A stretch of DNA of 64,000 nt from Solibacillus sp. FSL R7-0682 (GTDB lineage Bacteria; Bacillota; Bacilli; Bacillales_A; Planococcaceae): the NCBI RefSeq assembly GCF_038005985.1, contig NZ_JBBOUI010000001.1, positions 417,501 to 481,500 on the forward strand. Direction: 5' to 3'. The translations under genes were made by a program, and so were the position numbers. Shown here one piece after another: positions 1 to 64,000 of the stretch (positions are counted from its first letter, which is position 1; the number at the start of each line of letters is the position of its first letter). Below the pieces are notes generated by a model that saw only the letters and a program-made list of their open reading frames with translations, was not told the origin of the DNA and did not search any database.

Positions 1-930
1 CAACCAGCAGCTTACTGTGGTGTTGTAGGGATGAAGCCTACATATGGACGTGTATCTCGTTTTGGTTTAGTTGCATTCGCATCTTCGTTAGATCAAATCG
101 GACCAATTACACGTAATGTAACAGATAACGCATTATTACTAGAAGCAATCTCAGGTGTAGATGAAATGGATTCTACATCTGCAGACGTTCCGGTTCCAAA
201 TTACGTAGCAGCACTTGACGGCAATATTAAAGGATTACGTATCGCTGTACCAAAGGAATTCCTTGGTGAAGGTGTTGGCGAAGCTGCTAAGCAATCTGTT
301 TTAGATGCTTTAGAAGTATTAAAAGGCTTAGGTGCTACAGTAGAAGAAGTATCACTTCCTCACTCGAAGTATGCATTAGCTGCTTACTACATTCTTTCAT
401 CTTCAGAAGCATCTTCTAACCTTTCTCGTTTCGATGGTATTCGTTATGGTTACCGTACAGACAATGCGAAAAACTTATTAGAGCTTTACAAAAACACACG
501 TGCAGAAGGCTTCGGTGACGAAGTTAAACGCCGTATTATGCTTGGTACGTATTCATTATCAGCCGGTACGTATGATGCGTATTACAAAAAAGCACAGCAA
601 GTTCGTACATTAATTAAACAAGATTACGACAAAGTATTTGAAAACTATGATGTCATTGTAGGACCTACTGCGCCAACAGCAGCATTCGCTATTGGAGCTA
701 ACGTTGATGATCCACTAACAATGTATGCAAACGATATTTTAACAATTCCTATTAACTTAGCGGGTGTACCAGCGATCTCAATTCCATGTGGCTTTGAAAA
801 TGGATTGCCACTAGGTTTACAATTTATCGGTAAGCACTTCGATGAAGAAACACTTTATCGTGTAGCGTATGCATACGAGCAACAAACAGACTACAACACA
901 CAAACTCCAGCATTATGGGAGGTTAAATAA
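1..930 (+). CDS. gatA: Glutamyl-tRNA(Gln)/aspartyl-tRNA(Asn) amidotransferase subunit A (5' end outside window)
   Basis: GatA is the amidase of the GatCAB complex. It releases ammonia from glutamine so that Glu-tRNA(Gln) (or Asp-tRNA(Asn)) can be amidated in the cytoplasm. The reading frame is open from base 1, before the internal Met at 31, so the gene starts upstream of the window. The visible part begins in the conserved [14 protein letters not shown] stretch of the amidase signature family and continues through [18 protein letters not shown] and the C-terminal [10 protein letters not shown] block to the stop at 928-930. About 310 residues are present; the catalytic Lys and the first part of the Ser-cisSer-Lys triad lie outside. 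gatB follows one base later with its Shine-Dalgarno inside the gatA end, so the two are co-transcribed and probably coupled. Confidence 0.97.
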
Positions 931-931
931 G

Positions 932-2377
932 ATGAACTTTGAAACAGTCATTGGTTTAGAAGTACACGTTGAGTTAAAAACAAACTCAAAAATTTTCTCA
1001 AGCTCACCAAACCATTTCGGTGCTGAGCCAAACACAAACACAACGGTTATCGACTTAGGTTACCCAGGTGTCTTACCAGTAGTTAACAAGCAAGTAGTAG
1101 ATTATGCAATGCGCGCATCTTTAGCGCTAAACATGGAAATCGAACAGGAAACAAAGTTCGACCGTAAAAACTACTTCTACCCAGACAATCCGAAAGCGTA
1201 CCAAATTTCACAATTTGATAAGCCAATCGGTAAAAACGGCTGGATCGAAATCGAAATCCCAGCAAAAGGGGATACACCTGGTTACAAAAAGAAAATCGGT
1301 ATTACTCGTCTTCACATGGAAGAGGATGCTGGAAAATTAACACACGCTGATGGCTATTCTTTAGTTGACTTAAATCGTCAAGGAACACCATTAGTTGAAA
1401 TCGTTTCTGAGCCAGATATCCGTACAGCAGATGAAGCGTACGCTTACTTAGAAAAATTAAAATCAATTATTCAATATACAGGCGTTTCTGACGTACGTAT
1501 GGAAGAAGGTTCATTACGTTGTGATGCGAACATTTCAATCCGTCCATATGGTCAGGAGCAATTCGGTACAAAAACAGAGCTTAAAAACTTAAACTCATTC
1601 AACTTCGTACGTAAAGGAATTGAACACGAAGAAATTCGCCAAGCAGAAGTACTTCTTTCAGGTGGCGTTATTGAGCAAGAAACTCGTCGTTTTGATGAGA
1701 AAACAGGTAAAACAATCTTAATGCGTGTTAAAGAAGGTACGGATGATTACCGTTACTTCCCAGAGCCGGATTTAGTACGTCTTTCTATTTCTGATGAGTG
1801 GTTAGAGCGTGTACGTCAATCTATTCCTGAATTACCAGATGCACGTATTGCTCGTTATGAAACAGAATTAGGCTTAACTTCATATGATGCCAATGTCCTT
1901 GTAAGCAACAAAGAAATTTCTGATTTCTTTGATGAGACAGTTACAGCTGGTGCAGATGCAAAATTAGCAGCAAACTGGTTAATGGGTGACGTTTCTGCTT
2001 ACTTAAATGCAGAGCAAAAAGAGCTAAAGGATACAGCACTTACACCAGAAAACCTTGCAGGAATGGTGAAGCTAATTTCTGACGGTACAATTTCTTCTAA
2101 AATCGCGAAAAAAGTATTCACTGAGCTTGTAGCTAATGGTGGGGATGCGGCGAAAATTGTGAAAGAAAAGGGCTTAGTACAAATTTCTGACCCAGAAGTA
2201 ATTCGTGGTTTCGTTACAACAGTTCTTGATAACGATGCAAAATCAGTAGAAGATTTCAAAGCAGGTAAAGACCGTGCGATAAAAGCACTTCTTGGTCAAA
2301 TTATGAAAGCTTCTAAAGGACAAGCCAACCCACAATTAACAAATCAAATCTTAATGGAAGAAATTAATAAACGTTAA
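932..2377 (+). CDS. gatB: Glutamyl-tRNA(Gln)/aspartyl-tRNA(Asn) amidotransferase subunit B
   Basis: GatB is the kinase/tRNA-binding subunit that phosphorylates the mischarged aminoacyl-tRNA and receives ammonia from GatA. The 481-residue protein is close to the usual 475-480. It starts [15 protein letters not shown], the GatB N-terminal signature, and contains the LDGNR-like region, [25 protein letters not shown] and the YqeY-like helical C-terminus ending near [14 protein letters not shown]. The start at 932 is preferred because GGGAGG lies about 8 bases upstream inside gatA; an upstream in-frame ATG at 869 overlaps gatA by 62 bases and would add a 21-residue tail absent from the family. A good terminator follows. 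Confidence 0.97.
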
Positions 2378-2393
2378 TTTTTTCATATAGTGT

Positions 2394-2427
2394 ACGACAG
2401 TCTAGTTTATTAGGCTGTCGTTTTTTA
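2394..2427 (+). terminator. Rho-independent terminator of the gat operon
   Basis: An 11-bp stem (ACGACAGTCTA with TAGGCTGTCGT, one G-U pair) closes a 6-base loop and is followed by TTTTTT. It lies 17 bases after the gatB stop. Confidence 0.9.
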
Positions 2428-2481
2428 GTATAGATGACGATAAAGATAATAGGACCGTACATGACAAAGGGGGAGAATTTG

Positions 2482-3354
2482 ATGAATTTTGTTAAAGGGG
2501 CTGCAATTCGGGAAAACGAACAATTGAAAAATAGTTTTTTTCAATTGGCAATGGAGACGTTCGGTATTTCCTTTGAGCACTGGGATGCTTTAGGCTATTG
2601 GAATGATACATACTGCCCTTATGCCTTTGAACTAAACGGTGAAATTATTGCCAATATATCGATGAATATAGGAACAATGGTCATTGATGGAAAAGCTGTT
2701 CAATCAATTCAAATTGGTACAGTAATGACAAAGCCAATCTATCGCAAAAAAGGCTTAAGCGGGCAACTGATGGACAAAGTATTAGAAGATGTAAAGCATG
2801 TCGATATTGTTTATTTATTGGCAAATGAGTCCGTACTCAAATACTATCCAAAGTTTGGCTTTGAGAAACGAAAGCAAAGCGTATATTTAATTCACACGAA
2901 AGACCTACTACTACAGCCAACTGAAATCAAAAAACTAGATTTGAATGATGAACAGACGAGAAAATTCCTTTATGAATCCGTAACACATCGGATGCCCGTA
3001 AGTACAAAGATAGCAATGCTACAAAATGAAAGCATTGTTATGTTTCATGCAATAGGACCATACCGGGAATGTATTTATTATGCACCTAAGCTACAAGCGA
3101 TTATTATTGCGAAGGAATATGAGGAAAAGGTCGTCATTGTCGATATTATTTCAAAATATCCTTTTGAGTTAATGGAAGTGCTACAGCAATTACCGATTGA
3201 GCGCCCAATTATTGAATTAGGTTTTACCCCGAGCGAAGTTTCAGCAATTATTTTGAAGTACGAGTTAGTAGAGAGCGGCGCTTTATTTGTAAAAGAGCAA
3301 GGCAACGTGAGTTATCCCAATCATGTGTTGTTCCCGTTGAGTGGCGAGGCTTAA
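2482..3354 (+). CDS. GNAT family N-acetyltransferase (two-domain, Eis-like)
   Basis: This is a 290-residue probable acetyl-CoA-dependent N-acetyltransferase. The N-terminal half carries a GNAT fold: the beta-4/motif A region reads IQIGTVMTKPIYRKKGLSGQ, with the acetyl-CoA pyrophosphate-binding R-K-K-G-L-S, then YYPKFGFEKR typical of motif B. The C-terminal half (from about residue 150) matches the extra domain of the Eis/YitI-type enzymes but is short. The start at 2482 is chosen because AAAGGGGGAG lies 7 bases upstream; in-frame ATGs at 2434 and 2461 lack a Shine-Dalgarno. The substrate is unknown. It stands alone between two terminators. Confidence 0.8.
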   Translation: MNFVKGAAIRENEQLKNSFFQLAMETFGISFEHWDALGYWNDTYCPYAFELNGEIIANISMNIGTMVIDGKAVQSIQIGTVMTKPIYRKKGLSGQLMDKVLEDVKHVDIVYLLANESVLKYYPKFGFEKRKQSVYLIHTKDLLLQPTEIKKLDLNDEQTRKFLYESVTHRMPVSTKIAMLQNESIVMFHAIGPYRECIYYAPKLQAIIIAKEYEEKVVIVDIISKYPFELMEVLQQLPIERPIIELGFTPSEVSAIILKYELVESGALFVKEQGNVSYPNHVLFPLSGEA

Positions 3355-3376
3355 GGGTTATTGCAGTGGGCGGGAG

Positions 3377-3413
3377 AAAGAGGCCAATATGCAGCATTGC
3401 ATAAAGCCTCTTT
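3377..3413. terminator. Possible bidirectional terminator hairpin
   Basis: AAAGAGGC (3377-3384) pairs with GCCTCTTT (3406-3413), and an inner TATGCA/TGCATA stem closes a GCAT loop. It sits between two convergent genes. The T-tracts are short on both strands, so termination is inferred from position and shape. Confidence 0.5.
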
Positions 3414-3453
3414 ATAAGCTTTCCCTGAAAAGTAGCTGGGAGTTCGGTGCACT

Positions 3454-3768
3454 TTATCGAATTGTTACCGCAGTACCTGTTGCAACACACATCATCATAC
3501 CTTCACGCAATGTTTCAAAATCTAGATCAACACCGATCACAGCATTCGCACCCATTGCGCGAGCACGTTCTGCCATTTCATCAAGGGCAATTTTACGACC
3601 TTCTGCAAGCTTGTTTTCATAAGAACCACTGCGGCCACCTACAATATCCGTAACCGATGCAAAAATATCACGTACAATATTTGCTCCCATAATTGCCTCA
3701 CCTGAAACGATCCCGTGATATGTTTCGATTGTTTTACCTTCAAGAGAATTTGTCGTTACGATTAACAT
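3454..3768 (-). CDS. UPF0145/YbjQ family heavy-metal-binding-domain protein
   Basis: This 104-residue protein covers the whole UPF0145 (YbjQ) family. The recognisable blocks are [48 protein letters not shown] and [15 protein letters not shown]. The family forms pentamers in structural-genomics structures and is sometimes called a heavy-metal-binding domain, but its function is not established. The start has GGAGTG about 7 bases upstream. The gene is monocistronic, downstream of and on the same strand as putP, from which it is separated by a terminator. Confidence 0.9.
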
Positions 3769-3828
3769 TTAAATCACTCCTCATAATTGTTATTATTTAC
3801 TACGTTTCGAAAATTAATAAGTTTCAAT

Positions 3829-3868
3829 AAAATAAAAACACAAGTTCATTACATGAATGAACTTGTGT
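3829..3868 (-). terminator. Terminator of putP
   Basis: On the minus strand a 13-bp perfect stem (ACACAAGTTCATT, loop CATGT, AATGAACTTGTGT) is followed by a T-rich tract (TTTTATTTTATT). It lies just after the putP stop. Confidence 0.9.
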
Positions 3869-3883
3869 GTTATTAAGAAATTA

Positions 3884-5368
3884 TTAACGCTCTTCTTTTA
3901 AAATACGTTTCGTTTCCTCGAACTCTTTTTCAATTTCTGCATTTGGTTTGTACGTAATGATACTCACGATAACTGCTACAACTAAACATGCGATAAATCC
4001 AGGTACGATTTCATAAAGCATATCAGTTAAGCTTTCTGTTCTACCCCAAACAAATGCAACAACTGCACCGGCTACCATCCCTGCAAGTGCGCCGTAATTC
4101 GTAAGCTTCTTCCAGAATAATGAAAGAAGAATAATTGGTCCGAATGCAGCACCGAAGCCTGCCCATGCAAATGCAACTAGGCCTAAAATTGTACTTTCAG
4201 GATTCCAGGCAACAATAGCTGCAAAGATCGAAACAAGTAATACCGCTAAGCGTCCTAAAAACACATAGTGCTTATCTGTAGCGTCTTTATTGAATAATGC
4301 TTTATAAATATCTTCTACAAGCGCAGACGATGTAACGATTAATTGTGAAGAAATTGTACTCATAACTGCTGCTAAAATGGCAGCAAGAACAATCCCTGCG
4401 ATAAACGGATGGAAGAAAATTTGTCCAAGTACAATAAATACCGTTTCAGGATCGTTTAATACAGTTCCTTGCTGTTGAAAGTACGCAACACCAACCAATG
4501 CTGTTGCTATCGCACCTAATAAGCTGAAGATCATCCAGCCGATACCAATACGACGCGCACTTTTTGTTTCTTTTACTGACGTGATCGCCATGAAACGCAC
4601 GATAATATGTGGTTGACCAAAATAACCTAAGCCCCATGCAACAGACGAAATAATCGCGGCAGCTGTTGCAGTTGAAGGGAGTAGACTAAACATTTCCGGA
4701 TTAACAGCTTTAATCGAATCCACTGTATCACCAATACCGCCTGTTATGAAAATACCAACTACAGGTACAGCAATTAACGTAATTAACATAATAAGTCCTT
4801 GAATAACATCTGTATAACTAACTGCTAAAAATCCACCGAATAATGTATATGCTACTACTACAGCAGAAACAAATAGCAAGCCCGTATGGTAATCCATACC
4901 GAATGAGCTTTCAAAGAATTTACCGCCTGATACCATCCCTGAGGACACATAGAACGTAAAGAATACTAAAATAATAATACCCGATGCAATACGAAGTAAT
5001 TTTGTGTTATCACGTAAACGATTGTCTAAATAACTAGGAATCGTAATGGAATCCTTTGTTACTTGTGTGTAAACACGTAAGCGTGGTGCTACGAGTAACC
5101 AGTTTAAGTAAGCACCAATCGTTAATCCAATGGCGATCCAAGCTTCCACTAGACCCGATAGATAAATGGCGCCAGGTAAACCCATTAATAACCAACCTGA
5201 CATATCTGCTGCTCCGGCACTTAATGCAGTTACTGCAGCACCTAGTCCACGACCACCTAACATATAATCTGTTAAGTTGCTTGTTTTACGAAATGCATAC
5301 CAACCAATTCCGAGCATCGCAATCATGTAGATTATAATAGCCAATAATTGATACGTGTGATCCGACAT
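3884..5368 (-). CDS. putP: Sodium/proline symporter
   Basis: PutP imports proline with sodium across the cytoplasmic membrane. The 494-residue protein belongs to the sodium:solute symporter family with about 13 membrane segments. Diagnostic stretches are DYMLGGRGLGAAVTALSAGA near the N-terminus, MSGWLLMGLPGAIYLSG, the VSYTDVIQGLIM segment and GQPHIIVRFMA. GGAG lies about 8 bases before the ATG. It is downstream of putB on the same strand with a 90-bp gap lacking a strong terminator, so the two are probably expressed together for proline catabolism. Confidence 0.95.
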   Translation of the reverse strand: MSDHTYQLLAIIIYMIAMLGIGWYAFRKTSNLTDYMLGGRGLGAAVTALSAGAADMSGWLLMGLPGAIYLSGLVEAWIAIGLTIGAYLNWLLVAPRLRVYTQVTKDSITIPSYLDNRLRDNTKLLRIASGIIILVFFTFYVSSGMVSGGKFFESSFGMDYHTGLLFVSAVVVAYTLFGGFLAVSYTDVIQGLIMLITLIAVPVVGIFITGGIGDTVDSIKAVNPEMFSLLPSTATAAAIISSVAWGLGYFGQPHIIVRFMAITSVKETKSARRIGIGWMIFSLLGAIATALVGVAYFQQQGTVLNDPETVFIVLGQIFFHPFIAGIVLAAILAAVMSTISSQLIVTSSALVEDIYKALFNKDATDKHYVFLGRLAVLLVSIFAAIVAWNPESTILGLVAFAWAGFGAAFGPIILLSLFWKKLTNYGALAGMVAGAVVAFVWGRTESLTDMLYEIVPGFIACLVVAVIVSIITYKPNAEIEKEFEETKRILKEER

Positions 5369-5458
5369 AAACTCAACTCCTAAAACAATAGTTTTTTGAT
5401 AAGCTTAGCATGAACCTTTAGACCCCCGTCAACGCAAAAATTCGTAGCACCTGACGGA

Positions 5459-6433
5459 TTATTTTTTTGATTTAGTAGCGCGGCCTATTAAAAAAGCACC
5501 AGCTGCAACAGCTAAAATTGTGTTCGTTTTTTTGTTAAACACTTGCTTTGTAACAAGGGAAATATTTTGTGGGCGCTCTGCTAATCGACGCATGAAATAG
5601 CCATACCAATCATGACCAAATGGTACATAAGTACAGAAGTTAAATCCTTCCTTTGCTAGACTTAGTTGCATATCTTTGCGGAAACCGTAAAGCATTTGGA
5701 ACTCGAACTTATCATTCGGAATATTATGTTGTTTCACGAACTGTTTCACATGATTAATAATATTATGATCATGTGTCGCTATCGACGTGAATTTACCGTG
5801 TAATAAATGATATTCAATTTGCTCAATAAATTTTCGATCGATATCTTCTTTATCCTGGAATGCTACATTTGGCGCTTCTTTATAAGCCCCTTTTACTAAG
5901 CGTAAACGGTAGTCTTTAAAGCGTTCAACGTTGGCATCAGATTCAAAGAAGTATGCTTGAATAACTGTTCCGACATTATCGTATTCAGTATGTAAACTCT
6001 CCAAAAGGTCAAAGGATGGCTCAAGACGTGCATAGTTTTCCATATCGAAATTAACAAAAATTTGATATTGATGAGCAAGCGCTACAATCTCTTTTAAGTT
6101 TTCAAAACAGAAATCATAGTCAATATCTAATCCTAATTGAGATGGTTTTAATGAAATATGAGCATCTAATTTTTCCCCGTGGATACGCTCAATAACGGCT
6201 AAAATTTGTTCCTTTGCATCAAGTGCCGCCGATTTTTCAAAGACAAACTCACCTAAATTATCAACTGTGCATGAGATGCCTTGACGATTTAATTCCTTAA
6301 TACTTTCTACAACTTCATCGATATTTGTACCTGCAACGACACTTTGCGCCCCTAGTTTAAAACCATATTTTTGGGCTACAGAATTTAATGCTTGGTTTTC
6401 TGAAAGTGCGATAAAAAAATCTTTTAATGACAT
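5459..6433 (-). CDS. putB: Proline dehydrogenase (FAD-dependent) with hydrophobic C-terminal tail
   Basis: This enzyme oxidises L-proline to 1-pyrroline-5-carboxylate, passing electrons through FAD to the respiratory chain. The 324-residue protein shows the proline dehydrogenase barrel motifs RLVKGAYKE, TIATHD-like SIATHDH, FEFQMLYGFR and YVPFGHDWYGYFMRRLAERP. The start at 6433 is chosen for AGGAGGAGA placed 6-8 bases upstream; the longer in-frame form from 6460 overlaps this Shine-Dalgarno. B. subtilis PutB/FadM are about 302 residues; the extra residues here include a C-terminal hydrophobic segment (TILAVAAGAFLIG) followed by a basic end, a candidate membrane anchor. RocA (8209) performs the next step. 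Confidence 0.95.
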   Translation of the reverse strand: MSLKDFFIALSENQALNSVAQKYGFKLGAQSVVAGTNIDEVVESIKELNRQGISCTVDNLGEFVFEKSAALDAKEQILAVIERIHGEKLDAHISLKPSQLGLDIDYDFCFENLKEIVALAHQYQIFVNFDMENYARLEPSFDLLESLHTEYDNVGTVIQAYFFESDANVERFKDYRLRLVKGAYKEAPNVAFQDKEDIDRKFIEQIEYHLLHGKFTSIATHDHNIINHVKQFVKQHNIPNDKFEFQMLYGFRKDMQLSLAKEGFNFCTYVPFGHDWYGYFMRRLAERPQNISLVTKQVFNKKTNTILAVAAGAFLIGRATKSKK

Positions 6434-6632
6434 TTTTAGGTCTCCTCCTGAGTAAATCAAAGAATAAGATAACGATGAAGTGAGTATAAATCAAAAAAAT
6501 CAAAAATGGAAATAGAAATCGAATGTCAAACACCTTTCAAATTTTAAAAAATGAGTATTATCAACGGTTTTGACAATAAAAAAAAATGCGAATAAGTCTA
6601 AATTACACTTAAAATCCGTTAGTATTGTACTG

Positions 6633-6653
6633 AATATTGTAATGTGCAATATT
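6633..6653. promoter_or_regulatory. Candidate operator dyad upstream of putB
   Basis: AATATTG (6633-6639) and CAATATT (6647-6653) form an inverted repeat 200 bp upstream of putB. The right half includes GTGCAATATT, the exact complement of AATATTGCAC found upstream of rocA at 8133-8142. The shared sequence suggests one regulator acts at both promoters. Confidence 0.5.
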
Positions 6654-6667
6654 TTTTTGCGTCAAAA

Positions 6668-6703
6668 TATAAAAAAATAAAAGCCCTCTAAAGGACTTTT
6701 ATT
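6668..6703 (-). terminator. Terminator of the PAS regulator gene
   Basis: On the minus strand AATAAAAG and CTTTTATT arms (plus two inner GC pairs) are followed by TTTTTTT. It lies 40 bases after the regulator stop and upstream of the putB promoter region, so putB needs its own promoter. Confidence 0.85.
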
Positions 6704-6742
6704 GTGTTGGGAATATGATTGTAATTTCCAATTAAATATTTG

Positions 6743-8038
6743 TTATTTGCGTTTTAACCGGTATTGTAGCCCTTGGCGGTGTATGCCAAGCGCTTTTGCT
6801 GTTTGTGAAATATTTCCGCCATTTTGTCGTAATGCATGCTGGATATAAAGCTCTTCTACTTTGCGCATATATTCATCAAGTGGCTGTAATTCCTGTTGTG
6901 AAAAATCAAAAAGATCCGATGCTTCTTGGGATATAGGTTCGGCTTGCTTCAATTTCCACTTGAAATAGGCAGGAATCATTGGGAGCTCCACATATTCTTC
7001 ATTCGTCAGCAAGGCACTTATATCATCGAGTAATACTTCTAGCTCCTTTAAATTTCCTGGCCATTCATAAGTTAGGAAAATTTCCTCTACGTCAGGTGAA
7101 AGTCCTTTTACGGAAATACCATAGTCATTTCGTCGACGAGCAAAGTAATCATCAACGAATGGCTTAATATCTTCCCGACGATCACGAAGGGCAGGAACTT
7201 GGATAGTCAAATTTGAAAATAAATAATATAAATTTTTGGAAAGGCGGCCTTGTTGTATTAAGTCAATTGGATCCTCCCCAATACTTGCGATAAATACGTG
7301 GTTACGATCATTATGCTGTTCTAACAATGTGATAATTTTTTCCTGTGCTGGGCTTGATAAATATTCAATTCGCTCGGCAAAAAACGTATAGTTTTTTTCT
7401 TCGGCTATATATTTTTCAATTTGAGCAAGCAGAGTATCTTCATTGCGGCGACAAATGAGGGTAATGAATCGCTCGTTCTTTTCAAGCAATTCATGATGAA
7501 TACCTTCTGCAATCATATCTTTACCAGTACCTGACTCTCCAACAAGCATGACTGGAATACGCCCAAGAGCAGCAATTTTTGCCTGTTGAATAACTTGCTT
7601 CATCGATTTCGAAACAGCAGTAATTATATCAAAGGTTAACGGGGCTCCATATCGACTAAGTGGTCGATCCATTAAAAATTCCTGCTGAGTCACATCTCTT
7701 GAAAACTGAATAGCGATTTTAGTTCCGTCATTAAGGGTATAGGGGTAATAGTCGCTAATCATTGTGACTTCTTCACCATTCTCATTCCAGAAAGTTTGCT
7801 TAATATGTTTAAAACTTAGTCCTGAAGCTAATACTTTTTGGAGCATATTTTGTTCTAAGTTAAAGTCTAATGACTGTGATATAAAGCGCTGAGTAATTTG
7901 CTCTAGTGATTCACCTGTTAGCTGACGCATCTTTTTGTTGTAGACGATAACATGTCCGTTTTCATCAATGGCACATAGCCCGGTTTCTATTTGTTCAATC
8001 ATAAACTCAAAAACACTAGAGACATCTAGCTGTTTCAT
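6743..8038 (-). CDS. Sigma-54-type PAS/AAA+ transcriptional regulator with degenerate ATPase, probable put regulator
   Basis: The protein has 431 residues: an N-terminal PAS domain (about 10-120), a central AAA+ module and a C-terminal Fis-type helix-turn-helix (GGNISQTAKALGIHRQGLQY). Walker A is intact (GESGTGKD, 167-174). The GAFTGA loop that contacts sigma-54 is absent: the sequence runs directly from the residues after Walker A to a Walker B-like TFFAERIEYLSS that lacks the usual LDEI acidic pair. In this it resembles TyrR-type regulators that act on the housekeeping polymerase. The start at 8038 has AGGGGG about 10 bases upstream. It lies between putB and divergent rocA, so control of proline catabolism is a reasonable inference. 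Confidence 0.85.
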   Translation of the reverse strand: MKQLDVSSVFEFMIEQIETGLCAIDENGHVIVYNKKMRQLTGESLEQITQRFISQSLDFNLEQNMLQKVLASGLSFKHIKQTFWNENGEEVTMISDYYPYTLNDGTKIAIQFSRDVTQQEFLMDRPLSRYGAPLTFDIITAVSKSMKQVIQQAKIAALGRIPVMLVGESGTGKDMIAEGIHHELLEKNERFITLICRRNEDTLLAQIEKYIAEEKNYTFFAERIEYLSSPAQEKIITLLEQHNDRNHVFIASIGEDPIDLIQQGRLSKNLYYLFSNLTIQVPALRDRREDIKPFVDDYFARRRNDYGISVKGLSPDVEEIFLTYEWPGNLKELEVLLDDISALLTNEEYVELPMIPAYFKWKLKQAEPISQEASDLFDFSQQELQPLDEYMRKVEELYIQHALRQNGGNISQTAKALGIHRQGLQYRLKRK

Positions 8039-8132
8039 ACGGTGCAACCCCCTTATACCTATTTTAGCATGGACATAACGTGAGAAAGATAATTTTCGAA
8101 TTTTAAGAAAAAAATATTGATTTAAGCATTAT

Positions 8133-8186
8133 AATATTGCACAATTGGATTCAAGGACAACACTTATGTGCAAAATTATATTGCAC
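8133..8186. promoter_or_regulatory. Candidate operator cluster upstream of rocA
   Basis: AATATTGCAC occurs at 8133-8142, and GTGCAA (8168-8173) with TTGCAC (8181-8186) forms a 6-bp inverted repeat with a 7-base centre, just before the rocA Shine-Dalgarno. Half-sites match the dyad upstream of putB. No GG-N10-GC sigma-54 promoter is seen. Confidence 0.5.
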
Positions 8187-8208
8187 TAATTATCGGAGGT
8201 ATTGATAA

Positions 8209-9753
8209 ATGATTAACTACAAACATGAACCATTTACAGATTTTTCGGTAGAAGCAAATAAACAGGCATATTTAGAAGCACTAGCAAAAGTTGAGTCACA
8301 ATTAGGTGCGGAATACCCATTAATTATTGGTGGAGAGCGCATCAGAACAGAAGATAAAATCGTATCGTACAATCCAGCAAAGAAGACAGAAGTAATTGGT
8401 TCTGTATCAAAGGCTTCCAAGGAACTTGCTGAAAAGGCAATGCAAGAAGCGGATAAAGCATTCCAATCATGGAAAAAGGTAAAGCCTGAAGTTCGCGCAG
8501 ATGTATTATTCAAGGCAGCTACAATTATTCGTAGACGCAAGCATGAATTTTCAGCTTGGCTAACGAAAGAGGCAGGTAAGCCTTGGAATGAGGCAGATGC
8601 TGATACTGCAGAAGCAATCGACTTTTTAGAATATTATGGTCGTCAAATGTTAGAAATGAAGAATGGTCGTAAAGTAGAAAGCCGTCCAAATGAATATAAC
8701 CGTTATGATTATATTCCACTTGGTATCGGTATCGTAATTTCACCATGGAACTTCCCATTTGCTATTATGGCGGGTACTACGGTAGCAGCCGTAGTTACAG
8801 GAAACACAGTTCTTTTAAAACCAGCATCTACTACACCAGTTGTTGCTTATAAATTTATTGAGGTACTTGAAGAAGCTGGTTTACCAGCAGGTGTTGTAAA
8901 CTTTGTACCTGGTAGTGGAGCAGAGGTAGGGGACTATTTAGTAGACCACCCGAAAACACGCTTCATCAGCTTCACAGGTTCTCGTGATGTCGGCTTACGT
9001 ATTAATGAGCGTGCAGCGAAATTAAGCGAAGGTCAAATTTGGATTAAACGTGTCATTGCAGAAATGGGCGGTAAGGATACAATCGTTGTTGATAAAGAAG
9101 CAGATTTAGAACTAGCGGCACAATCTATTGTAAAATCAGCATTCGGTTTCTCGGGTCAAAAATGTTCAGCGTGTTCACGAGTAGTGATTGTGAAAGACGT
9201 TTATGATCAAGTTGTGAACCGTGTGGAAGAGTTAACAAAAGCACTAACAATAGGTGATCCGTCAGATAATGCTAACTTCATGGCAACAGTTATCGATGCA
9301 GCAGCGTTTAAGAAAATTACGGAGTATATTGAAATTGGGAAAACAGAAGGTCGCCTAGTAGCAGGTGGTACGGCAGATGATTCAGTCGGATTCTTTGTAA
9401 ACCCAACTGTATTTGCTGATGTTTCACCAACTTCTCGTATTATGCAAGAAGAGATTTTCGGACCTGTAGTTGGTATTACGAAGGCTGAAAATTTTGAAGA
9501 AGCAATCGCGATTGCAAATAACACGGAGTATGGTTTAACAGGTGCAGTCATTACATCAAATCGTATGAACCAAGAGTATGCGCGTGAAGAATTCCATGTT
9601 GGGAATTTATACTTTAACCGAGGCTGTACAGGGGCGATTGTTGGCTATCAACCATTCGGCGGCTTCAACATGTCAGGTACAGATTCAAAAGCAGGCGGTC
9701 CAGACTATTTAACATTACACATGCAAGCAAAAACAACTTCAGAAGCGTTCTAA
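8209..9753 (+). CDS. rocA: L-glutamate gamma-semialdehyde (1-pyrroline-5-carboxylate) dehydrogenase
   Basis: RocA oxidises glutamate semialdehyde to glutamate with NAD+, completing proline (and arginine) breakdown. The 514-residue length matches the 515-residue RocA/PutC group. Motifs include the N-terminal [10 protein letters not shown], the cofactor region [10 protein letters not shown], the glutamate motif AEMGGKD, and the catalytic cysteine in [19 protein letters not shown] lies 9 bases before the ATG. It is divergent from the PAS regulator and faces a shared bidirectional terminator with the opp operon. The gene could equally be named putC; the reaction is not in doubt. Confidence 0.96.
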
Positions 9754-9761
9754 TAGTATAA

Positions 9762-9800
9762 AAAATGCCCTCTGACAAAAATGTCAAAGGGCATTTTGCT
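9762..9800. terminator. Bidirectional terminator between rocA and oppF
   Basis: AAAATGCCC and GGGCATTTT arms with an inner TGACA/TGTCA pairing close an A-rich loop. T-tracts on both strands fit the convergent genes. Confidence 0.88.
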
Positions 9801-9802
9801 AT

Positions 9803-10717
9803 TTATTTAACCCATTCCGCTACTTGCGCTTTTGTACCAAAGACGAAGTGGTTAGGACGAGCTTCAATTACTTCCGCAGCTGGGTCATGATCCACGTGCT
9901 TGTATGGGATACGTACACGACTTTTCTCATACTCAGGGTTTGGCTGAGGAACAGCTGATAGTAATGATTTCGTATATGGGTGGATTGGATTGTTATAAAT
10001 CTCATCTGCAGAACCAAGTTCTAAAATCTTACCTCGATACATTACTGCGATACGGTCAGAAATGTATTTTACCATCGATAAGTCATGGGCAATGAATAAA
10101 TAAGTTAAGCCACGTTCTTTTTGAAGTTGTTTTAATAAGTTAACAACCTGTGCTTGTATCGATACGTCAAGAGCTGAAATCGGCTCATCGGCAATGATGA
10201 AGCTTGGATCTAAGCTAAGTGCACGTGCAATACCGATACGTTGACGTTGACCACCAGAAAACTCGTGGGCATAACGATTTGCATGTTCACGTGTTAAACC
10301 AACTGCTTCTAATAATTCGCCAACGCGTGCTTGGCGTTCTTTTTTATTTTTGTATAGACCATGAATTTCAAAGCCTTCTGCAATTAATTCACCAGCTGTC
10401 ATACGTGGATTCAACGATGCGTATGGATCCTGGAAAATCATCTGCATTTCTTTATTGAATTGCATTAATTCTTTACGTGATTTCATTTCTGAGATGTTTT
10501 TACCTTTGAACATAATTTGTCCTTCAGTAATATCGTAAAGACGGATAATTGAACGACCAGTTGTCGATTTACCACAACCAGATTCTCCAACTAAACCTAA
10601 TGTTTCACCTTCATAAACATCGAAGGAAATACCATCAATTGCTTTAATCGGCTGTTTTGCAGAACCGAAGTGTTGCTTTAAGCCTTTAACTTCTAAAATT
10701 TTCTTAGACATGTTCAT
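9803..10717 (-). CDS. oppF: Oligopeptide ABC transporter, ATP-binding protein OppF
   Basis: OppF is the second of the two ATPases powering oligopeptide import. The 304-residue protein has Walker A GESGCGKST, signature SGGQRQR, Walker B SFIIADEP and the C-terminal oligopeptide/dipeptide-transporter extension beginning HPYTKSLLSAVP. The start at 10717 is preferred: AGGAGGG lies 8 bases upstream, and only one base separates it from the oppD stop. It is the last gene of the oppABCDF operon and ends at a bidirectional terminator. Confidence 0.94.
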   Translation of the reverse strand: MNMSKKILEVKGLKQHFGSAKQPIKAIDGISFDVYEGETLGLVGESGCGKSTTGRSIIRLYDITEGQIMFKGKNISEMKSRKELMQFNKEMQMIFQDPYASLNPRMTAGELIAEGFEIHGLYKNKKERQARVGELLEAVGLTREHANRYAHEFSGGQRQRIGIARALSLDPSFIIADEPISALDVSIQAQVVNLLKQLQKERGLTYLFIAHDLSMVKYISDRIAVMYRGKILELGSADEIYNNPIHPYTKSLLSAVPQPNPEYEKSRVRIPYKHVDHDPAAEVIEARPNHFVFGTKAQVAEWVK

Positions 10718-10718
10718 G

Positions 10719-11765
10719 CTATTTGCCCTCCTGTTGATAGCCATCAATACGGCGAGCTACCGCATCAGGAAGTGGCATTTTTGGTGCATCAGGATGCAGT
10801 AACCACGTTTTTGCGAAATGTGTTTCGGAAACTTGGAACATTGGTGGTTCCATCTCAAAGTCAATTTTCATCGCAAATTCATTACGTGGTGCAAACGCAT
10901 CGCCCTTTGGTGGGTCGATTAAGTTTGGTGGTGAACCAGGAATTGCCATTAATAATTCATCCGTAGAGTTGTTTAAGTCCGGCATTGAACCTAGTAAGCC
11001 CCAAGTGTATGGGTGTTTTGGATTGTAGAAAATATCCTCTACTGTACCGTACTCAACAATTTGCCCTGCATACATTACTGCTACACGGTCAGCTACGTTT
11101 GCAACGACACCTAAGTCGTGGGTAATAAAAATGATAGACGTATTTGATTTCTTTTGAATTTCTTTCATTAATTCTAAAATTTGTGCTTGAATCGTTACAT
11201 CTAGTGCAGTCGTTGGCTCATCTGCGATTAACAGCTTTGGTTCAGCTGCAAGGGCGATAGCGATTACGACACGCTGACGCATACCACCTGATAATTCATG
11301 AGGATATGCTTTGTAACGTTTTTCAGGGAAGGGAATCCCTACTTGATCCAGTAGCTCTATTGCACGAGCTTTTGCTTCTTCACGTGATGTTACTTTTTTA
11401 TGCTTTAATATAACTTCCGTAATTTGCTTACCAATACGCATCGTCGGGTTTAAAGCAGTCATCGGATCTTGGAAAATCATTGCAATATCATTCCCGCGGA
11501 TGTTCATCATTTCTTTTTCTGTTAATGGAATAATGTTACGTCCATTGAAATTAATTTCTCCGCCAGCATAAATACCTGGTGGCTGTGGGATTAATTTCAT
11601 TAGGGCATTACTTGTTACTGATTTACCAGAACCAGATTCGCCAACGATAGCTAATGTTTCACCCTCGAATAATTCAAAGCTTACACCTCGTACGGCTTGT
11701 ACCACACCAGCGTACGTTTTGAAATTGATACGTAAGTCGTTTACTTCTAATACTTTTTTCTTCAT
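10719..11765 (-). CDS. oppD: Oligopeptide ABC transporter, ATP-binding protein OppD
   Basis: OppD pairs with OppF as the nucleotide-binding subunits. The 348-residue protein contains Walker A GESGSGKSV, signature LSGGMRQR, Walker B KLLIADEPTTALD and the C-terminal HPYTWGLLGSMP extension. The ATG at 11765 is chosen because AGGAG is 10 bases upstream; an in-frame GTG at 11774 sits too close to the Shine-Dalgarno. It is 14 bases after oppC. Confidence 0.94.
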   Translation of the reverse strand: MKKKVLEVNDLRINFKTYAGVVQAVRGVSFELFEGETLAIVGESGSGKSVTSNALMKLIPQPPGIYAGGEINFNGRNIIPLTEKEMMNIRGNDIAMIFQDPMTALNPTMRIGKQITEVILKHKKVTSREEAKARAIELLDQVGIPFPEKRYKAYPHELSGGMRQRVVIAIALAAEPKLLIADEPTTALDVTIQAQILELMKEIQKKSNTSIIFITHDLGVVANVADRVAVMYAGQIVEYGTVEDIFYNPKHPYTWGLLGSMPDLNNSTDELLMAIPGSPPNLIDPPKGDAFAPRNEFAMKIDFEMEPPMFQVSETHFAKTWLLHPDAPKMPLPDAVARRIDGYQQEGK

Positions 11766-11779
11766 AGCGTACACTCTCC

Positions 11780-12712
11780 TTATTTTCGTAATTTCGGATC
11801 AAGTGCGTCACGTAAGCCGTCTCCAACTGCGTTAAAGGCGAAGATCGTAATCGATATTAAAGCTGCCGGGAACAGCAGTCGCCATGGAGCAGATTGAAGT
11901 GCTTTGAAACCTTCAGAGGCCATCGTTCCCCAGCTGGCGATAGGAGCTTGAACCCCTAAACCTAAGTAACTTAAGAAACTCTCTGTGAAGATTGCACTTG
12001 GAATTGTCATTGTCATCGTTACTAAAATCGCACCCATTGCATTTGGAATAAGGTGACGCTTGATAATATGCCATTGGTTGGCACCTAGCGTACGAGCGGC
12101 TAAAACATACTCTTGGTTTTTAATTTTTAGTACTTCACTTCGTACGATACGTGCCATGTTTACCCAACCTGTAATCGAAAGGGCAATAATCATTGGAACT
12201 AAACCTGGCTCCATGATAACTAATAAAATAATAACTACTAATAAGTAAGGAATAGCAGTTAATACGTCAGCGATACGCATCATGATGTTATCAACACGTC
12301 CGCCTGAAAGACCTGCGATACTACCCCAAAGTACACCGATAATTAAATCGATAACTGCAGCCGTAATACCGATGAATAATGAAATTCGAGCACCTTCCCA
12401 TGCACGTACAAATAGGTCACGCGCAAGGTCATCTGTACCAAACCAAAAAGTACCAGATGGAGCAGAGTTATATAAGCCAACGTTTTGATCATACGTATAA
12501 GAAGAAAACACTGGAACGAAAATCGCCATTAACGTAATAATGACTAATAAAATCGAGCCAATAACAGCTAATTTATTATGAGAGAAGCGATAAAACACTT
12601 CTTTCCAATAAGACACTTGTTTTTTTGAAAGTTGGTCTGTATTGTTCGAGCGACCGACAACTTCAAACATTTCCGGTGATACTTTTGGAACTTGTTGTTC
12701 GTTTTGAGCCAT
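11780..12712 (-). CDS. oppC: Oligopeptide ABC transporter, permease OppC
   Basis: OppC is one of the two membrane subunits. The 310-residue protein has an N-terminal cytoplasmic region, a first membrane segment (LAVIGSILLVIITLMAIFV), the periplasmic-type loop FWFGTDDLARDLFVRAW and the EAA loop around AARTLGANQWHIIKRHLIPN. Its ATG shares one base with the oppB stop (TAATG), which indicates translational coupling. Confidence 0.94.
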   Translation of the reverse strand: MAQNEQQVPKVSPEMFEVVGRSNNTDQLSKKQVSYWKEVFYRFSHNKLAVIGSILLVIITLMAIFVPVFSSYTYDQNVGLYNSAPSGTFWFGTDDLARDLFVRAWEGARISLFIGITAAVIDLIIGVLWGSIAGLSGGRVDNIMMRIADVLTAIPYLLVVIILLVIMEPGLVPMIIALSITGWVNMARIVRSEVLKIKNQEYVLAARTLGANQWHIIKRHLIPNAMGAILVTMTMTIPSAIFTESFLSYLGLGVQAPIASWGTMASEGFKALQSAPWRLLFPAALISITIFAFNAVGDGLRDALDPKLRK

Positions 12713-13641
12713 TATTTTTTCGCTCCTTTCAATTTAATACGTGGATCAATCACGCTGTATAAAATATCTACAATTAATACAGCTACTAATAAAATTAATG
12801 AATAGAATACTGTTGTACCCATAATAACTGTATAGTCACGGTTCGTAATACTTGTTACGAAGTGACGACCAAGTCCAGGAACAGCAAAGATTTGTTCGAT
12901 TACGAAACTACCTGTAATAACCCCTGCAAAAAGAGGACCTAAATACGTAACTACTGGTAATAATGCATTACGTAATGAGTGCTTGAACACGATTGTCCAT
13001 TTACCAAGACCTTTTGCACGAGCTAGCTTTACATATTCACTATTATTTTGCTCTAGCATACTAGAACGCGTAAGCTTCGCAATGAAACCAGCATGTGTTA
13101 CAGCGATTGCTAGTGCAGGGAGAATTGTGTAGCTGAAGCCTTTCCAACCACTTACAGGGAACCAGCCCACCTTGAACGATAAATAATACTGAAATAAACC
13201 AGCTAAAATAAATGAAGGAACCGAAATCCCTAAAACGGCAATTATAGTAGCTGCATAGTCGGGGAATTTGTTGTGATATAGAGCAGAAACAACCCCTAGT
13301 AATACCCCAAGACCGATGGCTAATATCATTGCCTCTAAACCTAACGCAAGTGAAACAGGGAAACTCTCAGCGATAATGTCATTTGTCGAGCGCCCTTTAT
13401 ACTTCATTGATTCACCAAAGTCAAAAGTAAGTGTATCGACTAAATAATCTTTGTACTGAATATACCAAGGATTATCTAGGCCATATTTTGCGTTTAATTG
13501 TTCTTCAATTGCAGGAGGTAATTCGCGTTCACTTGTAAACGGACTACCTGGTGCTAGCTGCATTAAGAAGAATGTCGCTGTAATAATTAAGTACATTGCA
13601 AGAACGATATATAGTAATCGTTTAATAATGAATTTTAGCAA
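12712..13641 (-). CDS. oppB: Oligopeptide ABC transporter, permease OppB
   Basis: OppB is the other membrane subunit. The 309-residue protein starts MLKFIIKRLLYIVLAMYLII and carries the family FLMQLAPGSPF motif and the EAA loop YVKLARAKGLGKWTIVFKHS. A Shine-Dalgarno AGGAGG precedes the ATG. Between oppA and oppB lies a strong hairpin without a T-tract, so oppBCDF is probably expressed by partial read-through from oppA. Confidence 0.94.
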   Translation of the reverse strand: MLKFIIKRLLYIVLAMYLIITATFFLMQLAPGSPFTSERELPPAIEEQLNAKYGLDNPWYIQYKDYLVDTLTFDFGESMKYKGRSTNDIIAESFPVSLALGLEAMILAIGLGVLLGVVSALYHNKFPDYAATIIAVLGISVPSFILAGLFQYYLSFKVGWFPVSGWKGFSYTILPALAIAVTHAGFIAKLTRSSMLEQNNSEYVKLARAKGLGKWTIVFKHSLRNALLPVVTYLGPLFAGVITGSFVIEQIFAVPGLGRHFVTSITNRDYTVIMGTTVFYSLILLVAVLIVDILYSVIDPRIKLKGAKK

Positions 13642-13691
13642 TGTCCATACCTCCTTTTTATACTATTTTGAATATTTGTACATAATCATGA

Positions 13692-13729
13692 AAGGAGGTG
13701 TCTCAATATGCGCATTGGGACACCTCCTT
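13692..13729. other. Strong hairpin between oppA and oppB with a buried Shine-Dalgarno
   Basis: AAGGAGGTGTCTCAAT (13692-13707) pairs with ATTGGGACACCTCCTT (13714-13729), a 16-bp stem with one G-U and a 6-base loop. No T-tract follows on the minus strand, so it more likely stabilises the oppA message or limits polymerase than ends transcription. On the minus strand the left arm is a perfect AAGGAGGTG followed 5-6 bases later by ATG and a 9-codon ORF ending TGA. Confidence 0.75.
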
Positions 13730-13780
13730 CCTATATAATATGTCAATTTACAGCAAGCAAATTTACATAAAATAACTTAA

Positions 13781-15397
13781 TTATTTTACATCAACGTATT
13801 TTAAGTTGATGTTACCTAAAGCGTCTGGAGCCATGTTTTCAACATTGTCAGATACGACGTTTAAGTTTGTTTGGAAGTAAATTGGTGCTACTGGCATTTC
13901 TTCCATAAAGATTGCTTCTGCTTTTAATAGTAATTCTGTACGTTTTGCAGGATCAGTTTCAGTTGTAGAAGCTTTTAATAGGTCTGTATACTCTTGATTG
14001 CTCCAACCAGTTTGGTTGTTTCCGTTTTCAGCAGAGTTATACATTTCTAAGAATGAGTATGCATCGTTATAGTCAGCAGACCAACCTAGACGACCAATTT
14101 GGAAGTCACCGTTAGAAATTTTATCTAAATATACTTGCCATTCAGCATTGTCTAATTTTACTTTAATACCTAAGTTTGAAGTCCAGCCTTGTTGAATGAA
14201 TTGAGCAATTGCAGAGTGAGCTTCTGAAGTATTGTAAGAAACTTTTACTTCTAAATCAGCAGGACTAGCAAGACCTAATTCTTTAAGACCAGCTTCTAAA
14301 TATTTTTTCGCTTCTTCAAGGTTTGCATCTTTGAAGTAGCCTTCGTCATCACCAAATCCAGCTACTGAGTTTGGAACGATACCTAATGCAGGCTCTTGTT
14401 CACCTTTTACGATGTTTTTGATTAAGCTTTCACGATCGATTGATAATGCTAATGCTTTACGGATGTTTTCGTTAGCCATCACATCATCTTTTGTATTGAA
14501 CTTGTACCAGTAAATACCTGATAAAGAAGATACGTTTAATTTATCTTCAGATTTTAAGCGTTCAATTGAATCAAGAGCGATTGTACCATATGGAGCACCT
14601 AAGAAATCGATTTCATTATTATCGAACATTGTCATTTGAGTAGTTTCAGACTCTACCATTGCAATGTTAACAGTATCGATTTCTACTTTTTCTGCATCCC
14701 AGTAGTTTTCACTTTTTTCTAATACGATGTCACCAGAGTGGTTCCAAGTAGATAGTGTGTATGCACCGTTACCTACATAAGAATCTGCTTCTGTGTACCA
14801 TTTTGGGTTCGCTTCAGCAGTTGCTTTGTGAATTGGGAAGAACGTTTTAAATGCTGTTAACTCTAAGAAATATGGAGTTGGAGCATCTAATGTTACTTCT
14901 AATGTTTTTTCGTCAATTGCTTTAACTGCTACGTCTTCAGCAGTACCTGTACCATTGTTGTAGGCTTCAGCACCTTTGATTGGGTAAAGAATTGTTGAAT
15001 ATTCAGAAGCATTTTCTGGATTTAATGCCCATAACCAAGCGTAAGCGAAATCTTCAGCAGTTACTTTTTCACCATTTGACCATTGAGCATCACGGATTGT
15101 AAACGTGTACGTTAATAAATCTTCTGAAACAACATAGTCTTCAGCTGCTGCTAATACAGGCTCGCCATTTACCATTGTTGTTAATCCTTCGAATGTGTTT
15201 TCTAAGATTGCGCCAGAAGTTGTATCTGATGCTAATTGTGGGTGTAATGAAGGTGGTTCAGAAGTAATTAATAAGTTTAATTCCTTTTCACCATCACCAG
15301 ATGAAGTTGATTTTGTTTCTTCTTCTGCGCCACATGCTGCTAAAAATGCAGATAAAGATAGAGCTGTTGCAGATAATACGATTTTATTGCGTTTCAT
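13781..15397 (-). CDS. oppA: Oligopeptide-binding lipoprotein OppA
   Basis: OppA captures peptides outside the membrane and delivers them to OppBC. The 538-residue protein begins with a lipoprotein signal: basic MKRNK, a hydrophobic stretch and the lipobox LAAC with Cys22 as the lipidated residue. A Ser/Glu-rich linker leads to the SBP_bac_5 fold (NLLITSEPPSLHPQLASDTT; WSNGEKVTAEDFAYAWLWAL). AGGGGG lies about 7 bases upstream of the ATG. As the first gene of the operon, and followed by a stabilising hairpin, it is probably made in excess over the permease, as is usual for binding proteins. Confidence 0.95.
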   Translation of the reverse strand: MKRNKIVLSATALSLSAFLAACGAEEETKSTSSGDGEKELNLLITSEPPSLHPQLASDTTSGAILENTFEGLTTMVNGEPVLAAAEDYVVSEDLLTYTFTIRDAQWSNGEKVTAEDFAYAWLWALNPENASEYSTILYPIKGAEAYNNGTGTAEDVAVKAIDEKTLEVTLDAPTPYFLELTAFKTFFPIHKATAEANPKWYTEADSYVGNGAYTLSTWNHSGDIVLEKSENYWDAEKVEIDTVNIAMVESETTQMTMFDNNEIDFLGAPYGTIALDSIERLKSEDKLNVSSLSGIYWYKFNTKDDVMANENIRKALALSIDRESLIKNIVKGEQEPALGIVPNSVAGFGDDEGYFKDANLEEAKKYLEAGLKELGLASPADLEVKVSYNTSEAHSAIAQFIQQGWTSNLGIKVKLDNAEWQVYLDKISNGDFQIGRLGWSADYNDAYSFLEMYNSAENGNNQTGWSNQEYTDLLKASTTETDPAKRTELLLKAEAIFMEEMPVAPIYFQTNLNVVSDNVENMAPDALGNINLKYVDVK

Positions 15398-15751
15398 TAA
15401 ATTAACCCCCTAGAAAATCATGTAAATTAAATTTTCTGATAATATTTTGATGCGTTACTACAATATATCAAATTATTTTTAAGAAATATAGACTATAAAC
15501 AAAAAAATTTTTAAATCCTAACAAATAAAATAATTATGAAAATTCTAAAATATTTGATATGGAAAAAATTACATATAAGAAATATTAACTATACAAAAAT
15601 TTTCTTTTTTTTCATATATTATTTCTCGATAACACGCTTCATTTTGAAAATTCAAAATTGTTTTTACGTTAACATTTTAGACATATTTATCTTTCATTTA
15701 TTTTTAAAAACGTGCAAAATAGAGAAGAAGATACAAAAAGGAGGAAAAATA
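15398..15751. other. Very AT-rich divergent intergenic region (oppA / thioredoxin-like)
   Basis: This 354-bp stretch has very few G or C bases and carries the promoters of two divergent genes. An open frame from 15536 reads into the thioredoxin-like gene but has a low-complexity Lys/Ile/Phe composition and no Shine-Dalgarno, so I do not treat it as coding. I see no riboswitch or clear operator. Confidence 0.5.
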
Positions 15752-16309
15752 ATGAAATCAGAGCAACAATATTTTGAAGAAGGTAAACAAATTAAAGAAT
15801 ATATGGATAATATGTCCCAGTTAAAAGAATTAAGCTTTTCCATTTATAATCAATTTGTTCTTCCAGAAGACGGAGCATTTATTGAGCAGCTAAAGGAGGC
15901 CAATGTTCATATTTTAGCGATTACGGAAGACTGGTGTGGCGATGCGATGTTAAACAACCCGGTTATTCGTAAAGTAGCTGAAGCTGCAAATGTTGAAGTA
16001 CGCGCAGTACTGCGTGATGAAGATACAGATTTAATCGACCGCTACTTGACGAATGGTGGTCGAGCGATTCCAATTTACCTAGTGTTAAATGAAGCGGGGG
16101 AAGTAATTGCGAAGTGGGGGCCTCGTGCACCAGAGCTTCAACAATTTGTAACAGAAATGCGCTCGGCTTTACCGGAAAAGGAAAATCCAAGTTTTGAAGA
16201 GGCACAAAAAGCGATGTATGATCGCATGCGCCAGCAGTACACAGAAAATCCACAAATGTGGACAAATGTGTATGAGGATTTCAAAAAGGCGCTCTTAGAA
16301 AGTATATAA
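15752..16309 (+). CDS. Thioredoxin-like family protein (single-cysteine WCGD motif)
   Basis: This 185-residue cytoplasmic protein has a thioredoxin-like fold of the Thioredoxin_9 type. The active-site region reads ITEDWCGDAMLNNP, with Cys62 but no second cysteine in the CxxC position; RAIPIYLVLN supplies the cis-proline before beta-3. It may act as a monothiol reductase or bacillithiol-linked protein, but this is inference. AAAGGAGG stands 7 bases before the ATG at 15752, so the long upstream extension of the frame is rejected. It is monocistronic with its own terminator. Confidence 0.85.
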   Translation: MKSEQQYFEEGKQIKEYMDNMSQLKELSFSIYNQFVLPEDGAFIEQLKEANVHILAITEDWCGDAMLNNPVIRKVAEAANVEVRAVLRDEDTDLIDRYLTNGGRAIPIYLVLNEAGEVIAKWGPRAPELQQFVTEMRSALPEKENPSFEEAQKAMYDRMRQQYTENPQMWTNVYEDFKKALLESI

Positions 16310-16350
16310 GTTAGAAATTTTACGTACGCTCAAATATCTATGAATAAGAT

Positions 16351-16389
16351 AAAAAGTTCTTACTATATAATATAGTAGGAACTTTTTTA
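16351..16389 (+). terminator. Rho-independent terminator
   Basis: A 17-bp stem (AAAAAGTTCTTACTATA with TATAGTAGGAACTTTTT) has a 3-base loop and ends in TTTTTT, 40 bases after the thioredoxin-like gene. Confidence 0.88.
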
Positions 16390-16504
16390 ATGTTAGTACG
16401 TAATAAATGATAGAACATCGGGAGTGAAGTATTATTGCATTCCTAAAACAAACAAAAGTATACTTTGTATAGTGTTAAAAATTTGAAATCAGGATGAGAT
16501 AATT

Positions 16505-17446
16505 ATGAAAAGAGCGAGAATAATATACAATCCAACATCGGGTCGAGAAATTTTTAAAAAGCATCTTCCAGAAGTACTAGAAAAACTTGAAATAGCAGGC
16601 TATGAGGCGTCATGCCATGCAACAACAGGTGAAGGGGATGCAACGAAGGCAGCAATCGAGGCTGTGCGTCGTGAATTTGATATAGTAATCGCAGTTGGTG
16701 GAGATGGAACACTAAATGAAGTGGTTACGGGAATAAGTCAATGTGAAAATCGCCCGAAGTTAGGATTAATTCCAATGGGAACGACAAATGACTTTGCACG
16801 AGCAGTACGCATACCGCGCAAAATCGAAGAAGCACTAGAGATTATTATTGCAGGGGATACAATTCCAGTCGATGTAGGGCTATTAAATGAAGAACGTTAT
16901 TTCATAAATATTGCAGCAGGTGGACGTATTACTGAGCTTACATACGAGGTGCCAAGCAAGTTAAAAACGGTGCTAGGTCAGCTTGCGTATTATTTAAAAG
17001 CAATTGAAATGATTCCTTCAATTAAAGCAACTCATTTGAAAATTCAAATGGATGAAGAAGAATTTGATGGCAATGCAATGATGTTTTTATGTGGTCTCAC
17101 GAATTCAGTAGGGGGCTTCGAAAAAATTGCGCCCGATGCATCGATTAATGATGGACTATTTACAGTGATGATTTTAAAGGAATGTAATATTGCAGACTTT
17201 ATTCGAATCGCATCTCTTGCATTGCGTGGGGAGCATTTAAACGATGAGCGTGTCATCTATCGCAAGGCGAGTCGTGTCGTTGTGACGTCAGATGCGGATG
17301 TGCATTTAAATTTAGATGGCGAATATGGTGGCGATGCACCAGCAATCTTCCAAAATTTAAAGCGACATATTGAAGTATTTGTCCCAATTAATGAAATTCG
17401 AGAAATTGATTCCTCCTTAACAGGTAGTAAGATGCCCTTCCGCTAA
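16505..17446 (+). CDS. dgkB: Diacylglycerol/lipid kinase
   Basis: DgkB phosphorylates diacylglycerol released during lipoteichoic acid synthesis, returning it to phosphatidic acid. The 313-residue protein has the family start RIIYNPTSGREIFKKHL, the nucleotide-binding GGDGTLNEVV (GGDGT at 65-69), PMGTTNDFARA, and the Mg-site region IAPDASINDGLF. Length fits the B. subtilis enzyme (about 303). The Shine-Dalgarno is weak (CAGGATGAG). The LTA synthase at 54150 supplies the functional partner elsewhere in this window. As I recall, in B. subtilis dgkB sits close to the gat genes and rlmCD, whereas here large blocks separate them. Confidence 0.94.
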   Translation: MKRARIIYNPTSGREIFKKHLPEVLEKLEIAGYEASCHATTGEGDATKAAIEAVRREFDIVIAVGGDGTLNEVVTGISQCENRPKLGLIPMGTTNDFARAVRIPRKIEEALEIIIAGDTIPVDVGLLNEERYFINIAAGGRITELTYEVPSKLKTVLGQLAYYLKAIEMIPSIKATHLKIQMDEEEFDGNAMMFLCGLTNSVGGFEKIAPDASINDGLFTVMILKECNIADFIRIASLALRGEHLNDERVIYRKASRVVVTSDADVHLNLDGEYGGDAPAIFQNLKRHIEVFVPINEIREIDSSLTGSKMPFR

Positions 17447-17518
17447 AAAAGGAGCCCTTACTTCATAAACCGGTAGTTTGAGGAGATATCATCTTACAAA
17501 AAGAATAAGAAATAAAAC

Positions 17519-17557
17519 AAGCTTGTAAGGACTTATTTTGTCTTTGCAAGCTTTTTT
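17519..17557 (+). terminator. Rho-independent terminator of dgkB
   Basis: AAGCTTGTAAGGAC pairs with GTCTTTGCAAGCTT (14 bp, two G-U) across a 7-base loop, followed by TTTT. Confidence 0.88.
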
Positions 17558-17633
17558 ATGCGTTCAAATCGAATTGAGATGGGTATATTAGGCATAACGG
17601 CAACAGGCTAACTAGGTTAAGGAGGCAATGAAG

Positions 17634-18977
17634 GTGATTAATGAGTCTGCAGTATATTGGAGCCGCATTTTAACGGAGGTAACGTTATCCTTCCATATCA
17701 TTTATGCCACAATTGGTGTCGGTATCCCTATTTTTATCATGATTGCACAGTGGATTGGTATACGTAATAATGATGAGCATTATATTTTAATGGCGAGACG
17801 CTGGGCAAGAGGCTATGTAATTACAGTAGCAGTAGGTGTTGTAACGGGGACGGTAATCGGTTTGCAACTCTCTCTACTTTGGCCAAACTTTATGCAAACG
17901 GCGGGACAGTTAATTGCACTACCTCTGTTTATGGAGACCTTTGCATTTTTCTTTGAAGCAATATTTTTAGGAATATATTTATACACATGGGACCGATTTG
18001 AAAATCAAAAGAAGCATTTATTATTATTAATTCCTGTAGCGATTGGCGCATCAATGTCGGCCTTATTTATTACGATTTTAAATGCCTTTATGAACGCACC
18101 TCAAGGATTCGATATTGTCGATGGGAAGCTTATTAATATCCGTCCCCTTGTTGCAATGTTTAATCCCGCAATGCCGACAAAGGTTGCGCATGTATTAGTA
18201 ACGGCCTATATGACATGTGCGTTTATTCTTGCATCAATTGCAGCGTTCCGACTACTCCGTGGATCAAATCATATTTATCATAAAAAGGCGCTCTATTTAT
18301 TGATGAAACTAGGATTTATTTTTTCAGTAGCGACGGTTATTGTTGGTGATTTTTCAGGAAAGTATCTAGCCGAATATCAACCAGAAAAGCTTGCAGCAGC
18401 AGAATGGCATTTTGAAACTGGCCCAAGTGCATCGCTCGTTTTGTTTGGGATATTAGATGATGGTGAAGTGAAGTATGCAATTGAAATTCCTTATGCATTA
18501 AGTATATTAGCGTTTTCTAACCCAAAGGCAGAAGTTATTGGACTTGATCAATTTCCCGTAGATGAACACCCACCATACTATATTCATTATTTATTTGCTG
18601 TCATGGTGATGATCGGGACGTTCATGTTAGTAGTGGCGTTCATTTATTTACTTGCAATACGAAAAGGCTGGTTGTTTATAAGAACAAAGTGGTTCCGATG
18701 GATTGTTGTAGCTGGAGGTCCATTATCCATCATTGCAATTGAAGCGGGCTGGTGGCTTGCGGAGGTTGGTAGACAGCCATGGGTATTGCGCGGTATTATG
18801 CGCACGGAACAAGGCGCCACAACGAGTAACTACGTAGATTTGATGCTTGTACTATTTTCTGTATTGTATCTCATTTTAGCAGTAGGAAGTGTTGTTACAT
18901 TACGTCGTATGTTTAAAAACAACCCGATAGAAAAAGAAATTGCAGCAAGAGCAAGGAAGGGAGAGGGCATAGGATGA
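17634..18977 (+). CDS. ythA: Cytochrome bd-type menaquinol oxidase subunit I (YthA type)
   Basis: Subunit I binds the haems and oxidises menaquinol, reducing oxygen to water in the cytoplasmic membrane. The roughly 447-residue protein has the N-terminal haem-ligand region TLSFHIIYATIGVG, the second haem histidine in KVAHVLVTAYMT, and GRQPWVLRGIMRT. It is the short-Q-loop form found in Bacillales. I prefer the GTG at 17634, 8 bases from GGAGG; the ATG at 17628 is only 2 bases from the Shine-Dalgarno. The stop overlaps the start of subunit II by 4 bases (ATGA). The whole set matches B. subtilis ythAB rather than cydAB by size and order. Confidence 0.93.
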   Translation: MINESAVYWSRILTEVTLSFHIIYATIGVGIPIFIMIAQWIGIRNNDEHYILMARRWARGYVITVAVGVVTGTVIGLQLSLLWPNFMQTAGQLIALPLFMETFAFFFEAIFLGIYLYTWDRFENQKKHLLLLIPVAIGASMSALFITILNAFMNAPQGFDIVDGKLINIRPLVAMFNPAMPTKVAHVLVTAYMTCAFILASIAAFRLLRGSNHIYHKKALYLLMKLGFIFSVATVIVGDFSGKYLAEYQPEKLAAAEWHFETGPSASLVLFGILDDGEVKYAIEIPYALSILAFSNPKAEVIGLDQFPVDEHPPYYIHYLFAVMVMIGTFMLVVAFIYLLAIRKGWLFIRTKWFRWIVVAGGPLSIIAIEAGWWLAEVGRQPWVLRGIMRTEQGATTSNYVDLMLVLFSVLYLILAVGSVVTLRRMFKNNPIEKEIAARARKGEGIG

Positions 18978-19999
18978 CGTTCGAGTTAATTGGTATTTGC
19001 GTGCTATGGGCTTTTTTGTTTGGCTATGTCATTATTGCTTCTATTGATTTTGGTGCAGGTTTCTACAATGCATACAGTGTATTGACAAATCGCTCGGATA
19101 TTTTAAGTAATGTAATAAAGCGCTATTTATCCCCCGTTTGGGAAGTAACGAATGTATTTTTAGTATTTTTCTTTGTGGGTATTGTAGGCTTTTTCCCACA
19201 GACAGCTTTCTATTATGGAACGACGTTACTTGTGCCAGTCAGTATTTCACTTTTTTTATTATCAGTTCGGGGCGCATATTATGCGTTTGAATCCTATGGA
19301 ACAGTAGGGCATAAGGGGTATGCATCAGCGTATGGTCTAGCGGGGCTACTCATCCCGGCTTCTCTTTCCGTTGTTTTAACGATTTCAGAAGGTGGCTTTG
19401 TAGAGATGGTTAACAATTCACCTCAATTAGATTATGGAACACTATTTAGTAGCCCTTTGACATGGAGCATTGTAGTTTTAAGTATTGTTGCTGTACTCTA
19501 CATTTCAGCAGTATTCTTAACATGGTATGCCTATAAGGCGAAGGATGGACGAGCATCAGACTTAATGCGCAAATATGCACTCATTTGGTCTGCTCCACTT
19601 GCGATTGCGGCAACAGGTATCATTGTAGAATTTCGTGGACACAATCCATCACGCTTTGAAAAAATGGTCGATGTTTGGTGGTTATTTGCCATCTCTGCTG
19701 TGTTATTTTTGATAACAACTTGGCTTCTTTGGGCGAAGCAAAAATACGGAGTTGCAGTGGTGTTATTGTTCACACAATTTGCGTTTGCATTTTTTGCGTA
19801 TGGCATTTCACATTATCCGTATTTGCTCTATCCTTATTTAACAATTCATGATAGCTTCACAAATCAGGAAATGGCAATTTCGCTAATTATTGCGTTCATG
19901 TTTGGTGCCGCATTACTTATTCCGTCACTTTATTTGCTATTTAAATTGTTTTTATTTAATAAAGATTATGTAAGCGGAGCACATGATGATCATGCATAG
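18974..19999 (+). CDS. ythB: Cytochrome bd-type menaquinol oxidase subunit II (YthB type)
   Basis: Subunit II stabilises subunit I and is also integral to the membrane. The 341-residue protein begins with the family hallmark FGYVIIASIDFGAGFYNAY, has about nine membrane helices, and carries the conserved FRGHNPSRFEKM loop. It overlaps ythA by 4 bases, so translation is coupled. It is followed 12 bases later by a very small gene matching CydS. Confidence 0.93.
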   Translation: MTFELIGICVLWAFLFGYVIIASIDFGAGFYNAYSVLTNRSDILSNVIKRYLSPVWEVTNVFLVFFFVGIVGFFPQTAFYYGTTLLVPVSISLFLLSVRGAYYAFESYGTVGHKGYASAYGLAGLLIPASLSVVLTISEGGFVEMVNNSPQLDYGTLFSSPLTWSIVVLSIVAVLYISAVFLTWYAYKAKDGRASDLMRKYALIWSAPLAIAATGIIVEFRGHNPSRFEKMVDVWWLFAISAVLFLITTWLLWAKQKYGVAVVLLFTQFAFAFFAYGISHYPYLLYPYLTIHDSFTNQEMAISLIIAFMFGAALLIPSLYLLFKLFLFNKDYVSGAHDDHA

Positions 20000-20011
20000 G
20001 AGGGATAATCG

Positions 20012-20116
20012 GTGAATGACTTTTTAATTTTTGTAGCCCCGTTTCTAGTTGTCGCGATTTCGTTATTTGCTGCCTTTTATGTGGCACCAAAAGATAAAAA
20101 TAGCTCGAAACAATAA
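20012..20116 (+). CDS. cydS: CydS-like small subunit of cytochrome bd oxidase
   Basis: This 34-residue single-span membrane peptide is encoded directly after subunit II, with AGGAGGG about 8 bases before a GTG start. The sequence pattern, a short start (NDFLIF), a helix of about 20 residues (VAPFLVVAISLFAAFYV) and a charged PKDKN tail, parallels the 33-residue CydS subunit of the Geobacillus bd oxidase, which covers haem b595 in that structure. The family match is from memory of that peptide; the position in the operon supports it strongly. Confidence 0.85.
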   Translation: MNDFLIFVAPFLVVAISLFAAFYVAPKDKNSSKQ

Positions 20117-20148
20117 AGGGTTTGTGCATAAAATCTTTCGAATGATTA

Positions 20149-20188
20149 AAAAAGGACTGTATGAGATAAAGAGCTCATACAGTCCTTC
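20149..20188. terminator. Bidirectional terminator between the bd oxidase operon and the chemotaxis receptor
   Basis: AAGGACTGTATGAG (20152-20165) pairs with CTCATACAGTCCTT (20173-20186). A run of seven T follows on the minus strand and a shorter one on the plus strand. Confidence 0.9.
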
Positions 20189-20192
20189 TTAT

Positions 20193-21878
20193 TTATAAAG
20201 AAAATCGTTGCATGCTTTGTTGTAACTCTTTCGCCTGTTTATCTAAGCGGCTTGATAATGCTTCTATTTGCTTTACAACGCCTACTTGCTGATCCGTTGC
20301 AGCTGCAATTTCATTGACATTTTCAGTTGTTTTTCCAGCGCCATACGAAATTTCAGTAATAACAGCGGCCACTTCTTCAGAGCTTGCTGCAATTTGTTGT
20401 GCTGTTGCAGCGATTTGTTCTACACGTTCTGTCATTGAATAAACGTTTTCAGACATGGAATGGAAGGACATACCGGCACGGTCAATTACTACTACACCTT
20501 GCTTAGCGGATTCAAGACTATCAACAACTGCCTGACCGACATTTTTAGAATCTGCTTGAATCGTCTCTGTTAAATTAACTATTTGATTGGCAGATTGCTT
20601 CGATTGTTCGGCTAGCTTTCGAACCTCGTCTGCTACAACAGCAAATCCTTTTCCTTGCTCTCCAGCACGTGCTGCTTCAATTGCTGCATTTAAAGCAAGT
20701 AAATTTGTTTGATCAGCAATATCTGTAATAGCTTGCGTGATGAAGCTAATTTGCTCGGATTGCTTAATTAATGTATCCGTTAAGACAGCAATTGTTTCTG
20801 TTGCTTGATAGATGGATTCCATTTGATTTTTTGCTTCTTCAACGACTTCAACGCCTGTATTAGCAGATTTCGTTAATAATAAAGCGCCATTATGAAGCTC
20901 CTGAGTTGATTGTGCAATTTGTTGTATTCCACTTGATGTCTCATCTACGGCCGCAACACTTTCAGAGGCACCAATAGACATCGACCTAGACGTTTGTGCT
21001 GTATTGTGCACTAATTGTTTAATTTCTTCTGTTTCCTTTGAGATTACTTGGCTATTTTCCAAGAGCTGATTAGCAGAGCTATTTAATTCATTGGAATTAT
21101 GCTGAATGTTCAACAACAATTCCTCAAAATTATGTTGCAGTAAAATAAATGAACGAGAAAGTTGCCCGATTTCATCCTTTGAATTTACAGGCTCGTGCTT
21201 TTGTGCTAGATTCCCGTTTGCCATCTCCTCTAAATCTTTAGCAATAACTTGAAGAGGTTTTGTAATGCCACGCTTTATATAAAACAAAAACCATGTGATA
21301 ACACTAATAGTAATAATAATAAAGATAATCGAAATAATAGTAGAAAGAGAAATCATCCTTTGCGTATTTTCAACAACTTGATCGAGCTGCTCGTTTTCGA
21401 TTTGTTCGATTTTCTCCGTTATGTCCTTCGTAAAGGAACTTGTCGTAGTATAATTACCGTTAATAAGAGAAAGAGTAGCGGGTACTTCTCGATTTTTAAC
21501 ATGAGTAATCATTTCATCGATTTGGTCTTGAATAATAATTGACTGGTCCTTTAAATTCAAAATTAAAGATGAAGCAGCTTTCGTTTTGTTGTTTGCTTGT
21601 ACTTCTTCAACTAGTTGAGCTAGGTTTGTTGAATGAGTAGTAAGGAAGTCTAAATTCTTTTGCGAAGGATCCAACGCATAAGCACGTGCATAAACCCCTT
21701 GAGATAGTAAATCTTGTTGGATGTCATTAATACGTTCGATTTGTGCCATATGTACATCGACCGCTTGTGATACTTCCGTTCCTACTCTAAAAAATTGTAT
21801 AGTGGCAAAGCCAATAGATAATAACAAAATAACTTCCAATAAAATAAATCCGATATTTAGTCTTTTTCGTACTGACAT
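20193..21878 (-). CDS. Methyl-accepting chemotaxis protein
   Basis: This is a 561-residue membrane chemoreceptor. The first membrane helix lies at about 9-31, a four-helix-bundle-type extracellular sensor of roughly 145 residues follows, then the second helix at about 177-201, a HAMP domain to about 255, and a cytoplasmic signalling hairpin with the tip motif [20 protein letters not shown]. The signalling domain binds CheA/CheW in Bacillales. AAGGAG lies 8 bases before the ATG. The ligand cannot be read from the sequence, and the gene stands alone. Confidence 0.93.
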
Positions 21879-22076
21879 TATTGTTTAGCTCCTTGTAAGA
21901 ATATAATGTAATAAATTTAGGTAGTTTTGTTGTAAGTTGTATGTTCATTATATAGGTATTAATTGTAAAAAACTATATAAATAGTAATATACAGAACTGT
22001 TCGAAAATGATTTGCGAGTGCATTTTAATTAGGACATGGTACAATATAGAGATTGAATTGAGAGGAAGAAATTGAA

Positions 22077-23444
22077 ATGACTGCACCGATTAAAAAAAAT
22101 GATCGTACAAACGTTTATATAGAAGATTTAACCCATGACGGTAATGGAGTAGCGAAAATAAATGGCTATCCTTTATTTATACAAGGAGCACTTCCAGGCG
22201 AAACAGTCGAAGTGCATGTATTAAAAACATTAAAAAATTACGGCTTTGCGAAAGTGGTAGAAATAATCGAAAAATCGCCTGACCGTGTTGATGCACCTTG
22301 TGTTTATTTCGCACAATGTGGTGGCTGTCAATTACAGCATTTCTCGTATGAAGGACAGCTTAAATGGAAGCAAAAGATGGTCGGAAATGTCATGAAGCGT
22401 TTAGGCAAAATTGATGTACCGGTTCTTCCAGTGAAAGGCATGAAGGAGCCATGGCATTACCGTAATAAATCACAAATTCCATTCGCCCAAAATGAGGCGG
22501 GACAAGCTGTAGCAGGTTTTTACAAAACAAAATCCCACAATATTGTTGATATGGAGCGTTGCTTAATTCAAACTGGGGAAGCCGATGTGATGATGGCGCA
22601 ATTAAAGGGAGAATTAGCTGCTCTAGGCATTCGACCGTACGATGAAAAGTCCCATCAAGGGATGCTACGTCATGTAGTTGTGCGTAAAGGCCGTGCAACA
22701 GGCGAAGTAATGATCGTTCTAGTAACGAAAACGAAGAAATTCCAACAAAAAGAAGCAGCTGTTACGAAAATTCGTGAACTTGTACCAAACGTAACATCGA
22801 TCGTCCAAAACGTAAATAGCGAAAAAACAAATGTGATTTTTGGTGATGAAACGATCACCCTTTGGGGCAAGGATACGATTGAGGATACAATCGGAGACGT
22901 ACGCTTTGAAATTTCAGCACGCTCATTCTACCAGGTGAACCCAATTCAAACGGAAGTATTGTATAAACAAGCATTAGATTATGCCCAGCTTGAAGGAAAT
23001 GAACGCGTTATTGACGCCTACTGTGGAATCGGTTCGATTTCGCTATTTTTAGCACAAAAAGCAGGCCATGTGATGGGTGTTGAGATTGTGCCTCAAGCAA
23101 TTGAAGATGCAAAGCGTAATGCTGAGTTAAACGGCTTTACAAACACATATTTCGAAGCAGGTCCAGCTGAAGAAGTAATTCCCCGCTGGTACAAAGAAGG
23201 AAAAGAAGCGGACGTATTAGTAGTGGATCCCCCACGAAAGGGCTGCGATGAAGCATTACTTAACACAATTATCGAACAAAAGCCTAAACGTGTCGTGTAT
23301 GTATCCTGTAATCCAGCTACACTTGCCCGCGATCTTCGCATCTTAGAAGATGGTGGATATAAGACGCAGGAAGTACAGCCAGTTGATATGTTCCCTCATA
23401 CGACTCATTGTGAAGCGGTCGCTTGGTTGGAGTTAGCCTTGTAA
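22077..23444 (+). CDS. rlmCD: 23S rRNA (uracil-C5)-methyltransferase RlmCD
   Basis: The enzyme methylates uracils in 23S rRNA with S-adenosylmethionine (both U747 and U1939 in B. subtilis RlmCD). The 455-residue protein has an N-terminal TRAM domain ([13 protein letters not shown]), a likely 4Fe-4S site from Cys75, Cys81, Cys84 (CGGC) and Cys162, the SAM motif [32 protein letters not shown] and the nucleophile region [12 protein letters not shown]. The last 12 codons ([12 protein letters not shown]) are repeated in part at 24800 and 29127, see the repeat entries. Shine-Dalgarno GAGAGGAAG is present. Confidence 0.94.
23406..23436. repeat. rlmCD 3'-end repeat, copy 1 (inside the gene)
   Basis: These 31 bases encode the end of RlmCD. 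The first 25 (23406-23430) recur without mismatch at 24800-24824, and GTTAG one base further is also shared. The arrangement resembles the attachment-site duplications left when elements insert at the 3' end of this gene. Confidence 0.85.
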
Positions 23445-23541
23445 CTCCAAAACAAAGACTACTGAAACAAAAATTAACAGTTCCGATTTTAGGGCTGAAT
23501 TTAGATTAACATTTCCGAATTTCGAAGCTGATTCAATAATT

Positions 23542-23575
23542 CCCGGGTTTGTTATAATACGAATCCGGGCTTTTT
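23542..23575 (+). terminator. Rho-independent terminator downstream of rlmCD
   Basis: CCCGGGTTTG pairs with CGAATCCGGG (two G-U pairs) around an 8-base loop, followed by C and TTTTT. It is 100 bases beyond the gene. Confidence 0.85.
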
Positions 23576-23713
23576 GGCATTTCAATCAAAGTATCTACCG
23601 AAATAAAATTAATCTTGAAGTGTACTATTTTATAGGTTTACAATGTTAAGCTATGTTAACATTCTGAGATTTTAATAATGAACAAGATGAAACTATTATA
23701 GAGGTGTCCCAAA

Positions 23714-24649
23714 ATGAAAAAGAAAATGAACTATTTAATCTTGCTAACGACCATTTTTATGGTTGGTTGCACCAACTTAGAAGATGCATCCATTACAGAT
23801 AGAGAAACAGATTCACAAGAAGTGACCACAGATAATACAATTAAAAATAGTGAAAAAGAAAAAACTATCACTACGGTTAATGATGAACCAGTAATAGAAG
23901 AAACACCAATTCAACTAAATAATGAACTGTTCTCAGGATACAAACTTATTGAAGTTGATGGTGGTAACTTATCTGGTTATCGTGAATCTAAAGTCGTTGT
24001 TGATATTGGTTATGGGGACCGTGAATATTGGGCGTTTACGAATGAGTACGGGCAATTAGTACGTGTCATTGCTAACGAAATCATTCTACAAGATGACCGT
24101 ACCGAACCGGTATTATCAACTGGCAGATACTACCGCGATGAAGCAAAGGTTCCAGGTGTTGAAAATAAATATTTAGATGAAGGGCATGTTATCGCTGATT
24201 CTCTCGGCGGAGTATCTAATGCTTATAATATTACCCCACAAGAGAGTACGCTCAACCGACATGGTGATCAAGCTTATATGGAAGATGCAATCCGTAAAGC
24301 AGGTGGAGCTAGTAATTTCGAAGCTATTATCACATATCCCAATACAGAAACGCAGATTCCTTCAAGTTATCAGTATACGTATACTTTAATGGGCAACGTG
24401 ATTGTTGATAAATTTAACAATGTGAACCCTGATGAAGTAAATGCATCACTCGGGTTAATAAGTAGTAAACCTTCCGCTTCAGCTAATTCAAATACAAACG
24501 GTGATATTACTAGTGTTGATATTGACGGGAATGGACAAGTGACAATCAAAGAAGCAAAAGCAGCAGGTTATAGTATGCCAATAACGAGAGATCACTGGTT
24601 ATACCCATATATGCGTGATAATGATAATGACGGTATGGTAGGTGAGTAA
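23714..24649 (+). CDS. Secreted lipoprotein: DNA/RNA non-specific endonuclease-like domain plus Excalibur-type calcium motif
   Basis: This 311-residue exported lipoprotein starts MKKKMNYLILLTTIFMVGCT with Cys19 in the lipobox. After a Thr/Glu-rich linker (20-70), residues of about 110-200 resemble the NUC nuclease family: DEGH (155-158) stands at the DRGH catalytic-histidine position, followed by IADSLGG and NITPQESTLNR, where the metal-binding Asn is expected. The C-terminus has DIDGNGQVTIKEAK (EF-hand like) and ends RDNDNDGMVGE, close to the Excalibur DxDxDGxxCE motif but with Gly for Cys. A role in extracellular DNA degradation or uptake is inferred. It lies between two copies of the rlmCD tail, and is probably an acquired gene. 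Confidence 0.8.
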   Translation: MKKKMNYLILLTTIFMVGCTNLEDASITDRETDSQEVTTDNTIKNSEKEKTITTVNDEPVIEETPIQLNNELFSGYKLIEVDGGNLSGYRESKVVVDIGYGDREYWAFTNEYGQLVRVIANEIILQDDRTEPVLSTGRYYRDEAKVPGVENKYLDEGHVIADSLGGVSNAYNITPQESTLNRHGDQAYMEDAIRKAGGASNFEAIITYPNTETQIPSSYQYTYTLMGNVIVDKFNNVNPDEVNASLGLISSKPSASANSNTNGDITSVDIDGNGQVTIKEAKAAGYSMPITRDHWLYPYMRDNDNDGMVGE

Positions 24650-24690
24650 GCATTTAGGAGAAATGTTAGCAGAAAGTGAATGGATTAGTG

Positions 24691-24731
24691 AAACAGGCTA
24701 GGTTCTTTTACAAGAATCTAGCCTGTTTTAT
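24691..24731 (+). terminator. Rho-independent terminator of the nuclease gene
   Basis: AAACAGGCTAGGTTCTT pairs with AAGAATCTAGCCTGTTT (17 bp, one G-U) with a 4-base loop and a short T-tract. Confidence 0.9.
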
Positions 24732-24799
24732 ATTTATGTTTCAAGAGAGACTTGCCTTTACTTCTATATTTAATGTAACTAAATTTATTCAAATACATA

Positions 24800-24830
24800 C
24801 ATTGTGAAGCGGTCGCTTGGTTGGTGTTAG
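24800..24830. repeat. rlmCD 3'-end repeat, copy 2 (gene remnant)
   Basis: Twenty-five bases are identical to rlmCD 23406-23430, followed by TGTTAG against AGTTAG. In frame it reads [11 protein letters not shown] and stops at TAG, so it is a detached copy of the gene's end. A terminator lies 20 bases further on and may have been the original rlmCD terminator. Confidence 0.85.
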
Positions 24831-24849
24831 TATAGAAAGTACAATAAAT

Positions 24850-24898
24850 AAAGCTGTGTCAAAAATCCACGTTGTAGGAGATTTTAGCACAGCTTTTT
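24850..24898 (+). terminator. Rho-independent terminator after the rlmCD remnant
   Basis: AAGCTGTG and CACAGCTT arms, extended by AAAATCC/GGAGATTTT pairing, are followed by TTTTTT. No intact gene precedes it; it serves only the remnant. Confidence 0.8.
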
Positions 24899-25058
24899 TG
24901 AGGTTAAAATGATGATGCATTAAATGATTTATTTTGTATGACATTACGCTTATGTTCGACATATTGTTATTCTTTGAGCAATTTTAACTAGCGCATAATC
25001 GCAGACTTGTCGGTTGCTAAGAATTGTTGAAGTATCTTTTTTATTAAAAAAACTAATT

Positions 25059-25688
25059 TTAGTTAGAAAAACGAATAATTTGTTCGAATGGTAAGCGAGA
25101 TGAATTACGTGCAGGTGCGGCAGCTTTTCCGATAGCAATTAAAACCATCGGTAATTCGTTTGCAGGAAGCTCGTATTTTTTGGCGAAAGCTACTTTATCA
25201 AAGCCACCCATTATTACGGTTTCATAGCCCTTGTCTTTCGCTAAAAGTACGATTTGCATAGAAATTAAACCGACATCTAAATGAGCAATGTTTGTGCGTT
25301 CAATTTCAGAAAAACTACTATATACAGATTCGGAATTTGAAATCATCATATCAGCAATATCACGTGGCATATAGCCTAGTTCAACATTTAAATCATTAAT
25401 TTGTTTTGCGTTTTTATACATTTCATTGTCGCCTAAAACAGCAATAATCGCTGATGATGTTTCAATTTGTTCATGATTAAAACCAGCAATACGCAATTCT
25501 TTCTTTTGTTCTTGATCATCGATAACAAGAAAGCGCCAAGGTTGTAAGTTACTTGATGATGGAGCTGATGTTGCTTGCTCTAGGATATGTTGAATTGTTT
25601 CACGAGGAATTGTAACACCAGGCTGATATTTACGCACTGATTTACGTTCATCCATTAATTTTTCTAAAGCTGTTTTTTGTTGTAGCAT
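25059..25688 (-). CDS. Nitroreductase family protein
   Basis: This 209-residue FMN-dependent NAD(P)H oxidoreductase reduces nitro compounds or quinones in the cytoplasm. The N-terminal RKSVRKY motif, APSSSNLQPWRFLVIDD (FMN phosphate and ring contacts) and the C-terminal LLAKDKGYETVIMGG and PMVLIAIGK are typical of the YdgI/YodC-like group. I use the ATG at 25688, 9 bases from GAGG; another at 25697 abuts the Shine-Dalgarno. The AACTAA/TTAGTT hairpin overlapping the stop plus a T-run forms a weak terminator. The neighbouring DJ-1/MerR pair suggests an electrophile or redox stress setting. Confidence 0.9.
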   Translation of the reverse strand: MLQQKTALEKLMDERKSVRKYQPGVTIPRETIQHILEQATSAPSSSNLQPWRFLVIDDQEQKKELRIAGFNHEQIETSSAIIAVLGDNEMYKNAKQINDLNVELGYMPRDIADMMISNSESVYSSFSEIERTNIAHLDVGLISMQIVLLAKDKGYETVIMGGFDKVAFAKKYELPANELPMVLIAIGKAAAPARNSSRLPFEQIIRFSN

Positions 25689-25750
25689 ATTTACCATCCT
25701 CTATTATTTCTGTAAGAAGTTATTTAAACGTAATTTTACATAGGTGAAGA

Positions 25751-26437
25751 TTAAAGTGATTTTAATAATTTAATTACATCTTTTGCAACTGCACCACCTG
25801 ATGCGGGATTTTGACCTGTGACGATACGATTATCAGTTACAGTGAATACTGACCAATCTGCACCTTTTACATAAATAGCCCCTTTACGGATTAGTTCATC
25901 TTCAGTTAAAAATGGAACGACTTTATCTAGTCCAACAGCAATTTCTTCTGTGTTAGTAAAACCAGTTACTTTAGTATTTTTAATTAAATATTCCCCGTCA
26001 CCATTTTTAATATTTAACAATCCAACAACTCCATGACAAACAGCAGAAACAACGCCACCGTTAGCGTATATAGTACTTGCAATGTTTTGTAGGCTTTCAT
26101 CTTCTACGAAATCCCACATAACTCCATGACCACCTGCATAATAGATAGCATCATAATCATTCGGGTTAATAGAGTCAGCCGATAAAGTAGTGCTTAGTTT
26201 ATTTAAGAAATCAGCATTTGCGTAATATTTCCAATCTAGTTCGGTCATTTGATCAGCTTGTAAACTGTGTGGGTCAAGTGGCGTATGACCACCTTTAGGG
26301 CTCACATAATCAATTTGGTAACCTTCTTTTTCAATTTCATCTGCAAAGTGAACAGCTTCCCCTAACCATAATCCTGTTGCACGTTGTAAATTAGGATACA
26401 TAGAAATATTCGTTACGACTAATAAAATCTTTTTCAT
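25751..26437 (-). CDS. DJ-1/PfpI (Hsp31-like) family protein
   Basis: This 228-residue member of the type 1 glutamine amidotransferase-like superfamily resembles Hsp31-type glyoxalase III/chaperones. The nucleophile elbow is AVCHG with Cys134 and His135; Glu27 in GEAVH fits the conserved acid; YYAGGHGVMWDF carries the oxyanion region. Such proteins detoxify methylglyoxal or respond to electrophiles. The ATG at 26437 follows AAGGAG; the 54-residue upstream extension overlaps the divergent MerR gene and is rejected. The shared upstream region has an inverted repeat suited to MerR control. Confidence 0.9.
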   Translation of the reverse strand: MKKILLVVTNISMYPNLQRATGLWLGEAVHFADEIEKEGYQIDYVSPKGGHTPLDPHSLQADQMTELDWKYYANADFLNKLSTTLSADSINPNDYDAIYYAGGHGVMWDFVEDESLQNIASTIYANGGVVSAVCHGVVGLLNIKNGDGEYLIKNTKVTGFTNTEEIAVGLDKVVPFLTEDELIRKGAIYVKGADWSVFTVTDNRIVTGQNPASGGAVAKDVIKLLKSL

Positions 26438-26470
26438 TATACAAGCTCCTTTTTGTTTGATAATATCAAG

Positions 26471-26495
26471 CTTAAAGGTTAAACCATACTTTAAG
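26471..26495. promoter_or_regulatory. Candidate MerR operator between DJ-1 and MerR genes
   Basis: CTTAAAG (26471-26477) and CTTTAAG (26489-26495) form an inverted repeat with an 11-base centre in the 74-bp divergent space. CTTAAAG/CTTTAAG arms are usual for AdhR-type MerR regulators. On the minus strand TTGACT overlaps one arm as a possible -35. Confidence 0.55.
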
Positions 26496-26511
26496 TCAAG
26501 GAGGACACATT

Positions 26512-26865
26512 GTGTATACAATTCAACAAGCGAGCCTCTTAATTGAAATTCCTGCAAGTTCAATTCGATACTATGAAAAGATAGATTTAATTCCACCAAT
26601 AAAAAGAAATGAACAAGAGCATCGAATATTTGACGAACAAGATATTGAACTTTTAAAACTAATTAAATGTTTTCGAAGTCTAGGCATGTCAATTGAGGAT
26701 ATAAGAGAAAATATTTCAATGTTGAGATTAGAACAAGAAGAGATTAATACGCAAGCAATATTAATTCAGCACAAGAAAAAATTAGAAGAGCAAATTGATG
26801 TTTTAAATTCTTTTATTAGTGAAATTGATCAGAAAATTATTATTAAATTATCAGATTCAGATTAA
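26512..26865 (+). CDS. MerR family transcriptional regulator (AdhR-like)
   Basis: This 117-residue dimeric DNA-binding protein has an N-terminal winged helix-turn-helix (YTIQQASLLIEIPASSIRYYEKIDLI), the second half IKCFRSLGMSIEDIRENI, and a long antiparallel coiled coil for dimerisation (about 80-112). It lacks a clear metal-binding cysteine set, and has no Cys in the HTH turn. The start is a GTG preceded by AAGGAGG with 7-base spacing. By position it should control the divergent DJ-1 gene, probably in response to aldehydes or other electrophiles (family inference). Confidence 0.88.
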   Translation: MYTIQQASLLIEIPASSIRYYEKIDLIPPIKRNEQEHRIFDEQDIELLKLIKCFRSLGMSIEDIRENISMLRLEQEEINTQAILIQHKKKLEEQIDVLNSFISEIDQKIIIKLSDSD

Positions 26866-27004
26866 AAATAACCTGTAACGATTAAGCTGAGTGATTCTAC
26901 CACATCTCTTTATTTGACATGTCCACCCTTAGCCCTTACGGCATGTTGAGTGTGTCTCGCATCTTATTTTAAAAGAAGAAATGGTGTTAGGAGTGGGGAT
27001 ACAA

Positions 27005-27226
27005 TTGAAAAACTACCTTAAAAAAGAAGACGAAGCTCAGTTTTATCATATCTATATTTATATAAGCTTTTTTTTAGCAATTTCTTCGGGAAGTATGATA
27101 TTTCGAGGGGTTTCAGAGGGTAAAGGGATTGGCTATATTAGTTTATGGGTGATAGGAGTAGTAGTGTCAATAATAATGGGTATTAACTCCATAAAACAAT
27201 TTAAAAAGAGAAAATTAACTAAATAA
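27005..27226 (+). CDS. Small two-helix membrane protein of unknown function
   Basis: I do not recognise this 73-residue protein. It has a charged N-terminus (KNYLKKEDE), two hydrophobic segments (about 17-38 and 48-66) and a basic tail (KQFKKRKLTK), so it is probably an integral membrane protein with both ends inside. The TTG at 27005 is chosen for TAGGAGTGGGG 6 bases upstream; the in-frame ATG at 26981 has no Shine-Dalgarno. No functional link to neighbours is visible. Confidence 0.6.
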   Translation: MKNYLKKEDEAQFYHIYIYISFFLAISSGSMIFRGVSEGKGIGYISLWVIGVVVSIIMGINSIKQFKKRKLTK

Positions 27227-27389
27227 TTTCTTGGAAGCCCTAATAACGTCCCTAAACACCGCTTTGGGGGCATTTTCATTATTCAACACACTGATTAGAT
27301 TATAGAGAGGGAGTAAAATACGTATTTGTATAACGTGACTGATAAACTGATATATTGCATTAATATTCGGAGGAGTAAGGAGGAAACAG

Positions 27390-27517
27390 GTACTTTTATT
27401 TATTTTATTAATTTCACTTTCTTGCCTCGGTATATAAATCGTTTCACCTTGAATATATTTTTGAATTTATTCAATCAATTTTTTAGGTAACACTTTTTGG
27501 GCATTTGTATATTTCAA
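27390..27517 (-). pseudogene. Broken CD3324-like (Mor-activator-like) small gene
   Basis: Reading the minus strand from a TTG at 27517 (GGAG 9 bases upstream) gives KYTNAQKVLPKKLIE, a TAA stop at 27467-27469, then in the same frame IQKYIQGETIYIPRQESE. Joined, this matches the start of CD3324-family proteins, where a Leu/Glu codon normally stands at the stop. The C-terminal helix-turn-helix half is missing and similarity ends near 27390. The family assignment is from memory of the conserved IQKYI-GE-IYIP pattern. Confidence 0.55.
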
Positions 27518-27596
27518 TTTTGCTCGCTCCTTATTTAATTGTGTAAAAATAAGGTGCAAAGCCAAAATATTAGAATATCTTTGTTGACGATAAATT

Positions 27597-27686
27597 TTAC
27601 ATTTTACCCCATGCAAAGATCGTCGCTCTAATAAAAGGCTTTGCATGAGTAGTAGAAGTATTGAAAAATCTATTATGATTTTTCAT
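27597..27686 (-). CDS. Possible 29-residue peptide upstream of the CD3324-like pseudogene
   Basis: An ATG at 27686 follows GAGGGGG with about 9-base spacing, an unusually good ribosome site. It opens a 29-codon frame (starting MKNHNRFFNTSTTHAKPF) ending in TAA. Nothing identifies the peptide. It could be a leader peptide or a remnant. A CATGCAAAG/CTTTGCATG inverted repeat lies inside it. Confidence 0.3.
   Translation of the reverse strand: MKNHNRFFNTSTTHAKPFIRATIFAWGKM
27610..27647. repeat. Inverted repeat CATGCAAAG ... CTTTGCATG
   Basis: Nine-base perfect arms at 27610-27618 and 27639-27647, separated by 20 bases, in the 660-bp stretch (27227-27887) between the small membrane gene and the GyrI-like gene. 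There is no T-tract. The rest of the stretch holds only the broken gene and short frame listed separately. Confidence 0.6.
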
Positions 27687-27887
27687 ATGTAAGCACCCCC
27701 TCTAATTTATTTTTATTATTATATTAGAGTCTAAATTTGTATTGAGTTATTTTTGTTTGTCGGCGAATAATGCAGAAGGATAGTAAAAGAAGGAGTATTC
27801 AAAAGCACTATAGAAATTAAAAGTGATTCAAAGATTGAGACTCATTTGCTTTTCAAAAAAATATATAGAGTGAAAGGGTGACCCGAA

Positions 27888-28352
27888 ATGGAGTATCGGA
27901 TTGAAAAGATAGATTTTGATTTAAAAGTGATGGGAAAAGGTAAAGTTGTCAAAACAAGCAAAGCCTTTAAAGCAATTCCTTCGCTTTGGAGTAGTGCCAA
28001 AAAAGACGGATTTATGCAAAAGTTAATTGATATGTCATGGGAAGAACCAAAATGCACACTTGAAAGTCTGCTAGGCGTTTGTGGAAACGATGCAGCTATA
28101 ATGGATGATGAATTTACTTACTTTATGGGTGTCCGATATAATGGCGAGATCCCAAGTGATATGGAAACTTTCACTATTACACATAGTACATGGGCTGTTT
28201 TTCCAAGTATCAGTAAAACTTGGAATCGACTATATACAGAATGGCTTCCGAATTCCGGATATGAACTTGCTAATATACCGTGTATCGAATGCTATTATCC
28301 ACCAAAGCATAAACCTCGTAACGAACTTTGGGTTCCAGTAGTTGCTAAATAA
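27888..28352 (+). CDS. Stand-alone GyrI-like effector-binding domain protein
   Basis: This 154-residue protein consists only of the GyrI-like small-molecule-binding fold found at the C-terminus of AraC-type regulators such as YdeE. Recognisable parts are IPSLWSSAKKDGFMQKL, LLGVCGNDAAIMDDEFTYFMGV and THSTWAVFPSI, with the acidic IPCIECYYP near the end where ligand-contacting Glu usually lies. No DNA-binding domain is present and none is recognisable upstream. It may be a truncated regulator or a drug-binding/hydrolase-type SHS2 protein. AAAGGGTGA serves as Shine-Dalgarno. Confidence 0.8.
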   Translation: MEYRIEKIDFDLKVMGKGKVVKTSKAFKAIPSLWSSAKKDGFMQKLIDMSWEEPKCTLESLLGVCGNDAAIMDDEFTYFMGVRYNGEIPSDMETFTITHSTWAVFPSISKTWNRLYTEWLPNSGYELANIPCIECYYPPKHKPRNELWVPVVAK

Positions 28353-28533
28353 ATAATAGAGCGTAAATGAAAATTAATAGCTAATGAAGGAATAGCATGA
28401 TTTTTGTGATTAATTGGAAGTGGAGGATGCATACTTAAGAAACGTTATCAGAAGAAGGGGAACGAGCGATTTAACATTGCTTTATAAACATCTTGTATCC
28501 GCATTGGGACTGTACATATGGGTAGATGGAATA
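28353..28533. other. Intergenic stretch with faint coding-like remnants
   Basis: Between the GyrI-like gene and a minus-strand terminator, plus-strand frames such as TLSEEGERAI (near 28445) and LLYKHLVSALGLYIWVDGI (near 28478-28530) look protein-like but are short, in different frames and lack starts. I read this as decayed coding DNA of unknown origin. Confidence 0.3.
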
Positions 28534-28566
28534 AAAAATACCTGCAGTTAAACACCACAGGTACTT
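28534..28566 (-). terminator. Terminator of the 28593 gene
   Basis: On the minus strand TACCTG ... CAGGTA arms with partial inner pairing are followed by TTTTTTATT. Confidence 0.8.
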
Positions 28567-28592
28567 TATATATTTGAATCTAATGGCAAGTT

Positions 28593-29012
28593 TTATTTAC
28601 TTAATTCCTTATATAAAACATATTTTAAAGCAGAAATTTCATCTTCAGACAGTTTACCTTCAATTTCAGATAATACTTCATCCTTACTAATTGAACCGTT
28701 TTGTGCTTGTTCCTGAATATCTAATAAACGATTTACGCCCACTTTTTTAATTAACACACGTGTCGCTTCTTCCTTAGTTTGGAAGGGAAGCGTATCCGGA
28801 TTTGTAGTTGCTGCCTCGTTCACAATTTCTTGAACCATCGAATCGTTTTCGATATAAGATTTTACTTCTTCTAGGTTTTTATCATCTAATGTAGATTCCA
28901 CTTTTTTAATTATTTTCTCGGAAGCGATATTTGTCCCAAAATGCCACACAGCATAGCCAGCTGCTCCAAGTAAAACAAGAATTATTGCGGTAATTGTTAA
29001 AAACTTTTTCAT
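28593..29012 (-). CDS. Membrane-anchored/exported protein of unknown function
   Basis: I do not recognise this 139-residue protein. An N-terminal hydrophobic helix (about 5-22, LTITAIILVLLGAAGYAVW) with a basic start suggests a membrane anchor or uncleaved signal, leaving an acidic, helical domain outside. The C-terminal half (GVNRLLDIQEQAQNGSISKDEVLSEIEGKL) looks like a small helical bundle. GGAGTG precedes the ATG at 29012 by 6 bases; the 16-residue upstream extension is rejected. It has its own terminator and no operon partner. Confidence 0.65.
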   Translation of the reverse strand: MKKFLTITAIILVLLGAAGYAVWHFGTNIASEKIIKKVESTLDDKNLEEVKSYIENDSMVQEIVNEAATTNPDTLPFQTKEEATRVLIKKVGVNRLLDIQEQAQNGSISKDEVLSEIEGKLSEDEISALKYVLYKELSK

Positions 29013-29126
29013 CAACTCACTCCTGACACTATGAATATAGCACAACTTCTTAAAAACCACGAAGAAAAGATGTTTCTATTATTGGATTTAATTACAATTA
29101 TCTATGCATCCGGTACATAAGAGATT

Positions 29127-29143
29127 AGCGGTTGCTTGGTTGG
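29127..29143. repeat. rlmCD 3'-end repeat, copy 3 (diverged)
   Basis: AGCGGTTGCTTGGTTGG matches rlmCD 23414-23430 at 16 of 17 bases (T for C) and translates in the same frame as AVAWL. With copies 1 and 2 it brackets 23.4-29.1 kb into two segments. Confidence 0.55.
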
Positions 29144-29284
29144 GTTTAATGAAAATTTTCACTGTGTTAATATAAATTTTACTGTTTATTTTAATATGGA
29201 TAATTTATACAATTATAAAGGGGTGTTAATAAAGGTATTTGATTGGATTACTTTACTAACTGAAAATTTGGAGGGGATGAATAA

Positions 29285-29830
29285 ATGTTTAAGTTACTAT
29301 GGTTTCAACATTTGCCAAAAATTAGTATTGATTTGGTAAAGTGGACTCCGTTTATAAAAAATGATTGGTTTCGTCAACACTATATGAAGTTTGTTTATGT
29401 ACTTCAGATTATTATTTTTCTTCTTATGTCAAATTTTCTATATACATGGTTTAATTCTGTTGATATATATATTCTTATTTTTATAGGTATTTTAGTATTC
29501 ATATTCCATGAATTTCTTCACATCGTTGTTGTAAAGAAAGAAGGGAACATTAGCTTAACATTTCGCGGAATGTTTTTTTGGATACATACAGATGCGGTTT
29601 TATCTAAAGCTAGGTTTTGGATTTTTATGACCTTGCCACTCATTGTATTATCTGTAATGCCTGCCATTGCTTCTTTCTTTGTATCAGGAAATTTGCAATC
29701 CATTTTGCTATTTGTAAGCGGGCTAAATTTATTGATTAGTGCCTCTGATATTATCAATTCATTTTTAATTTTCATTAAACCGAAGAACTCACTCTTTTTC
29801 AGAGGTTATTACCGGGTAGAAAAGAATTAA
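29285..29830 (+). CDS. DUF3267 family membrane protein with HExxH motif
   Basis: This 181-residue integral membrane protein has about four hydrophobic helices (near 37-55, 60-75, 108-130, 137-158). The helix at 66-85 carries HEFLH (75-79), a zinc-protease-like HExxH motif typical of the DUF3267 family, which is distantly similar to site-2 protease type enzymes. Activity is not demonstrated for the family. GGAGGGG stands 8 bases before the ATG. A fully hydrophobic body with a basic end (FRGYYRVEKN) agrees with the family. It is monocistronic. Confidence 0.82.
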   Translation: MFKLLWFQHLPKISIDLVKWTPFIKNDWFRQHYMKFVYVLQIIIFLLMSNFLYTWFNSVDIYILIFIGILVFIFHEFLHIVVVKKEGNISLTFRGMFFWIHTDAVLSKARFWIFMTLPLIVLSVMPAIASFFVSGNLQSILLFVSGLNLLISASDIINSFLIFIKPKNSLFFRGYYRVEKN

Positions 29831-29911
29831 ATTTCTTGATCAATACATAATAGTAACAAACTTCACTTCAACTATTTGGTAAGTTTTTTTATAAAGTTCG
29901 ATAAAGTCTAT

Positions 29912-29947
29912 AAGAAAAAGAGGCACCCTAATGAAAGGATGCCTCTT
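29912..29947 (-). terminator. Terminator of the cold shock gene
   Basis: On the minus strand AAGAGGCATCC pairs with GGGTGCCTCTT (G-U pairs allowed) around an 8-base loop, followed by TTTCTT. Confidence 0.88.
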
Positions 29948-29967
29948 ATATGGTTACATCATTAAAA

Positions 29968-30168
29968 TTAAAGTTTTACGATGTTTGTAGCTTGTGGGCC
30001 ACGTTGACCGTCTTCAACTTCGAATTCAACCTTTTGACCTTCGTCTAAAGATTTGAAACCGTCGCCTTGGATTGCTGAGAAGTGAGCGAATACGTCGTTT
30101 CCACCTTCAACTTCGATAAAACCAAAACCTTTTTCTGCGTTAAACCATTTTACTGTACCTTGTGTCAT
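29968..30168 (-). CDS. Cold shock protein (CspA family)
   Basis: This 66-residue single OB-fold RNA chaperone contains RNP1 KGFGFIEV and RNP2 VFAHFSAI, and ends in [10 protein letters not shown]. It binds single-stranded RNA/DNA and melts secondary structure, especially at low temperature. The Shine-Dalgarno GGAGG is 8 bases before the ATG. The gene has an unusual leader with a 21-bp-arm hairpin and T-tract (30215-30283), which suggests control by premature termination. Paralogue letter (B, C or D) cannot be assigned from sequence alone. Confidence 0.97.
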
Positions 30169-30214
30169 TTAAATGACCTCCGTTAAATTGTATTTAATAA
30201 GATTAAATTTCCTC

Positions 30215-30283
30215 AAAAAGAAAAAATTCACGTATTACAAAAAGTACCAAATAAAACACGAATACTCTTTGTAATAGGTGAAT
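30215..30283 (-). promoter_or_regulatory. Leader hairpin of the cold shock gene, possible attenuator
   Basis: The arms 30263-30283 and 30226-30246 match in 19 of 21 positions when folded (minus strand ATTCACCTATTACAAAGAGTA). A 16-base loop separates them. On the minus strand the second arm is followed by AATTTTTTCTTTTTG, an intrinsic-terminator-like tail, 46-57 bases before the start codon. Cold shock proteins are known antiterminators, so autogenous control of this leader is plausible. Confidence 0.65.
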
Positions 30284-30522
30284 TTATTGTTATTTTGTAA
30301 ATCATCTTATTAAATATAGTGTATAACAATAACTTACATTTGTCTAGTGTAGAAACGATTATTCAATTCGATTCCCCCATCTCGCATTGTGCAGCCGTCA
30401 AATTGATGTATTTAGACCACTTGGAGCAAGTCATTTTAACCTAAGTAAAATAAATTAATTAATTATTAGTATAGGATAGTAGATGTTTTTTACATAAGGT
30501 AATACACAAGGAGATGATTCAA

Positions 30523-31629
30523 ATGAAAAAGGTGGAATTTTTAAAAATTATGATGCTTTTAATTGTCTTTTTAACTCTTTCTGCTTGCAGTATGACCAAG
30601 GAGGAAAACGGAAATGGAATTGAAGAGCCAGTTGAGGGCATTAAAGAGGGTGAAACCGAAACCACTGAAACCAATCTAGACTTTGTATCCATAAAAAAAA
30701 TTGAAAAATATGAAGGGATGGAAATTACCGACTGGTTCGATGAACAGACTGTTGTCCTCGCAAAAGAAAATAAAGAACTTGGAAAAATGAATCTTTTAGA
30801 GAATGCCGAGTTTTACCCTAGAAGTATATATTTGTTCAATTTGGATACAAAAGAATTTAAAACGATAAAGACAGCAAAAAATATGTTTCTCGGTGGGGCG
30901 GTTTTGTCTCCAGATAAAAAACACCTATTGTATTATGAATATTCGATTGGGGATGTAGCTTATTATTTACACAGTTTAGATAATGGAGAGCAATCTTCTG
31001 TGACGGAGGAAAATATTAGTAGCGCCTATACTGCTGAGTGGACTGACGAACAAAATGTAATCGGTGCTTCCTATAGTGGTGGGGCATATATGGCTGACAC
31101 GAGAGGTATTGTAACTCAAATTACGGAGCTTCAGGATGAGCACTTATTCGCAGTTCAAAAAATACAGGATAAAATTTATTATATAACTACAGACAGTCCG
31201 TTCCCCCAAGTATATATGCTGGACCTGATGACTAAAGAAAAAAGAAATCTACAATTAGAAAATACGGATGGAATTACACTTTCGCCTGATGGAAAACAAA
31301 TTCTGGTTACTCAAGTAACAGATTCTACGAAAAGGCTAGTAATTGCTGATGCCGATGGAACTAGACAAAGAACAATTACGGAAGGTTCTGATGTGACAGG
31401 TGCGTCCTGGTCTCCCAATCAGCAAATGATTGCATATCAATTAGATTCAGTTAGCAATGGTGTAAACAGTAAAGGACTATACTTATACGATGTCTCAACT
31501 GGAAAATCCATTCAAATTGCTCAAAATGTCGGATTCGCAAAAATTACATGGAGCCCTTCAAGTGAAAAAATTTCCTTTACAGAACTGGATGAGAGAATCT
31601 ATAACAGCAGTATCATCTATTTAAAATAG
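30523..31629 (+). CDS. TolB-like beta-propeller lipoprotein
   Basis: This 368-residue exported lipoprotein has the lipobox LSAC following MKKVEFLKIMMLLIVFLTLS. After an acidic linker, repeated blades are visible: LSPDKKHLLYYEY, LSPDGKQILVTQV, SWSPNQQMIAYQ and TWSPSSEKISFTE, the WD40-like/PD40 signature of TolB-type propellers. The ligand is unknown. The ATG at 30523 lies 9 bases from AAGGAG; the ATG at 30514 directly abuts it. Similar lipoproteins occur in Bacillales as orphan genes. A terminator follows after a 5-codon frame with its own Shine-Dalgarno. Confidence 0.82.
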   Translation: MKKVEFLKIMMLLIVFLTLSACSMTKEENGNGIEEPVEGIKEGETETTETNLDFVSIKKIEKYEGMEITDWFDEQTVVLAKENKELGKMNLLENAEFYPRSIYLFNLDTKEFKTIKTAKNMFLGGAVLSPDKKHLLYYEYSIGDVAYYLHSLDNGEQSSVTEENISSAYTAEWTDEQNVIGASYSGGAYMADTRGIVTQITELQDEHLFAVQKIQDKIYYITTDSPFPQVYMLDLMTKEKRNLQLENTDGITLSPDGKQILVTQVTDSTKRLVIADADGTRQRTITEGSDVTGASWSPNQQMIAYQLDSVSNGVNSKGLYLYDVSTGKSIQIAQNVGFAKITWSPSSEKISFTELDERIYNSSIIYLK

Positions 31630-31641
31630 AAGGAGGACTTG

Positions 31642-31659
31642 ATGAGTAAAACCGTTTAA
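31642..31659 (+). other. Five-codon frame with strong Shine-Dalgarno (gene stub)
   Basis: AGGAGG stands 5-6 bases before ATG, then MSKTV and TAA. This looks like the start of a deleted second gene of the lipoprotein operon, or a leader. Confidence 0.3.
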
Positions 31660-31710
31660 CAAAAAATGGTTAAGCTTTTGATTTGGACGGAATTAGTAAA
31701 TAAAATATTC

Positions 31711-31752
31711 AAGAACGAATCCTCTTTATTCTAGGAATTCGTTCTTTTTTAT
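31711..31752 (+). terminator. Rho-independent terminator
   Basis: AAGAACGAATCCT pairs with AGGAATTCGTTCTT across a 9-base loop and ends in TTTTTT. Confidence 0.88.
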
Positions 31753-31895
31753 ATTGGATTACAGGTAAGAATAGTAAAGGAACAATGATTAATTACTACT
31801 TATATTTGCTACGAATCGTAACATGGAAGTCGATGAATGTAGGTAGACGATTTCTCTTTTATTAGACGATAATCAAATAAGGAGGTATGAAAAAA

Positions 31896-32330
31896 ATGAT
31901 TAATATGAATATAAAAAATTTACGTATACAGCATCAGCTTACACAGGAGCAAGTAGCAGAACGTTTAAATGTATCTAGGCAAGTGATAGTTAAATGGGAA
32001 AAAGGGGAATCTACTCCCGATATTCAATATTGTATGGAACTCGCAAAGCTTTACAATGTTACATTAGATAATCTTGTGAATTTTAATGAGCAAGGAAATG
32101 GCTTAGGAGTACCACCGAAAGGAAAGCATTTTTTTGGAATTGCTACGCTAGGTGAGCGGGGACAAATTGTCATTCCCAAAAAGGCACGGGATCTTTTTCA
32201 CTTAAAATCAGGTGATAGGCTCATCATCGTTGGGGATGAAGAGCGCGGAATTGCCATTGTACCAGAACAAATGATGAGTAGCTTTTTTAATATGGTCAAC
32301 CTAAATTTTAAGCAGGAGGAAGATAAATGA
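31896..32330 (+). CDS. XRE helix-turn-helix / AbrB-SpoVT fusion regulator
   Basis: This 144-residue regulator has two DNA-binding modules. Residues of about 4-58 are an XRE/Cro HTH (IKNLRIQHQLTQEQVAERLN, SRQVIVKWEKGESTPD). Residues of about 82-130 are an AbrB/SpoVT swapped-hairpin domain (LGERGQIVIPKKARDLFHLKS, GDRLIIVGDEERGIAIV). The ATG at 31896 is 10 bases from GGAGG; 31887 and 31905 are alternatives. The stop overlaps the ABC ATPase start by 4 bases (ATGA), so the regulator probably controls its own exporter operon. Confidence 0.9.
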   Translation: MINMNIKNLRIQHQLTQEQVAERLNVSRQVIVKWEKGESTPDIQYCMELAKLYNVTLDNLVNFNEQGNGLGVPPKGKHFFGIATLGERGQIVIPKKARDLFHLKSGDRLIIVGDEERGIAIVPEQMMSSFFNMVNLNFKQEEDK

Positions 32331-33061
32331 ACGACGCCATTACAATTAACGCGTTAACGAAAATATATGGCACAAAAAATGCTGTCAATAACGTCTCTTT
32401 GTCAATCCAAGAAAGAGAACTATTTGGCCTGCTAGGTGTAAATGGAGCAGGAAAAACGACATTAATTAAAATGCTATCATGCTTAACAAAGCCTACAAGT
32501 GGTGATGCAACATTGTTAGGGAAAAGTATCACAAAAGAACCTGAACAAGTGCGTACTGCGATTGCTGTATCCCCGCAAGAGACAGCGATTGCTCCTGATT
32601 TAACGGTACGTGAAAATTTAGAGCTAATGGCTGGAGTGCATGGCTTTAATAAAGAGAAAACAAAAATAAAAACCGATGAAATGATTGCTCAGTTTTCACT
32701 ACACCCTTATGAAAAGCAACGTAGTAAAACGTTATCCGGTGGTTGGCAGCGTAAATTGAGCATTGCGATGGCTTTAATTAGTGAGCCCCGCATTTTATTT
32801 TTAGATGAACCAACACTTGGGTTAGATATTATAGGACGCCGTGAACTTTGGGCTTTAATTGAAAAGCTAAAGGAAAAAACTACGATTATTTTAACGACGC
32901 ATTACTTAGAGGAAGCAGAAGCATTGTCTAATCGGATTTGTATAATGAAGGACGGGCAGATTAAAGCAATTGGTTCGGCTCAGGAGCTTATCGAGAAAGC
33001 TAATACGGAGAGTTTTGAGGATGCATTCGTTTATTTTGTAACGGAAGGTGATACACGATGA
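32327..33061 (+). CDS. ABC-2 type exporter, ATP-binding protein
   Basis: This 244-residue ATPase of the drug/antibiotic exporter (DrrA/YhaQ-like) type has Walker A GVNGAGKTT, Q-loop VSPQETAIAP, signature LSGGWQRK (Trp in place of the usual Gln-adjacent residue), Walker B RILFLDEPTLGLD and switch His in LTTHYLEEAE. It is translationally coupled to the regulator upstream and overlaps the permease downstream by 4 bases. The transported molecule is unknown; antimicrobials or lipids are typical of such pairs. Confidence 0.93.
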   Translation: MNDAITINALTKIYGTKNAVNNVSLSIQERELFGLLGVNGAGKTTLIKMLSCLTKPTSGDATLLGKSITKEPEQVRTAIAVSPQETAIAPDLTVRENLELMAGVHGFNKEKTKIKTDEMIAQFSLHPYEKQRSKTLSGGWQRKLSIAMALISEPRILFLDEPTLGLDIIGRRELWALIEKLKEKTTIILTTHYLEEAEALSNRICIMKDGQIKAIGSAQELIEKANTESFEDAFVYFVTEGDTR

Positions 33062-33750
33062 AAATGCTTGTTTTTGCAAATAGAACAACAATGGAAATTG
33101 TAAGGGATCCATTATCACTGTTCTTTGGACTTGGCTTCCCAATAGTATTATTACTGCTTTTATCTGCAATAAACCGGAGCATTCCGGTCGATCTTTTTAA
33201 TATCGCATCCCTAACTCCTGGTATTGCAGTATTTGGCCTATCCTTTATGGCACTTTTTACAGCACAAATTTTATCAAAAGATCGAGCAAGCTCATTTTTA
33301 ACAAGGCTTTTTACAACACCAATGACATCCGCAGACTTTATTATGGGCTATTCTGTACCTTTACTTATGATGTCAATCGTGCAAGGAATTGTCTGTTATA
33401 TTGTAGCGATGTTTATGGGACTATCAATCTCTATTTCTATGATATGGGCAATCGTTTTACTCATCCCGACTTCACTTATTTTTATTGGGCTTGGGTTATT
33501 ATGTGGCACACTTTTGACAAATTTATCTGCGTGGCTTTCGGGCGTATGGTTTGACTTGAATCTTATTGGAGGTTTATTTAAAGACATTGCATATATTTTA
33601 CCATTTGTCCATGCGGTCGATATGGGGAAAGCAGCACTTAATGGGGAATACGGTAACATCTTCCCTCATTTATGGTGGGTACTCGGATATGGCATCATCA
33701 TATCAATAATAGCAATTGCGATGTTCAAAAAGAAAATGCAGGTGGAATAA
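33058..33750 (+). CDS. ABC-2 type exporter, permease
   Basis: This 230-residue membrane subunit has six predicted helices (for example LFFGLGFPIVLLLLL at the start, AVFGLSFMALFTAQIL and GYGIIISIIAIAMF at the end). The conserved ABC-2 region is SSFLTRLFTTPMTSADFI. It overlaps the ATPase gene by 4 bases. Together with the XRE-AbrB regulator it forms a three-gene operon. Confidence 0.9.
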   Translation: MKMLVFANRTTMEIVRDPLSLFFGLGFPIVLLLLLSAINRSIPVDLFNIASLTPGIAVFGLSFMALFTAQILSKDRASSFLTRLFTTPMTSADFIMGYSVPLLMMSIVQGIVCYIVAMFMGLSISISMIWAIVLLIPTSLIFIGLGLLCGTLLTNLSAWLSGVWFDLNLIGGLFKDIAYILPFVHAVDMGKAALNGEYGNIFPHLWWVLGYGIIISIIAIAMFKKKMQVE

Positions 33751-33763
33751 GTAAAGTAGAAAA

Positions 33764-33796
33764 ACAAAAAACCCAGAAATACATGTTCCCGGGTTT
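33764..33796 (-). terminator. Terminator of tetR, possibly shared with the exporter operon
   Basis: On the minus strand AAACCC and GGGTTT arms are followed by TTTTGTTTTTC; on the plus strand the tail is not T-rich. It lies between convergent genes. Confidence 0.7.
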
Positions 33797-33873
33797 AAGA
33801 ACCACTAGCGATTGAATTGAAGCAGACATATGTAATGACGTGATGGGCAGATGATAAATCTATCTAAAGTTTG

Positions 33874-34467
33874 TTAAGCATCTATTTCTTTTATTATAAA
33901 ACCTTTTGCAAAGGTGTTTAAAATACGTATGAGACGTTCTGTCATTTCACCAGGGGTCACATTAAAATCTTGTGCAATCCAGTCCAAAATCAACCCCGCC
34001 GTCCCATAGGCCATATAGCGCTTTTGGGAGTAATCATCAACAAGAGCCACTCCGTATTGAATATCGAAATTATTTTTCAGTAAATTAAAAATTGCCTCAG
34101 GTAATTGTTGGTGAATACGAGGTAACGTATCTTCTAAAAGTAGTAATGTGAAGTAATCGCGGTGATCGTATATGTAATACAATAATTCGAAGGAGTTTGT
34201 AGTTAACTCCTGTACTTTCACTCGACTATTACTTTTATATTTAGACATGCTGTAATACTGAATAGCTTCAAATTTCTCATCCATTAACTCTTCAACAAGA
34301 TCATATATGTTTTGATAGTACACATAGAAGGTTGTTCGATTATATTGGGCATAATCTACAATGTCCTTCACTGTCACAGCACTAAATCCCTTTTTATGTA
34401 CCATTTCAATAAATGCCTTTTTCAAGAAATGCTTTGTACGTAAAGCTTGATTGGAATTGGATTTCAT
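33874..34467 (-). CDS. TetR/AcrR family transcriptional regulator
   Basis: This 197-residue repressor has an N-terminal HTH of about residues 10-55 (RTKHFLKKAFIEMVHKKGFS, VKDIVDYAQYNRTTFYVYYQ) and a C-terminal all-helical ligand domain of the TetR_C_7 kind found in Bacillales. The start at 34467 has AGGAGAG 7-8 bases upstream; a TTG at 34470 is less likely. It is divergent from two tandem SDR genes, which it probably represses. GGTTTC (34509) and GAAACC (34554) face each other in the gap but are 40 bases apart, so no operator is claimed. Confidence 0.9.
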   Translation of the reverse strand: MKSNSNQALRTKHFLKKAFIEMVHKKGFSAVTVKDIVDYAQYNRTTFYVYYQNIYDLVEELMDEKFEAIQYYSMSKYKSNSRVKVQELTTNSFELLYYIYDHRDYFTLLLLEDTLPRIHQQLPEAIFNLLKNNFDIQYGVALVDDYSQKRYMAYGTAGLILDWIAQDFNVTPGEMTERLIRILNTFAKGFIIKEIDA

Positions 34468-34607
34468 CAAATTCTCTCCTACTTTTAGACAGATTGATTA
34501 AAAGTGTTGGTTTCTTCTACATTATAGCAAATATTAAGGATGGCTTACAGAAAGTGAAACCGAGTAAGCTATAAATGTAACTAGAATCTTTAGGGGAGGT
34601 AGACAAA

Positions 34608-35378
34608 ATGAGATTTGAAAACAAAGTAATAATTATTACAGGTGCTGCAGGAGGTATCGGTAAAGAGATTGCACGTAAGCTTGCAGGTGAAGGAGCAAAG
34701 TTAACACTAGTGGATCTAAATGAATCTGCTGTGAAAGCGGTTGCAGAGGAACTTAATTTACATGAAGATCGTGTCTTACTATTAAAGGCAGATGTTTCAA
34801 AAGAAGCAGAAGTTAAAAATTATGTGGATCAAACAGTAAAAAAATTCGGTCGTATTGACGGATTTGCAAATAATGCAGGGGTTGAAGGCCCAGCAAAAAT
34901 TTTAGAAGAAATTACGGAACAAGATTTTGATTTCGTATATAACATTAACGTAAAAGGTGCTTTCTACGGTTTAAAATATGTAATGCCAATAATGAAACAG
35001 CAAAACGCAGGTTCGATTGTTAATACAGCTTCCGTTGCTGGATTAATTGGTTCGCCAAATATGGTGCTGTATAATTCGTCGAAACATGCACTAATGGGCA
35101 TAAGCAAGGTAGCCGCGTTAGAAGCTGCTCCTTTTAATGTGCGTGTGAATACAGTAAATCCTGGTGTTATTAATACTCAAATGATGCGCCAGATTGAGGA
35201 GAAAGTTGCACCGGGTGCTGCAGAAGCTGCACAAACTGCATATAAAGATGCTGTTCCGATGAAGCGTTATGGGGAACCACATGAAGTTGCTACTGTCATT
35301 GCATTTTTACTATCAGACGAAGCTTCTTATGTAAGCTCTTCATCTTACACAGTAGATGGTTCATTATATAATATTTAA
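34608..35378 (+). CDS. SDR family oxidoreductase (first of a tandem pair)
   Basis: This 256-residue classical short-chain dehydrogenase/reductase has the cofactor motif TGAAGGIG (11-18), Asp after the second strand (TLVDLNE, suggesting NAD(H) preference), NNAGVEGP, the catalytic Ser in IVNTASVAG and Tyr/Lys in YNSSKHA. The substrate is unknown. Its neighbour is a paralogue 15 bases downstream, and both lie opposite a TetR repressor. The Shine-Dalgarno is GGGGAGG. Confidence 0.93.
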   Translation: MRFENKVIIITGAAGGIGKEIARKLAGEGAKLTLVDLNESAVKAVAEELNLHEDRVLLLKADVSKEAEVKNYVDQTVKKFGRIDGFANNAGVEGPAKILEEITEQDFDFVYNINVKGAFYGLKYVMPIMKQQNAGSIVNTASVAGLIGSPNMVLYNSSKHALMGISKVAALEAAPFNVRVNTVNPGVINTQMMRQIEEKVAPGAAEAAQTAYKDAVPMKRYGEPHEVATVIAFLLSDEASYVSSSSYTVDGSLYNI

Positions 35379-35395
35379 CAATGGAGGGAACGTAC

Positions 35396-36178
35396 ATGAA
35401 ACGTTTTGAAGAAAAAGTAGTAATTGTAACAGGTGCAGGATCTGGACTTGGACAAGCAGCAACACTTCAATTAGCAGAAGAGGGTGCCAAACTTGTATTA
35501 GTAGATTTGAATGAAGCGGGGTTAATTGAAACAAAAGAAAAAGTACTGGCAATTTCACCACAGGCTGAAATGCTCTTAATTGAAGCAAACGTAGCAGATG
35601 AAAATGCTGTAAAAGCTTTTGTAGATACAACTGTAGAAAAGTTTGGAAAAATTGATGGATTCTTTAACAATGCAGGTATCGAAGGAAAACAAAATTTAAC
35701 AGAAGACTTTGGTATTGAAGAGTTCCAAAAAGTTGTTTCTATCAACTTAAATGGAGTATTCTACGGTATGAAATACGTATTAAAAGTAATGAAAGAACAA
35801 GGGGCAGGGTCAATTGTAAATACAGCATCTGTCGGTGGTATTCGTGGTGTTGGAAATCAATCTGGCTACGCAGCATCCAAGCATGGTGTTGTCGGATTAA
35901 CACGAAACTCTGCAATTGAATATGGTCAATTTGGAGTTTCTATTAAAGCAATCGCACCAGGTGCTATAATGACTCCTATGGTAGAGGGATCTTTACGTCA
36001 AATGGGTGGTGATAATTGGCAAGAGGTAGGTAAAGAATTCGTAAAACCAAACCCAATGCGCCGCTTCGGGAAACCAGAAGAAGTTGGTTACTTAGTTGCC
36101 TTCCTACTTTCAAACCAAGCAGACTTCATTAATGGTGTCGTTGTACCAATCGATGGCGGTCAATCGTATAAATATTAA
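35396..36178 (+). CDS. SDR family oxidoreductase (second of a tandem pair)
   Basis: This 260-residue classical SDR closely resembles the preceding gene (VIVTGAGSGLGQAA, NNAGIEG, IVNTASVGG, YAASKHG with Tyr-x3-Lys). The Asp-ending second strand (LVLVDLNEAG) again favours NAD(H). The ATG at 35396 has GGAGGG 7 bases upstream; an in-frame ATG at 35381 overlaps it. The similarity of the two proteins over their full length indicates a tandem duplication. They may act on related substrates or form a heteromer, which is inference. Confidence 0.93.
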   Translation: MKRFEEKVVIVTGAGSGLGQAATLQLAEEGAKLVLVDLNEAGLIETKEKVLAISPQAEMLLIEANVADENAVKAFVDTTVEKFGKIDGFFNNAGIEGKQNLTEDFGIEEFQKVVSINLNGVFYGMKYVLKVMKEQGAGSIVNTASVGGIRGVGNQSGYAASKHGVVGLTRNSAIEYGQFGVSIKAIAPGAIMTPMVEGSLRQMGGDNWQEVGKEFVKPNPMRRFGKPEEVGYLVAFLLSNQADFINGVVVPIDGGQSYKY

Positions 36179-36244
36179 TTTTTTTCATATGAATTCATCA
36201 CATTTATTACTTGTGACGTGAGTTAAGTTAGTTTTAAAATTATG

Positions 36245-36281
36245 AAGAACGAATCCTTATTTGAGGATTTGTTCTTTTTTT
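36245..36281 (+). terminator. Rho-independent terminator of the SDR operon
   Basis: AAGAACGAATCCT pairs with AGGATTTGTTCTT, a 6-base loop, then TTTTTT. The arm is nearly the same as in the terminator at 31711. Confidence 0.9.
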
Positions 36282-36460
36282 CGTTCTAAATGAAGCAAGA
36301 CTAACTATCTTTGTTTCAGTAGGGAATATAGTATTAGTTTAAAACTTGAAATTAAAGCATATTGTGAGAGGATTGCAATGCTCAGATTATCGAACTAATT
36401 CTGTCAATTTGACATACAACATCTCAGTTGATAGTATGAAAGAAAAACTGAATAGCATAT

Positions 36461-36543
36461 ATTGCGGGGGGACTCTTAGGAGTTGAGAAGGTTAAAACCT
36501 GACTCTTTGAACCTGTCAGTTAACACTGGCGTAGGGAAGCGAT
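36461..36543 (+). ncRNA. TPP (thiamine pyrophosphate) riboswitch
   Basis: The aptamer has P1 arms ATTGC (36461-36465) and GCGAT (36539-36543), the GGGG strand, the TTGAGA element (CUGAGA consensus) at 36483-36488, CTTTGAACCTG (pyrophosphate helix), and the 3' GTTAACACTGGCGTAGGGAAG block. Every conserved TPP block is present in order. It controls the thiM operon through the terminator at 36573. Confidence 0.95.
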
Positions 36544-36572
36544 TCATTAGTTTTATAAGCAATAGTTGAATT

Positions 36573-36612
36573 GTGCTTTCCTATTTTTATTTAAATAGGA
36601 GAGCACTTTTTT
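36573..36612 (+). terminator. Expression-platform terminator of the TPP riboswitch
   Basis: GTGCTTTCCTATTT pairs with AAATAGGAGAGCAC (14 bp, one G-U), loop 6 bases, then TTTTTT. It lies between the aptamer and thiM, so ligand binding should end transcription early. Confidence 0.92.
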
Positions 36613-36709
36613 GTTTTATAAAGCTTTAGTGAATTCTCATATTTGTTAGCCCCTGTTTTGTGGATCTATTCGTTCGTATTAAGAATGTAAATAGAAGGGT
36701 GATTGGAAA

Positions 36710-37546
36710 ATGGCTGTTAAACAGGAGACTCAAAGTAAAATTATTCAGGCGGTTGAAACGGTAAAAAGGACGAATCCGATGGCAGGTTCCATTACGAACT
36801 CTGTCACAATTAATCTTGTAGCAAATGCACAGCTTGCTGTTGGTGGATCGGCTGCTATGGTGTACTTGCCAGATGAAGCTGAGTTTTTAGCAAAAGCTGG
36901 CGGAGCTACGTATGTCAATGTGGGAACGCTGTTACCAATTTACGAAGAGACATTACCTTATGTAGCAAAGGTGTTGTACGAAACAGGAAAGCCATGGGTA
37001 TTGGACCCGGTTGCTGTGGGTATTGGTTCACTTAGAACGGAGCTTTTAGAGCAATTTAAGGTATATAAACCAACAATTATTAGAGGGAATGCTTCTGAAA
37101 TTATTGCATTAGCTGGTTTATGGGGATTAGATGGAGGGACAAATGAGTCGAATGTTCGAGGTGTTGATTCTACGGATTCAGTAAATGCAGCTAAAACAGC
37201 AGCTATTGCTCTTGCTAAGTGGACAGGTGGAGCTGTTGCTGTCTCCGGTGAAACGGATTTAATAACAGATGGCTCTATTATGGCTGTTTCTTATGGAGGA
37301 TCACATTTCATGGAGAAAATTACGGGTGCAGGTTGCTCGTTAGGTGGAGTCGTGGCTGTTTATGCAACAGCAACTTCGCCATTTATTGCGGCACTTACTG
37401 CTTCTGCGGTGTACAATATGGCTGGTAAACGGGCTGAACTAAAGGTGGATGGTCCAGGGAGTTTCCAAGTTCAGTTTCTGGATGAATTGTATAAAGCTAC
37501 GGCTAAAGACATTGCAAACAATCCATTTGATATAGAGGAGGTTTAA
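36710..37546 (+). CDS. thiM: Hydroxyethylthiazole kinase
   Basis: ThiM phosphorylates 4-methyl-5-(2-hydroxyethyl)thiazole for salvage into thiamine. The 278-residue protein matches the family: GSITNSVTINLVANAQLAVGGS at the start, GTLLPIYEETLPYVAK, PWVLDPVAVGIG, IRGNASEIIAL and the phosphate-binding EKITGAGCSLGGVV with the catalytic Cys. AGGGTGA is the Shine-Dalgarno. It is first in a riboswitch-controlled operon with a thiamine-binding protein and thiE. ThiD is not in the window, so the pyrimidine branch must come from elsewhere. Confidence 0.95.
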   Translation: MAVKQETQSKIIQAVETVKRTNPMAGSITNSVTINLVANAQLAVGGSAAMVYLPDEAEFLAKAGGATYVNVGTLLPIYEETLPYVAKVLYETGKPWVLDPVAVGIGSLRTELLEQFKVYKPTIIRGNASEIIALAGLWGLDGGTNESNVRGVDSTDSVNAAKTAAIALAKWTGGAVAVSGETDLITDGSIMAVSYGGSHFMEKITGAGCSLGGVVAVYATATSPFIAALTASAVYNMAGKRAELKVDGPGSFQVQFLDELYKATAKDIANNPFDIEEV

Positions 37547-37549
37547 TTT

Positions 37550-37849
37550 GTGAATACATTAGTAGCGGTTGCTATTGCGCCTCTTGGTGTGGGTAATGAA
37601 TTAGCACAGGAGGTAGCTGAAGTTATAAAAGTTATTCGAGAGTCGGGATTACCAAATCGAACGACATCTATGTTTACTGAGATTGAGGGTGAATGGGATG
37701 AAGTAATGGAAGTAGTAAAAAAAGCAACATTTATCCTTGCTGAAAAAGGTATTCGAACAGAAGTGGTCTTAAAAGCCGATATTCGCCCAGGATATACAAA
37801 TACGATCAATACGAAAATCGAAAAAGTAAATTATATTTTAGGAGGATAA
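37550..37849 (+). CDS. MTH1187/YqgV-type thiamine-binding protein
   Basis: This 99-residue protein belongs to the MTH1187 (DUF77) thiamine-binding family: PLGVGNELAQEVAEVIKVI, TTSMFTEIEGEWDEVMEVVKKA and ADIRPGYTNTINTKIEKV are recognisable. Members bind thiamine or related pyrimidines, and may buffer or sense the vitamin. The start is GTG with GGAGG 8 bases upstream, 3 bases after thiM. Its place inside a TPP-regulated operon supports the ligand. Confidence 0.88.
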   Translation: MNTLVAVAIAPLGVGNELAQEVAEVIKVIRESGLPNRTTSMFTEIEGEWDEVMEVVKKATFILAEKGIRTEVVLKADIRPGYTNTINTKIEKVNYILGG

Positions 37850-37850
37850 T

Positions 37851-38555
37851 ATGAGTATTGTAAAAAAACTCGATATTTCAGCATACTTAGTTGTAGGGCC
37901 TGAAAATACAAAAGGGCGTTCAGTTTCGGCAATTATTAAAGATGCAGTAAATGCAGGTTTTACTTGTATACAAATTCGTTCGAAAGTTGCCTCTGCTAGA
38001 GAGTTAATTCAGCTAACGCGTCAAGCGGCAGAGGTCATTGAAGAGGTTGGAAAATCCCAAGAGGTTACACTACTTGTAAATGACCGACTTGATGTGGTTT
38101 TAGCTGCGAGAAAACTAGGGATTAAAGTGGATGGTATTCATATAGGTCAAACGGATATACCTGTGGATGTTTGTCGAGATTATCTAGGGGAAGATCTCAT
38201 TATAGGTTTATCTGCCCGAGCAGATGAATTGCTAGAATATATAAAAACAGAGGATGTTTCTCAAATTGATTATTTTGGCGTGGGACCGTTGCGTGAAACT
38301 CAAACAAAACCCGATTGTGGACTTGGGAAAGATGGTAAAATCATAACGAGAAATTTTGATGAAATTGCTAAAATTTCTGAGCTTAGTTCGATACCAGTTG
38401 TTGTTGGAGGTGGTGTAAAGCTCGCTGATATACATCCTCTTGCACAAACAGGAGTAGATGGATTCTTTGTTGTATCAGCTGTGGCTGAGGCAGACAATCC
38501 AATGCTGGAGGCAACAAATTTAGTAAATGCCTGGAACCTTCATAAAGCTAGATAA
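37851..38555 (+). CDS. thiE: Thiamine phosphate synthase
   Basis: ThiE joins hydroxymethylpyrimidine pyrophosphate to thiazole phosphate to make thiamine phosphate. The 234-residue TIM-barrel protein has the conserved QIRSKVASARELI, LLVNDRLDVVLA, GIHIGQTD, the active loop YFGVGPLRETQTKPD and VVVGGGVKLAD. AGGAGG precedes the ATG and the gene starts one base after the upstream stop. A few residues are odd (QTKPD for the usual T-x-TK), but the fold is unmistakable. Confidence 0.95.
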   Translation: MSIVKKLDISAYLVVGPENTKGRSVSAIIKDAVNAGFTCIQIRSKVASARELIQLTRQAAEVIEEVGKSQEVTLLVNDRLDVVLAARKLGIKVDGIHIGQTDIPVDVCRDYLGEDLIIGLSARADELLEYIKTEDVSQIDYFGVGPLRETQTKPDCGLGKDGKIITRNFDEIAKISELSSIPVVVGGGVKLADIHPLAQTGVDGFFVVSAVAEADNPMLEATNLVNAWNLHKAR

Positions 38556-38605
38556 AAGTATTTAGTAAATTGGACTTTTAATGCTTACACTCGTAAAATG
38601 ATTGA

Positions 38606-38642
38606 CTGGGTTGAGTTCGGTATTTTACCAGGCTTAACCCAG
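38606..38642 (+). terminator. Possible terminator hairpin after thiE
   Basis: CTGGGTT and AACCCAG arms with partial inner pairing form a stable hairpin about 50 bases after thiE, but the following T-tract is poor. Confidence 0.5.
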
Positions 38643-38718
38643 CTAATTGTACTAAATACTTTGAATCGCCTTAAATTGTCTTACAAGACAATAAATCACC
38701 TTGTTTAAGTAGTAACGT

Positions 38719-39453
38719 TTATATATGAGATTTATGACGGAATGGACATTTCCCTTGAATTGGCTCAATATCATCACCAATAAAAAATTGCTTCCACTCA
38801 TTATGCGTCGGATCACCAAAATGACCGATATCGGGATGCTTAGGAAGCTGATCCCAAACTTCTACACGTTTACGAACTTTATCTCGTGACATAATACCAC
38901 CTATTTCAGTTCCTTCTAACCCTTCAAATATTTTGCGAGGCTGAAATCCAAGAACCATTGCATTTCCTAGATCGCGTGTTTTTCTCTTCTTATATGCAGG
39001 AGCATTTCCAAACACAAAAATTGGCTCTCCAGCGAAATGAAAATCCCATAAATAATGCTCGGGGTCTCGAGGGCTGTCTTCAGGCCATTCAACCTTATCT
39101 ACTTTATGTAAGTATTGAAGTATCTCCCAAAATTGCTTTCTGTAATCTTCAAGTGAACCCTCTTGCTCAAAAGGCTCTACAAATACAAATAAACCATGTC
39201 TCTTGTAGTTTGGTAATTTAAATAAATCTAGAAAACCCTCTAATGCAGAAGGTAGATTACTCCAATCGTTTTGATTGATGTAAGCATAGCGGAGCTCACC
39301 TTTCAGCTCGCCACTCATTCCAAAAAAACAGGGAAATGTCTTATCTGTTACCGTGTTATGAAAAGTTTCGTATTCTTTATAAAGCCAACTCGGTAAGTCT
39401 GTTCTTGTTTGAAAATCTGCTTTTGTTAATAAAGCTTGCCTCTTCGTAAGCAT
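38719..39453 (-). CDS. YqcI/YcgG family protein
   Basis: This 244-residue member of the YqcI/YcgG family, whose function is unknown, shows the family blocks FPCFFGMSGELKGELRYAY, LFVFVEPFEQ, YLWDFHFAGEPIFVFGNAPAY and EWKQFFIGDD. The start at 39453 has GGAGGCG 7 bases upstream; a longer N-terminus is rejected. It contains Cys and His near the C-terminus (GKCPFRHK) but no recognised domain. It is monocistronic. Confidence 0.85.
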   Translation of the reverse strand: MLTKRQALLTKADFQTRTDLPSWLYKEYETFHNTVTDKTFPCFFGMSGELKGELRYAYINQNDWSNLPSALEGFLDLFKLPNYKRHGLFVFVEPFEQEGSLEDYRKQFWEILQYLHKVDKVEWPEDSPRDPEHYLWDFHFAGEPIFVFGNAPAYKKRKTRDLGNAMVLGFQPRKIFEGLEGTEIGGIMSRDKVRKRVEVWDQLPKHPDIGHFGDPTHNEWKQFFIGDDIEPIQGKCPFRHKSHI

Positions 39454-39615
39454 ACAATCGCCTCCGTTATCTTTATTTACGTATTTGATAGTCATTACCC
39501 TATCCAAAATTTCTTAAAACAACGATGAGAATATGAAAATAACACCACTAATTGTTTATTAAATGAAATGTTAAGGGAAAGAAAAGGGATGTATTAAGAA
39601 AATGGAGGATAACTT

Positions 39616-40470
39616 ATGGTTAATACAATTTCAAAGCAATCCCAAATACAATGTCAAAGTGAATATGGAACACTAAAAAAAGTGGTCTTATGTGAACCAC
39701 AATACATGGAAATTAAAGAAGTAATTAATGATGTTCAAAAAAAATATATAAATGATAATATCGACCGTACATTAGCCGTTTCGCAACACCAAATATTTGA
39801 GCAAACTTTACTAAATGCGGGAGTAGAAGTCATTAAACTACGACCAAGTAAAGACCACCCTGAACAAGTTTTTACAAGAGATATTGGTTTTTCTTTAGGA
39901 AGTCACTTATTTATTTCCGAGATGGCGAATCCAATTCGTCAAGGTGAAGAGAAAGTATTAGCTCATTGGATGAATAAACATGGCATATCCTATAAGAAGC
40001 TTTCAACACATTCCATTGAAGGTGGCGATGTAATTGTAGACGGCAATCGTGTATTTATTGGAATTAGCCATCGTACATGTAAGAAAGCTATTCATGCTTT
40101 GCAAAAAGAATTACCTGATTTTGAGATTATACCTATTGCTTTTAATCCGAAGTATTTACATTTAGACTGTGTGTTTAATATTCTTTCATCAAAAGATGCG
40201 TTAATTTATCCTGATGCGTTCGATCAAAATAACTTGGATCTATTGTCGAGCCTGTATCATTTAATCGAAGTGAGTGAAAGTGAACAGTTCTCAATGGGGA
40301 CGAATGTATTGTCGATTGGTCATAAACGAGTGTTAAGCTTGCCAATAAACCGAGATGTTAATAGGAAGATGAGACAATATGGATATGAAGTGTTGGAAGT
40401 GGATTTTTCAGAAATAATTAAATCAGGTGGTTCATTCAGATGTTGTTCATTGCCAATTGTGCGACACTAA
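39616..40470 (+). CDS. Dimethylarginine dimethylaminohydrolase-like (amidinotransferase superfamily) protein
   Basis: This 284-residue guanidino-group-modifying enzyme resembles B. subtilis YkgA. It has TRDIGFSLG, SIEGGDVIVDGNRVFIGIS and HLDCVFNIL (catalytic His region), and the catalytic cysteine near the end in SGGSFRCCSLPIVR. It may hydrolyse methylarginines or another guanidino substrate; Arg deiminase activity cannot be excluded. GGAGG is 7 bases before the ATG. It stands alone. Confidence 0.85.
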   Translation: MVNTISKQSQIQCQSEYGTLKKVVLCEPQYMEIKEVINDVQKKYINDNIDRTLAVSQHQIFEQTLLNAGVEVIKLRPSKDHPEQVFTRDIGFSLGSHLFISEMANPIRQGEEKVLAHWMNKHGISYKKLSTHSIEGGDVIVDGNRVFIGISHRTCKKAIHALQKELPDFEIIPIAFNPKYLHLDCVFNILSSKDALIYPDAFDQNNLDLLSSLYHLIEVSESEQFSMGTNVLSIGHKRVLSLPINRDVNRKMRQYGYEVLEVDFSEIIKSGGSFRCCSLPIVRH

Positions 40471-40599
40471 AAAATAGTACAGAGCATTTTATGGGAAAAT
40501 TTTTCCTAATATTACATGGAGAATGACCTATTTTAGTGTATATTTAAAGTAAATTAATAAACACGCAGAAATGGTTGCGTTAGTTGAAAGGAACGGACA

Positions 40600-41451
40600 A
40601 TGAGAAGGATTATTTTATCGACAGAAAGTGGCGCGGATTTGCCGAAAGACCTGGTTGAAAAATATCAAATTCAAGTAGTACCGATGCACGTTGTCATGGA
40701 AGGGAAAGACTATTTAGATGGTGAGCTATCCGTAGAGGAAGTTTTTGATTATCATAGCCGCACCAAAAAAATACCTTCAACAGCAGCAACGAATGTACAT
40801 GAGTATCATGAATTATTTACGAAAATTAGAATGAATTTTCCTGATAGTATTGTTATTCACATTGGTTATACGTCAAAAGCATCTGCTTCTTTTCAAAGTG
40901 CATTAATTGCAGCAGAAGATTTTGAAAACCTCTTTTTAATTGATACGTTAAATGTAACAGGTGGATTAGCCGCCATCGTGATGTATGCGGTCACTCTACT
41001 TGAGGAAGATCCTTCCATTGACCATGTTCAACTAATAGAAAAAATAGAATCGGTCGTTCCTAAAACAAGATTAGCCTTCATTCCAGGTAGTTTAGACTTT
41101 TTAAGAGCGGGTGGACGTGTAAGTAACATTGCTTATATTGGAGGGGCGTTGTTAAAAATAAAGCCCTGTATCGAACTAAAAGAAGGAAAACTTGTTTCAA
41201 CTAGAAAATATCGTGGGCATATGAGCATCGTTGCGGAGAAACTTATGCGAGATTACTTAAATGAATACGATATTAATAGAAAACAACTGTACTTAATCTA
41301 CTCTATTGGACTGGGAGAAAGTATTAAGAGGCAAGTAGAGATAATTGCAAAGGAAACAGGCTTCGAAAATGTTACATGGATGCAAGCTGGGGCAATGATT
41401 TCTACCCATGCTGGACCTGGAGGCTTTGGAATCGCAGGAATAGAAAAATAG
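40600..41451 (+). CDS. DegV family fatty-acid-binding protein
   Basis: DegV/FakB proteins hold a fatty acid for phosphorylation by FakA and incorporation into phospholipid. The 283-residue protein has LSTESGADLPKDLVEKYQI at the start, VVPMHVVMEGKDYLDGE, PSTAATNVHEYHELF, the lid region IGYTSKASASFQSA, and RLAFIPGSLDFLRAGGRVS. GAAAGGAAC is the Shine-Dalgarno. The length fits the family (280-290). Confidence 0.93.
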   Translation: MRRIILSTESGADLPKDLVEKYQIQVVPMHVVMEGKDYLDGELSVEEVFDYHSRTKKIPSTAATNVHEYHELFTKIRMNFPDSIVIHIGYTSKASASFQSALIAAEDFENLFLIDTLNVTGGLAAIVMYAVTLLEEDPSIDHVQLIEKIESVVPKTRLAFIPGSLDFLRAGGRVSNIAYIGGALLKIKPCIELKEGKLVSTRKYRGHMSIVAEKLMRDYLNEYDINRKQLYLIYSIGLGESIKRQVEIIAKETGFENVTWMQAGAMISTHAGPGGFGIAGIEK

Positions 41452-41463
41452 AATTTGTCATAA

Positions 41464-41500
41464 TGAACGAAGATCCAGAGTGGGCTTCGTTCTTTTTTCT
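41464..41500 (+). terminator. Rho-independent terminator after degV-like gene
   Basis: GAACGAAG pairs with CTTCGTTC, with some inner pairing, followed by TTTTTT. Confidence 0.88.
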
Positions 41501-41595
41501 GGAAAAGCAATAATATTTTTTTGTTGAAGTTTTCTTTAGATAGGCTTAATAGAAAAATAAAAAAGTACTTGTGAATATTTCAGGGGGAATCTTAA

Positions 41596-42111
41596 ATGAA
41601 CATAACAACGGACAGATTAATAATACGTAATTTTACATATGACGATTGGCTAGATGTGCATTCATATACATCGGACACGAATGTTATGAAGTATATACCA
41701 GAGGGTGTTTTAACGAGTGAAGATGCGAAGAAATTTGTAAAGGAAAATAGCAGTCAAGATGCTAAGTATTTCCCTGTGCTATTAAAGAAAGATCATACAT
41801 TGATTGGTCATATTGTGTTCCATAAGTATTTTGGTGAACATACGTATGAGATTGGTTGGGTATTCAATCCAAAATATTATAATAGAGGGTATGCATCTGA
41901 AGCAGCATATTCTATATTAAAATATGGGTTTGAGACGATGAAATTACATAGAATTATAGCGACTTGTCAGCCTGAGAACATTCCATCATATCGCATTATG
42001 GAAAAAATAGGTATGAGGAGAGAAGGTTTTTTCAAAAAATGTATACCACATGGAAACGAATGGTGGGATGAATATTATTACGCAATCTTACAGGAAGAAT
42101 GGAAATCTTAA
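41596..42111 (+). CDS. GNAT family acetyltransferase (RimJ/RimL type)
   Basis: This 171-residue acetyltransferase resembles ribosomal-protein N-terminal acetyltransferases (YdaF/YjcK). It begins TDRLIIRNFTYDDWLDVHSY, has EIGWVFNPKYYNRGYASEAA (the acetyl-CoA motif R-G-Y-A-S-E-A) and IATCQPENIPSYRIMEKIGM. The Shine-Dalgarno is AGGGGGA. A long non-coding gap with a promoter and short tandem repeat follows. The substrate is unknown. Confidence 0.9.
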   Translation: MNITTDRLIIRNFTYDDWLDVHSYTSDTNVMKYIPEGVLTSEDAKKFVKENSSQDAKYFPVLLKKDHTLIGHIVFHKYFGEHTYEIGWVFNPKYYNRGYASEAAYSILKYGFETMKLHRIIATCQPENIPSYRIMEKIGMRREGFFKKCIPHGNEWWDEYYYAILQEEWKS

Positions 42112-42325
42112 ATTGTGTATTGTCATCTGTTTTTAACTCAGCCAAGCGAGTTCATTATTGATTTCAAAGAGTGAAGTTTTTATTAGCGGTAATTAATTGG
42201 ATTTATAAGGGCTTACAAGGAGTTTGAGTATTTTTTTGAGGACTATAGTTCATAGTAAAAAAAGGAATCTGAAGAGAATAAATTTACATTTTACCTCTAT
42301 CCAAAATACTTTGTCAATAATAAAT

Positions 42326-42353
42326 TTGTAAATTCTTTAAAAAATGTTATAAT
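42326..42353 (+). promoter_or_regulatory. Predicted sigma-A promoter
   Basis: TTGTAA (42326-42331) and TATAAT (42348-42353) are spaced by 16 bases, upstream of the 42517 gene. It lies in a gene-free 400-bp stretch and is followed by the TTCGTAT tandem repeat, which would be in the 5' leader. Confidence 0.65.
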
Positions 42354-42371
42354 AGACTTACAATTGTTTTT

Positions 42372-42396
42372 TTCGTATTTCGTATTTCGTATTTCG
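42372..42396. repeat. 7-bp tandem repeat in a gene leader
   Basis: CGTATTT repeats three times (42374-42394) and degenerates to CGGATTCGG. It lies about 20 bases after the promoter -10. Confidence 0.8.
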
Positions 42397-42516
42397 GATT
42401 CGGCTGTACTTTTTTTGCAGATAGAATTTGGATACGTTTTTTTTTATCTATTTTTAACCGAAAAAATTAAACAGTTGTGTGAGCTTTAAATGAATTCCAC
42501 AAGGAGGACTAGAATA

Positions 42517-43368
42517 ATGAATCTAATAAATAAGAAAGTTACACACAAGCGTTTCGGGATAGGGAGTATAGTTAAACATAATGATTCTAGTATTGAAATA
42601 AATTTCGCATCGGAAAATAAAATGTTTGTTTTCCCTGATGTTTTTGGAAAGCACTTAAAACTACATGATAAAAGTATTGCTAACTCACTTGAAGAAATAA
42701 TACGAAAAAAGGAAATAGAACGTAAGGAGGAAGAATGGAAAAAGGAAGAGGAAATTAAGCTACAACGAAAACACCAGGAAGTTCGCTTAGAACACGAAAA
42801 ACTTATGAAATATCATAAACTTCATCCAGAATCACAAATGGTTTTTTGGTGTGATAAAGAAGAACAAACTAAATCTTTGTCGGAATGGAAGGTTTTTTCG
42901 GGCGTCACAAAGAGCGGTAGTAAAAAAGGGGAGCCAAACAAACCTAGCCGCTTACACCAAAATAGTGCTGTTTTATTAACTGCAAAAGATGGTAGCATGA
43001 CTGAAAAAGATAGACGCATTTTAGGTGTCTATATGGTAAACGAAGATTTTATAGGTAAGCTTTGTGATGATGGACATATTCCTGCACATTCAAAATATAA
43101 ACTTGAACTGACTGAAAAAGAGTCGGAACAGCTCCTTTTCTGGAAGTACTATGTAAATGAAAAATTACCGAACAAAATGTCATGGAATACAGGTAAATAC
43201 CGTTATTTTAGTAATTTATGGATGGCTCAAATTTTGCTTGATATAGTATCGTTGAAAACAGACTCACAGGAACGAGAGCTGGCACAACAATTTTTAAAGC
43301 ATTTTTGTAAAATGAATCAGATAACTGTTCAAGAGTTGCCAAAACCTAATGGCGCATTAATGCGTTAA
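42517..43368 (+). CDS. Unknown protein with Tudor-like N-terminus and conserved C-terminal domain
   Basis: The protein has 283 residues. The N-terminus (NKKVTHKRFGIGSIVKHNDS to FPDVFGKHLKL) resembles the small SH3/Tudor-like domain at the end of UvrD/PcrA-type helicases. A highly charged coiled-coil (about 60-105) follows. The C-terminal part (VFSGVTKSG, LHQNSAVLLTAKDG, GVYMVNEDFIGKLCDDGHIPAHSKYKLEL, WNTGKYRYFSNLWMAQILLDI, LPKPNGALMR) is conserved in related Bacillales proteins I have seen, but its role is unknown. AAGGAGG is 9 bases before the ATG at 42517. It has its own promoter and terminator. Confidence 0.7.
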   Translation: MNLINKKVTHKRFGIGSIVKHNDSSIEINFASENKMFVFPDVFGKHLKLHDKSIANSLEEIIRKKEIERKEEEWKKEEEIKLQRKHQEVRLEHEKLMKYHKLHPESQMVFWCDKEEQTKSLSEWKVFSGVTKSGSKKGEPNKPSRLHQNSAVLLTAKDGSMTEKDRRILGVYMVNEDFIGKLCDDGHIPAHSKYKLELTEKESEQLLFWKYYVNEKLPNKMSWNTGKYRYFSNLWMAQILLDIVSLKTDSQERELAQQFLKHFCKMNQITVQELPKPNGALMR

Positions 43369-43403
43369 TAAAATTATTAAAGGTAGTATATTATTCGGTG
43401 AAA

Positions 43404-43477
43404 CATGATAAGCAGATGGTTTAGAAGTGCAGGTAGTGCACCTCTAATTTGCTGTCTGCTTTAACTTTTTTATCATG
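43404..43477. repeat. Large hairpin repeat A, bidirectional terminator
   Basis: Outer CATGATA/TATCATG arms enclose an AGCAGATGG...TTTAGAAGTGCA / TGCACCTCTAA...TCTGCT stem, with TTTTTT inside the outer arm on the plus strand. It lies between convergent genes. The GGTTTAGAAGT core recurs in the hairpins at 45121 and 63213. Confidence 0.7.
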
Positions 43478-43483
43478 AGTAGC

Positions 43484-44512
43484 CTACGTAAAATATTCAA
43501 GTTTCGCATTGGGGAAGAATTTTTCCATATAGCTGTATAATTGTTCTTTCATTTCATCCTCTTCTTCTTTTTGATAAATGTATTTACTCCTGCCATACTT
43601 TCCCCACTTAATACGTCTTGCTGATTCATCTAATTGTAATTTAGTCTTTGGATAGTTTTTCTCTATAACATTTTTTGCAGCCTTTGTAAATCGGTGCTGT
43701 ATAAATTCAAACGTAATATCTTCTCGTGCATCTTTTGGTAACTCCGCATCAAGACGTTCAAACATATGATAATACCCTTCCTTCCATCCGTCGTGAAGGT
43801 AAATGGGTGCTACGATAAAACCAAGTGGATAACCTGCTCTTGAGACTTTTCCAGCTGCTTCAACACGCATTGCTAGAGGTGAAGTACCAGGCTCAAAATG
43901 TTTAATGACATAATCTGCATTAATACTAAAACGAAATCTTGTGTGCCCGTTATGCTTAGCATCAAGTAAGTGATCGACATGATGAAATTTTGTTACAAAC
44001 CTTAATCTTCCTAATTCCGTCTGGCCAAAATGCTCAATTGCCCTTTTTAATGAGTGTGTTAAGTGGTCAATCCCTACAATATCAGATGTACAAGCTGCTT
44101 CAAATCGGGTAACCTCAGGGGCACGCTCTTCTATATAGTGATCTGCAACTTCTAAAATTTCGTCAACATTCACATAAGTACGAAGATAAGGTTTACTCCC
44201 CATCGTTGTTTGTAAATAACAATAATGACAATGACCCATACACCCTGTTGCAAGAGGAAGGGCATATTCTGCAGATGGTTTAGACGTGTCAAACTTCAAT
44301 GTTTTGCGAATACCGACGACGAGAGTAGACTTTGCAATACGATACTTTTGTAAGTCATTGTCTCCTGGGAGATCTCGTATCTGATTATGCGAAGTCGTAT
44401 ATCGAATTTCGATACCTAGCCCTTCGAATTTCTCTTTCAGTTCTATACCTAGTGGATACTCTAAAGCTTTTGGTTCAAAATAAACAAGCTGGGGCATAAA
44501 AGGTTTATTCAT
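43484..44512 (-). CDS. splB: Spore photoproduct lyase
   Basis: This radical SAM enzyme repairs 5-thyminyl-5,6-dihydrothymine (the UV spore photoproduct) during spore outgrowth. The 342-residue length is the same as in B. subtilis. The 4Fe-4S cysteines are Cys91, Cys95 and Cys98 in GCMGHCHYCYLQT, and Cys141 in FEAACTSDIVG is the H-atom donor. The start at 44512 has TGGAGAT 6 bases upstream; an upstream TTG is rejected. Presence of this gene strongly supports an endospore-forming host. No clear forespore promoter was seen upstream. Confidence 0.97.
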   Translation of the reverse strand: MNKPFMPQLVYFEPKALEYPLGIELKEKFEGLGIEIRYTTSHNQIRDLPGDNDLQKYRIAKSTLVVGIRKTLKFDTSKPSAEYALPLATGCMGHCHYCYLQTTMGSKPYLRTYVNVDEILEVADHYIEERAPEVTRFEAACTSDIVGIDHLTHSLKRAIEHFGQTELGRLRFVTKFHHVDHLLDAKHNGHTRFRFSINADYVIKHFEPGTSPLAMRVEAAGKVSRAGYPLGFIVAPIYLHDGWKEGYYHMFERLDAELPKDAREDITFEFIQHRFTKAAKNVIEKNYPKTKLQLDESARRIKWGKYGRSKYIYQKEEEDEMKEQLYSYMEKFFPNAKLEYFT

Positions 44513-44765
44513 AATTATCTCCAATGTTTCCGATATGTGGGTTTAGAATAAAATAAAAATAATATCTCCTGTTGTCGCTAAACACATCATCACCTTCTTT
44601 TTTATATTTAACATTAGCTTGTCTAAAGTAGCGGAAATTATGATGTGGGAATAATTGCAGTACTCTTTTGTAGAAGGATTGTTGCAAGCCCTTGTTGAAC
44701 TTAGACCTAAGAACTAAATATACAAATATTTATCATGTATATCTTTAAGAGGAAGGGGAATGAGG

Positions 44766-45092
44766 ATGGGCATTTTTACGAATACATATGAATTACCTTA
44801 TTATGCAGTGATCTTTGCTTCAGAACGGACAGAAGGGGAAAAAGGTTACGGTATAATGGCAGCTAAAATGGTTGAATTAGCAAGTAAACAAAAAGGCTTT
44901 TTAGGTGTCGAAAGTGCGAGGGATACACAATTAGGTATTACGATTTCGTATTGGAAGACACTTGACGATATTACTGCTTGGAAAGAAAATGCAGTACATC
45001 AGATCGCTCAAGAACGTGGGAAAAAAGAGTGGTATAGTCGATTTGGATTACGTGTATGTAAAGTAGAACGTGATTATTTTTTTGAAGTTTAG
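44766..45092 (+). CDS. Antibiotic biosynthesis monooxygenase (ABM) domain protein
   Basis: This 108-residue small alpha-beta barrel protein with the ferredoxin-like ABM fold reads YYAVIFASERTEGEKGYGIMAAKM, KGFLGVESAR, GITISYWKTLDDITAWKENAVH and RGKKEWYSRF, like YcnE/HmoA relatives. Such proteins act as monooxygenases or haem-degrading enzymes; the exact reaction is unknown. I use the ATG at 44766 (AGGAAGGGGA upstream) rather than 44760. Confidence 0.88.
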   Translation: MGIFTNTYELPYYAVIFASERTEGEKGYGIMAAKMVELASKQKGFLGVESARDTQLGITISYWKTLDDITAWKENAVHQIAQERGKKEWYSRFGLRVCKVERDYFFEV

Positions 45093-45120
45093 TCTTTTAA
45101 TTTAATATTGAAAATAAGAA

Positions 45121-45167
45121 GTGGGTGGCCTAGAAGTGATTAAGTAAATCACATTCTAAGCCACCCA
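45121..45167. repeat. Large hairpin repeat B
   Basis: GTGGGTGGCCTAGAAGTGAT (45121-45140) pairs with ATCACATTCTAAGCCACCCA (45148-45167). It ends the monooxygenase gene but lacks a strong T-tract. It shares the TAGAAGTG core with hairpins A and C. Confidence 0.7.
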
Positions 45168-45370
45168 TCAATAATTTAAACACCCTTGCGTATGAAATTG
45201 TTACTTTTATACATAATGCAATTTTTGGTTTTTAGGAAATAATAACTACGATAAATAACAGAATTAGAAAAAAAGGCTAAATATTTTGCCTCTTTTTTTA
45301 AAATATTTTAAAATTTTACCGATAAATAGATTGTAATAAAGTGAAAAATACATAATTTGGAGGATGTAAC

Positions 45371-46825
45371 ATGGATATCAAAGCTTTAGGAAAACAATTT
45401 ATTGGTGGCGTTTGGAAAGACGGACAAAGCAAAAGTCTTTTACAAAATATTAATCCTTATAATGGCGAGATAATTACAGAATTTAAATTAGCAAATGTTT
45501 CTGATATTGATCATGCATATCAAGCAGCACATCAAGCGAAGCAACAATGGGATAAAGTAAATCCATATAAAAAGCGAGACATTCTTGAAAATGCAGTGAA
45601 ATATATTGAAGCAAATGAAGAAGCAATCACTTCAATTATTATGGATGAATTAGGTGGTACAAGATTAAAAGCTGCCTTTGAAATTGGCCTAGTTAAAAAT
45701 ATTATTAAAGAAGCTGCAACATTCCCATTACGTATGGAAGGAAAAATTTTACCTTCAACAATTGATAATGTAGAAAATAGACTATATCGTATCCCTGCTG
45801 GTGTTGTCGGTGTAATCAGTCCTTTTAACTTCCCGTTCTTTTTATCAATGAAGTCGGTAGCTCCTGCTTTAGGCGCAGGTAACGGTGTAGTATTAAAACC
45901 GCATGAAGATACGCCGATTACAGGGGGAACATTAATAGGTAAGATATTTGAGGAAGCTGGCGTACCGAAAGGATTAATGAATGTTGTAGTAACAGATATT
46001 AAGGAAATTGGAGATGCATTTGTAGAACATCCAATTCCAAGGATTATTTCTTTCACAGGTTCTACTCAAGTAGGAAGTTACATTGGGCAAGTAGCTATTA
46101 AAAATTTCAAAAAACCATTGTTAGAACTAGGTGGCAACAGTGCCTTTATCGTGTTAGAGGATGCAGATCTTGAGTACGCGGTAAATGCAGCGACATTCAG
46201 TCGATTCACGCACCAAGGGCAAATTTGCATGTCTGCTAACCGAATCTTAGTACAAAAATCAATCTACAATGAATTCCTTGAAAAATATGCTACAAAAGTT
46301 TCTTCACTTAAAGTAGGAGACCCAAGAAATCCTGAAACAATCATTGGACCTGTTATTAATGACCGTCAAGCGAACAACTTAAAAGCGATGATTGAAAAGG
46401 GCATTGCAGAAGGTGCTAAAGCAATTGTTAAAGGCGAAGTTAATGGAAGAATGGTAGAACCTACAATTTTAGGCGATGTAACAACGGAAATGAGTGTTGC
46501 GCAAGAAGAATTATTTGGACCAGTTGTCTGTGTAATTCCATTTGAAACTGAGGAAGAAGCAATTCAAATTGCAAATGATACGCGTTTTGGATTAAGCGGT
46601 GCGATTCATACATCTAATCTTGAGCGTGGGGTTGAAATGGCGAAAAAAGTTCATACAGGAATGATTCATGTTAATGATTTAACGATAAACGATGAGCCAA
46701 TTGTTGCATTTGGTGGTGAAAAACAATCTGGTATCGGTCGATTAAATGGTGAATGGAGTCTTGAAGAATTTACAACATTAAAATGGATTTCTGTTAATTA
46801 TGACAAACGAATTTTACCTTATTAA
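45371..46825 (+). CDS. Aldehyde dehydrogenase (YfmT/vanillin dehydrogenase type)
   Basis: This 484-residue NAD(P)-dependent enzyme oxidises an aldehyde to the acid. It has FNFPFFLSMKSVAPALGAGN (cofactor site), GSTQVGSYIGQ, LELGGNSAFIVLEDADL (general-base Glu) and FTHQGQICMSANRI (nucleophilic Cys). The pairing with the soluble receptor gene downstream is the same as B. subtilis yfmT-yfmS, so aromatic aldehydes are likely substrates. GGAGG stands 7 bases before the ATG. Confidence 0.92.
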   Translation: MDIKALGKQFIGGVWKDGQSKSLLQNINPYNGEIITEFKLANVSDIDHAYQAAHQAKQQWDKVNPYKKRDILENAVKYIEANEEAITSIIMDELGGTRLKAAFEIGLVKNIIKEAATFPLRMEGKILPSTIDNVENRLYRIPAGVVGVISPFNFPFFLSMKSVAPALGAGNGVVLKPHEDTPITGGTLIGKIFEEAGVPKGLMNVVVTDIKEIGDAFVEHPIPRIISFTGSTQVGSYIGQVAIKNFKKPLLELGGNSAFIVLEDADLEYAVNAATFSRFTHQGQICMSANRILVQKSIYNEFLEKYATKVSSLKVGDPRNPETIIGPVINDRQANNLKAMIEKGIAEGAKAIVKGEVNGRMVEPTILGDVTTEMSVAQEELFGPVVCVIPFETEEEAIQIANDTRFGLSGAIHTSNLERGVEMAKKVHTGMIHVNDLTINDEPIVAFGGEKQSGIGRLNGEWSLEEFTTLKWISVNYDKRILPY

Positions 46826-46838
46826 TTAGGAAAAGAGT

Positions 46839-47693
46839 GTGGAGCGTATGCAAGAGACAGATTTAATTAGTGCATTTGTTAAAGTAGCACCAGTGTTAAA
46901 TGAACTGATTCAGGATGATATTACGGTAGGTATATACGATACAGAAAAGCTAATAATCAATATTCCAGCAAAAACATTCTCATTAAATGTTACACCCGGT
47001 GACCTACTAGTTGAGGGCGATGTGATAACAAATGCGATTAAACAAAATAAATCGCTTTCTGCCATTGTACCGAAAGAGCTGTTTGGATTCCCGCTTGTTG
47101 CAAGGGCAATTCCACTTCATGATAGCAACGGCCAAGTAATTGGTGGCGTTGGGGTAGGGACAAGCTTAGAGAAGGCACATAAATTATTTGAGATGGCTGA
47201 AAGTTTCTCGGCAATAGTGGAGCAAACAGCAGCTTCGATTGAAGAAATCAGTGATTCTGTTGGAAATTTATCAGGTCGAGTGAAAAATATGACCGTTTCA
47301 ATGACAGATGTAAGTTCAAGTGCAGAAGAAATTGGCCAAATATCATCTGTTGTTAAGGGAATTTCAGATCAAAGTAATTTATTAGGGTTAAATGCTGCTA
47401 TTGAGGCTGCACGTGCGGGGGAACACGGCAAAGGATTTGCGGTCGTGGCAGACGAAGTGCGTAAGCTTGCAACTAATTCAAAAGAAAATGCAGACCAAAT
47501 TAATCATATAACAAAAAATATCCAACAGCTTTTAAAAGCATTAAACCAGTCATTCTCGGAGATTAATTCTTTAACAGATACACAGTCGAGCTCAATCCAT
47601 GAATTTTCAGGTACAATTCAGGAAATTAGCACGAAAGCGCAACAGTTAGCACAATTTGCTGAAGATCTGCTATACGATAAAGAAAATCAATAA
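46839..47693 (+). CDS. yfmS: Soluble methyl-accepting chemotaxis protein, YfmS type
   Basis: This 284-residue cytoplasmic chemoreceptor has no membrane segment. The N-terminal domain (5-120) is a small sensor of the YfmS family; the C-terminal part is the chemotaxis signalling hairpin with [32 protein letters not shown] at 46839 or the ATG at 46848 could be used; the spacing favours neither clearly. It lies 13 bases after the aldehyde dehydrogenase gene, so the two are co-expressed. The receptor probably reports energy or aldehyde status to CheA. Confidence 0.9.
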
Positions 47694-47710
47694 TATAGAA
47701 CTATTAAAGA

Positions 47711-47751
47711 CTGAAGACAAACTCGAAACTCAAGTTTGTCTTCAGTTTTTT
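47711..47751 (+). terminator. Rho-independent terminator
   Basis: CTGAAGACAAACT pairs with AGTTTGTCTTCAG, a 9-base loop, then TTTTTT. Confidence 0.92.
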
Positions 47752-47985
47752 ATATAGTAAGCAACAAAAATTTATTGAACAAAGGAGCCTATTTTGAAGA
47801 AAAATGAAAAAGGCTAGGTTATACTATAATAATGACTTTTACGCGTATATCTTTAATGAATTGCCACATATTGCAACATTAAATAAGGAGAGGTGGCTTA
47901 AGTATTAAAGACGTAGGCATTTTAATTATTAGTTTTGGGATGAATGTTAAAAAGCATTTCCCCTTATGAGAGGATTGTAATTATT

Positions 47986-48957
47986 ATGAAAGAAAATTTC
48001 TGGCAGGATTTACCGAAGCCATTTTTTGTACTTGCACCGATGGAAGATGTGACGGATGTCGTGTTTCGTCACGTTATAGCGAAGGCGGGAAGACCGGATG
48101 TGTTTTTTACTGAGTTCACAAATTCTGAGAGCTATTGTCACCCAGATGGACAAAAAAGCGTACGTGGTCGTTTACTGTTTACTGAAGATGAACAGCCAAT
48201 GGTTGCACATATTTGGGGAGACAATCCCGAAAATTTCCGCAAAATGAGTATGGGCATGGCAGAGATGGGCTTCAAAGGAATTGATCTAAATATGGGCTGT
48301 CCTGTTCCAAACGTTGCACAAAGAGGAAAGGGAAGCGGGCTTATTCTTCGTCCAGATGTTGCGGCAGAACTTATTCAAGCTGCAAAAGCGGGCGGTCTGC
48401 CTGTCAGTGTAAAAACACGTCTTGGCTATAAAGAAGTAGATGAGTGGAAGGAATGGCTAACGCATATTTTAAAACAAGATATTGCGAACCTTTCGATTCA
48501 TCTACGTACGCGAAAGGAAATGAGCCAAGCCGATGCGCATTGGGAGCTAATTCCTGAAATTAAAAAACTACGTGATGAAGTGGCACCAAATACGCTATTA
48601 ACAATTAATGGTGATATTCTTGATCGTCAAATGGGCTTAGAGCTTGTAGAAAAATACGGTGTTGATGGTGTGATGATAGGGCGCGGTATTTTTAAAAATC
48701 CATTTGCCTTTGAAAAAGAGCCAAAGGAGCATAGTAGTAAGGAATACCTTGATCTTTTAAGAATGCAGCTCGATTTGCATGATCAATATATTGAAGAATT
48801 ACCACGTTCAGTAACGGGTCTACATCGCTTCTTTAAAATTTATGTTAAAGGGTTCCGTGGCGCTAGTGAGTTAAGAAATCAATTAATGAATACAAAATCA
48901 ACAGATGAAGTTCGTGCACTGCTCGATCATTTCGAGGAAAATAACGTTAACGGATAA
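47986..48957 (+). CDS. tRNA-dihydrouridine synthase
   Basis: This 323-residue FMN-dependent enzyme reduces uridine to dihydrouridine in tRNA. It begins [19 protein letters not shown], contains [20 protein letters not shown] with the catalytic Cys, SVKTRLGY, and [15 protein letters not shown]. It is closest to the DusC-like/DusB group of Firmicutes, but the target position cannot be read. The start at 47986 is 8-11 bases from AGAGGA. An in-frame upstream ATG at 47944 lacks a ribosome site. A small basic gene follows after 43 bases. Confidence 0.92.
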
Positions 48958-49000
48958 AAAAACATTTTTCACTCACACTAATTGTGGAGGTGAGTGTAGC

Positions 49001-49159
49001 ATGAGTAATAAACATAAAAACAATAAAACGCAGGATAATAAAAAACAGCAAAATCAAAATCAAAATGCGAACAGAGAGCGTAAAAACAAAAACAGAGAAG
49101 AGTTCGCTCAAGAAGTAGAATTTAATCAAAATCAAAATCAAAATCCAAAAAAATGTTAA
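49001..49159 (+). CDS. Small Asn/Lys/Gln-rich basic protein
   Basis: I cannot assign this 52-residue hydrophilic protein. It is dominated by Asn, Lys and Gln (MSNKHKNNKTQDNKKQQNQN) and ends REEFAQEVEFNQNQ...PKKC. The second half resembles the REEYSKEFNQ of the 49917 gene. Low complexity, small size and charge are reminiscent of small acid-soluble spore or coat-associated proteins, but this is inference. GGAGGTGAG lies 8 bases before the ATG, inside a short CACTCAC/GTGAGTG hairpin that could mask it. Confidence 0.6.
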   Translation: MSNKHKNNKTQDNKKQQNQNQNANRERKNKNREEFAQEVEFNQNQNQNPKKC

Positions 49160-49177
49160 GAATTTTTTGAGCTAGCT

Positions 49178-49210
49178 AACCCCAACGCACTTATGGTGTA
49201 TTGGGGTTTT
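49178..49210 (+). terminator. Rho-independent terminator
   Basis: AACCCCAA pairs with TTGGGGTT, with GCAC/GTGT above it, followed by TTTT. Confidence 0.85.
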
Positions 49211-49250
49211 CCTATGTTTTAGATCATTAAAATGAGTTGTTGAGTTAATA

Positions 49251-49483
49251 TAAAAAACCCGGAAAATTAATTCCGGGCATGATAACACTTGCTTTTTCCT
49301 CCATGACACACTGTCATGCTCATAGCATTGAATCTTAAGAATAACCTAAGACAACCGTGCTTTAGCATTGAAGTTGATGGTTATTCAGAGTAAACGATCA
49401 TTCGCACTCATCGGGTTAACCCTCCAGTCACATTGGTTGAAGTGAAATCTTTAATAGTATAGAACAATTGAGGGTTTTTATAC
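49251..49483 (-). ncRNA. Structured transcription unit, copy 1 (forespore-type promoter, terminator)
   Basis: On the minus strand: GTATA (49483-49479), 17 bases, TATACTA (49461-49455), then the leader CTATTAAAGATTTCACTTC, GGAGGGTTAACCCG, ATGAGTGCGAATGA, and about 130 bases later a CCCGGAA/TTCCGGG hairpin (49258-49277) with TTTTTT. The promoter boxes fit sigma-G/F. The ATG at 49411 opens only 8 codons (MSANDRLL). The GGGTTAACCC palindrome, TCTTAAGAT and GACAGTGTGTCATGGAGG regions are shared with copy 2, so a structured RNA is as likely as a peptide gene. It may correspond to the forespore sRNA CsfG of B. subtilis; not verified. Confidence 0.6.
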
Positions 49484-49568
49484 GTAGCAATAATCATTTT
49501 TTTTACTACTTTTGTACAAATGAAACTAATAATTTGGTCAATATAATTAGACTAATTACTGTAAAAAA

Positions 49569-49811
49569 CAAATAACCCGGAATTTTTTAAATTCCGGGCT
49601 TGATTAGCACTTACTTATACTCCTCCATGACACACTGCCTCGCTTTCACATTGTATCTTAAGATTTACCTAAGAAAACGCTGTTTTAGCTTTATTCAGTT
49701 TTGATGGTCCTTCAGAGAAACGGTCATTCGCACTCATCGGGTTAACCCTCCTAGTCATTTGGATTAGAAGTGAAATCTTTAATAGTATAGGTCAGTTTCT
49801 TTTTTTTATAC
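49569..49811 (-). ncRNA. Structured transcription unit, copy 2 (forespore-type promoter, terminator)
   Basis: This repeats copy 1 with the same order and spacing: GTATA (49811-49807), 17 bases, TATACTA (49789-49783), the identical CTATTAAAGATTTCACTTC, GGAGGGTTAACCCG, ATGAGTGCGAATGA, then TCTTAGGT/ATCTTAAGAT, GCAGTGTGTCATGGAGGA and a CCCGGAATTT hairpin (49576-49598) with a T-rich tail. Sequence between the conserved blocks has diverged, which is the signature of selected RNA or peptide elements. The two copies are about 330 bases apart in tandem. Confidence 0.6.
49669..49737 (-). CDS. Possible 22-residue peptide in copy 2 of the tandem unit
   Basis: From the ATG at 49737, 8 bases after GGAGGG, a 22-codon frame reads MSANDRFSEGPSKLNKAKTA plus two residues and stops at TAG. 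In copy 1 the corresponding frame stops after 8 codons. The shared first six residues (MSANDR) come from an identical RNA segment, so this could be structure rather than coding. Translation is uncertain. Confidence 0.35.
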   Translation of the reverse strand: MSANDRFSEGPSKLNKAKTAFS

Positions 49812-49846
49812 ACTAAAGATTTATTTATTATTGGAGGTTGATTTGA

Positions 49847-49933
49847 ATGAAGAATAATCTCAATAAATTTGCACAAATTAGATTAGACTTTTCGGACTTT
49901 TTAGGAGGTGAATTGGATGGCAAAGAAAAATAA
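49847..49933 (+). CDS. Small ORF overlapping the start of the 49917 gene
   Basis: This 28-codon frame (MKNNLNKFAQIRLDFSDFLG to ELDGKEK) has GGAGG 9 bases before its ATG. Its last codons overlap the 49917 gene by 17 bases, and its own sequence carries the downstream Shine-Dalgarno (AGGAGGTG). It may be a leader that couples translation to the next gene. I do not recognise the peptide. Confidence 0.45.
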   Translation: MKNNLNKFAQIRLDFSDFLGGELDGKEK

Positions 49934-50060
49934 AACTAGCTTCAAGAAGGATAAAAAGGAAAATAAAGATACTAACCGTCGTGAAGAATATTCAAAAGAA
50001 TTTAACCAAGTGATTCACAATAACCCACCACAAGAAGTTACAAAGCATAGAGGGACATAA
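49917..50060 (+). CDS. Small basic hydrophilic protein, paralogue-like of the 49001 product
   Basis: This 47-residue protein starts MAKKNKTSFKKDKKENKDTN, followed by RREEYSKEFNQ, which parallels REEFAQEVEFNQ in the 49001 protein. It is Lys/Asn-rich, without a membrane segment or cysteine. AGGAGGTG lies 8 bases before the ATG. As with its neighbour, a spore-associated role is plausible by composition and by the adjoining forespore-type promoters, but unproven. Confidence 0.6.
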   Translation: MAKKNKTSFKKDKKENKDTNRREEYSKEFNQVIHNNPPQEVTKHRGT

Positions 50061-50092
50061 ATACAACCAGTTGCTTAGGCAACTGGTTGTAT
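50061..50092. terminator. Hairpin terminator between convergent genes
   Basis: ATACAACCAGTTGC and GCAACTGGTTGTAT form a 14-bp perfect stem with a 4-base loop. It serves the 49917 gene and the minus-strand coiled-coil gene. Confidence 0.88.
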
Positions 50093-50116
50093 TTATACGC
50101 GTTTTTATATAATCTT

Positions 50117-51106
50117 TTACTTACCAGTATTTACGTCATCTAGTTTAACATTCAAGACATTAGTGATATCTTTAGCTTGTAAGCCATTAGCTTCACCTAA
50201 GATCTCTTCTACCTCTTTACCGAATTTATCTATATCTGCATTAGCTTTGTTTATTTCTGTATTCGCATCTTCTTGGGCTTGATTGGCTTTGTTTAATTCG
50301 TTGTTAGCAGTTTGAATTTCATTCTCAGCTTTATCTATTTCGAAATTAGCCTTTTCAATCTCTTCATCACCTTCAGTCTTTAACGCATCAACAGAATTAA
50401 GCAAGTTTTGAATTTCTGATGCATCTTTCTCAGCTTTAGCTATAGCTTCATCTAATTCTAATTGGAGCTTGTCTCTCTCCGCTATAGCCTCATTGTACTT
50501 AGCAGTTTGCTCTTCAAGTTGACCTTCTGTTTCTTTAAGCTTTTCCGTAGTTTCTTTTAATGAACTGTTGGCAGTTTCCAATTCAGCTTCTAGTTTAGCA
50601 ATTTGAGCTTTTAACTCCTCTATAAGTGTAGTAGCTGCACTAAGTTCAAGCTTTGTAGCTACTAATTCTTCTTTAGTAGCTGTATTAGACTTTTCTAAAT
50701 CATAGTATTTTTCCTCTAAAGCCTTGAAATTATTACCTACTTCCTCTAGGCTCTTAGTTAGTCCTGCAATTTTCCTATCCTTCTCAATAATTAAGGCATT
50801 TAATTCAGTGATTTGAGTGTTTAATTTTAAAACATCGCCTTTAAGAAGAGTAATAGTATTTTTTTGCTGATTAATAAATGCATTTGCCTTTCCAATTTTT
50901 TCATTAGCTTCGCTTTGTAATTGATAAACTTTGTTAATTAGTGATTCTTGATTTTTGTCGTATTGAACTACTTGTCCAGTTTGAAATGTGATTTTGCTTT
51001 TGATAGCATTCAATGTGTCGGAGCCATCATAAGCTACAACTCCCACTGATGCTGTTGTTAATAAAGAACCTGCCAAAATTAGTGCTTTTCCTGAAAAATA
51101 ACCCAT
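50117..51106 (-). CDS. Exported long coiled-coil protein
   Basis: This 329-residue protein has an N-terminal hydrophobic segment (about 7-26, KALILAGSLLTTASVGVVAY) that looks like a signal peptide or anchor, without a lipobox. From about residue 45 to 310 it is an almost uninterrupted coiled coil rich in Glu, Lys, Leu and Ala, with repeated EINKAN/ELNKAN/EIDKAEN units near the end (about 250-300). It has no known domain. Such proteins serve as cell-surface spacers or spore/cell-division scaffolds; function is unknown. GGGGGA stands 7 bases before the ATG. Confidence 0.75.
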   Translation of the reverse strand: MGYFSGKALILAGSLLTTASVGVVAYDGSDTLNAIKSKITFQTGQVVQYDKNQESLINKVYQLQSEANEKIGKANAFINQQKNTITLLKGDVLKLNTQITELNALIIEKDRKIAGLTKSLEEVGNNFKALEEKYYDLEKSNTATKEELVATKLELSAATTLIEELKAQIAKLEAELETANSSLKETTEKLKETEGQLEEQTAKYNEAIAERDKLQLELDEAIAKAEKDASEIQNLLNSVDALKTEGDEEIEKANFEIDKAENEIQTANNELNKANQAQEDANTEINKANADIDKFGKEVEEILGEANGLQAKDITNVLNVKLDDVNTGK

Positions 51107-51254
51107 TTATAATCCCCCATTAGTGTTAAATTTATACTACGATTATATTTAGTAGTACAATATAATTATTATATTCTTGGTTTTTCCAAAATATTCATTT
51201 TTTAAGTGTAAAATTCCCTAATATATATATTTGTATTTTAAATAACAAAAAAAC

Positions 51255-51272
51255 ACATGTCATATGACATGT
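51255..51272. repeat. 18-bp perfect palindrome in a 430-bp gene-free stretch
   Basis: ACATGTCATATGACATGT is flanked by A-rich sequence on the left and TTTTT on the right (51250-51280), a terminator-like hairpin away from both neighbouring genes. The rest of 51107-51536 contains nothing I can assign; short frames there are not supported. Confidence 0.6.
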
Positions 51273-51536
51273 ATTTTTGGATTCGCCTAATAAATTTTCG
51301 GCTTATTAATAGTTTTCTAAGAGAAAAATATAATCAAAAATCGATAGAGGTGTAAAAATAAATTTATTTAATTACTTTTAACTCTCATTTAGTGAAGAAT
51401 TAAGGTAAAAGGTAAATTAAAAAAACGGAGTAATAATAAGTAGCTAATGTCTCCGCTTATCATCATAGAAAGATAATGAAGAAATAGCGAGAGGTGGAAG
51501 GAAAGTGGAAAAGGGCATATTCCTCTAAAAAAGGAA

Positions 51537-52133
51537 TTATGTTCGCACAATATCGATAATTGTCGTTGCAATATAATAAGTAATGATTGATATTAGAGCA
51601 CCCTTCCACCCAAATAAAATTAATGCACCTAAAAAAATTAAAATATTGATTACAAGAATCGCTTCCCCAACAGAAAAACGTGTTTTATTGGAGATAAGTA
51701 ATGCCAATATATCTGTGCCATCTAAAGCTCCACCATTGCGTAGGACAATACCAATCCCCATTCCGAGTAGTAAGCCACCGATGATTATAAGTAAAATGAA
51801 ATTTCCTTCAACAAATGTTGAAGACCTTTCAATAATCGCAGTTGAAATCGTTAATGAAACAATCCCCAGTGTAGCTAAAAAAGCAAATCGCTTTCCTAAA
51901 TGTTTATAACCTATTAAGACAAATGGAATATTCAATATGAATAAAACCATACTAAGTGAAAGCCCATATGTTTTAGATAGTATCATTGAAATACCTGTAA
52001 TTCCGCCATCAATTAAACCATTTGGAATCAGTATTGCTTCGAGACTAATAGCGGTCATTATTGCACCGATGATAATCCAAGGGGCCTTAAAGATGAGCTC
52101 CAAAAAATAAAACTTATATGGTTTGTTTTTCAT
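51537..52133 (-). CDS. YitT family membrane protein lacking the DUF2179 domain
   Basis: This 198-residue protein has about six membrane helices of the YitT/DUF161 fold (WIIIGAIMTAISLEAILIPN, GGITGISMILS, GIGIVLRNGGALDGTDILA, TYYIATTIIDIVRT). Usual YitT proteins are about 280 residues with a cytoplasmic DUF2179 domain after the last helix; here the frame stops right after that helix. I see no DUF2179 remains downstream. The start at 52133 has GGGAGAG 6 bases upstream; a longer frame to 52400 overlaps the divergent gene. The short form may be functional, since the membrane part is intact. Confidence 0.82.
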   Translation of the reverse strand: MKNKPYKFYFLELIFKAPWIIIGAIMTAISLEAILIPNGLIDGGITGISMILSKTYGLSLSMVLFILNIPFVLIGYKHLGKRFAFLATLGIVSLTISTAIIERSSTFVEGNFILLIIIGGLLLGMGIGIVLRNGGALDGTDILALLISNKTRFSVGEAILVINILIFLGALILFGWKGALISIITYYIATTIIDIVRT

Positions 52134-52272
52134 GTAAGCTCTCCCTTTATACATGGATGTTGGAGTGAAGGAAGTAGTCAAATGGTGTATAGCTATTCCC
52201 CTAACATACCTATGAGTAAGAGTAGAAGATGATGCGTATTCTAAAATAAATAATTGATTTGAAGGTGAGACC

Positions 52273-53838
52273 ATGAAACGAAAAATAGTAATCGCTTTTA
52301 TTTTATTAATCATCATCTGTTCGGGTTTTGTAGTAGTAATTTCTCTAACTCCAATAAAAGAGCTGGATGAAAGCTCAATCAATACAACAAAGAAACCCAT
52401 AATTTTAGTAGCTGTTGATTCATTAATGAGTGAACCTTTACAAAAAGCAATTAAAGAAGGAAAAGCACCGGCATTTGAGTTTTTAATTCACAATGGACAT
52501 TTTAAACAGGAGATGGTTAGCTCGTATCCTACAATGTCTGTCACCATTGATAGTACGTTATTAACTGGGACTTATCCAAATGAACATAAAGTACCCGGGT
52601 TGATTTGGTTTAAGGAAGATGAAAATCGAATAATTAGTTATGGAAGTGGAATTCGTGAAATATGGAATAATGGCATAAGAAATGTAGCAATGGATAGTAT
52701 TGTTCATCTTAATAATAGTCACTTAAGTAAAGAAGTTCAAACAATTCATGAAGAGTTAGATATCCAAAAGCTTTCATCTGCTTCGATTAATGGCCTTTTA
52801 TATCGTGGAAGTTTTGAACATCAATTAAACGTCCCGAACCTTGTTTCAATGGTCAATGTTTTACCAAAGGAAATTGAAATAAATGGACCAAAATTATTTT
52901 CATTAGGTGCATTATCTCAATACAATCCAAAGAATAATTGGCGTAAATTTGTATGGAATCGTATGGGAGTGAATAATACCTTCACAACAAACGAGCTGAA
53001 ATACTTAATCGAAAAAAAGAAATTACCAGACTTTACACTGACATATTTACCAGATGCAGATGCATCAATTCACAAACATGGCCCGAAAGATTTAAAGGGA
53101 ATTGTAAAAGCAGATCGTGCACTACAAGATATTTTAAATAGTTTCACGTCATGGGAAGAGGCAGTTCAAAAGGTTACATGGATAGTGCTTGGGGATAGCG
53201 GTCAATCGAACGTTAATGCAGATAAAGAAAAAGCATTAATTAATTTGAATCAATCACTAAAGAATTACACGATTTGGGAAGATCGAAAAAAGAAGGCCGA
53301 ACTTGCTATCGCAATTAATGAGCGTATGGCATACATTTATGTAAACGAACAACAAGTTGAATTAGTGGAAATCGTGGATATTTTAAAAGCTGATGAGCGT
53401 ATTGGGTTTATCGCATGGAAAGATGGACAAGTAAACAATGTTGTAAGTCCGTTAAGTAATGAGGTATTAAAATTTTCACCAGAAGGTACGTATGTTGATG
53501 AGTATAATCAATCATGGGAAATTACTGGGGAAGCTTCGATTTTGGATTTGATTGTTACGAATGCCGGACTTATTCAGTATCAAGATTATCCAGATGCCTT
53601 AGCAAGATTACATGGTGCCCTTCATTCACAGGAAGGGCGTGTCATTATTGTGGATGCGAAGCCTTCTTATGAATTCATTGTAGAGGAAAGTCATGACCAT
53701 GCAGGAGGTGGAGCGCATGGCTCTCTTCATAAAATAGATTCTATTGTTCCAATGATTGTTACTGGTACGGATGATTTTCCTGCCTATAATCGACTTGTTG
53801 ATGTGAAGCAAATGATTTTGCAATTACTGGGAGATTAA
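52273..53838 (+). CDS. Membrane-anchored alkaline phosphatase-fold phosphodiesterase/pyrophosphatase
   Basis: This 521-residue protein has an N-terminal membrane anchor (4-26) and an extracellular alkaline phosphatase superfamily domain. Metal and nucleophile motifs of the type I phosphodiesterase/nucleotide pyrophosphatase branch are VAVDSL, SYPTMSVTIDSTLLTGTYPN (nucleophilic Thr/Ser region), YLPDADASIHKHG, VLGDSGQSNV and DHAGGGAHGSLH. The substrate could be a nucleotide or a polymer phosphodiester. GAAGGTGAG is the Shine-Dalgarno. It is divergent from the YitT gene and upstream of the LTA synthase. Confidence 0.85.
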   Translation: MKRKIVIAFILLIIICSGFVVVISLTPIKELDESSINTTKKPIILVAVDSLMSEPLQKAIKEGKAPAFEFLIHNGHFKQEMVSSYPTMSVTIDSTLLTGTYPNEHKVPGLIWFKEDENRIISYGSGIREIWNNGIRNVAMDSIVHLNNSHLSKEVQTIHEELDIQKLSSASINGLLYRGSFEHQLNVPNLVSMVNVLPKEIEINGPKLFSLGALSQYNPKNNWRKFVWNRMGVNNTFTTNELKYLIEKKKLPDFTLTYLPDADASIHKHGPKDLKGIVKADRALQDILNSFTSWEEAVQKVTWIVLGDSGQSNVNADKEKALINLNQSLKNYTIWEDRKKKAELAIAINERMAYIYVNEQQVELVEIVDILKADERIGFIAWKDGQVNNVVSPLSNEVLKFSPEGTYVDEYNQSWEITGEASILDLIVTNAGLIQYQDYPDALARLHGALHSQEGRVIIVDAKPSYEFIVEESHDHAGGGAHGSLHKIDSIVPMIVTGTDDFPAYNRLVDVKQMILQLLGD

Positions 53839-53901
53839 TAAATATGAGTTCACCCATTTTTTAAAGCATATCAGGAATGCAAATCAACTCATATTGTAGC
53901 G

Positions 53902-53942
53902 AAAAAACAGTGTTTTTCACTTTAGAAAAATGCTGTTTTTTT
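53902..53942 (+). terminator. Rho-independent terminator
   Basis: AAAAAACAGTGTTTTTC pairs with GAAAAATGCTGTTTTTT around a 6-base loop and ends in a T-run. Confidence 0.85.
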
Positions 53943-54149
53943 GTGTCCAACTTAGTTTAATGACAAAAATCCATATAAATGAAGTACTAAAATTACTACC
54001 AATATTTACTGGATTGACAGAAGGTTAGATTAGGAATAGTATGTATTAGTTAAGAAGATGATGTTATTTTGGAATAACAATTTCTAACTTGGTTTTTAAA
54101 ATATAATTTTATGAATCTTTAATTTATATAAGTAAAAGGCAGGTGCAAA

Positions 54150-56102
54150 ATGAAAAATTTAGTAAATAAAAAAGGGAACCTATTAAATCATTTTTTAGGA
54201 ATATATATTTTAGTTGTTTTGATGATGTGGACAAAAACTTATATCACGCAAACGACACAGTTTGATTTAGGAGTAGAAGGTGGTCTTCAACAATTTCTAT
54301 TATTTCTTAATCCATTAGGTTCAGCAATGTTATTTCTAGGGTTTTCATTTTTATTTAAAGGAAAGAGAAAATATTCAACACTAGCTGTAATATATACTCT
54401 TATGTCTATTCTTTTATATGCAAATGTTGTTTATTACCGATTTTTTAGTGATTTTATTACATTACCTACAATTTTTCAAACGCAGAATTTTGGAGATTTA
54501 GGCGGCAGTGTTCTTTCTTTGTTAAAACCTTATGATCTATTATTCTTTGTGGACGTATTTGTAGTTTTATATGTATGCTTTTCAAAGAGAATAAAAAAAG
54601 ATACGAGTACAGTTGGATACAAAAAAGCAACAGTAGTTATAACTCTTGCATTAGTAGTATCTATTATTAATTTACAACTAGCTGAAATTAGTCGCCCGCA
54701 ATTACTGACGCGAGGGTTTGATCGAAACTATATCGTGAAATATTTAGGCATGTATAACTATACGATATATGATTCGGTTGAAACGATAAAGGCATCTTCA
54801 AAGAGAGCTTTGGCGGATAGCAGTGATATTACAGAAGTGATTAACTATACGAATTCTAGCTATGCAAAACCTAATGCTGCCTATTTTGGTGTAGCAGAAG
54901 GGAAGAACGTGATCTATTTACATTTAGAATCATTCCAAAGCTTTATTATTAACTATCAATTAAACGGTGAAGAGGTTACACCATTTTTAAATTCATTAGC
55001 AAAAGACTCAAATACATTGTACTTTGATAATTTCTTCCATCAAACAGCTCAAGGGAAGACTTCCGATGCAGAATTTATGCTTGAAAATTCCCTATTTGGT
55101 TTACCACAAGGATCTGCCTATATAACAAAAGGGCAAAATGAGTATCAAGCTGCTCCAGGTATATTAAAAGATTATGGCTATACTTCTGCTGTATTTCATG
55201 GGAATGAAGGAAGCTTTTGGAATCGTAATGTAATTTATAAAAAATTCGGTTACGATCATTTCTTTGATGCTAATTACTATGACACGAGTTTCGAAGACGA
55301 TATGGCTGAGTATGGATTGTTGGATAAGCCATTCTTTGAACAATCTTCTGCTCTTTTAAATACTTTACCGCAACCTTTCTATACGAAGGTTATTACGGTA
55401 GGGAATCATTATCCATATAAACTTAATCAAGACTTAGCAACAATTGATAAAGGTAATACGGGTGATGCTAGTGTCGATAATTATTTCCAAACGGCACGTT
55501 ATGCGGATGAAGCGATTCAACAATTCTTTAATCAATTAAAAGAATCGGGTTTATATGATAATAGTATTATTATCCTTTATGGAGACCATTATGGTATTTC
55601 TGAAAATCATAATGAAGCGATGGAACAAGTCATTGGAAAAGAAATATCGCCATATGAAAGTACTAATTTACAACGCGTGCCATTATTTATCCATTCTCCG
55701 GGAATACAAGGTGAAATTAATCATACTTACGGTGGCCAAATAGACCTTCTTCCGACTGTATTACACTTACTAGGGATTAATTCTCAAAACTTTGTTCAAT
55801 TTGGTACAGATTTATTATCTGAACAGCATAATGAAATTGTATCATTTAGAAATGGAGATTTTGCCAGCCCTGAAATATACTCGATTGACGAAAAATTTTA
55901 TGATAATAAAACAGGTTTGCTTCTAGATGATAGTCAATTGGAGAAAGCAAATGCTATTAAAAACGAAGTAGATTATAAATTACATTTATCTGATAAAGTT
56001 GTGAATGGTGATTTATTGAGATTCTATACACCTACAGGATTTACTCGAGTGGATCCTTCTAAGTACAATTACACAGAAAATACGTATGAAGAATCTAACT
56101 AA
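54150..56102 (+). CDS. Lipoteichoic acid synthase (LtaS family)
   Basis: The enzyme polymerises glycerol phosphate from phosphatidylglycerol into lipoteichoic acid at the outer membrane face. The 650-residue protein has five N-terminal membrane helices (about 13-200) and an extracellular sulfatase-like domain. The nucleophile is Thr304 in FFHQTAQGKTSDAEFMLENS; HLESFQSF and YGDHYGISENHN (metal binding) are intact. Several Bacillales carry paralogues (YfnI, YqgS, YvgJ), so the symbol is left open. AAGGCAGGTG precedes the ATG. DgkB (16505) recycles the diacylglycerol released. Confidence 0.93.
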   Translation: MKNLVNKKGNLLNHFLGIYILVVLMMWTKTYITQTTQFDLGVEGGLQQFLLFLNPLGSAMLFLGFSFLFKGKRKYSTLAVIYTLMSILLYANVVYYRFFSDFITLPTIFQTQNFGDLGGSVLSLLKPYDLLFFVDVFVVLYVCFSKRIKKDTSTVGYKKATVVITLALVVSIINLQLAEISRPQLLTRGFDRNYIVKYLGMYNYTIYDSVETIKASSKRALADSSDITEVINYTNSSYAKPNAAYFGVAEGKNVIYLHLESFQSFIINYQLNGEEVTPFLNSLAKDSNTLYFDNFFHQTAQGKTSDAEFMLENSLFGLPQGSAYITKGQNEYQAAPGILKDYGYTSAVFHGNEGSFWNRNVIYKKFGYDHFFDANYYDTSFEDDMAEYGLLDKPFFEQSSALLNTLPQPFYTKVITVGNHYPYKLNQDLATIDKGNTGDASVDNYFQTARYADEAIQQFFNQLKESGLYDNSIIILYGDHYGISENHNEAMEQVIGKEISPYESTNLQRVPLFIHSPGIQGEINHTYGGQIDLLPTVLHLLGINSQNFVQFGTDLLSEQHNEIVSFRNGDFASPEIYSIDEKFYDNKTGLLLDDSQLEKANAIKNEVDYKLHLSDKVVNGDLLRFYTPTGFTRVDPSKYNYTENTYEESN

Positions 56103-56117
56103 TCTTGAACGAACTAA

Positions 56118-56151
56118 AAAGAGGCTTCTCATTTGTATGGGAAGCCTCTTT
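56118..56151. terminator. Bidirectional terminator
   Basis: AAAGAGGCTTCTCAT and ATGGGAAGCCTCTTT pair (one G-U) across a 4-base loop; T-runs follow on the plus strand. Confidence 0.88.
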
Positions 56152-56227
56152 ACTTTTTATTATCGTTCTAATCAATTTCTTAAGTTTCTTCGTCTATTTA
56201 TCTATTACTCGATAACATCCAATACTG

Positions 56228-57286
56228 TTACAAATAATTTTCTGTAAATAGTGATTCTAAAAGAGGTGTGTAAGTTTGCTTGATTGAGTGATATTGCTGC
56301 ATAATTTGAAAATTTGTATTTTCAATGATTTCAACGCGCTTTACTATTTCTTCTGTTAGTTGTTTAGAATCTGTAGAAATAACGAAATTTTGGAGTCCTA
56401 ATAAGGCTACAGTGTCAAACACTTTAAACCGGTAACCCAATGCAATAGCGGGTACATTGGCAGTTAAAGAAAGTAAGTTGGCATGGAGTTTAAAGTTAAT
56501 TGTAGCTTTACAGCTCGATAATTTTTCAATTAACTGATGTTCTGTATAAAGATTCTTATCTAATATGACATGCTCAGGCTGATTAATTTTATTGTACAAC
56601 CTTTCACAATGCGAAATATCATCTGTCCAAACAGTATAAATCATTATTTTATATCCTTTATCAATTAAGATCTTTGCTGCGTCTACTAATTGTGTTTCAA
56701 CTAATTGTTCATTTGCCCCATATAAACGATTAAATGTAGTACCCCAGTTGATTCCAATTATTTTTTCTTGAGGACGATTTAAGTTGGATGCTTGTAATAA
56801 TAAGGCCGGATCACCAATAATCTTTACCTTTTTCACTTTTTCATTGCCAAGCATAATTGCTAGCGCTTTTTTAGTTAAGGGACCCCTAACACCGACAAAC
56901 AAGGCGTTTTCTATTACTTCATCTAAAACCTCAATATCCTTTTGTTTGAAATTTCGCTCTAAATTAGTTAATTGGTCATTAATAAGCAAATCTAAATTTG
57001 GCTTTTCAATCCAATCTAGTCCAGATCCCCAAATGACAACCGATTTCCCTTTATGCAAAGCATTTTGAAGAATTTGAAGGTAGCCAGGTAATAATAGAGA
57101 ACCACCACCTAACACGATCGTATCAAATTGTTCGAGGTTTTTTAAATCAATTCCAGGTAATGATGGAGTAACCGTTATTTGATTTTCATCTAAATATTTC
57201 GTACATGTATCTCTAAAAATATGCCACAATAATTCGTCACCTAAGTTTTCAAAACCAATCCATCCGATATATAATAGTTTTTTCAC
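56228..57286 (-). CDS. Polysaccharide pyruvyl transferase family protein
   Basis: This 352-residue enzyme is likely to add pyruvate ketals to a cell-surface or spore polysaccharide (CsaB/PssM type). It has IGWIGFENLGDELLWHIFRD at the start, LGGGSLLLPGYLQIL, VVIWGSGLDW, GVRGPLTKKAL, IGDPALLLQ and the C-terminal SSCKATINFKLHANLLSLTA with the family His. The GTG start overlaps the upstream glycosyltransferase stop by 4 bases, so it is the third gene of the GT2-GT4 operon. The sugar acceptor is unknown. Confidence 0.88.
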   Translation of the reverse strand: MKKLLYIGWIGFENLGDELLWHIFRDTCTKYLDENQITVTPSLPGIDLKNLEQFDTIVLGGGSLLLPGYLQILQNALHKGKSVVIWGSGLDWIEKPNLDLLINDQLTNLERNFKQKDIEVLDEVIENALFVGVRGPLTKKALAIMLGNEKVKKVKIIGDPALLLQASNLNRPQEKIIGINWGTTFNRLYGANEQLVETQLVDAAKILIDKGYKIMIYTVWTDDISHCERLYNKINQPEHVILDKNLYTEHQLIEKLSSCKATINFKLHANLLSLTANVPAIALGYRFKVFDTVALLGLQNFVISTDSKQLTEEIVKRVEIIENTNFQIMQQYHSIKQTYTPLLESLFTENYL

Positions 57287-58428
57287 TTTTTGCCGCCACC
57301 TTTTTTTGTTTCAGAGTAGACTTTTAAAATCTGGTTAGTTACGGTGTGAATATTAAAACGCTCTTCCACGATTTCTCTACATTTCATTCCGTTAAGCCTA
57401 AGTTGTTCCTTATCTAGTAATATCTTTTTTAAGTCATCCCGTAATCCGTGTCTGCTACAAGCGACTTTAGAGCCATGATCTCCAAAATAATGGTTCCAAG
57501 CTTCATCAAAGTTGTCATGACTTACAATTCCAAAATAGCCATGGTTACCAACAGCAACAATTTGTCTTTCAGAAGCCATTGCCTCCAAAGCGACACGTCC
57601 GGTACCAACAACGCAATCTGCTGTCGAATAATAATCATGCATATTTTTTTGTTCCCCGACAAGATGGATGAAATGATCATTACACATTTTTTTAATCATA
57701 TCGGATAAGAATTGTATGTCGCCTAGCTTGTCTCCACCTCCAACAATGATGACGTGAAGGTTTGGTAAGGTAGTTAACTTTAAGTCTTTACATGCTCTTA
57801 AAAAAATAGAACAAACTTTTGCCTTTGCCCAGGTAATTCTACTAGCATAAAGTAAAACTTCCGCATTTTCAGGTATGTTCAATTCATTTCTTATTTCTTC
57901 AGAGGGAGGCTTCAACGGATATTCCTCTAAATTAATCCCATTAGGGACTAAGTAGGGATTTTCAATACCAAACGCCTTTACATAGTTACATAGTGGGGGA
58001 CTTACACAAATAACTGCATCAGTTAATTTAAGAAGTTCCTGAATTTCTTCATTTGGATAATAGGTTCCGTGTATAGTTAATACAGTAGCAATTCTTTTAT
58101 TTTCTGCTGCTTTCCCTGCTAAGTATCCGGAAGGAGTTTGATGAATATGAACATGAGAAATTTTTTCGTTTTCAATTATCTTCTCTATTTCAACAACGAG
58201 CTCCAATTCCTGGTTTGCTGGAAGCTTCATAGTTTTCGGGAAATCGATATGATAAATAGGGCATCCCAACGCTTCAAAGGAATTGATTAGACTTCCTTCT
58301 TTCTTGGCAACAATAGCAATAAAAATATCATTTTTTATTAGCTCTTTTGCTAAAGCGAGTACATGGGTTTCGGTACCTCCGATATATAAAGCATCTACCA
58401 CAAGTAAAATTCTTTCTTCCTTACTCAC
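57283..58428 (-). CDS. Glycosyltransferase, GT4 family
   Basis: This 381-residue GT-B fold enzyme has LLVVDALYIGGTETHVLALAK (nucleotide-sugar acceptor-binding N-domain), HIHQTPSGYLAGKAA, VLTIHGTYYP and ILLYASRITWAKAK, with the GT4 E-x7-E region near GRVALEAMASERQIVAVGN. I choose the GTG at 58428: GGAGGTGGAGGG lies just upstream inside the end of the preceding gene, and the codon overlaps the upstream stop by 8 bases. The acceptor is unknown. It is the middle gene of the operon. Confidence 0.86.
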   Translation of the reverse strand: MSKEERILLVVDALYIGGTETHVLALAKELIKNDIFIAIVAKKEGSLINSFEALGCPIYHIDFPKTMKLPANQELELVVEIEKIIENEKISHVHIHQTPSGYLAGKAAENKRIATVLTIHGTYYPNEEIQELLKLTDAVICVSPPLCNYVKAFGIENPYLVPNGINLEEYPLKPPSEEIRNELNIPENAEVLLYASRITWAKAKVCSIFLRACKDLKLTTLPNLHVIIVGGGDKLGDIQFLSDMIKKMCNDHFIHLVGEQKNMHDYYSTADCVVGTGRVALEAMASERQIVAVGNHGYFGIVSHDNFDEAWNHYFGDHGSKVACSRHGLRDDLKKILLDKEQLRLNGMKCREIVEERFNIHTVTNQILKVYSETKKGGGKK

Positions 58429-59125
58429 TTTTCCCTCCACCTCCACCATAAAAGGTTTTAGAACGTTGTTGATCATGGTTTCGATAGTAATATAACACTT
58501 CTTTTAAATTTTCTATTTTTAAGTTAGCATTTAAAAATTTAACGATAAATTCATAGTCCTCTGCACCATGTATTCTGCGAGTAGGGCCCCCTAGTAGGTC
58601 AAAAACCTTTCCGCGAAATAAGATTGTTCCATGTGAGACGCAGTGCTTTCCGTTTGCATAAATTTTCCGTATAGCCTCGCCATATCCTAACCAATCAGCT
58701 AATTTACCACTGTCTTTTTCCTGTCCATCATTAAACACTCTATAATTTGTTCCAACTAAATCGTAATCTGGATTTTTTAATAAAAAATCTACTTGTTTTT
58801 CAAGACGTAAAGGGTGTGAAATATCATCCGCATCATTAACCGCAATATATTCTCCGGAACTCATAAAATAGCCAATTGTTAGAGCCCCTGCAAACCCCGA
58901 ATTTACAGGAAGATTACACAAAATAGTAGGAAAAGGAGGATTAGAGTTTTCAATCCACTGCTCTACTATTGCTTGAGTGTTATCAATCGAGGCATCATTA
59001 ACGAGTATTACTTCTATGTTTTTATAGGTTTGAGATAATAGTCCGTTTAAACAGTCTTCTATATATTGAGCGGCATTATAACACGGAATAACAATACTTA
59101 CTAAGCCTTCGTCTCTATCCTTCAT
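58421..59125 (-). CDS. Glycosyltransferase, GT2 family
   Basis: This 234-residue GT-A enzyme has VSIVIPCYNAAQYIEDCLNGL, VILVNDASIDNTQAIVEQW, the metal-binding NDADD and HGTILFRG. Its end is odd: a short Gly-rich tail (GGGGGK) that overlaps the ribosome site of the next gene. The start at 59125 follows GAGAGGTGAT; a GTG at 59134 is possible. First gene of the GT2-GT4-pyruvyl transferase operon and divergent from two DUF2642-like genes. This arrangement suggests synthesis of a spore or cell-surface glycan. Confidence 0.88.
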   Translation of the reverse strand: MKDRDEGLVSIVIPCYNAAQYIEDCLNGLLSQTYKNIEVILVNDASIDNTQAIVEQWIENSNPPFPTILCNLPVNSGFAGALTIGYFMSSGEYIAVNDADDISHPLRLEKQVDFLLKNPDYDLVGTNYRVFNDGQEKDSGKLADWLGYGEAIRKIYANGKHCVSHGTILFRGKVFDLLGGPTRRIHGAEDYEFIVKFLNANLKIENLKEVLYYYRNHDQQRSKTFYGGGGGKSE

Positions 59126-59280
59126 AGTTATCACCTCTCAAATATAATATGAAGTCTATTTCACAGAGGCTGTGCGTAATACTCAAATTTTTTGACATTA
59201 TAAAAAATAGAGTATATACCCAAGCGCTTTTTTTATAGCAAACATATAATTTAACATACCAATTAAGAAGGGGGATAACT

Positions 59281-59457
59281 ATGTGGCAATTACGAGAAAG
59301 GCTTAATACTATAGAAGGTTTAACGCTGGAAGTTACAACGGAGTATTCAAAGGTTACTGGAACTTTGCATGTTGCTAAATTTGATTATATAGTTCTTAGA
59401 GTGAATTCTAATTTACTATTTATTCCATTGGGGAGTATTAAAAGCTTAGCTTACTAA
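59281..59457 (+). CDS. Small DUF2642/YuzF-like protein
   Basis: This 58-residue beta-rich protein begins MWQLRERLNTIEGLTLEV, followed by GTLHVAKFDYIVLRVNSNLLFIPLGSIKSL. The alternating pattern (TT...GTL...D-IVL-VN...F-IPL-I) matches DUF2642, a small Sm/SH3-like fold seen in YuzF and spore coat proteins of Bacillus. AAGGGGGA is the Shine-Dalgarno. It lies 17 bases upstream of a second gene of the same type and is divergent from the glycosyltransferase operon. Confidence 0.75.
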   Translation: MWQLRERLNTIEGLTLEVTTEYSKVTGTLHVAKFDYIVLRVNSNLLFIPLGSIKSLAY

Positions 59458-59474
59458 CATAGGAGGTGATTAAA

Positions 59475-59690
59475 TTGTTCGAAGAAATATTATTTGCGCA
59501 GCTTCAGCAGTATGTGGATAGGGAAGTAACAGTTGCAGTTGGTGAAGAATTAATTACTGGAACACTATTATCGGTAAATTTAGAATTCTTAACTTTAATT
59601 GAATCAACAGACACATATGAAAGAGAAACTACAACAAGAATTATCGTATTATCCGAATTAAGTTATGTACAAGTAGCAGAGACTGCGTAA
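59475..59690 (+). CDS. Small DUF2642-like protein
   Basis: This 71-residue protein has FAQLQQYVDREVTVAVGEELI, GTLLSVNLEFLTLIESTDTY and IIVLSELSYVQV, the same beta-barrel pattern as its neighbour though longer. The start is TTG, 8 bases after AGGAGG; a GTG at 59466 overlaps the Shine-Dalgarno and is rejected. Together the two genes may encode partners in the spore coat/exosporium layer; family-based inference only. Confidence 0.72.
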   Translation: MFEEILFAQLQQYVDREVTVAVGEELITGTLLSVNLEFLTLIESTDTYERETTTRIIVLSELSYVQVAETA

Positions 59691-59782
59691 GTTATAGAAC
59701 TTTAGTAAATGAACATAAGAAATATTAGAATACGTAATTTTTTACGAATAACAGACATTAGTAACAATTTTACGGAGTGTAG

Positions 59783-59813
59783 AAAAGACATCATATTATT
59801 TGATGTCTTTTTC
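59783..59813 (+). terminator. Rho-independent terminator
   Basis: AAAAGACATCA pairs with TGATGTCTTTT across a short loop, followed by TT. Confidence 0.85.
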
Positions 59814-59907
59814 ATTTTTGAAGTTGTATTGGTTATTTATGTTAAAAATGGAACTATTCATTTTACTAACCGTATATAATAAACATAGAAAGAAAAGGGG
59901 GATACAG

Positions 59908-60690
59908 ATGCAGCGGGAAATTTTGACAATTGCGAATTTGACCAAGAGCTATGGCAAGAAGGAAATATTAAAAGGGATTAACTTACATGTCTCAAGAGGA
60001 GAAATTATTGGCTATATCGGACCGAATGGAGCTGGAAAAAGTACAACCATAAAAATCATTCTTGGAATGGAAGGTGATTATGGGGGAAGTATTAAACTTT
60101 TCGGAGAGGATATTCGGCAAAATGACATTGAATATAAACGAAAAATTGGTTATGTACCGGAAATAGCAGATGTTTATGATAACTTAACAGGTTATGAGTA
60201 TTTGACCTTCATCGGCCAACTGTATGGGCTAGAACTAGAAGCAGCTGCAAACAAATCAAAAATATTAATGGAGTTATTCGGGGTTGGTGAAGCATATCAT
60301 GCAAGGATTTCTTCATATTCAAAAGGAATGCGACAAAAGCTTTTAATCATATCCAGTCTACTACATAATCCTGATGTATTGTTTTTAGATGAGCCTATTA
60401 ATGGCTTGGATGCGAATAGTGTAATGATTTTCAAAGAAATATTGGCTCAATTAGCTGCCCAAGGAAAGACCATTTTTTATTCTTCTCATCTCATGGATGT
60501 GGTTGAAAAGATTAGTAGTCGTATAATCCTGTTAAACGAAGGGAAAGTTGCTGCAGATGGCACATTTGCACAATTACAAGAAGATAATGCTACGGGAACT
60601 TTGGAGGCAATTTTTAATGAACTGACAGGCTTCCATAATTACAAGGAAATTGGTGAGCAATTCGTTTCTATTGTACAAGAGGTGAAGTAA
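59908..60690 (+). CDS. ABC transporter ATP-binding protein
   Basis: This 260-residue ABC-2 exporter ATPase has Walker A GPNGAGKST, Q-loop GYVPEIADVYDN, signature YSKGMRQK (Ser-Lys-Gly in place of Ser-Gly-Gly), Walker B VLFLDEPINGLD and switch His in FYSSHLMDV. The start at 59908 follows AAAGGGGGA by about 6 bases; an upstream extension of the frame is a Phe-rich artefact. The gene overlaps its permease by one base (TAATG). The substrate is unknown. Confidence 0.92.
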   Translation: MQREILTIANLTKSYGKKEILKGINLHVSRGEIIGYIGPNGAGKSTTIKIILGMEGDYGGSIKLFGEDIRQNDIEYKRKIGYVPEIADVYDNLTGYEYLTFIGQLYGLELEAAANKSKILMELFGVGEAYHARISSYSKGMRQKLLIISSLLHNPDVLFLDEPINGLDANSVMIFKEILAQLAAQGKTIFYSSHLMDVVEKISSRIILLNEGKVAADGTFAQLQEDNATGTLEAIFNELTGFHNYKEIGEQFVSIVQEVK

Positions 60691-62318
60691 TGAAGGATTT
60701 TAAAATACTAAAACTGCTTGATAAAATTCGATTTGTATATATTAAAATGGGTATCGATTATGTAGTCATGAGGAACATTCTCCAAATTAAGCTAACGATG
60801 GATGAACGAAGGGTTCCTACTTTTTTCAACCAGTCCGCAACTAAAAAGAACGAAGAGCAAAAGTTTGGTTACGTTAAGTCCTTATGGATTTATGCTTTAA
60901 TAGGACTTATACTCATTCCATTTATGGGCTTCGGTGAGAACTACCTATTTCAGATGAGTATTACGTATGCAATACTTATTTTTACGATTACGACAACAAT
61001 GATTTCTGATTTCTCTTCCGTCCTATTGGATGTTCGGGACAGAAGTATTCTATCAACTAAGCCAATCACTGCAAAAACAGTGAATGCTGCTAAATTCATG
61101 CATATACTTATCTATTTAACTTATTTGACGATTGCCTTAACCTCGATACCGCTTCTAGTTGCCTTAGTGAAGCAAGGGATTTTGTTCTTTCTTTTAACGA
61201 TATTTGAATTCGTTTTAATCAATATTTTTATTGTTGTTTTTACTGCTATTTTATATATGGTAATTTTGCACTTTTTTGATGGGGAAAGACTGAAGGACCT
61301 TATAAACTACGTACAAATTGGTATGTCATTAGTCTTGATGATAGGTTATCAGTTCCTCGTACGTTCTTTTGAACTCGTTAATTTAAATATGGTCATGGAG
61401 TTTCATTGGTGGAGTTTTTTTCTTATTCCAATGTGGTTTGCCGCGCCGTATGAATTACTACTGAATGGCAATCAATCTCCATTATCAATTGGATTCAGTG
61501 TATTAGCCATTGTTATGCCTATCTTATCAATACTGCTTTACATAAAGTTAATTCCGACCTTTGAACGAAACCTACAAAAACTGTTAAGCACAAGTAAATC
61601 GAAAAAGGAAAAGAAAAACCGTCTGAGGAATTTTTTATTAATGCATATTTGCACAACAAGCGAAGAAAGAGCTTTCTACCGTTTTGCTTCCCTGATGATG
61701 AAGCAAGAGCGAGAGTTTAAGTTGAAAGTATATCCATCTTTAGGCTTTGCTTTTGTCATCCCACTTATTTTTATTTTTAACTTTACAGGAACAGGAAATG
61801 TTGATTATTCAAAGAGTCTAAGTTATTTAAATATTTATTTCAGCATGCTAATTGTTCCAACTGCTGTATTTATGCTTGGCTATTCAAGTAAGCATAAAGC
61901 GGCCTGGATATATAAAATTTTCCCAATTAAAGACTATACTGAATTAAAAAAAGGAAGCTTAAAAGCATTTTTGATAAAGCTATATATTCCACTATATGTT
62001 GTTTTAAGTATAGTATTTTGCTTCATTTATGGAACAAGAATCATACCAGATCTCTTAGCTGTTTTAGTAGCAAGTTGTGTGTTTACTGTAATTTGTTACA
62101 TTGGCTATGGAAATAAAATTCCCTTCACTAAGCCATATACTGAAATGAATGACGGTGAAAGCTGGAAAAGTATTGTATTAATGATTCCAATAGTTATAAT
62201 AGCGGGTATACATTATTTCATGGCATCTTTTATTGCTTATGGCACATATATATACTTATTCGTATTGATTATTATAAATCTAGCTATTTGGAAGGTTGTA
62301 TTTCAACGTACTAAATAA
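60690..62318 (+). CDS. ABC transporter permease (multi-helix, BacA/YsnE-like size)
   Basis: This 542-residue integral membrane protein has about 11-12 hydrophobic segments. The first helix lies at about 71-90 (WIYALIGLILIPFMGF), preceded by a long N-terminal cytoplasmic part and with a charged loop at about 300-325 (TSKSKKEKKNRLRN). There is no Pfam-level match I recognise beyond ABC-2-like exporters of large size. The Shine-Dalgarno lies in the ATPase end, and the start overlaps its stop. It may export a lipid or polymer. Confidence 0.78.
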   Translation: MKDFKILKLLDKIRFVYIKMGIDYVVMRNILQIKLTMDERRVPTFFNQSATKKNEEQKFGYVKSLWIYALIGLILIPFMGFGENYLFQMSITYAILIFTITTTMISDFSSVLLDVRDRSILSTKPITAKTVNAAKFMHILIYLTYLTIALTSIPLLVALVKQGILFFLLTIFEFVLINIFIVVFTAILYMVILHFFDGERLKDLINYVQIGMSLVLMIGYQFLVRSFELVNLNMVMEFHWWSFFLIPMWFAAPYELLLNGNQSPLSIGFSVLAIVMPILSILLYIKLIPTFERNLQKLLSTSKSKKEKKNRLRNFLLMHICTTSEERAFYRFASLMMKQEREFKLKVYPSLGFAFVIPLIFIFNFTGTGNVDYSKSLSYLNIYFSMLIVPTAVFMLGYSSKHKAAWIYKIFPIKDYTELKKGSLKAFLIKLYIPLYVVLSIVFCFIYGTRIIPDLLAVLVASCVFTVICYIGYGNKIPFTKPYTEMNDGESWKSIVLMIPIVIIAGIHYFMASFIAYGTYIYLFVLIIINLAIWKVVFQRTK

Positions 62319-62362
62319 TAACGAACTGTAAATTTGAAATTTTTAATAGAGGAGTGTAAAAG

Positions 62363-63205
62363 ATGAACCGGAAAATTTCGGGGATTTTATTTTTTATTGT
62401 ATTAGTTATAATTTCAATCCCTACTTATACAGCTGCAAGTAGCATTCAACTTAAAGTTGATGGTGCTGTAATTCCATCCGAGATAGGGCCTGAAATTAAA
62501 AATGGTCGTACAATGGTGCCTTTACGTGTTATTAGTGAAAATTTAGGAGCAAAAGTAGATTGGTCGAAATCTAAAGTTACCTTAACAAAAAAAGATATGC
62601 ATGTAATGTTAGACCTATACAACAATACCGTACTTAAAAACGGTAAATCGACTTTACTTGACGTAAAATCATATATAAATAACAACCGTACTATGGTTCC
62701 ACTTCGTTTACTATCGGAAACATTTGGCTGCATGGTCAATTACAGAAATTCAGAAGTTACTGTTGATTGTGGGGCATTGCGTATAGGTGGTGTAAAAGTA
62801 AAAGCATTGCAACATGAGTATCATATGACTATGGGCGGTGTAGTACAGCGAAGTAGTGGAAACGCTTATAATGAAGCATTTTATAATATTTTTATCGATA
62901 ACTTAGGAAGTAAAGTTGAAGCTCCTGCAAACTATTCATGGATGTATACTATGGATACACCTGGATCGTATTATAAAGAAGCCCAGTATGACTTTTTGGA
63001 TACCGATGAGAAAAGCATAAAGCGTTTTGATCTTTACACTTTAATTAAAGCTTTTCCAGAAGAAACTTTAGAAGGATACCCGGAAATATTAATTTATGAC
63101 GCTACGGAAAATCAGTGGTATTTATTTAATGAAACGGCTAGGCAATCCGTTAATCAATTACTTGACAAGGGCGTCTTTAAAATTATTAGTAATACGATTG
63201 TTTAA
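62363..63205 (+). CDS. Stalk-domain (copper amine oxidase N-like) exported protein
   Basis: This 280-residue secreted protein has a signal peptide (about 1-25, MNRKISGILFFIVLVIISI, cleavage near TAASS). Residues of about 30-130 form two copper amine oxidase N1/stalk repeats: NGRTMVPLRVISENLGAKVD and NNRTMVPLRLLSETFGCMVN, the M-V-P-L-R motif repeated. The C-terminal half (140-280) is unassigned. Such proteins occur on Gram-positive cell surfaces. It begins 45 bases after the ABC permease and might be co-expressed. AGAGGAG precedes the ATG. Confidence 0.85.
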   Translation: MNRKISGILFFIVLVIISIPTYTAASSIQLKVDGAVIPSEIGPEIKNGRTMVPLRVISENLGAKVDWSKSKVTLTKKDMHVMLDLYNNTVLKNGKSTLLDVKSYINNNRTMVPLRLLSETFGCMVNYRNSEVTVDCGALRIGGVKVKALQHEYHMTMGGVVQRSSGNAYNEAFYNIFIDNLGSKVEAPANYSWMYTMDTPGSYYKEAQYDFLDTDEKSIKRFDLYTLIKAFPEETLEGYPEILIYDATENQWYLFNETARQSVNQLLDKGVFKIISNTIV

Positions 63206-63212
63206 TGTATAA

Positions 63213-63268
63213 AGCAGGCGGTTTAGAAGTTAATTTGTGCTTCTAATTACCCGTCTGCTCATTTTTTT
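63213..63268. repeat. Large hairpin repeat C, terminator
   Basis: AGCAGGCGGTTTAGAAGT (63213-63230) pairs with GCTTCTAATTACCCGTCTGCT (63239-63259), followed by ATTTTTTTT. It shares the GGTTTAGAAGT core with hairpin A at 43404 and the TAGAAGT core with hairpin B. Confidence 0.8.
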
Positions 63269-63291
63269 TCGTAAAAAGAACGGGGTTCATC

Positions 63292-63642
63292 CTATTCATC
63301 AAATTGACAGAAGCCTAGAACGTGTCCATCTGGATCTTTAAAATCAAAGGTACGAATATCCGGGTAATCCGCAATGTCTTCCGTGTCCACCTTGTTTTCT
63401 ATAAGAAATTGATGTACTTCATCTATATTCGTTGTAAAAAAGTTAAAAGGGGAGTGTTTGGCGGGACTAACATCTGTAGATTGCACAAGGGTTAATGCAG
63501 TTTCTCCTACACTAAAAGCAGCATAACCATTACGATTCCACCTCAATGTTAATCCTAATATTTCTGAATACCATTTAATCGAGTAGTCTAAATCGCTCAC
63601 CTCTACAAATACTGTATCAATTCTCTTTACTAAACCTTTCAT
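63292..63642 (-). CDS. VOC family (glyoxalase/bleomycin-resistance fold) protein
   Basis: This 116-residue metal-dependent oxygenase/lyase-fold protein has VFVEVSDLDYSIKWYSEILGL, TLVQSTD, FNFFTTNIDEVHQFL and DPDGHVLGFCQFDE. The ligand or reaction is unknown; members bind drugs or oxidise aromatic rings. AAGGAG is 8 bases before the ATG. It ends towards the terminator hairpin C. Confidence 0.9.
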   Translation of the reverse strand: MKGLVKRIDTVFVEVSDLDYSIKWYSEILGLTLRWNRNGYAAFSVGETALTLVQSTDVSPAKHSPFNFFTTNIDEVHQFLIENKVDTEDIADYPDIRTFDFKDPDGHVLGFCQFDE

Positions 63643-63765
63643 TATTCTGCTCCTTTCATAATGTATTCCTTGAAAATAAATTCAACAAAAGGAAGCCTAT
63701 TCCCTTTATTTAAGAAGGATTATCCATTTAATTAAAGAATTGGTTATTATGAGGAGGTTAATGTA

Positions 63766-64000
63766 ATGACACTTGTAATAGAAAAGATGAATGAAAAAAT
63801 GGCGATTGAAATCCTTAATTGGACATACGAAAAGCCATATGATTTTTACAATAATGAACTATTGGAATCAGCGATAAAGGAAATGCTCGATGGTACATAC
63901 TACGCAATTTTAGGAGAGTTTAATGAATTAGTTGGTTTTTTTTGTATGGGAGAAAATGCAAAAGTCCCAATAGGAAACCAATTCGGCGTTTATCGAGATG
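63766..64000 (+). CDS. GNAT family acetyltransferase, truncated by the window end
   Basis: The visible 78 codons begin MTLVIEKMNEKMAIEILNWT, with YEKPYDFYNNE and LGEFNELVGFFCMGENAKVP. These match the N-terminal part of a GNAT acetyltransferase (beta-1 to beta-3). The rest, including the acetyl-CoA motif, lies beyond 64000. GAGGAGG is 8 bases upstream of the ATG. Confidence 0.78.
   Translation, partial: MTLVIEKMNEKMAIEILNWTYEKPYDFYNNELLESAIKEMLDGTYYAILGEFNELVGFFCMGENAKVPIGNQFGVYRD

Follow-up and report, generated by a model that had tools for sequence, protein, structure and literature searches.

A multicopy family of putative forespore small RNA genes with a conserved start-stop mini-ORF in Solibacillus and related genera

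Several described systems resemble the locus analysed here in one or more respects. CsfG is a small forespore RNA of spore formers that depends on sigma-F and sigma-G (PMC9147052, PMC3574147); it is 136 nt long, is encoded between ylbG and ylbH, and contains CU-rich conserved stretches (PMC3574147). Bvs196 of Bacillus velezensis is an independent sRNA of 294 nt with a terminator, under the control of sigma-F and mainly of sigma-G, which is located between hinT and ecsA and is conserved in this place (PMC9147052). Among multicopy sRNAs, LhrC1 to LhrC5 of Listeria are virtually identical; four copies share a single locus, the fifth is located apart from them, and every promoter has been tested. 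They are stress induced via LisRK and carry a CU-rich motif, and LhrC pairs with the lapB mRNA (PMC4132741). The decoy RNAs CsrB and RsmX, RsmY, and RsmZ are multicopy RNAs with GGA motifs (PMC4132741). Finally, bacterial minigenes are very short open reading frames (ORFs) that are preceded by a Shine-Dalgarno sequence and exert their effect through their own translation; those described are located within or ahead of other genes, and cis action is reported for the one studied (PMC8708949).

The locus described here is part of the window, i.e., the whole 64-kb stretch of DNA that was analysed. It consists of two tandem units on the minus strand, unit A at 49569-49811 and unit B at 49251-49483, each with a conserved RNA core between a promoter and an intrinsic terminator. 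As originally predicted, the same blocks follow one another in the same order in both units:

49783-49811, minus strand: unit A promoter, GTATA-N17-TATACTA, with the -35 box at 49807-49811 and the -10 box at 49783-49789 (pattern match; the same type is found across the RNA family)
49601-49779, minus strand: structured RNA body of unit A, matched by covariance model R1 with 215.6 bits, terminator excluded
49739-49748, minus strand: P3 hairpin of unit A, GGG-UUAA-CCC, between the Shine-Dalgarno sequence and the start codon
49669-49737, minus strand: mini-ORF of unit A, 22 codons, MSANDRFSEGPSKLNKAKTAFS, preceded by AGGAGG at 49747-49752; it is among the longer exceptions in the family
49574-49600, minus strand: intrinsic terminator of unit A, a stem-loop followed by a T-rich tail (terminator scan)
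49455-49483, minus strand: unit B promoter, GTATA-N17-TATACTA, with the -35 box at 49479-49483 and the -10 box at 49455-49461 (pattern match)
49280-49451, minus strand: structured RNA body of unit B, matched by R1 with 161.7 bits, terminator excluded
49413-49422, minus strand: P3 hairpin of unit B, GGG-UUAA-CCC
49385-49411, minus strand: mini-ORF of unit B, 8 codons, MSANDRLL, with GGAGG at 49421-49425; codon 7 is not a stop, codon 9 is TGA
49257-49278, minus strand: intrinsic terminator of unit B, a stem-loop followed by a T-run (terminator scan)

The two units share 79% identity across 232 nt (BLASTN, E = 2.5e-45) and are the only two BLASTN matches listed in their own 4.06-Mb genome. With their terminators, the RNAs of the window measure 200 and 210 nt. 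Exactly two terminators are detected between 49180 and 49920, one for each unit (0.4 expected from shuffled sequences), which, along with the promoters at both, upholds the claim of two transcription units with terminators of their own. A scan of the same interval finds no sigma-70-type promoter at either unit. All blocks listed in the original prediction are present, but one of them, ATGAGTGCGAATGA, is actually the start of the mini-ORF, 9 nt after GGAGG. The 5' GATT.CACTT block is present too and is, in addition, complementary to the 3' AAGTG..AATC; this pairing could close the RNA. Each unit most likely represents an independent, sigma-G-driven, terminator-ended small-RNA gene that belongs to a multicopy family.

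The two small Lys/Asn-rich neighbours noted earlier are real ORFs. These Lys/Asn/Gln-rich ORFs, at 49908-50060 and 48992-49159 (plus strand), flank the units and have a common NREE or NRREE motif. Counting the window, relatives of one of them adjoin 6 of the 100 loci: those of the 49908-50060 ORF occur beside units at five loci elsewhere. Neither ORF has a Pfam or NCBIfam match at an E value of 0.1, and they are perhaps small spore proteins. Beyond them lie a dihydrouridine synthase gene (PF01207) and, upstream of unit A, the gene for a 329-aa coiled-coil protein at 50117-51106 (minus strand), for which no family is above the curated cut-off among the listed Pfam and NCBIfam matches. Elsewhere in the window, a cspA thermoregulator (RF01766; 29915-30246, minus strand) and a TPP riboswitch (36456-36555, plus strand) score above their gathering thresholds.

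To build model R1, 16 units were taken from 32 distinct ones, near-duplicates and poorly aligned units being excluded. It matches 62 of the 261 genomes of the window's family, Planococcaceae, 61 of them with a best E value below 1e-20 and one (G033) at 7e-4. The carriers (Solibacillus, Lysinibacillus, and Ureibacillus) represent 6 of the 19 genera overall and include all 16 genomes of the window's own genus, the source genome among them. The genomes contain 1 to 9 matches each at E values up to 0.01, a count that includes weak ones, such as the second matches in two Lysinibacillus genomes, G046 and G118, at 26 to 27 bits. A BLASTN search with unit B finds matches in 22 of 101 genomes, its own included; in three of these (G038, G048, and G055), the match covers only the terminator end (query positions 194-232), R1 has no match, and they are not counted as carriers. 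In the class-wide scan, R1 matches 3 of 398 genomes, all in the window's family, and the 5'-module model matches the same three; matches to R1 and R2 are confined to this family among the 398 genomes, in scans with strict filters that weak relatives can escape. A search limited to exact matches of the 20-mer GGAGGGTTAACCCGATGAGT finds 53 stretches in the species collection, and all but one are titled Lysinibacillus, Solibacillus, or Ureibacillus. The one outside these genera is a 4504-base contig of a “Candidatus Kurthia equi” metagenome-assembled genome (G108, 450 contigs), which is probably misbinned, as contamination of this genome is put at 8% and a match to SASP (spore protein) genes is absent from it. 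The units have no match in the phage and plasmid collections (blastn) or in viral contigs (exact 20-mer), which rules out a phage, plasmid, or viral origin as far as these collections go.

Alignment A4, which was fitted to R1, contains 141 copies from 100 sources, the window included. It omits near-duplicate and overlapping loci and part of the family matches, so these 141 copies are a subset of all. Their occurrence in the window and 99 related loci refutes the possibility, raised in the original prediction, of chance conservation of a single copy. A terminator is found directly downstream of 132 of the 141 copies, compared to 42 of 400 controls. In fifteen copies, the middle domain is missing and the length does not exceed 120 nt (the short form); the model also fused four other short units with the unit that follows. 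In genus g11, several genomes carry copies arranged head to tail with a period of about 177 bp, most with their own promoter and terminator.

Individual loci show further variation. Within 1.4 kb, the locus L072 (2711-4129) contains eight units arranged head to tail, of which seven have the short form, and its genome (G292) holds nine matches. The 5' module, consisting of the UCACUU hairpin and GGAGGGUUAACCCGAUGAG, is repeated within a single promoter-terminator span five times in L074 (18480-18998) and four times in L076 (17122-17559), and each repeat has its own start-stop mini-ORF. In L013 (1512-1756), the promoter and the RNA are kept and the usual terminator is replaced by an inverted repeat, GGGGGGTGTCC..GGGACACCCCC. 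Bacillaceae-1 RNA (RF01690) is found about 1.5 to 6 kb from units of the family, at L074 12501-12672 (two in a row) and at L038 3163-3218.

When the closest two predicted ORFs (45 aa or longer) to the left and to the right of every locus are compared, they form 234 clusters, the largest with 8 members; thus, there is no widely recurrent neighbour, and a general partner gene is rejected. In Rfam 15, no family matches a unit at the gathering score, either in the window or in 20 further loci, and the sub-threshold matches near the units (49100-49950) are at the level of chance (E of 0.49 or worse). No description of the family was found in the literature searched, which covers part of the published record. 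On this comparative evidence, the RNA gene family is real and, as far as found, absent from Rfam.

The promoter pattern G[ACT]AT[AGT]-N17/18-[CT]AT[AT][CA]TA has six occurrences in the 64-kb window, both strands counted, and two of these are the promoters of the units. In the family, the -10 box is recognisable in 137 of the 141 copies; three of the remaining four are internal modules of repeated transcripts and one starts at a run of N. A matching -35 box, G[ACT][AT]T[AG], accompanies it in 130 of the 137, at a spacing of 17 in 127 and 18 in 3. SASP genes, which are sigma-G dependent, were used as the yardstick, i.e., 21 of the 22 PF00269 matches in the same genus, one being without a locus. 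The pattern given above for the window is found upstream of 11 of these 21 loci, with about 0.007 expected for each, a count that was not blind, since the pattern was widened after CATTCTA had been seen (its earlier form required A at the fourth base of the -10 box). Ten of the 11 read GTAT[GT]-N17-CATTCTA. As L203 and L215 overlap and represent one gene, 10 of 20 distinct SASP loci match, and the other 10 lack the pattern. Judged by these boxes, several SASP genes of this genus have the same kind of promoter as the units, the sigma-G type. The boxes had been likened to those of sigma-G or sigma-F; the former is supported, and sigma-F would fit less well, because the -10 box YATACTA is not preceded by GG. 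The RNA is likely to be expressed in the forespore. SASP genes are present in 61 of the 62 carrier genomes, G108 being the exception, and 136 SASP-bearing genomes of the family lack the RNA at the sensitivity of R1, so that sporulation does not generally require it.

The proposed secondary structure of the RNA comprises 32 pairs. P1 joins GAUU.CACUU with AAGUG..AAUC, P2 joins AUGAC with GUCAU, and P3 is the GGG-UUAA-CCC hairpin; the other helices are P4 (GAG..CUC and an inner helix), P5 (CUG/CAG and GC/GC), and P6 (GCA/UGC). In 139 distinct rows of the alignment, 95.5% of the cells pair. Changes on both sides that keep the pairing are seen in 18 of the 32 pairs, compared to 6.7 in shuffled alignments (0 of 500 reach 18), and in 77 cells, compared to 13.9; both figures are favoured by the fact that the pairs were partly picked via covariation in A4 itself and that A4 was fitted to R1. 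When the partners are slid by 1 to 3 columns, 29 to 46% of the cells are paired, and at most 6 pairs show such double changes. The expectation of a conserved RNA with compensatory changes in its homologues is supported. The signal comes from P2, the inner part of P4, P5, and P6; P1 and P3 are nearly invariant, which leaves covariation with little to say on either. The three pairs of P3 are standard in all 139 distinct rows, and in 4 copies the loop letters differ on an unchanged stem. One inner pair of P4 is nonstandard in 57 of 137 rows, and another one covaries (A-U in 93 rows, G-U in 16, G-C in 14, not paired in 14). Including the terminator, the folding z-scores against shuffled sequences are -3.13 for unit A and -2.39 for unit B. 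In some copies, UCACUU/AAGUGA may form a local hairpin just 5' of the Shine-Dalgarno sequence, which would exclude P1 and P2. In the predicted folds (47 of the 141 copies were folded), the Shine-Dalgarno bases are unpaired in 47% and the AUG in 46% on average; at about half, these values do not make the initiation site clearly open.

The 5' part of the RNA contains a mini-ORF. GGAGG-N9-ATG is present in all 141 aligned copies, found by a model that was built on the 5' block and is biased toward copies that keep it. The frame has 5 to 8 codons in 126 copies, 9 to 13 in 6, and 22 to 27 in 9 (5 to 27 overall), which places the 22-codon frame of unit A among 15 longer ones of 9 to 27 codons. The stretch GGAGGGTTAACCCGATGAG is identical in 128 of the 141 copies; like the GGGUUAACCC block, it is conserved beyond the needs of initiation, so that it may have another or an additional role. 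The stop was examined in the 111 copies that have codon 8 in register, the other 30 being outside this test. In 53 of them, the only stop comes no later than codon 7, in 40 the only one is at codon 9, and 18 have both, and none has neither; the 63 distinct sequences are divided into 27, 23, 13, and 0, respectively. If the two stops were independent, about 19 copies with neither would be expected, and none of 2000 tree simulations of the codon-9 stop gave so low a number at any of four rates. The tree was built without the tested columns, and parsimony assigns 12 and 18 changes to the two traits. TAA, TAG, and TGA are all used at codon 9. In the other two frames, 99 and 20 of the 111 copies have no stop at all in codons 2 to 10; in the second of these frames, 91 copies have one early stop that comes from conserved letters. 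At the second base of codon 7 and the first base of codon 9, the combinations are A/A in 50 copies, T/T in 36, A/T in 22, A/G in 2, and C/T in 1; T/A, which would remove both stops, is never seen.

The encoded peptide is a different matter. The residues after the initial Met-Ser are variable, and among 50 distinct starts the second base of codon 3 shows the most variation and the third base the least. A function of the peptide is rejected, as its amino acid sequence is not kept. As judged from the sequences, there is selection to keep an in-frame stop soon after the AUG, and the peptide is not kept. The suggestion of a functional RNA or a tiny peptide thus holds for the conserved RNA and for a start-stop frame that is kept, but not for the peptide sequence. 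The stop pattern, which was tested with the tree taken into account, is the strongest evidence suggesting that ribosomes read this RNA.

The reading that we prefer, with somewhat less than even confidence, is that the units encode small RNAs under sigma-G, that their 5' module places a ribosome on a start-stop mini-ORF, and that engagement of the ribosome, rather than the peptide, is their function. Engagement itself should matter because the peptide is free to vary, and it appears the most likely function because no other part is as conserved as the ribosome-binding block, which is kept by the short form and by the repeated modules. The RNA, about 200 nt long with its terminator, would be clamped by the pairing of its 5' and 3' ends in P1 and P2. 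In its 5' module, a Shine-Dalgarno sequence is followed by a small hairpin and then by an AUG, and the stop usually comes 5 to 8 codons later. As the Shine-Dalgarno sequence lies directly beside the 5' strand of P2, a forespore ribosome binding there would open this helix and, running through the mini-ORF, melt P3 and P4. In most copies, termination would take place on the 3' strand of P4, where codon 8 is the CUC of this helix. The most likely effect would be to occupy or damp the forespore ribosomes late in sporulation; alternatively, engagement could protect the RNA or free its 3' part, as in a switch. A bolder version, about which we are more doubtful, is that this free-standing, arrayed forespore RNA has initiating and stopping as its only conserved output and loads, idles, or parks ribosomes at the onset of dormancy, its dosage being raised by tandem duplication and module repeats.

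Of the competing explanations, one that ranks close behind ribosome engagement, and that we regard as possible, is a trans-acting forespore sRNA that base pairs with mRNAs through the exposed 5' GAUUUCACUU and 3' GUGUCAUGGAGG..AAGUG, the ribosome being a helper that only protects or opens the RNA. Independent multicopy genes with their own promoter and terminator in varied contexts would suit such an sRNA: the multicopy LhrC pairs with an mRNA (PMC4132741), and translation of a minigene may protect an mRNA from ribonuclease (PMC8708949). It would leave unexplained, however, why the translation start itself is the most conserved block; furthermore, P1 already accounts for the 5' block, and in the short copies the middle is missing along with some of the 3' region.

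A reading of the 5' block as a structural RNA motif, with the AUG and the stops incidental to it, is rather improbable. The constancy of the third base of codon 3, the covarying inner pair of P4, and the P3 stem that is kept under a varying loop are all in line with such a motif. It does not predict, though, that two alternative stops replace each other, that T/A is absent where base pairing would allow it, or that the other frames are free of this stop pattern.

Slightly less probable still is a protein-binding RNA, e.g., a decoy that captures CsrA through GGA motifs, as CsrB and RsmZ do, with arrays and repeats multiplying the sites. All 141 copies have GGA in the Shine-Dalgarno block and 109 of them have AAGGA, with a mean of 4.3 GGA per copy; two genomes have the 5' module four or five times in one transcript, and CsrA is encoded in the source genome and in 61 of the 62 carriers. 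Yet mononucleotide shuffling already gives 3.2 GGA per copy, unit B lacks AAGGA, CsrA is found in 234 of the 261 genomes of the family regardless of the RNA, and the conserved stop codon would have no explanation. Finally, a leader (attenuator) of a downstream gene is very unlikely: attenuators do combine a short ORF with a terminator behind it, but the next notable ORF downstream of unit B is convergent, downstream neighbours differ between loci and often point in the opposite direction, and in arrays the next downstream element is another promoter.

Ribosome profiling in B. subtilis has revealed two translation-silencing events in sporulation (PMC11339384). Translation silencing in the maturing spore has been little explored. 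If a forespore RNA in many copies is indeed under selection for start-stop translation, with no peptide being kept, it would directly qualify as a candidate part of this process, in a family whose genomes gave no CsfG match above the cut-off. Even with an ordinary function, this would be an RNA family not found in Rfam 15 and a seemingly non-coding RNA that is suggested to be read by ribosomes.

Compared to the systems outlined at the outset, the family resembles CsfG in that it consists of small RNAs of spore formers, for which forespore control is predicted from the SASP-like promoter, but kinship to CsfG (the ylbH leader), which had been brought up in the original prediction, is not supported. 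The RF00516 model has no match on 49100-49950 at E values up to 10; its best score in the source genome, 23.5 bits against a cut-off of 50, falls on another contig, and it exceeds the cut-off in the B. subtilis control but in none of the 261 family genomes. The neighbours differ as well, since the units lie among the Lys/Asn-rich ORFs, the dihydrouridine synthase gene, and the coiled-coil gene and not between ylbG and ylbH. In contrast to CsfG, the units are about 200 nt long and multicopy and contain a mini-ORF, and their conserved block is rich in G. Bvs196, compared by description only, is likewise an independent, terminated sRNA, but it is longer than the 200 and 210 nt of the units and has other neighbours. 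The layout of LhrC, several copies with a promoter and a terminator each, is also seen here, with up to 9 matches in one genome; LhrC differs in its stress induction, CU-rich motif, and mRNA target, and a mini-ORF is not mentioned in the available part of the report (PMC4132741). Unlike CsrB and RsmX, RsmY, and RsmZ, the family has GGA motifs only moderately above the shuffled level and is built around a Shine-Dalgarno-AUG-stop architecture. In this last respect it comes closest to the bacterial minigenes: a Shine-Dalgarno sequence is followed by an ORF of 5 to 8 codons in the great majority of copies, unit A being an exception. Here, however, the minigene is carried by a free-standing, terminated, multicopy RNA.
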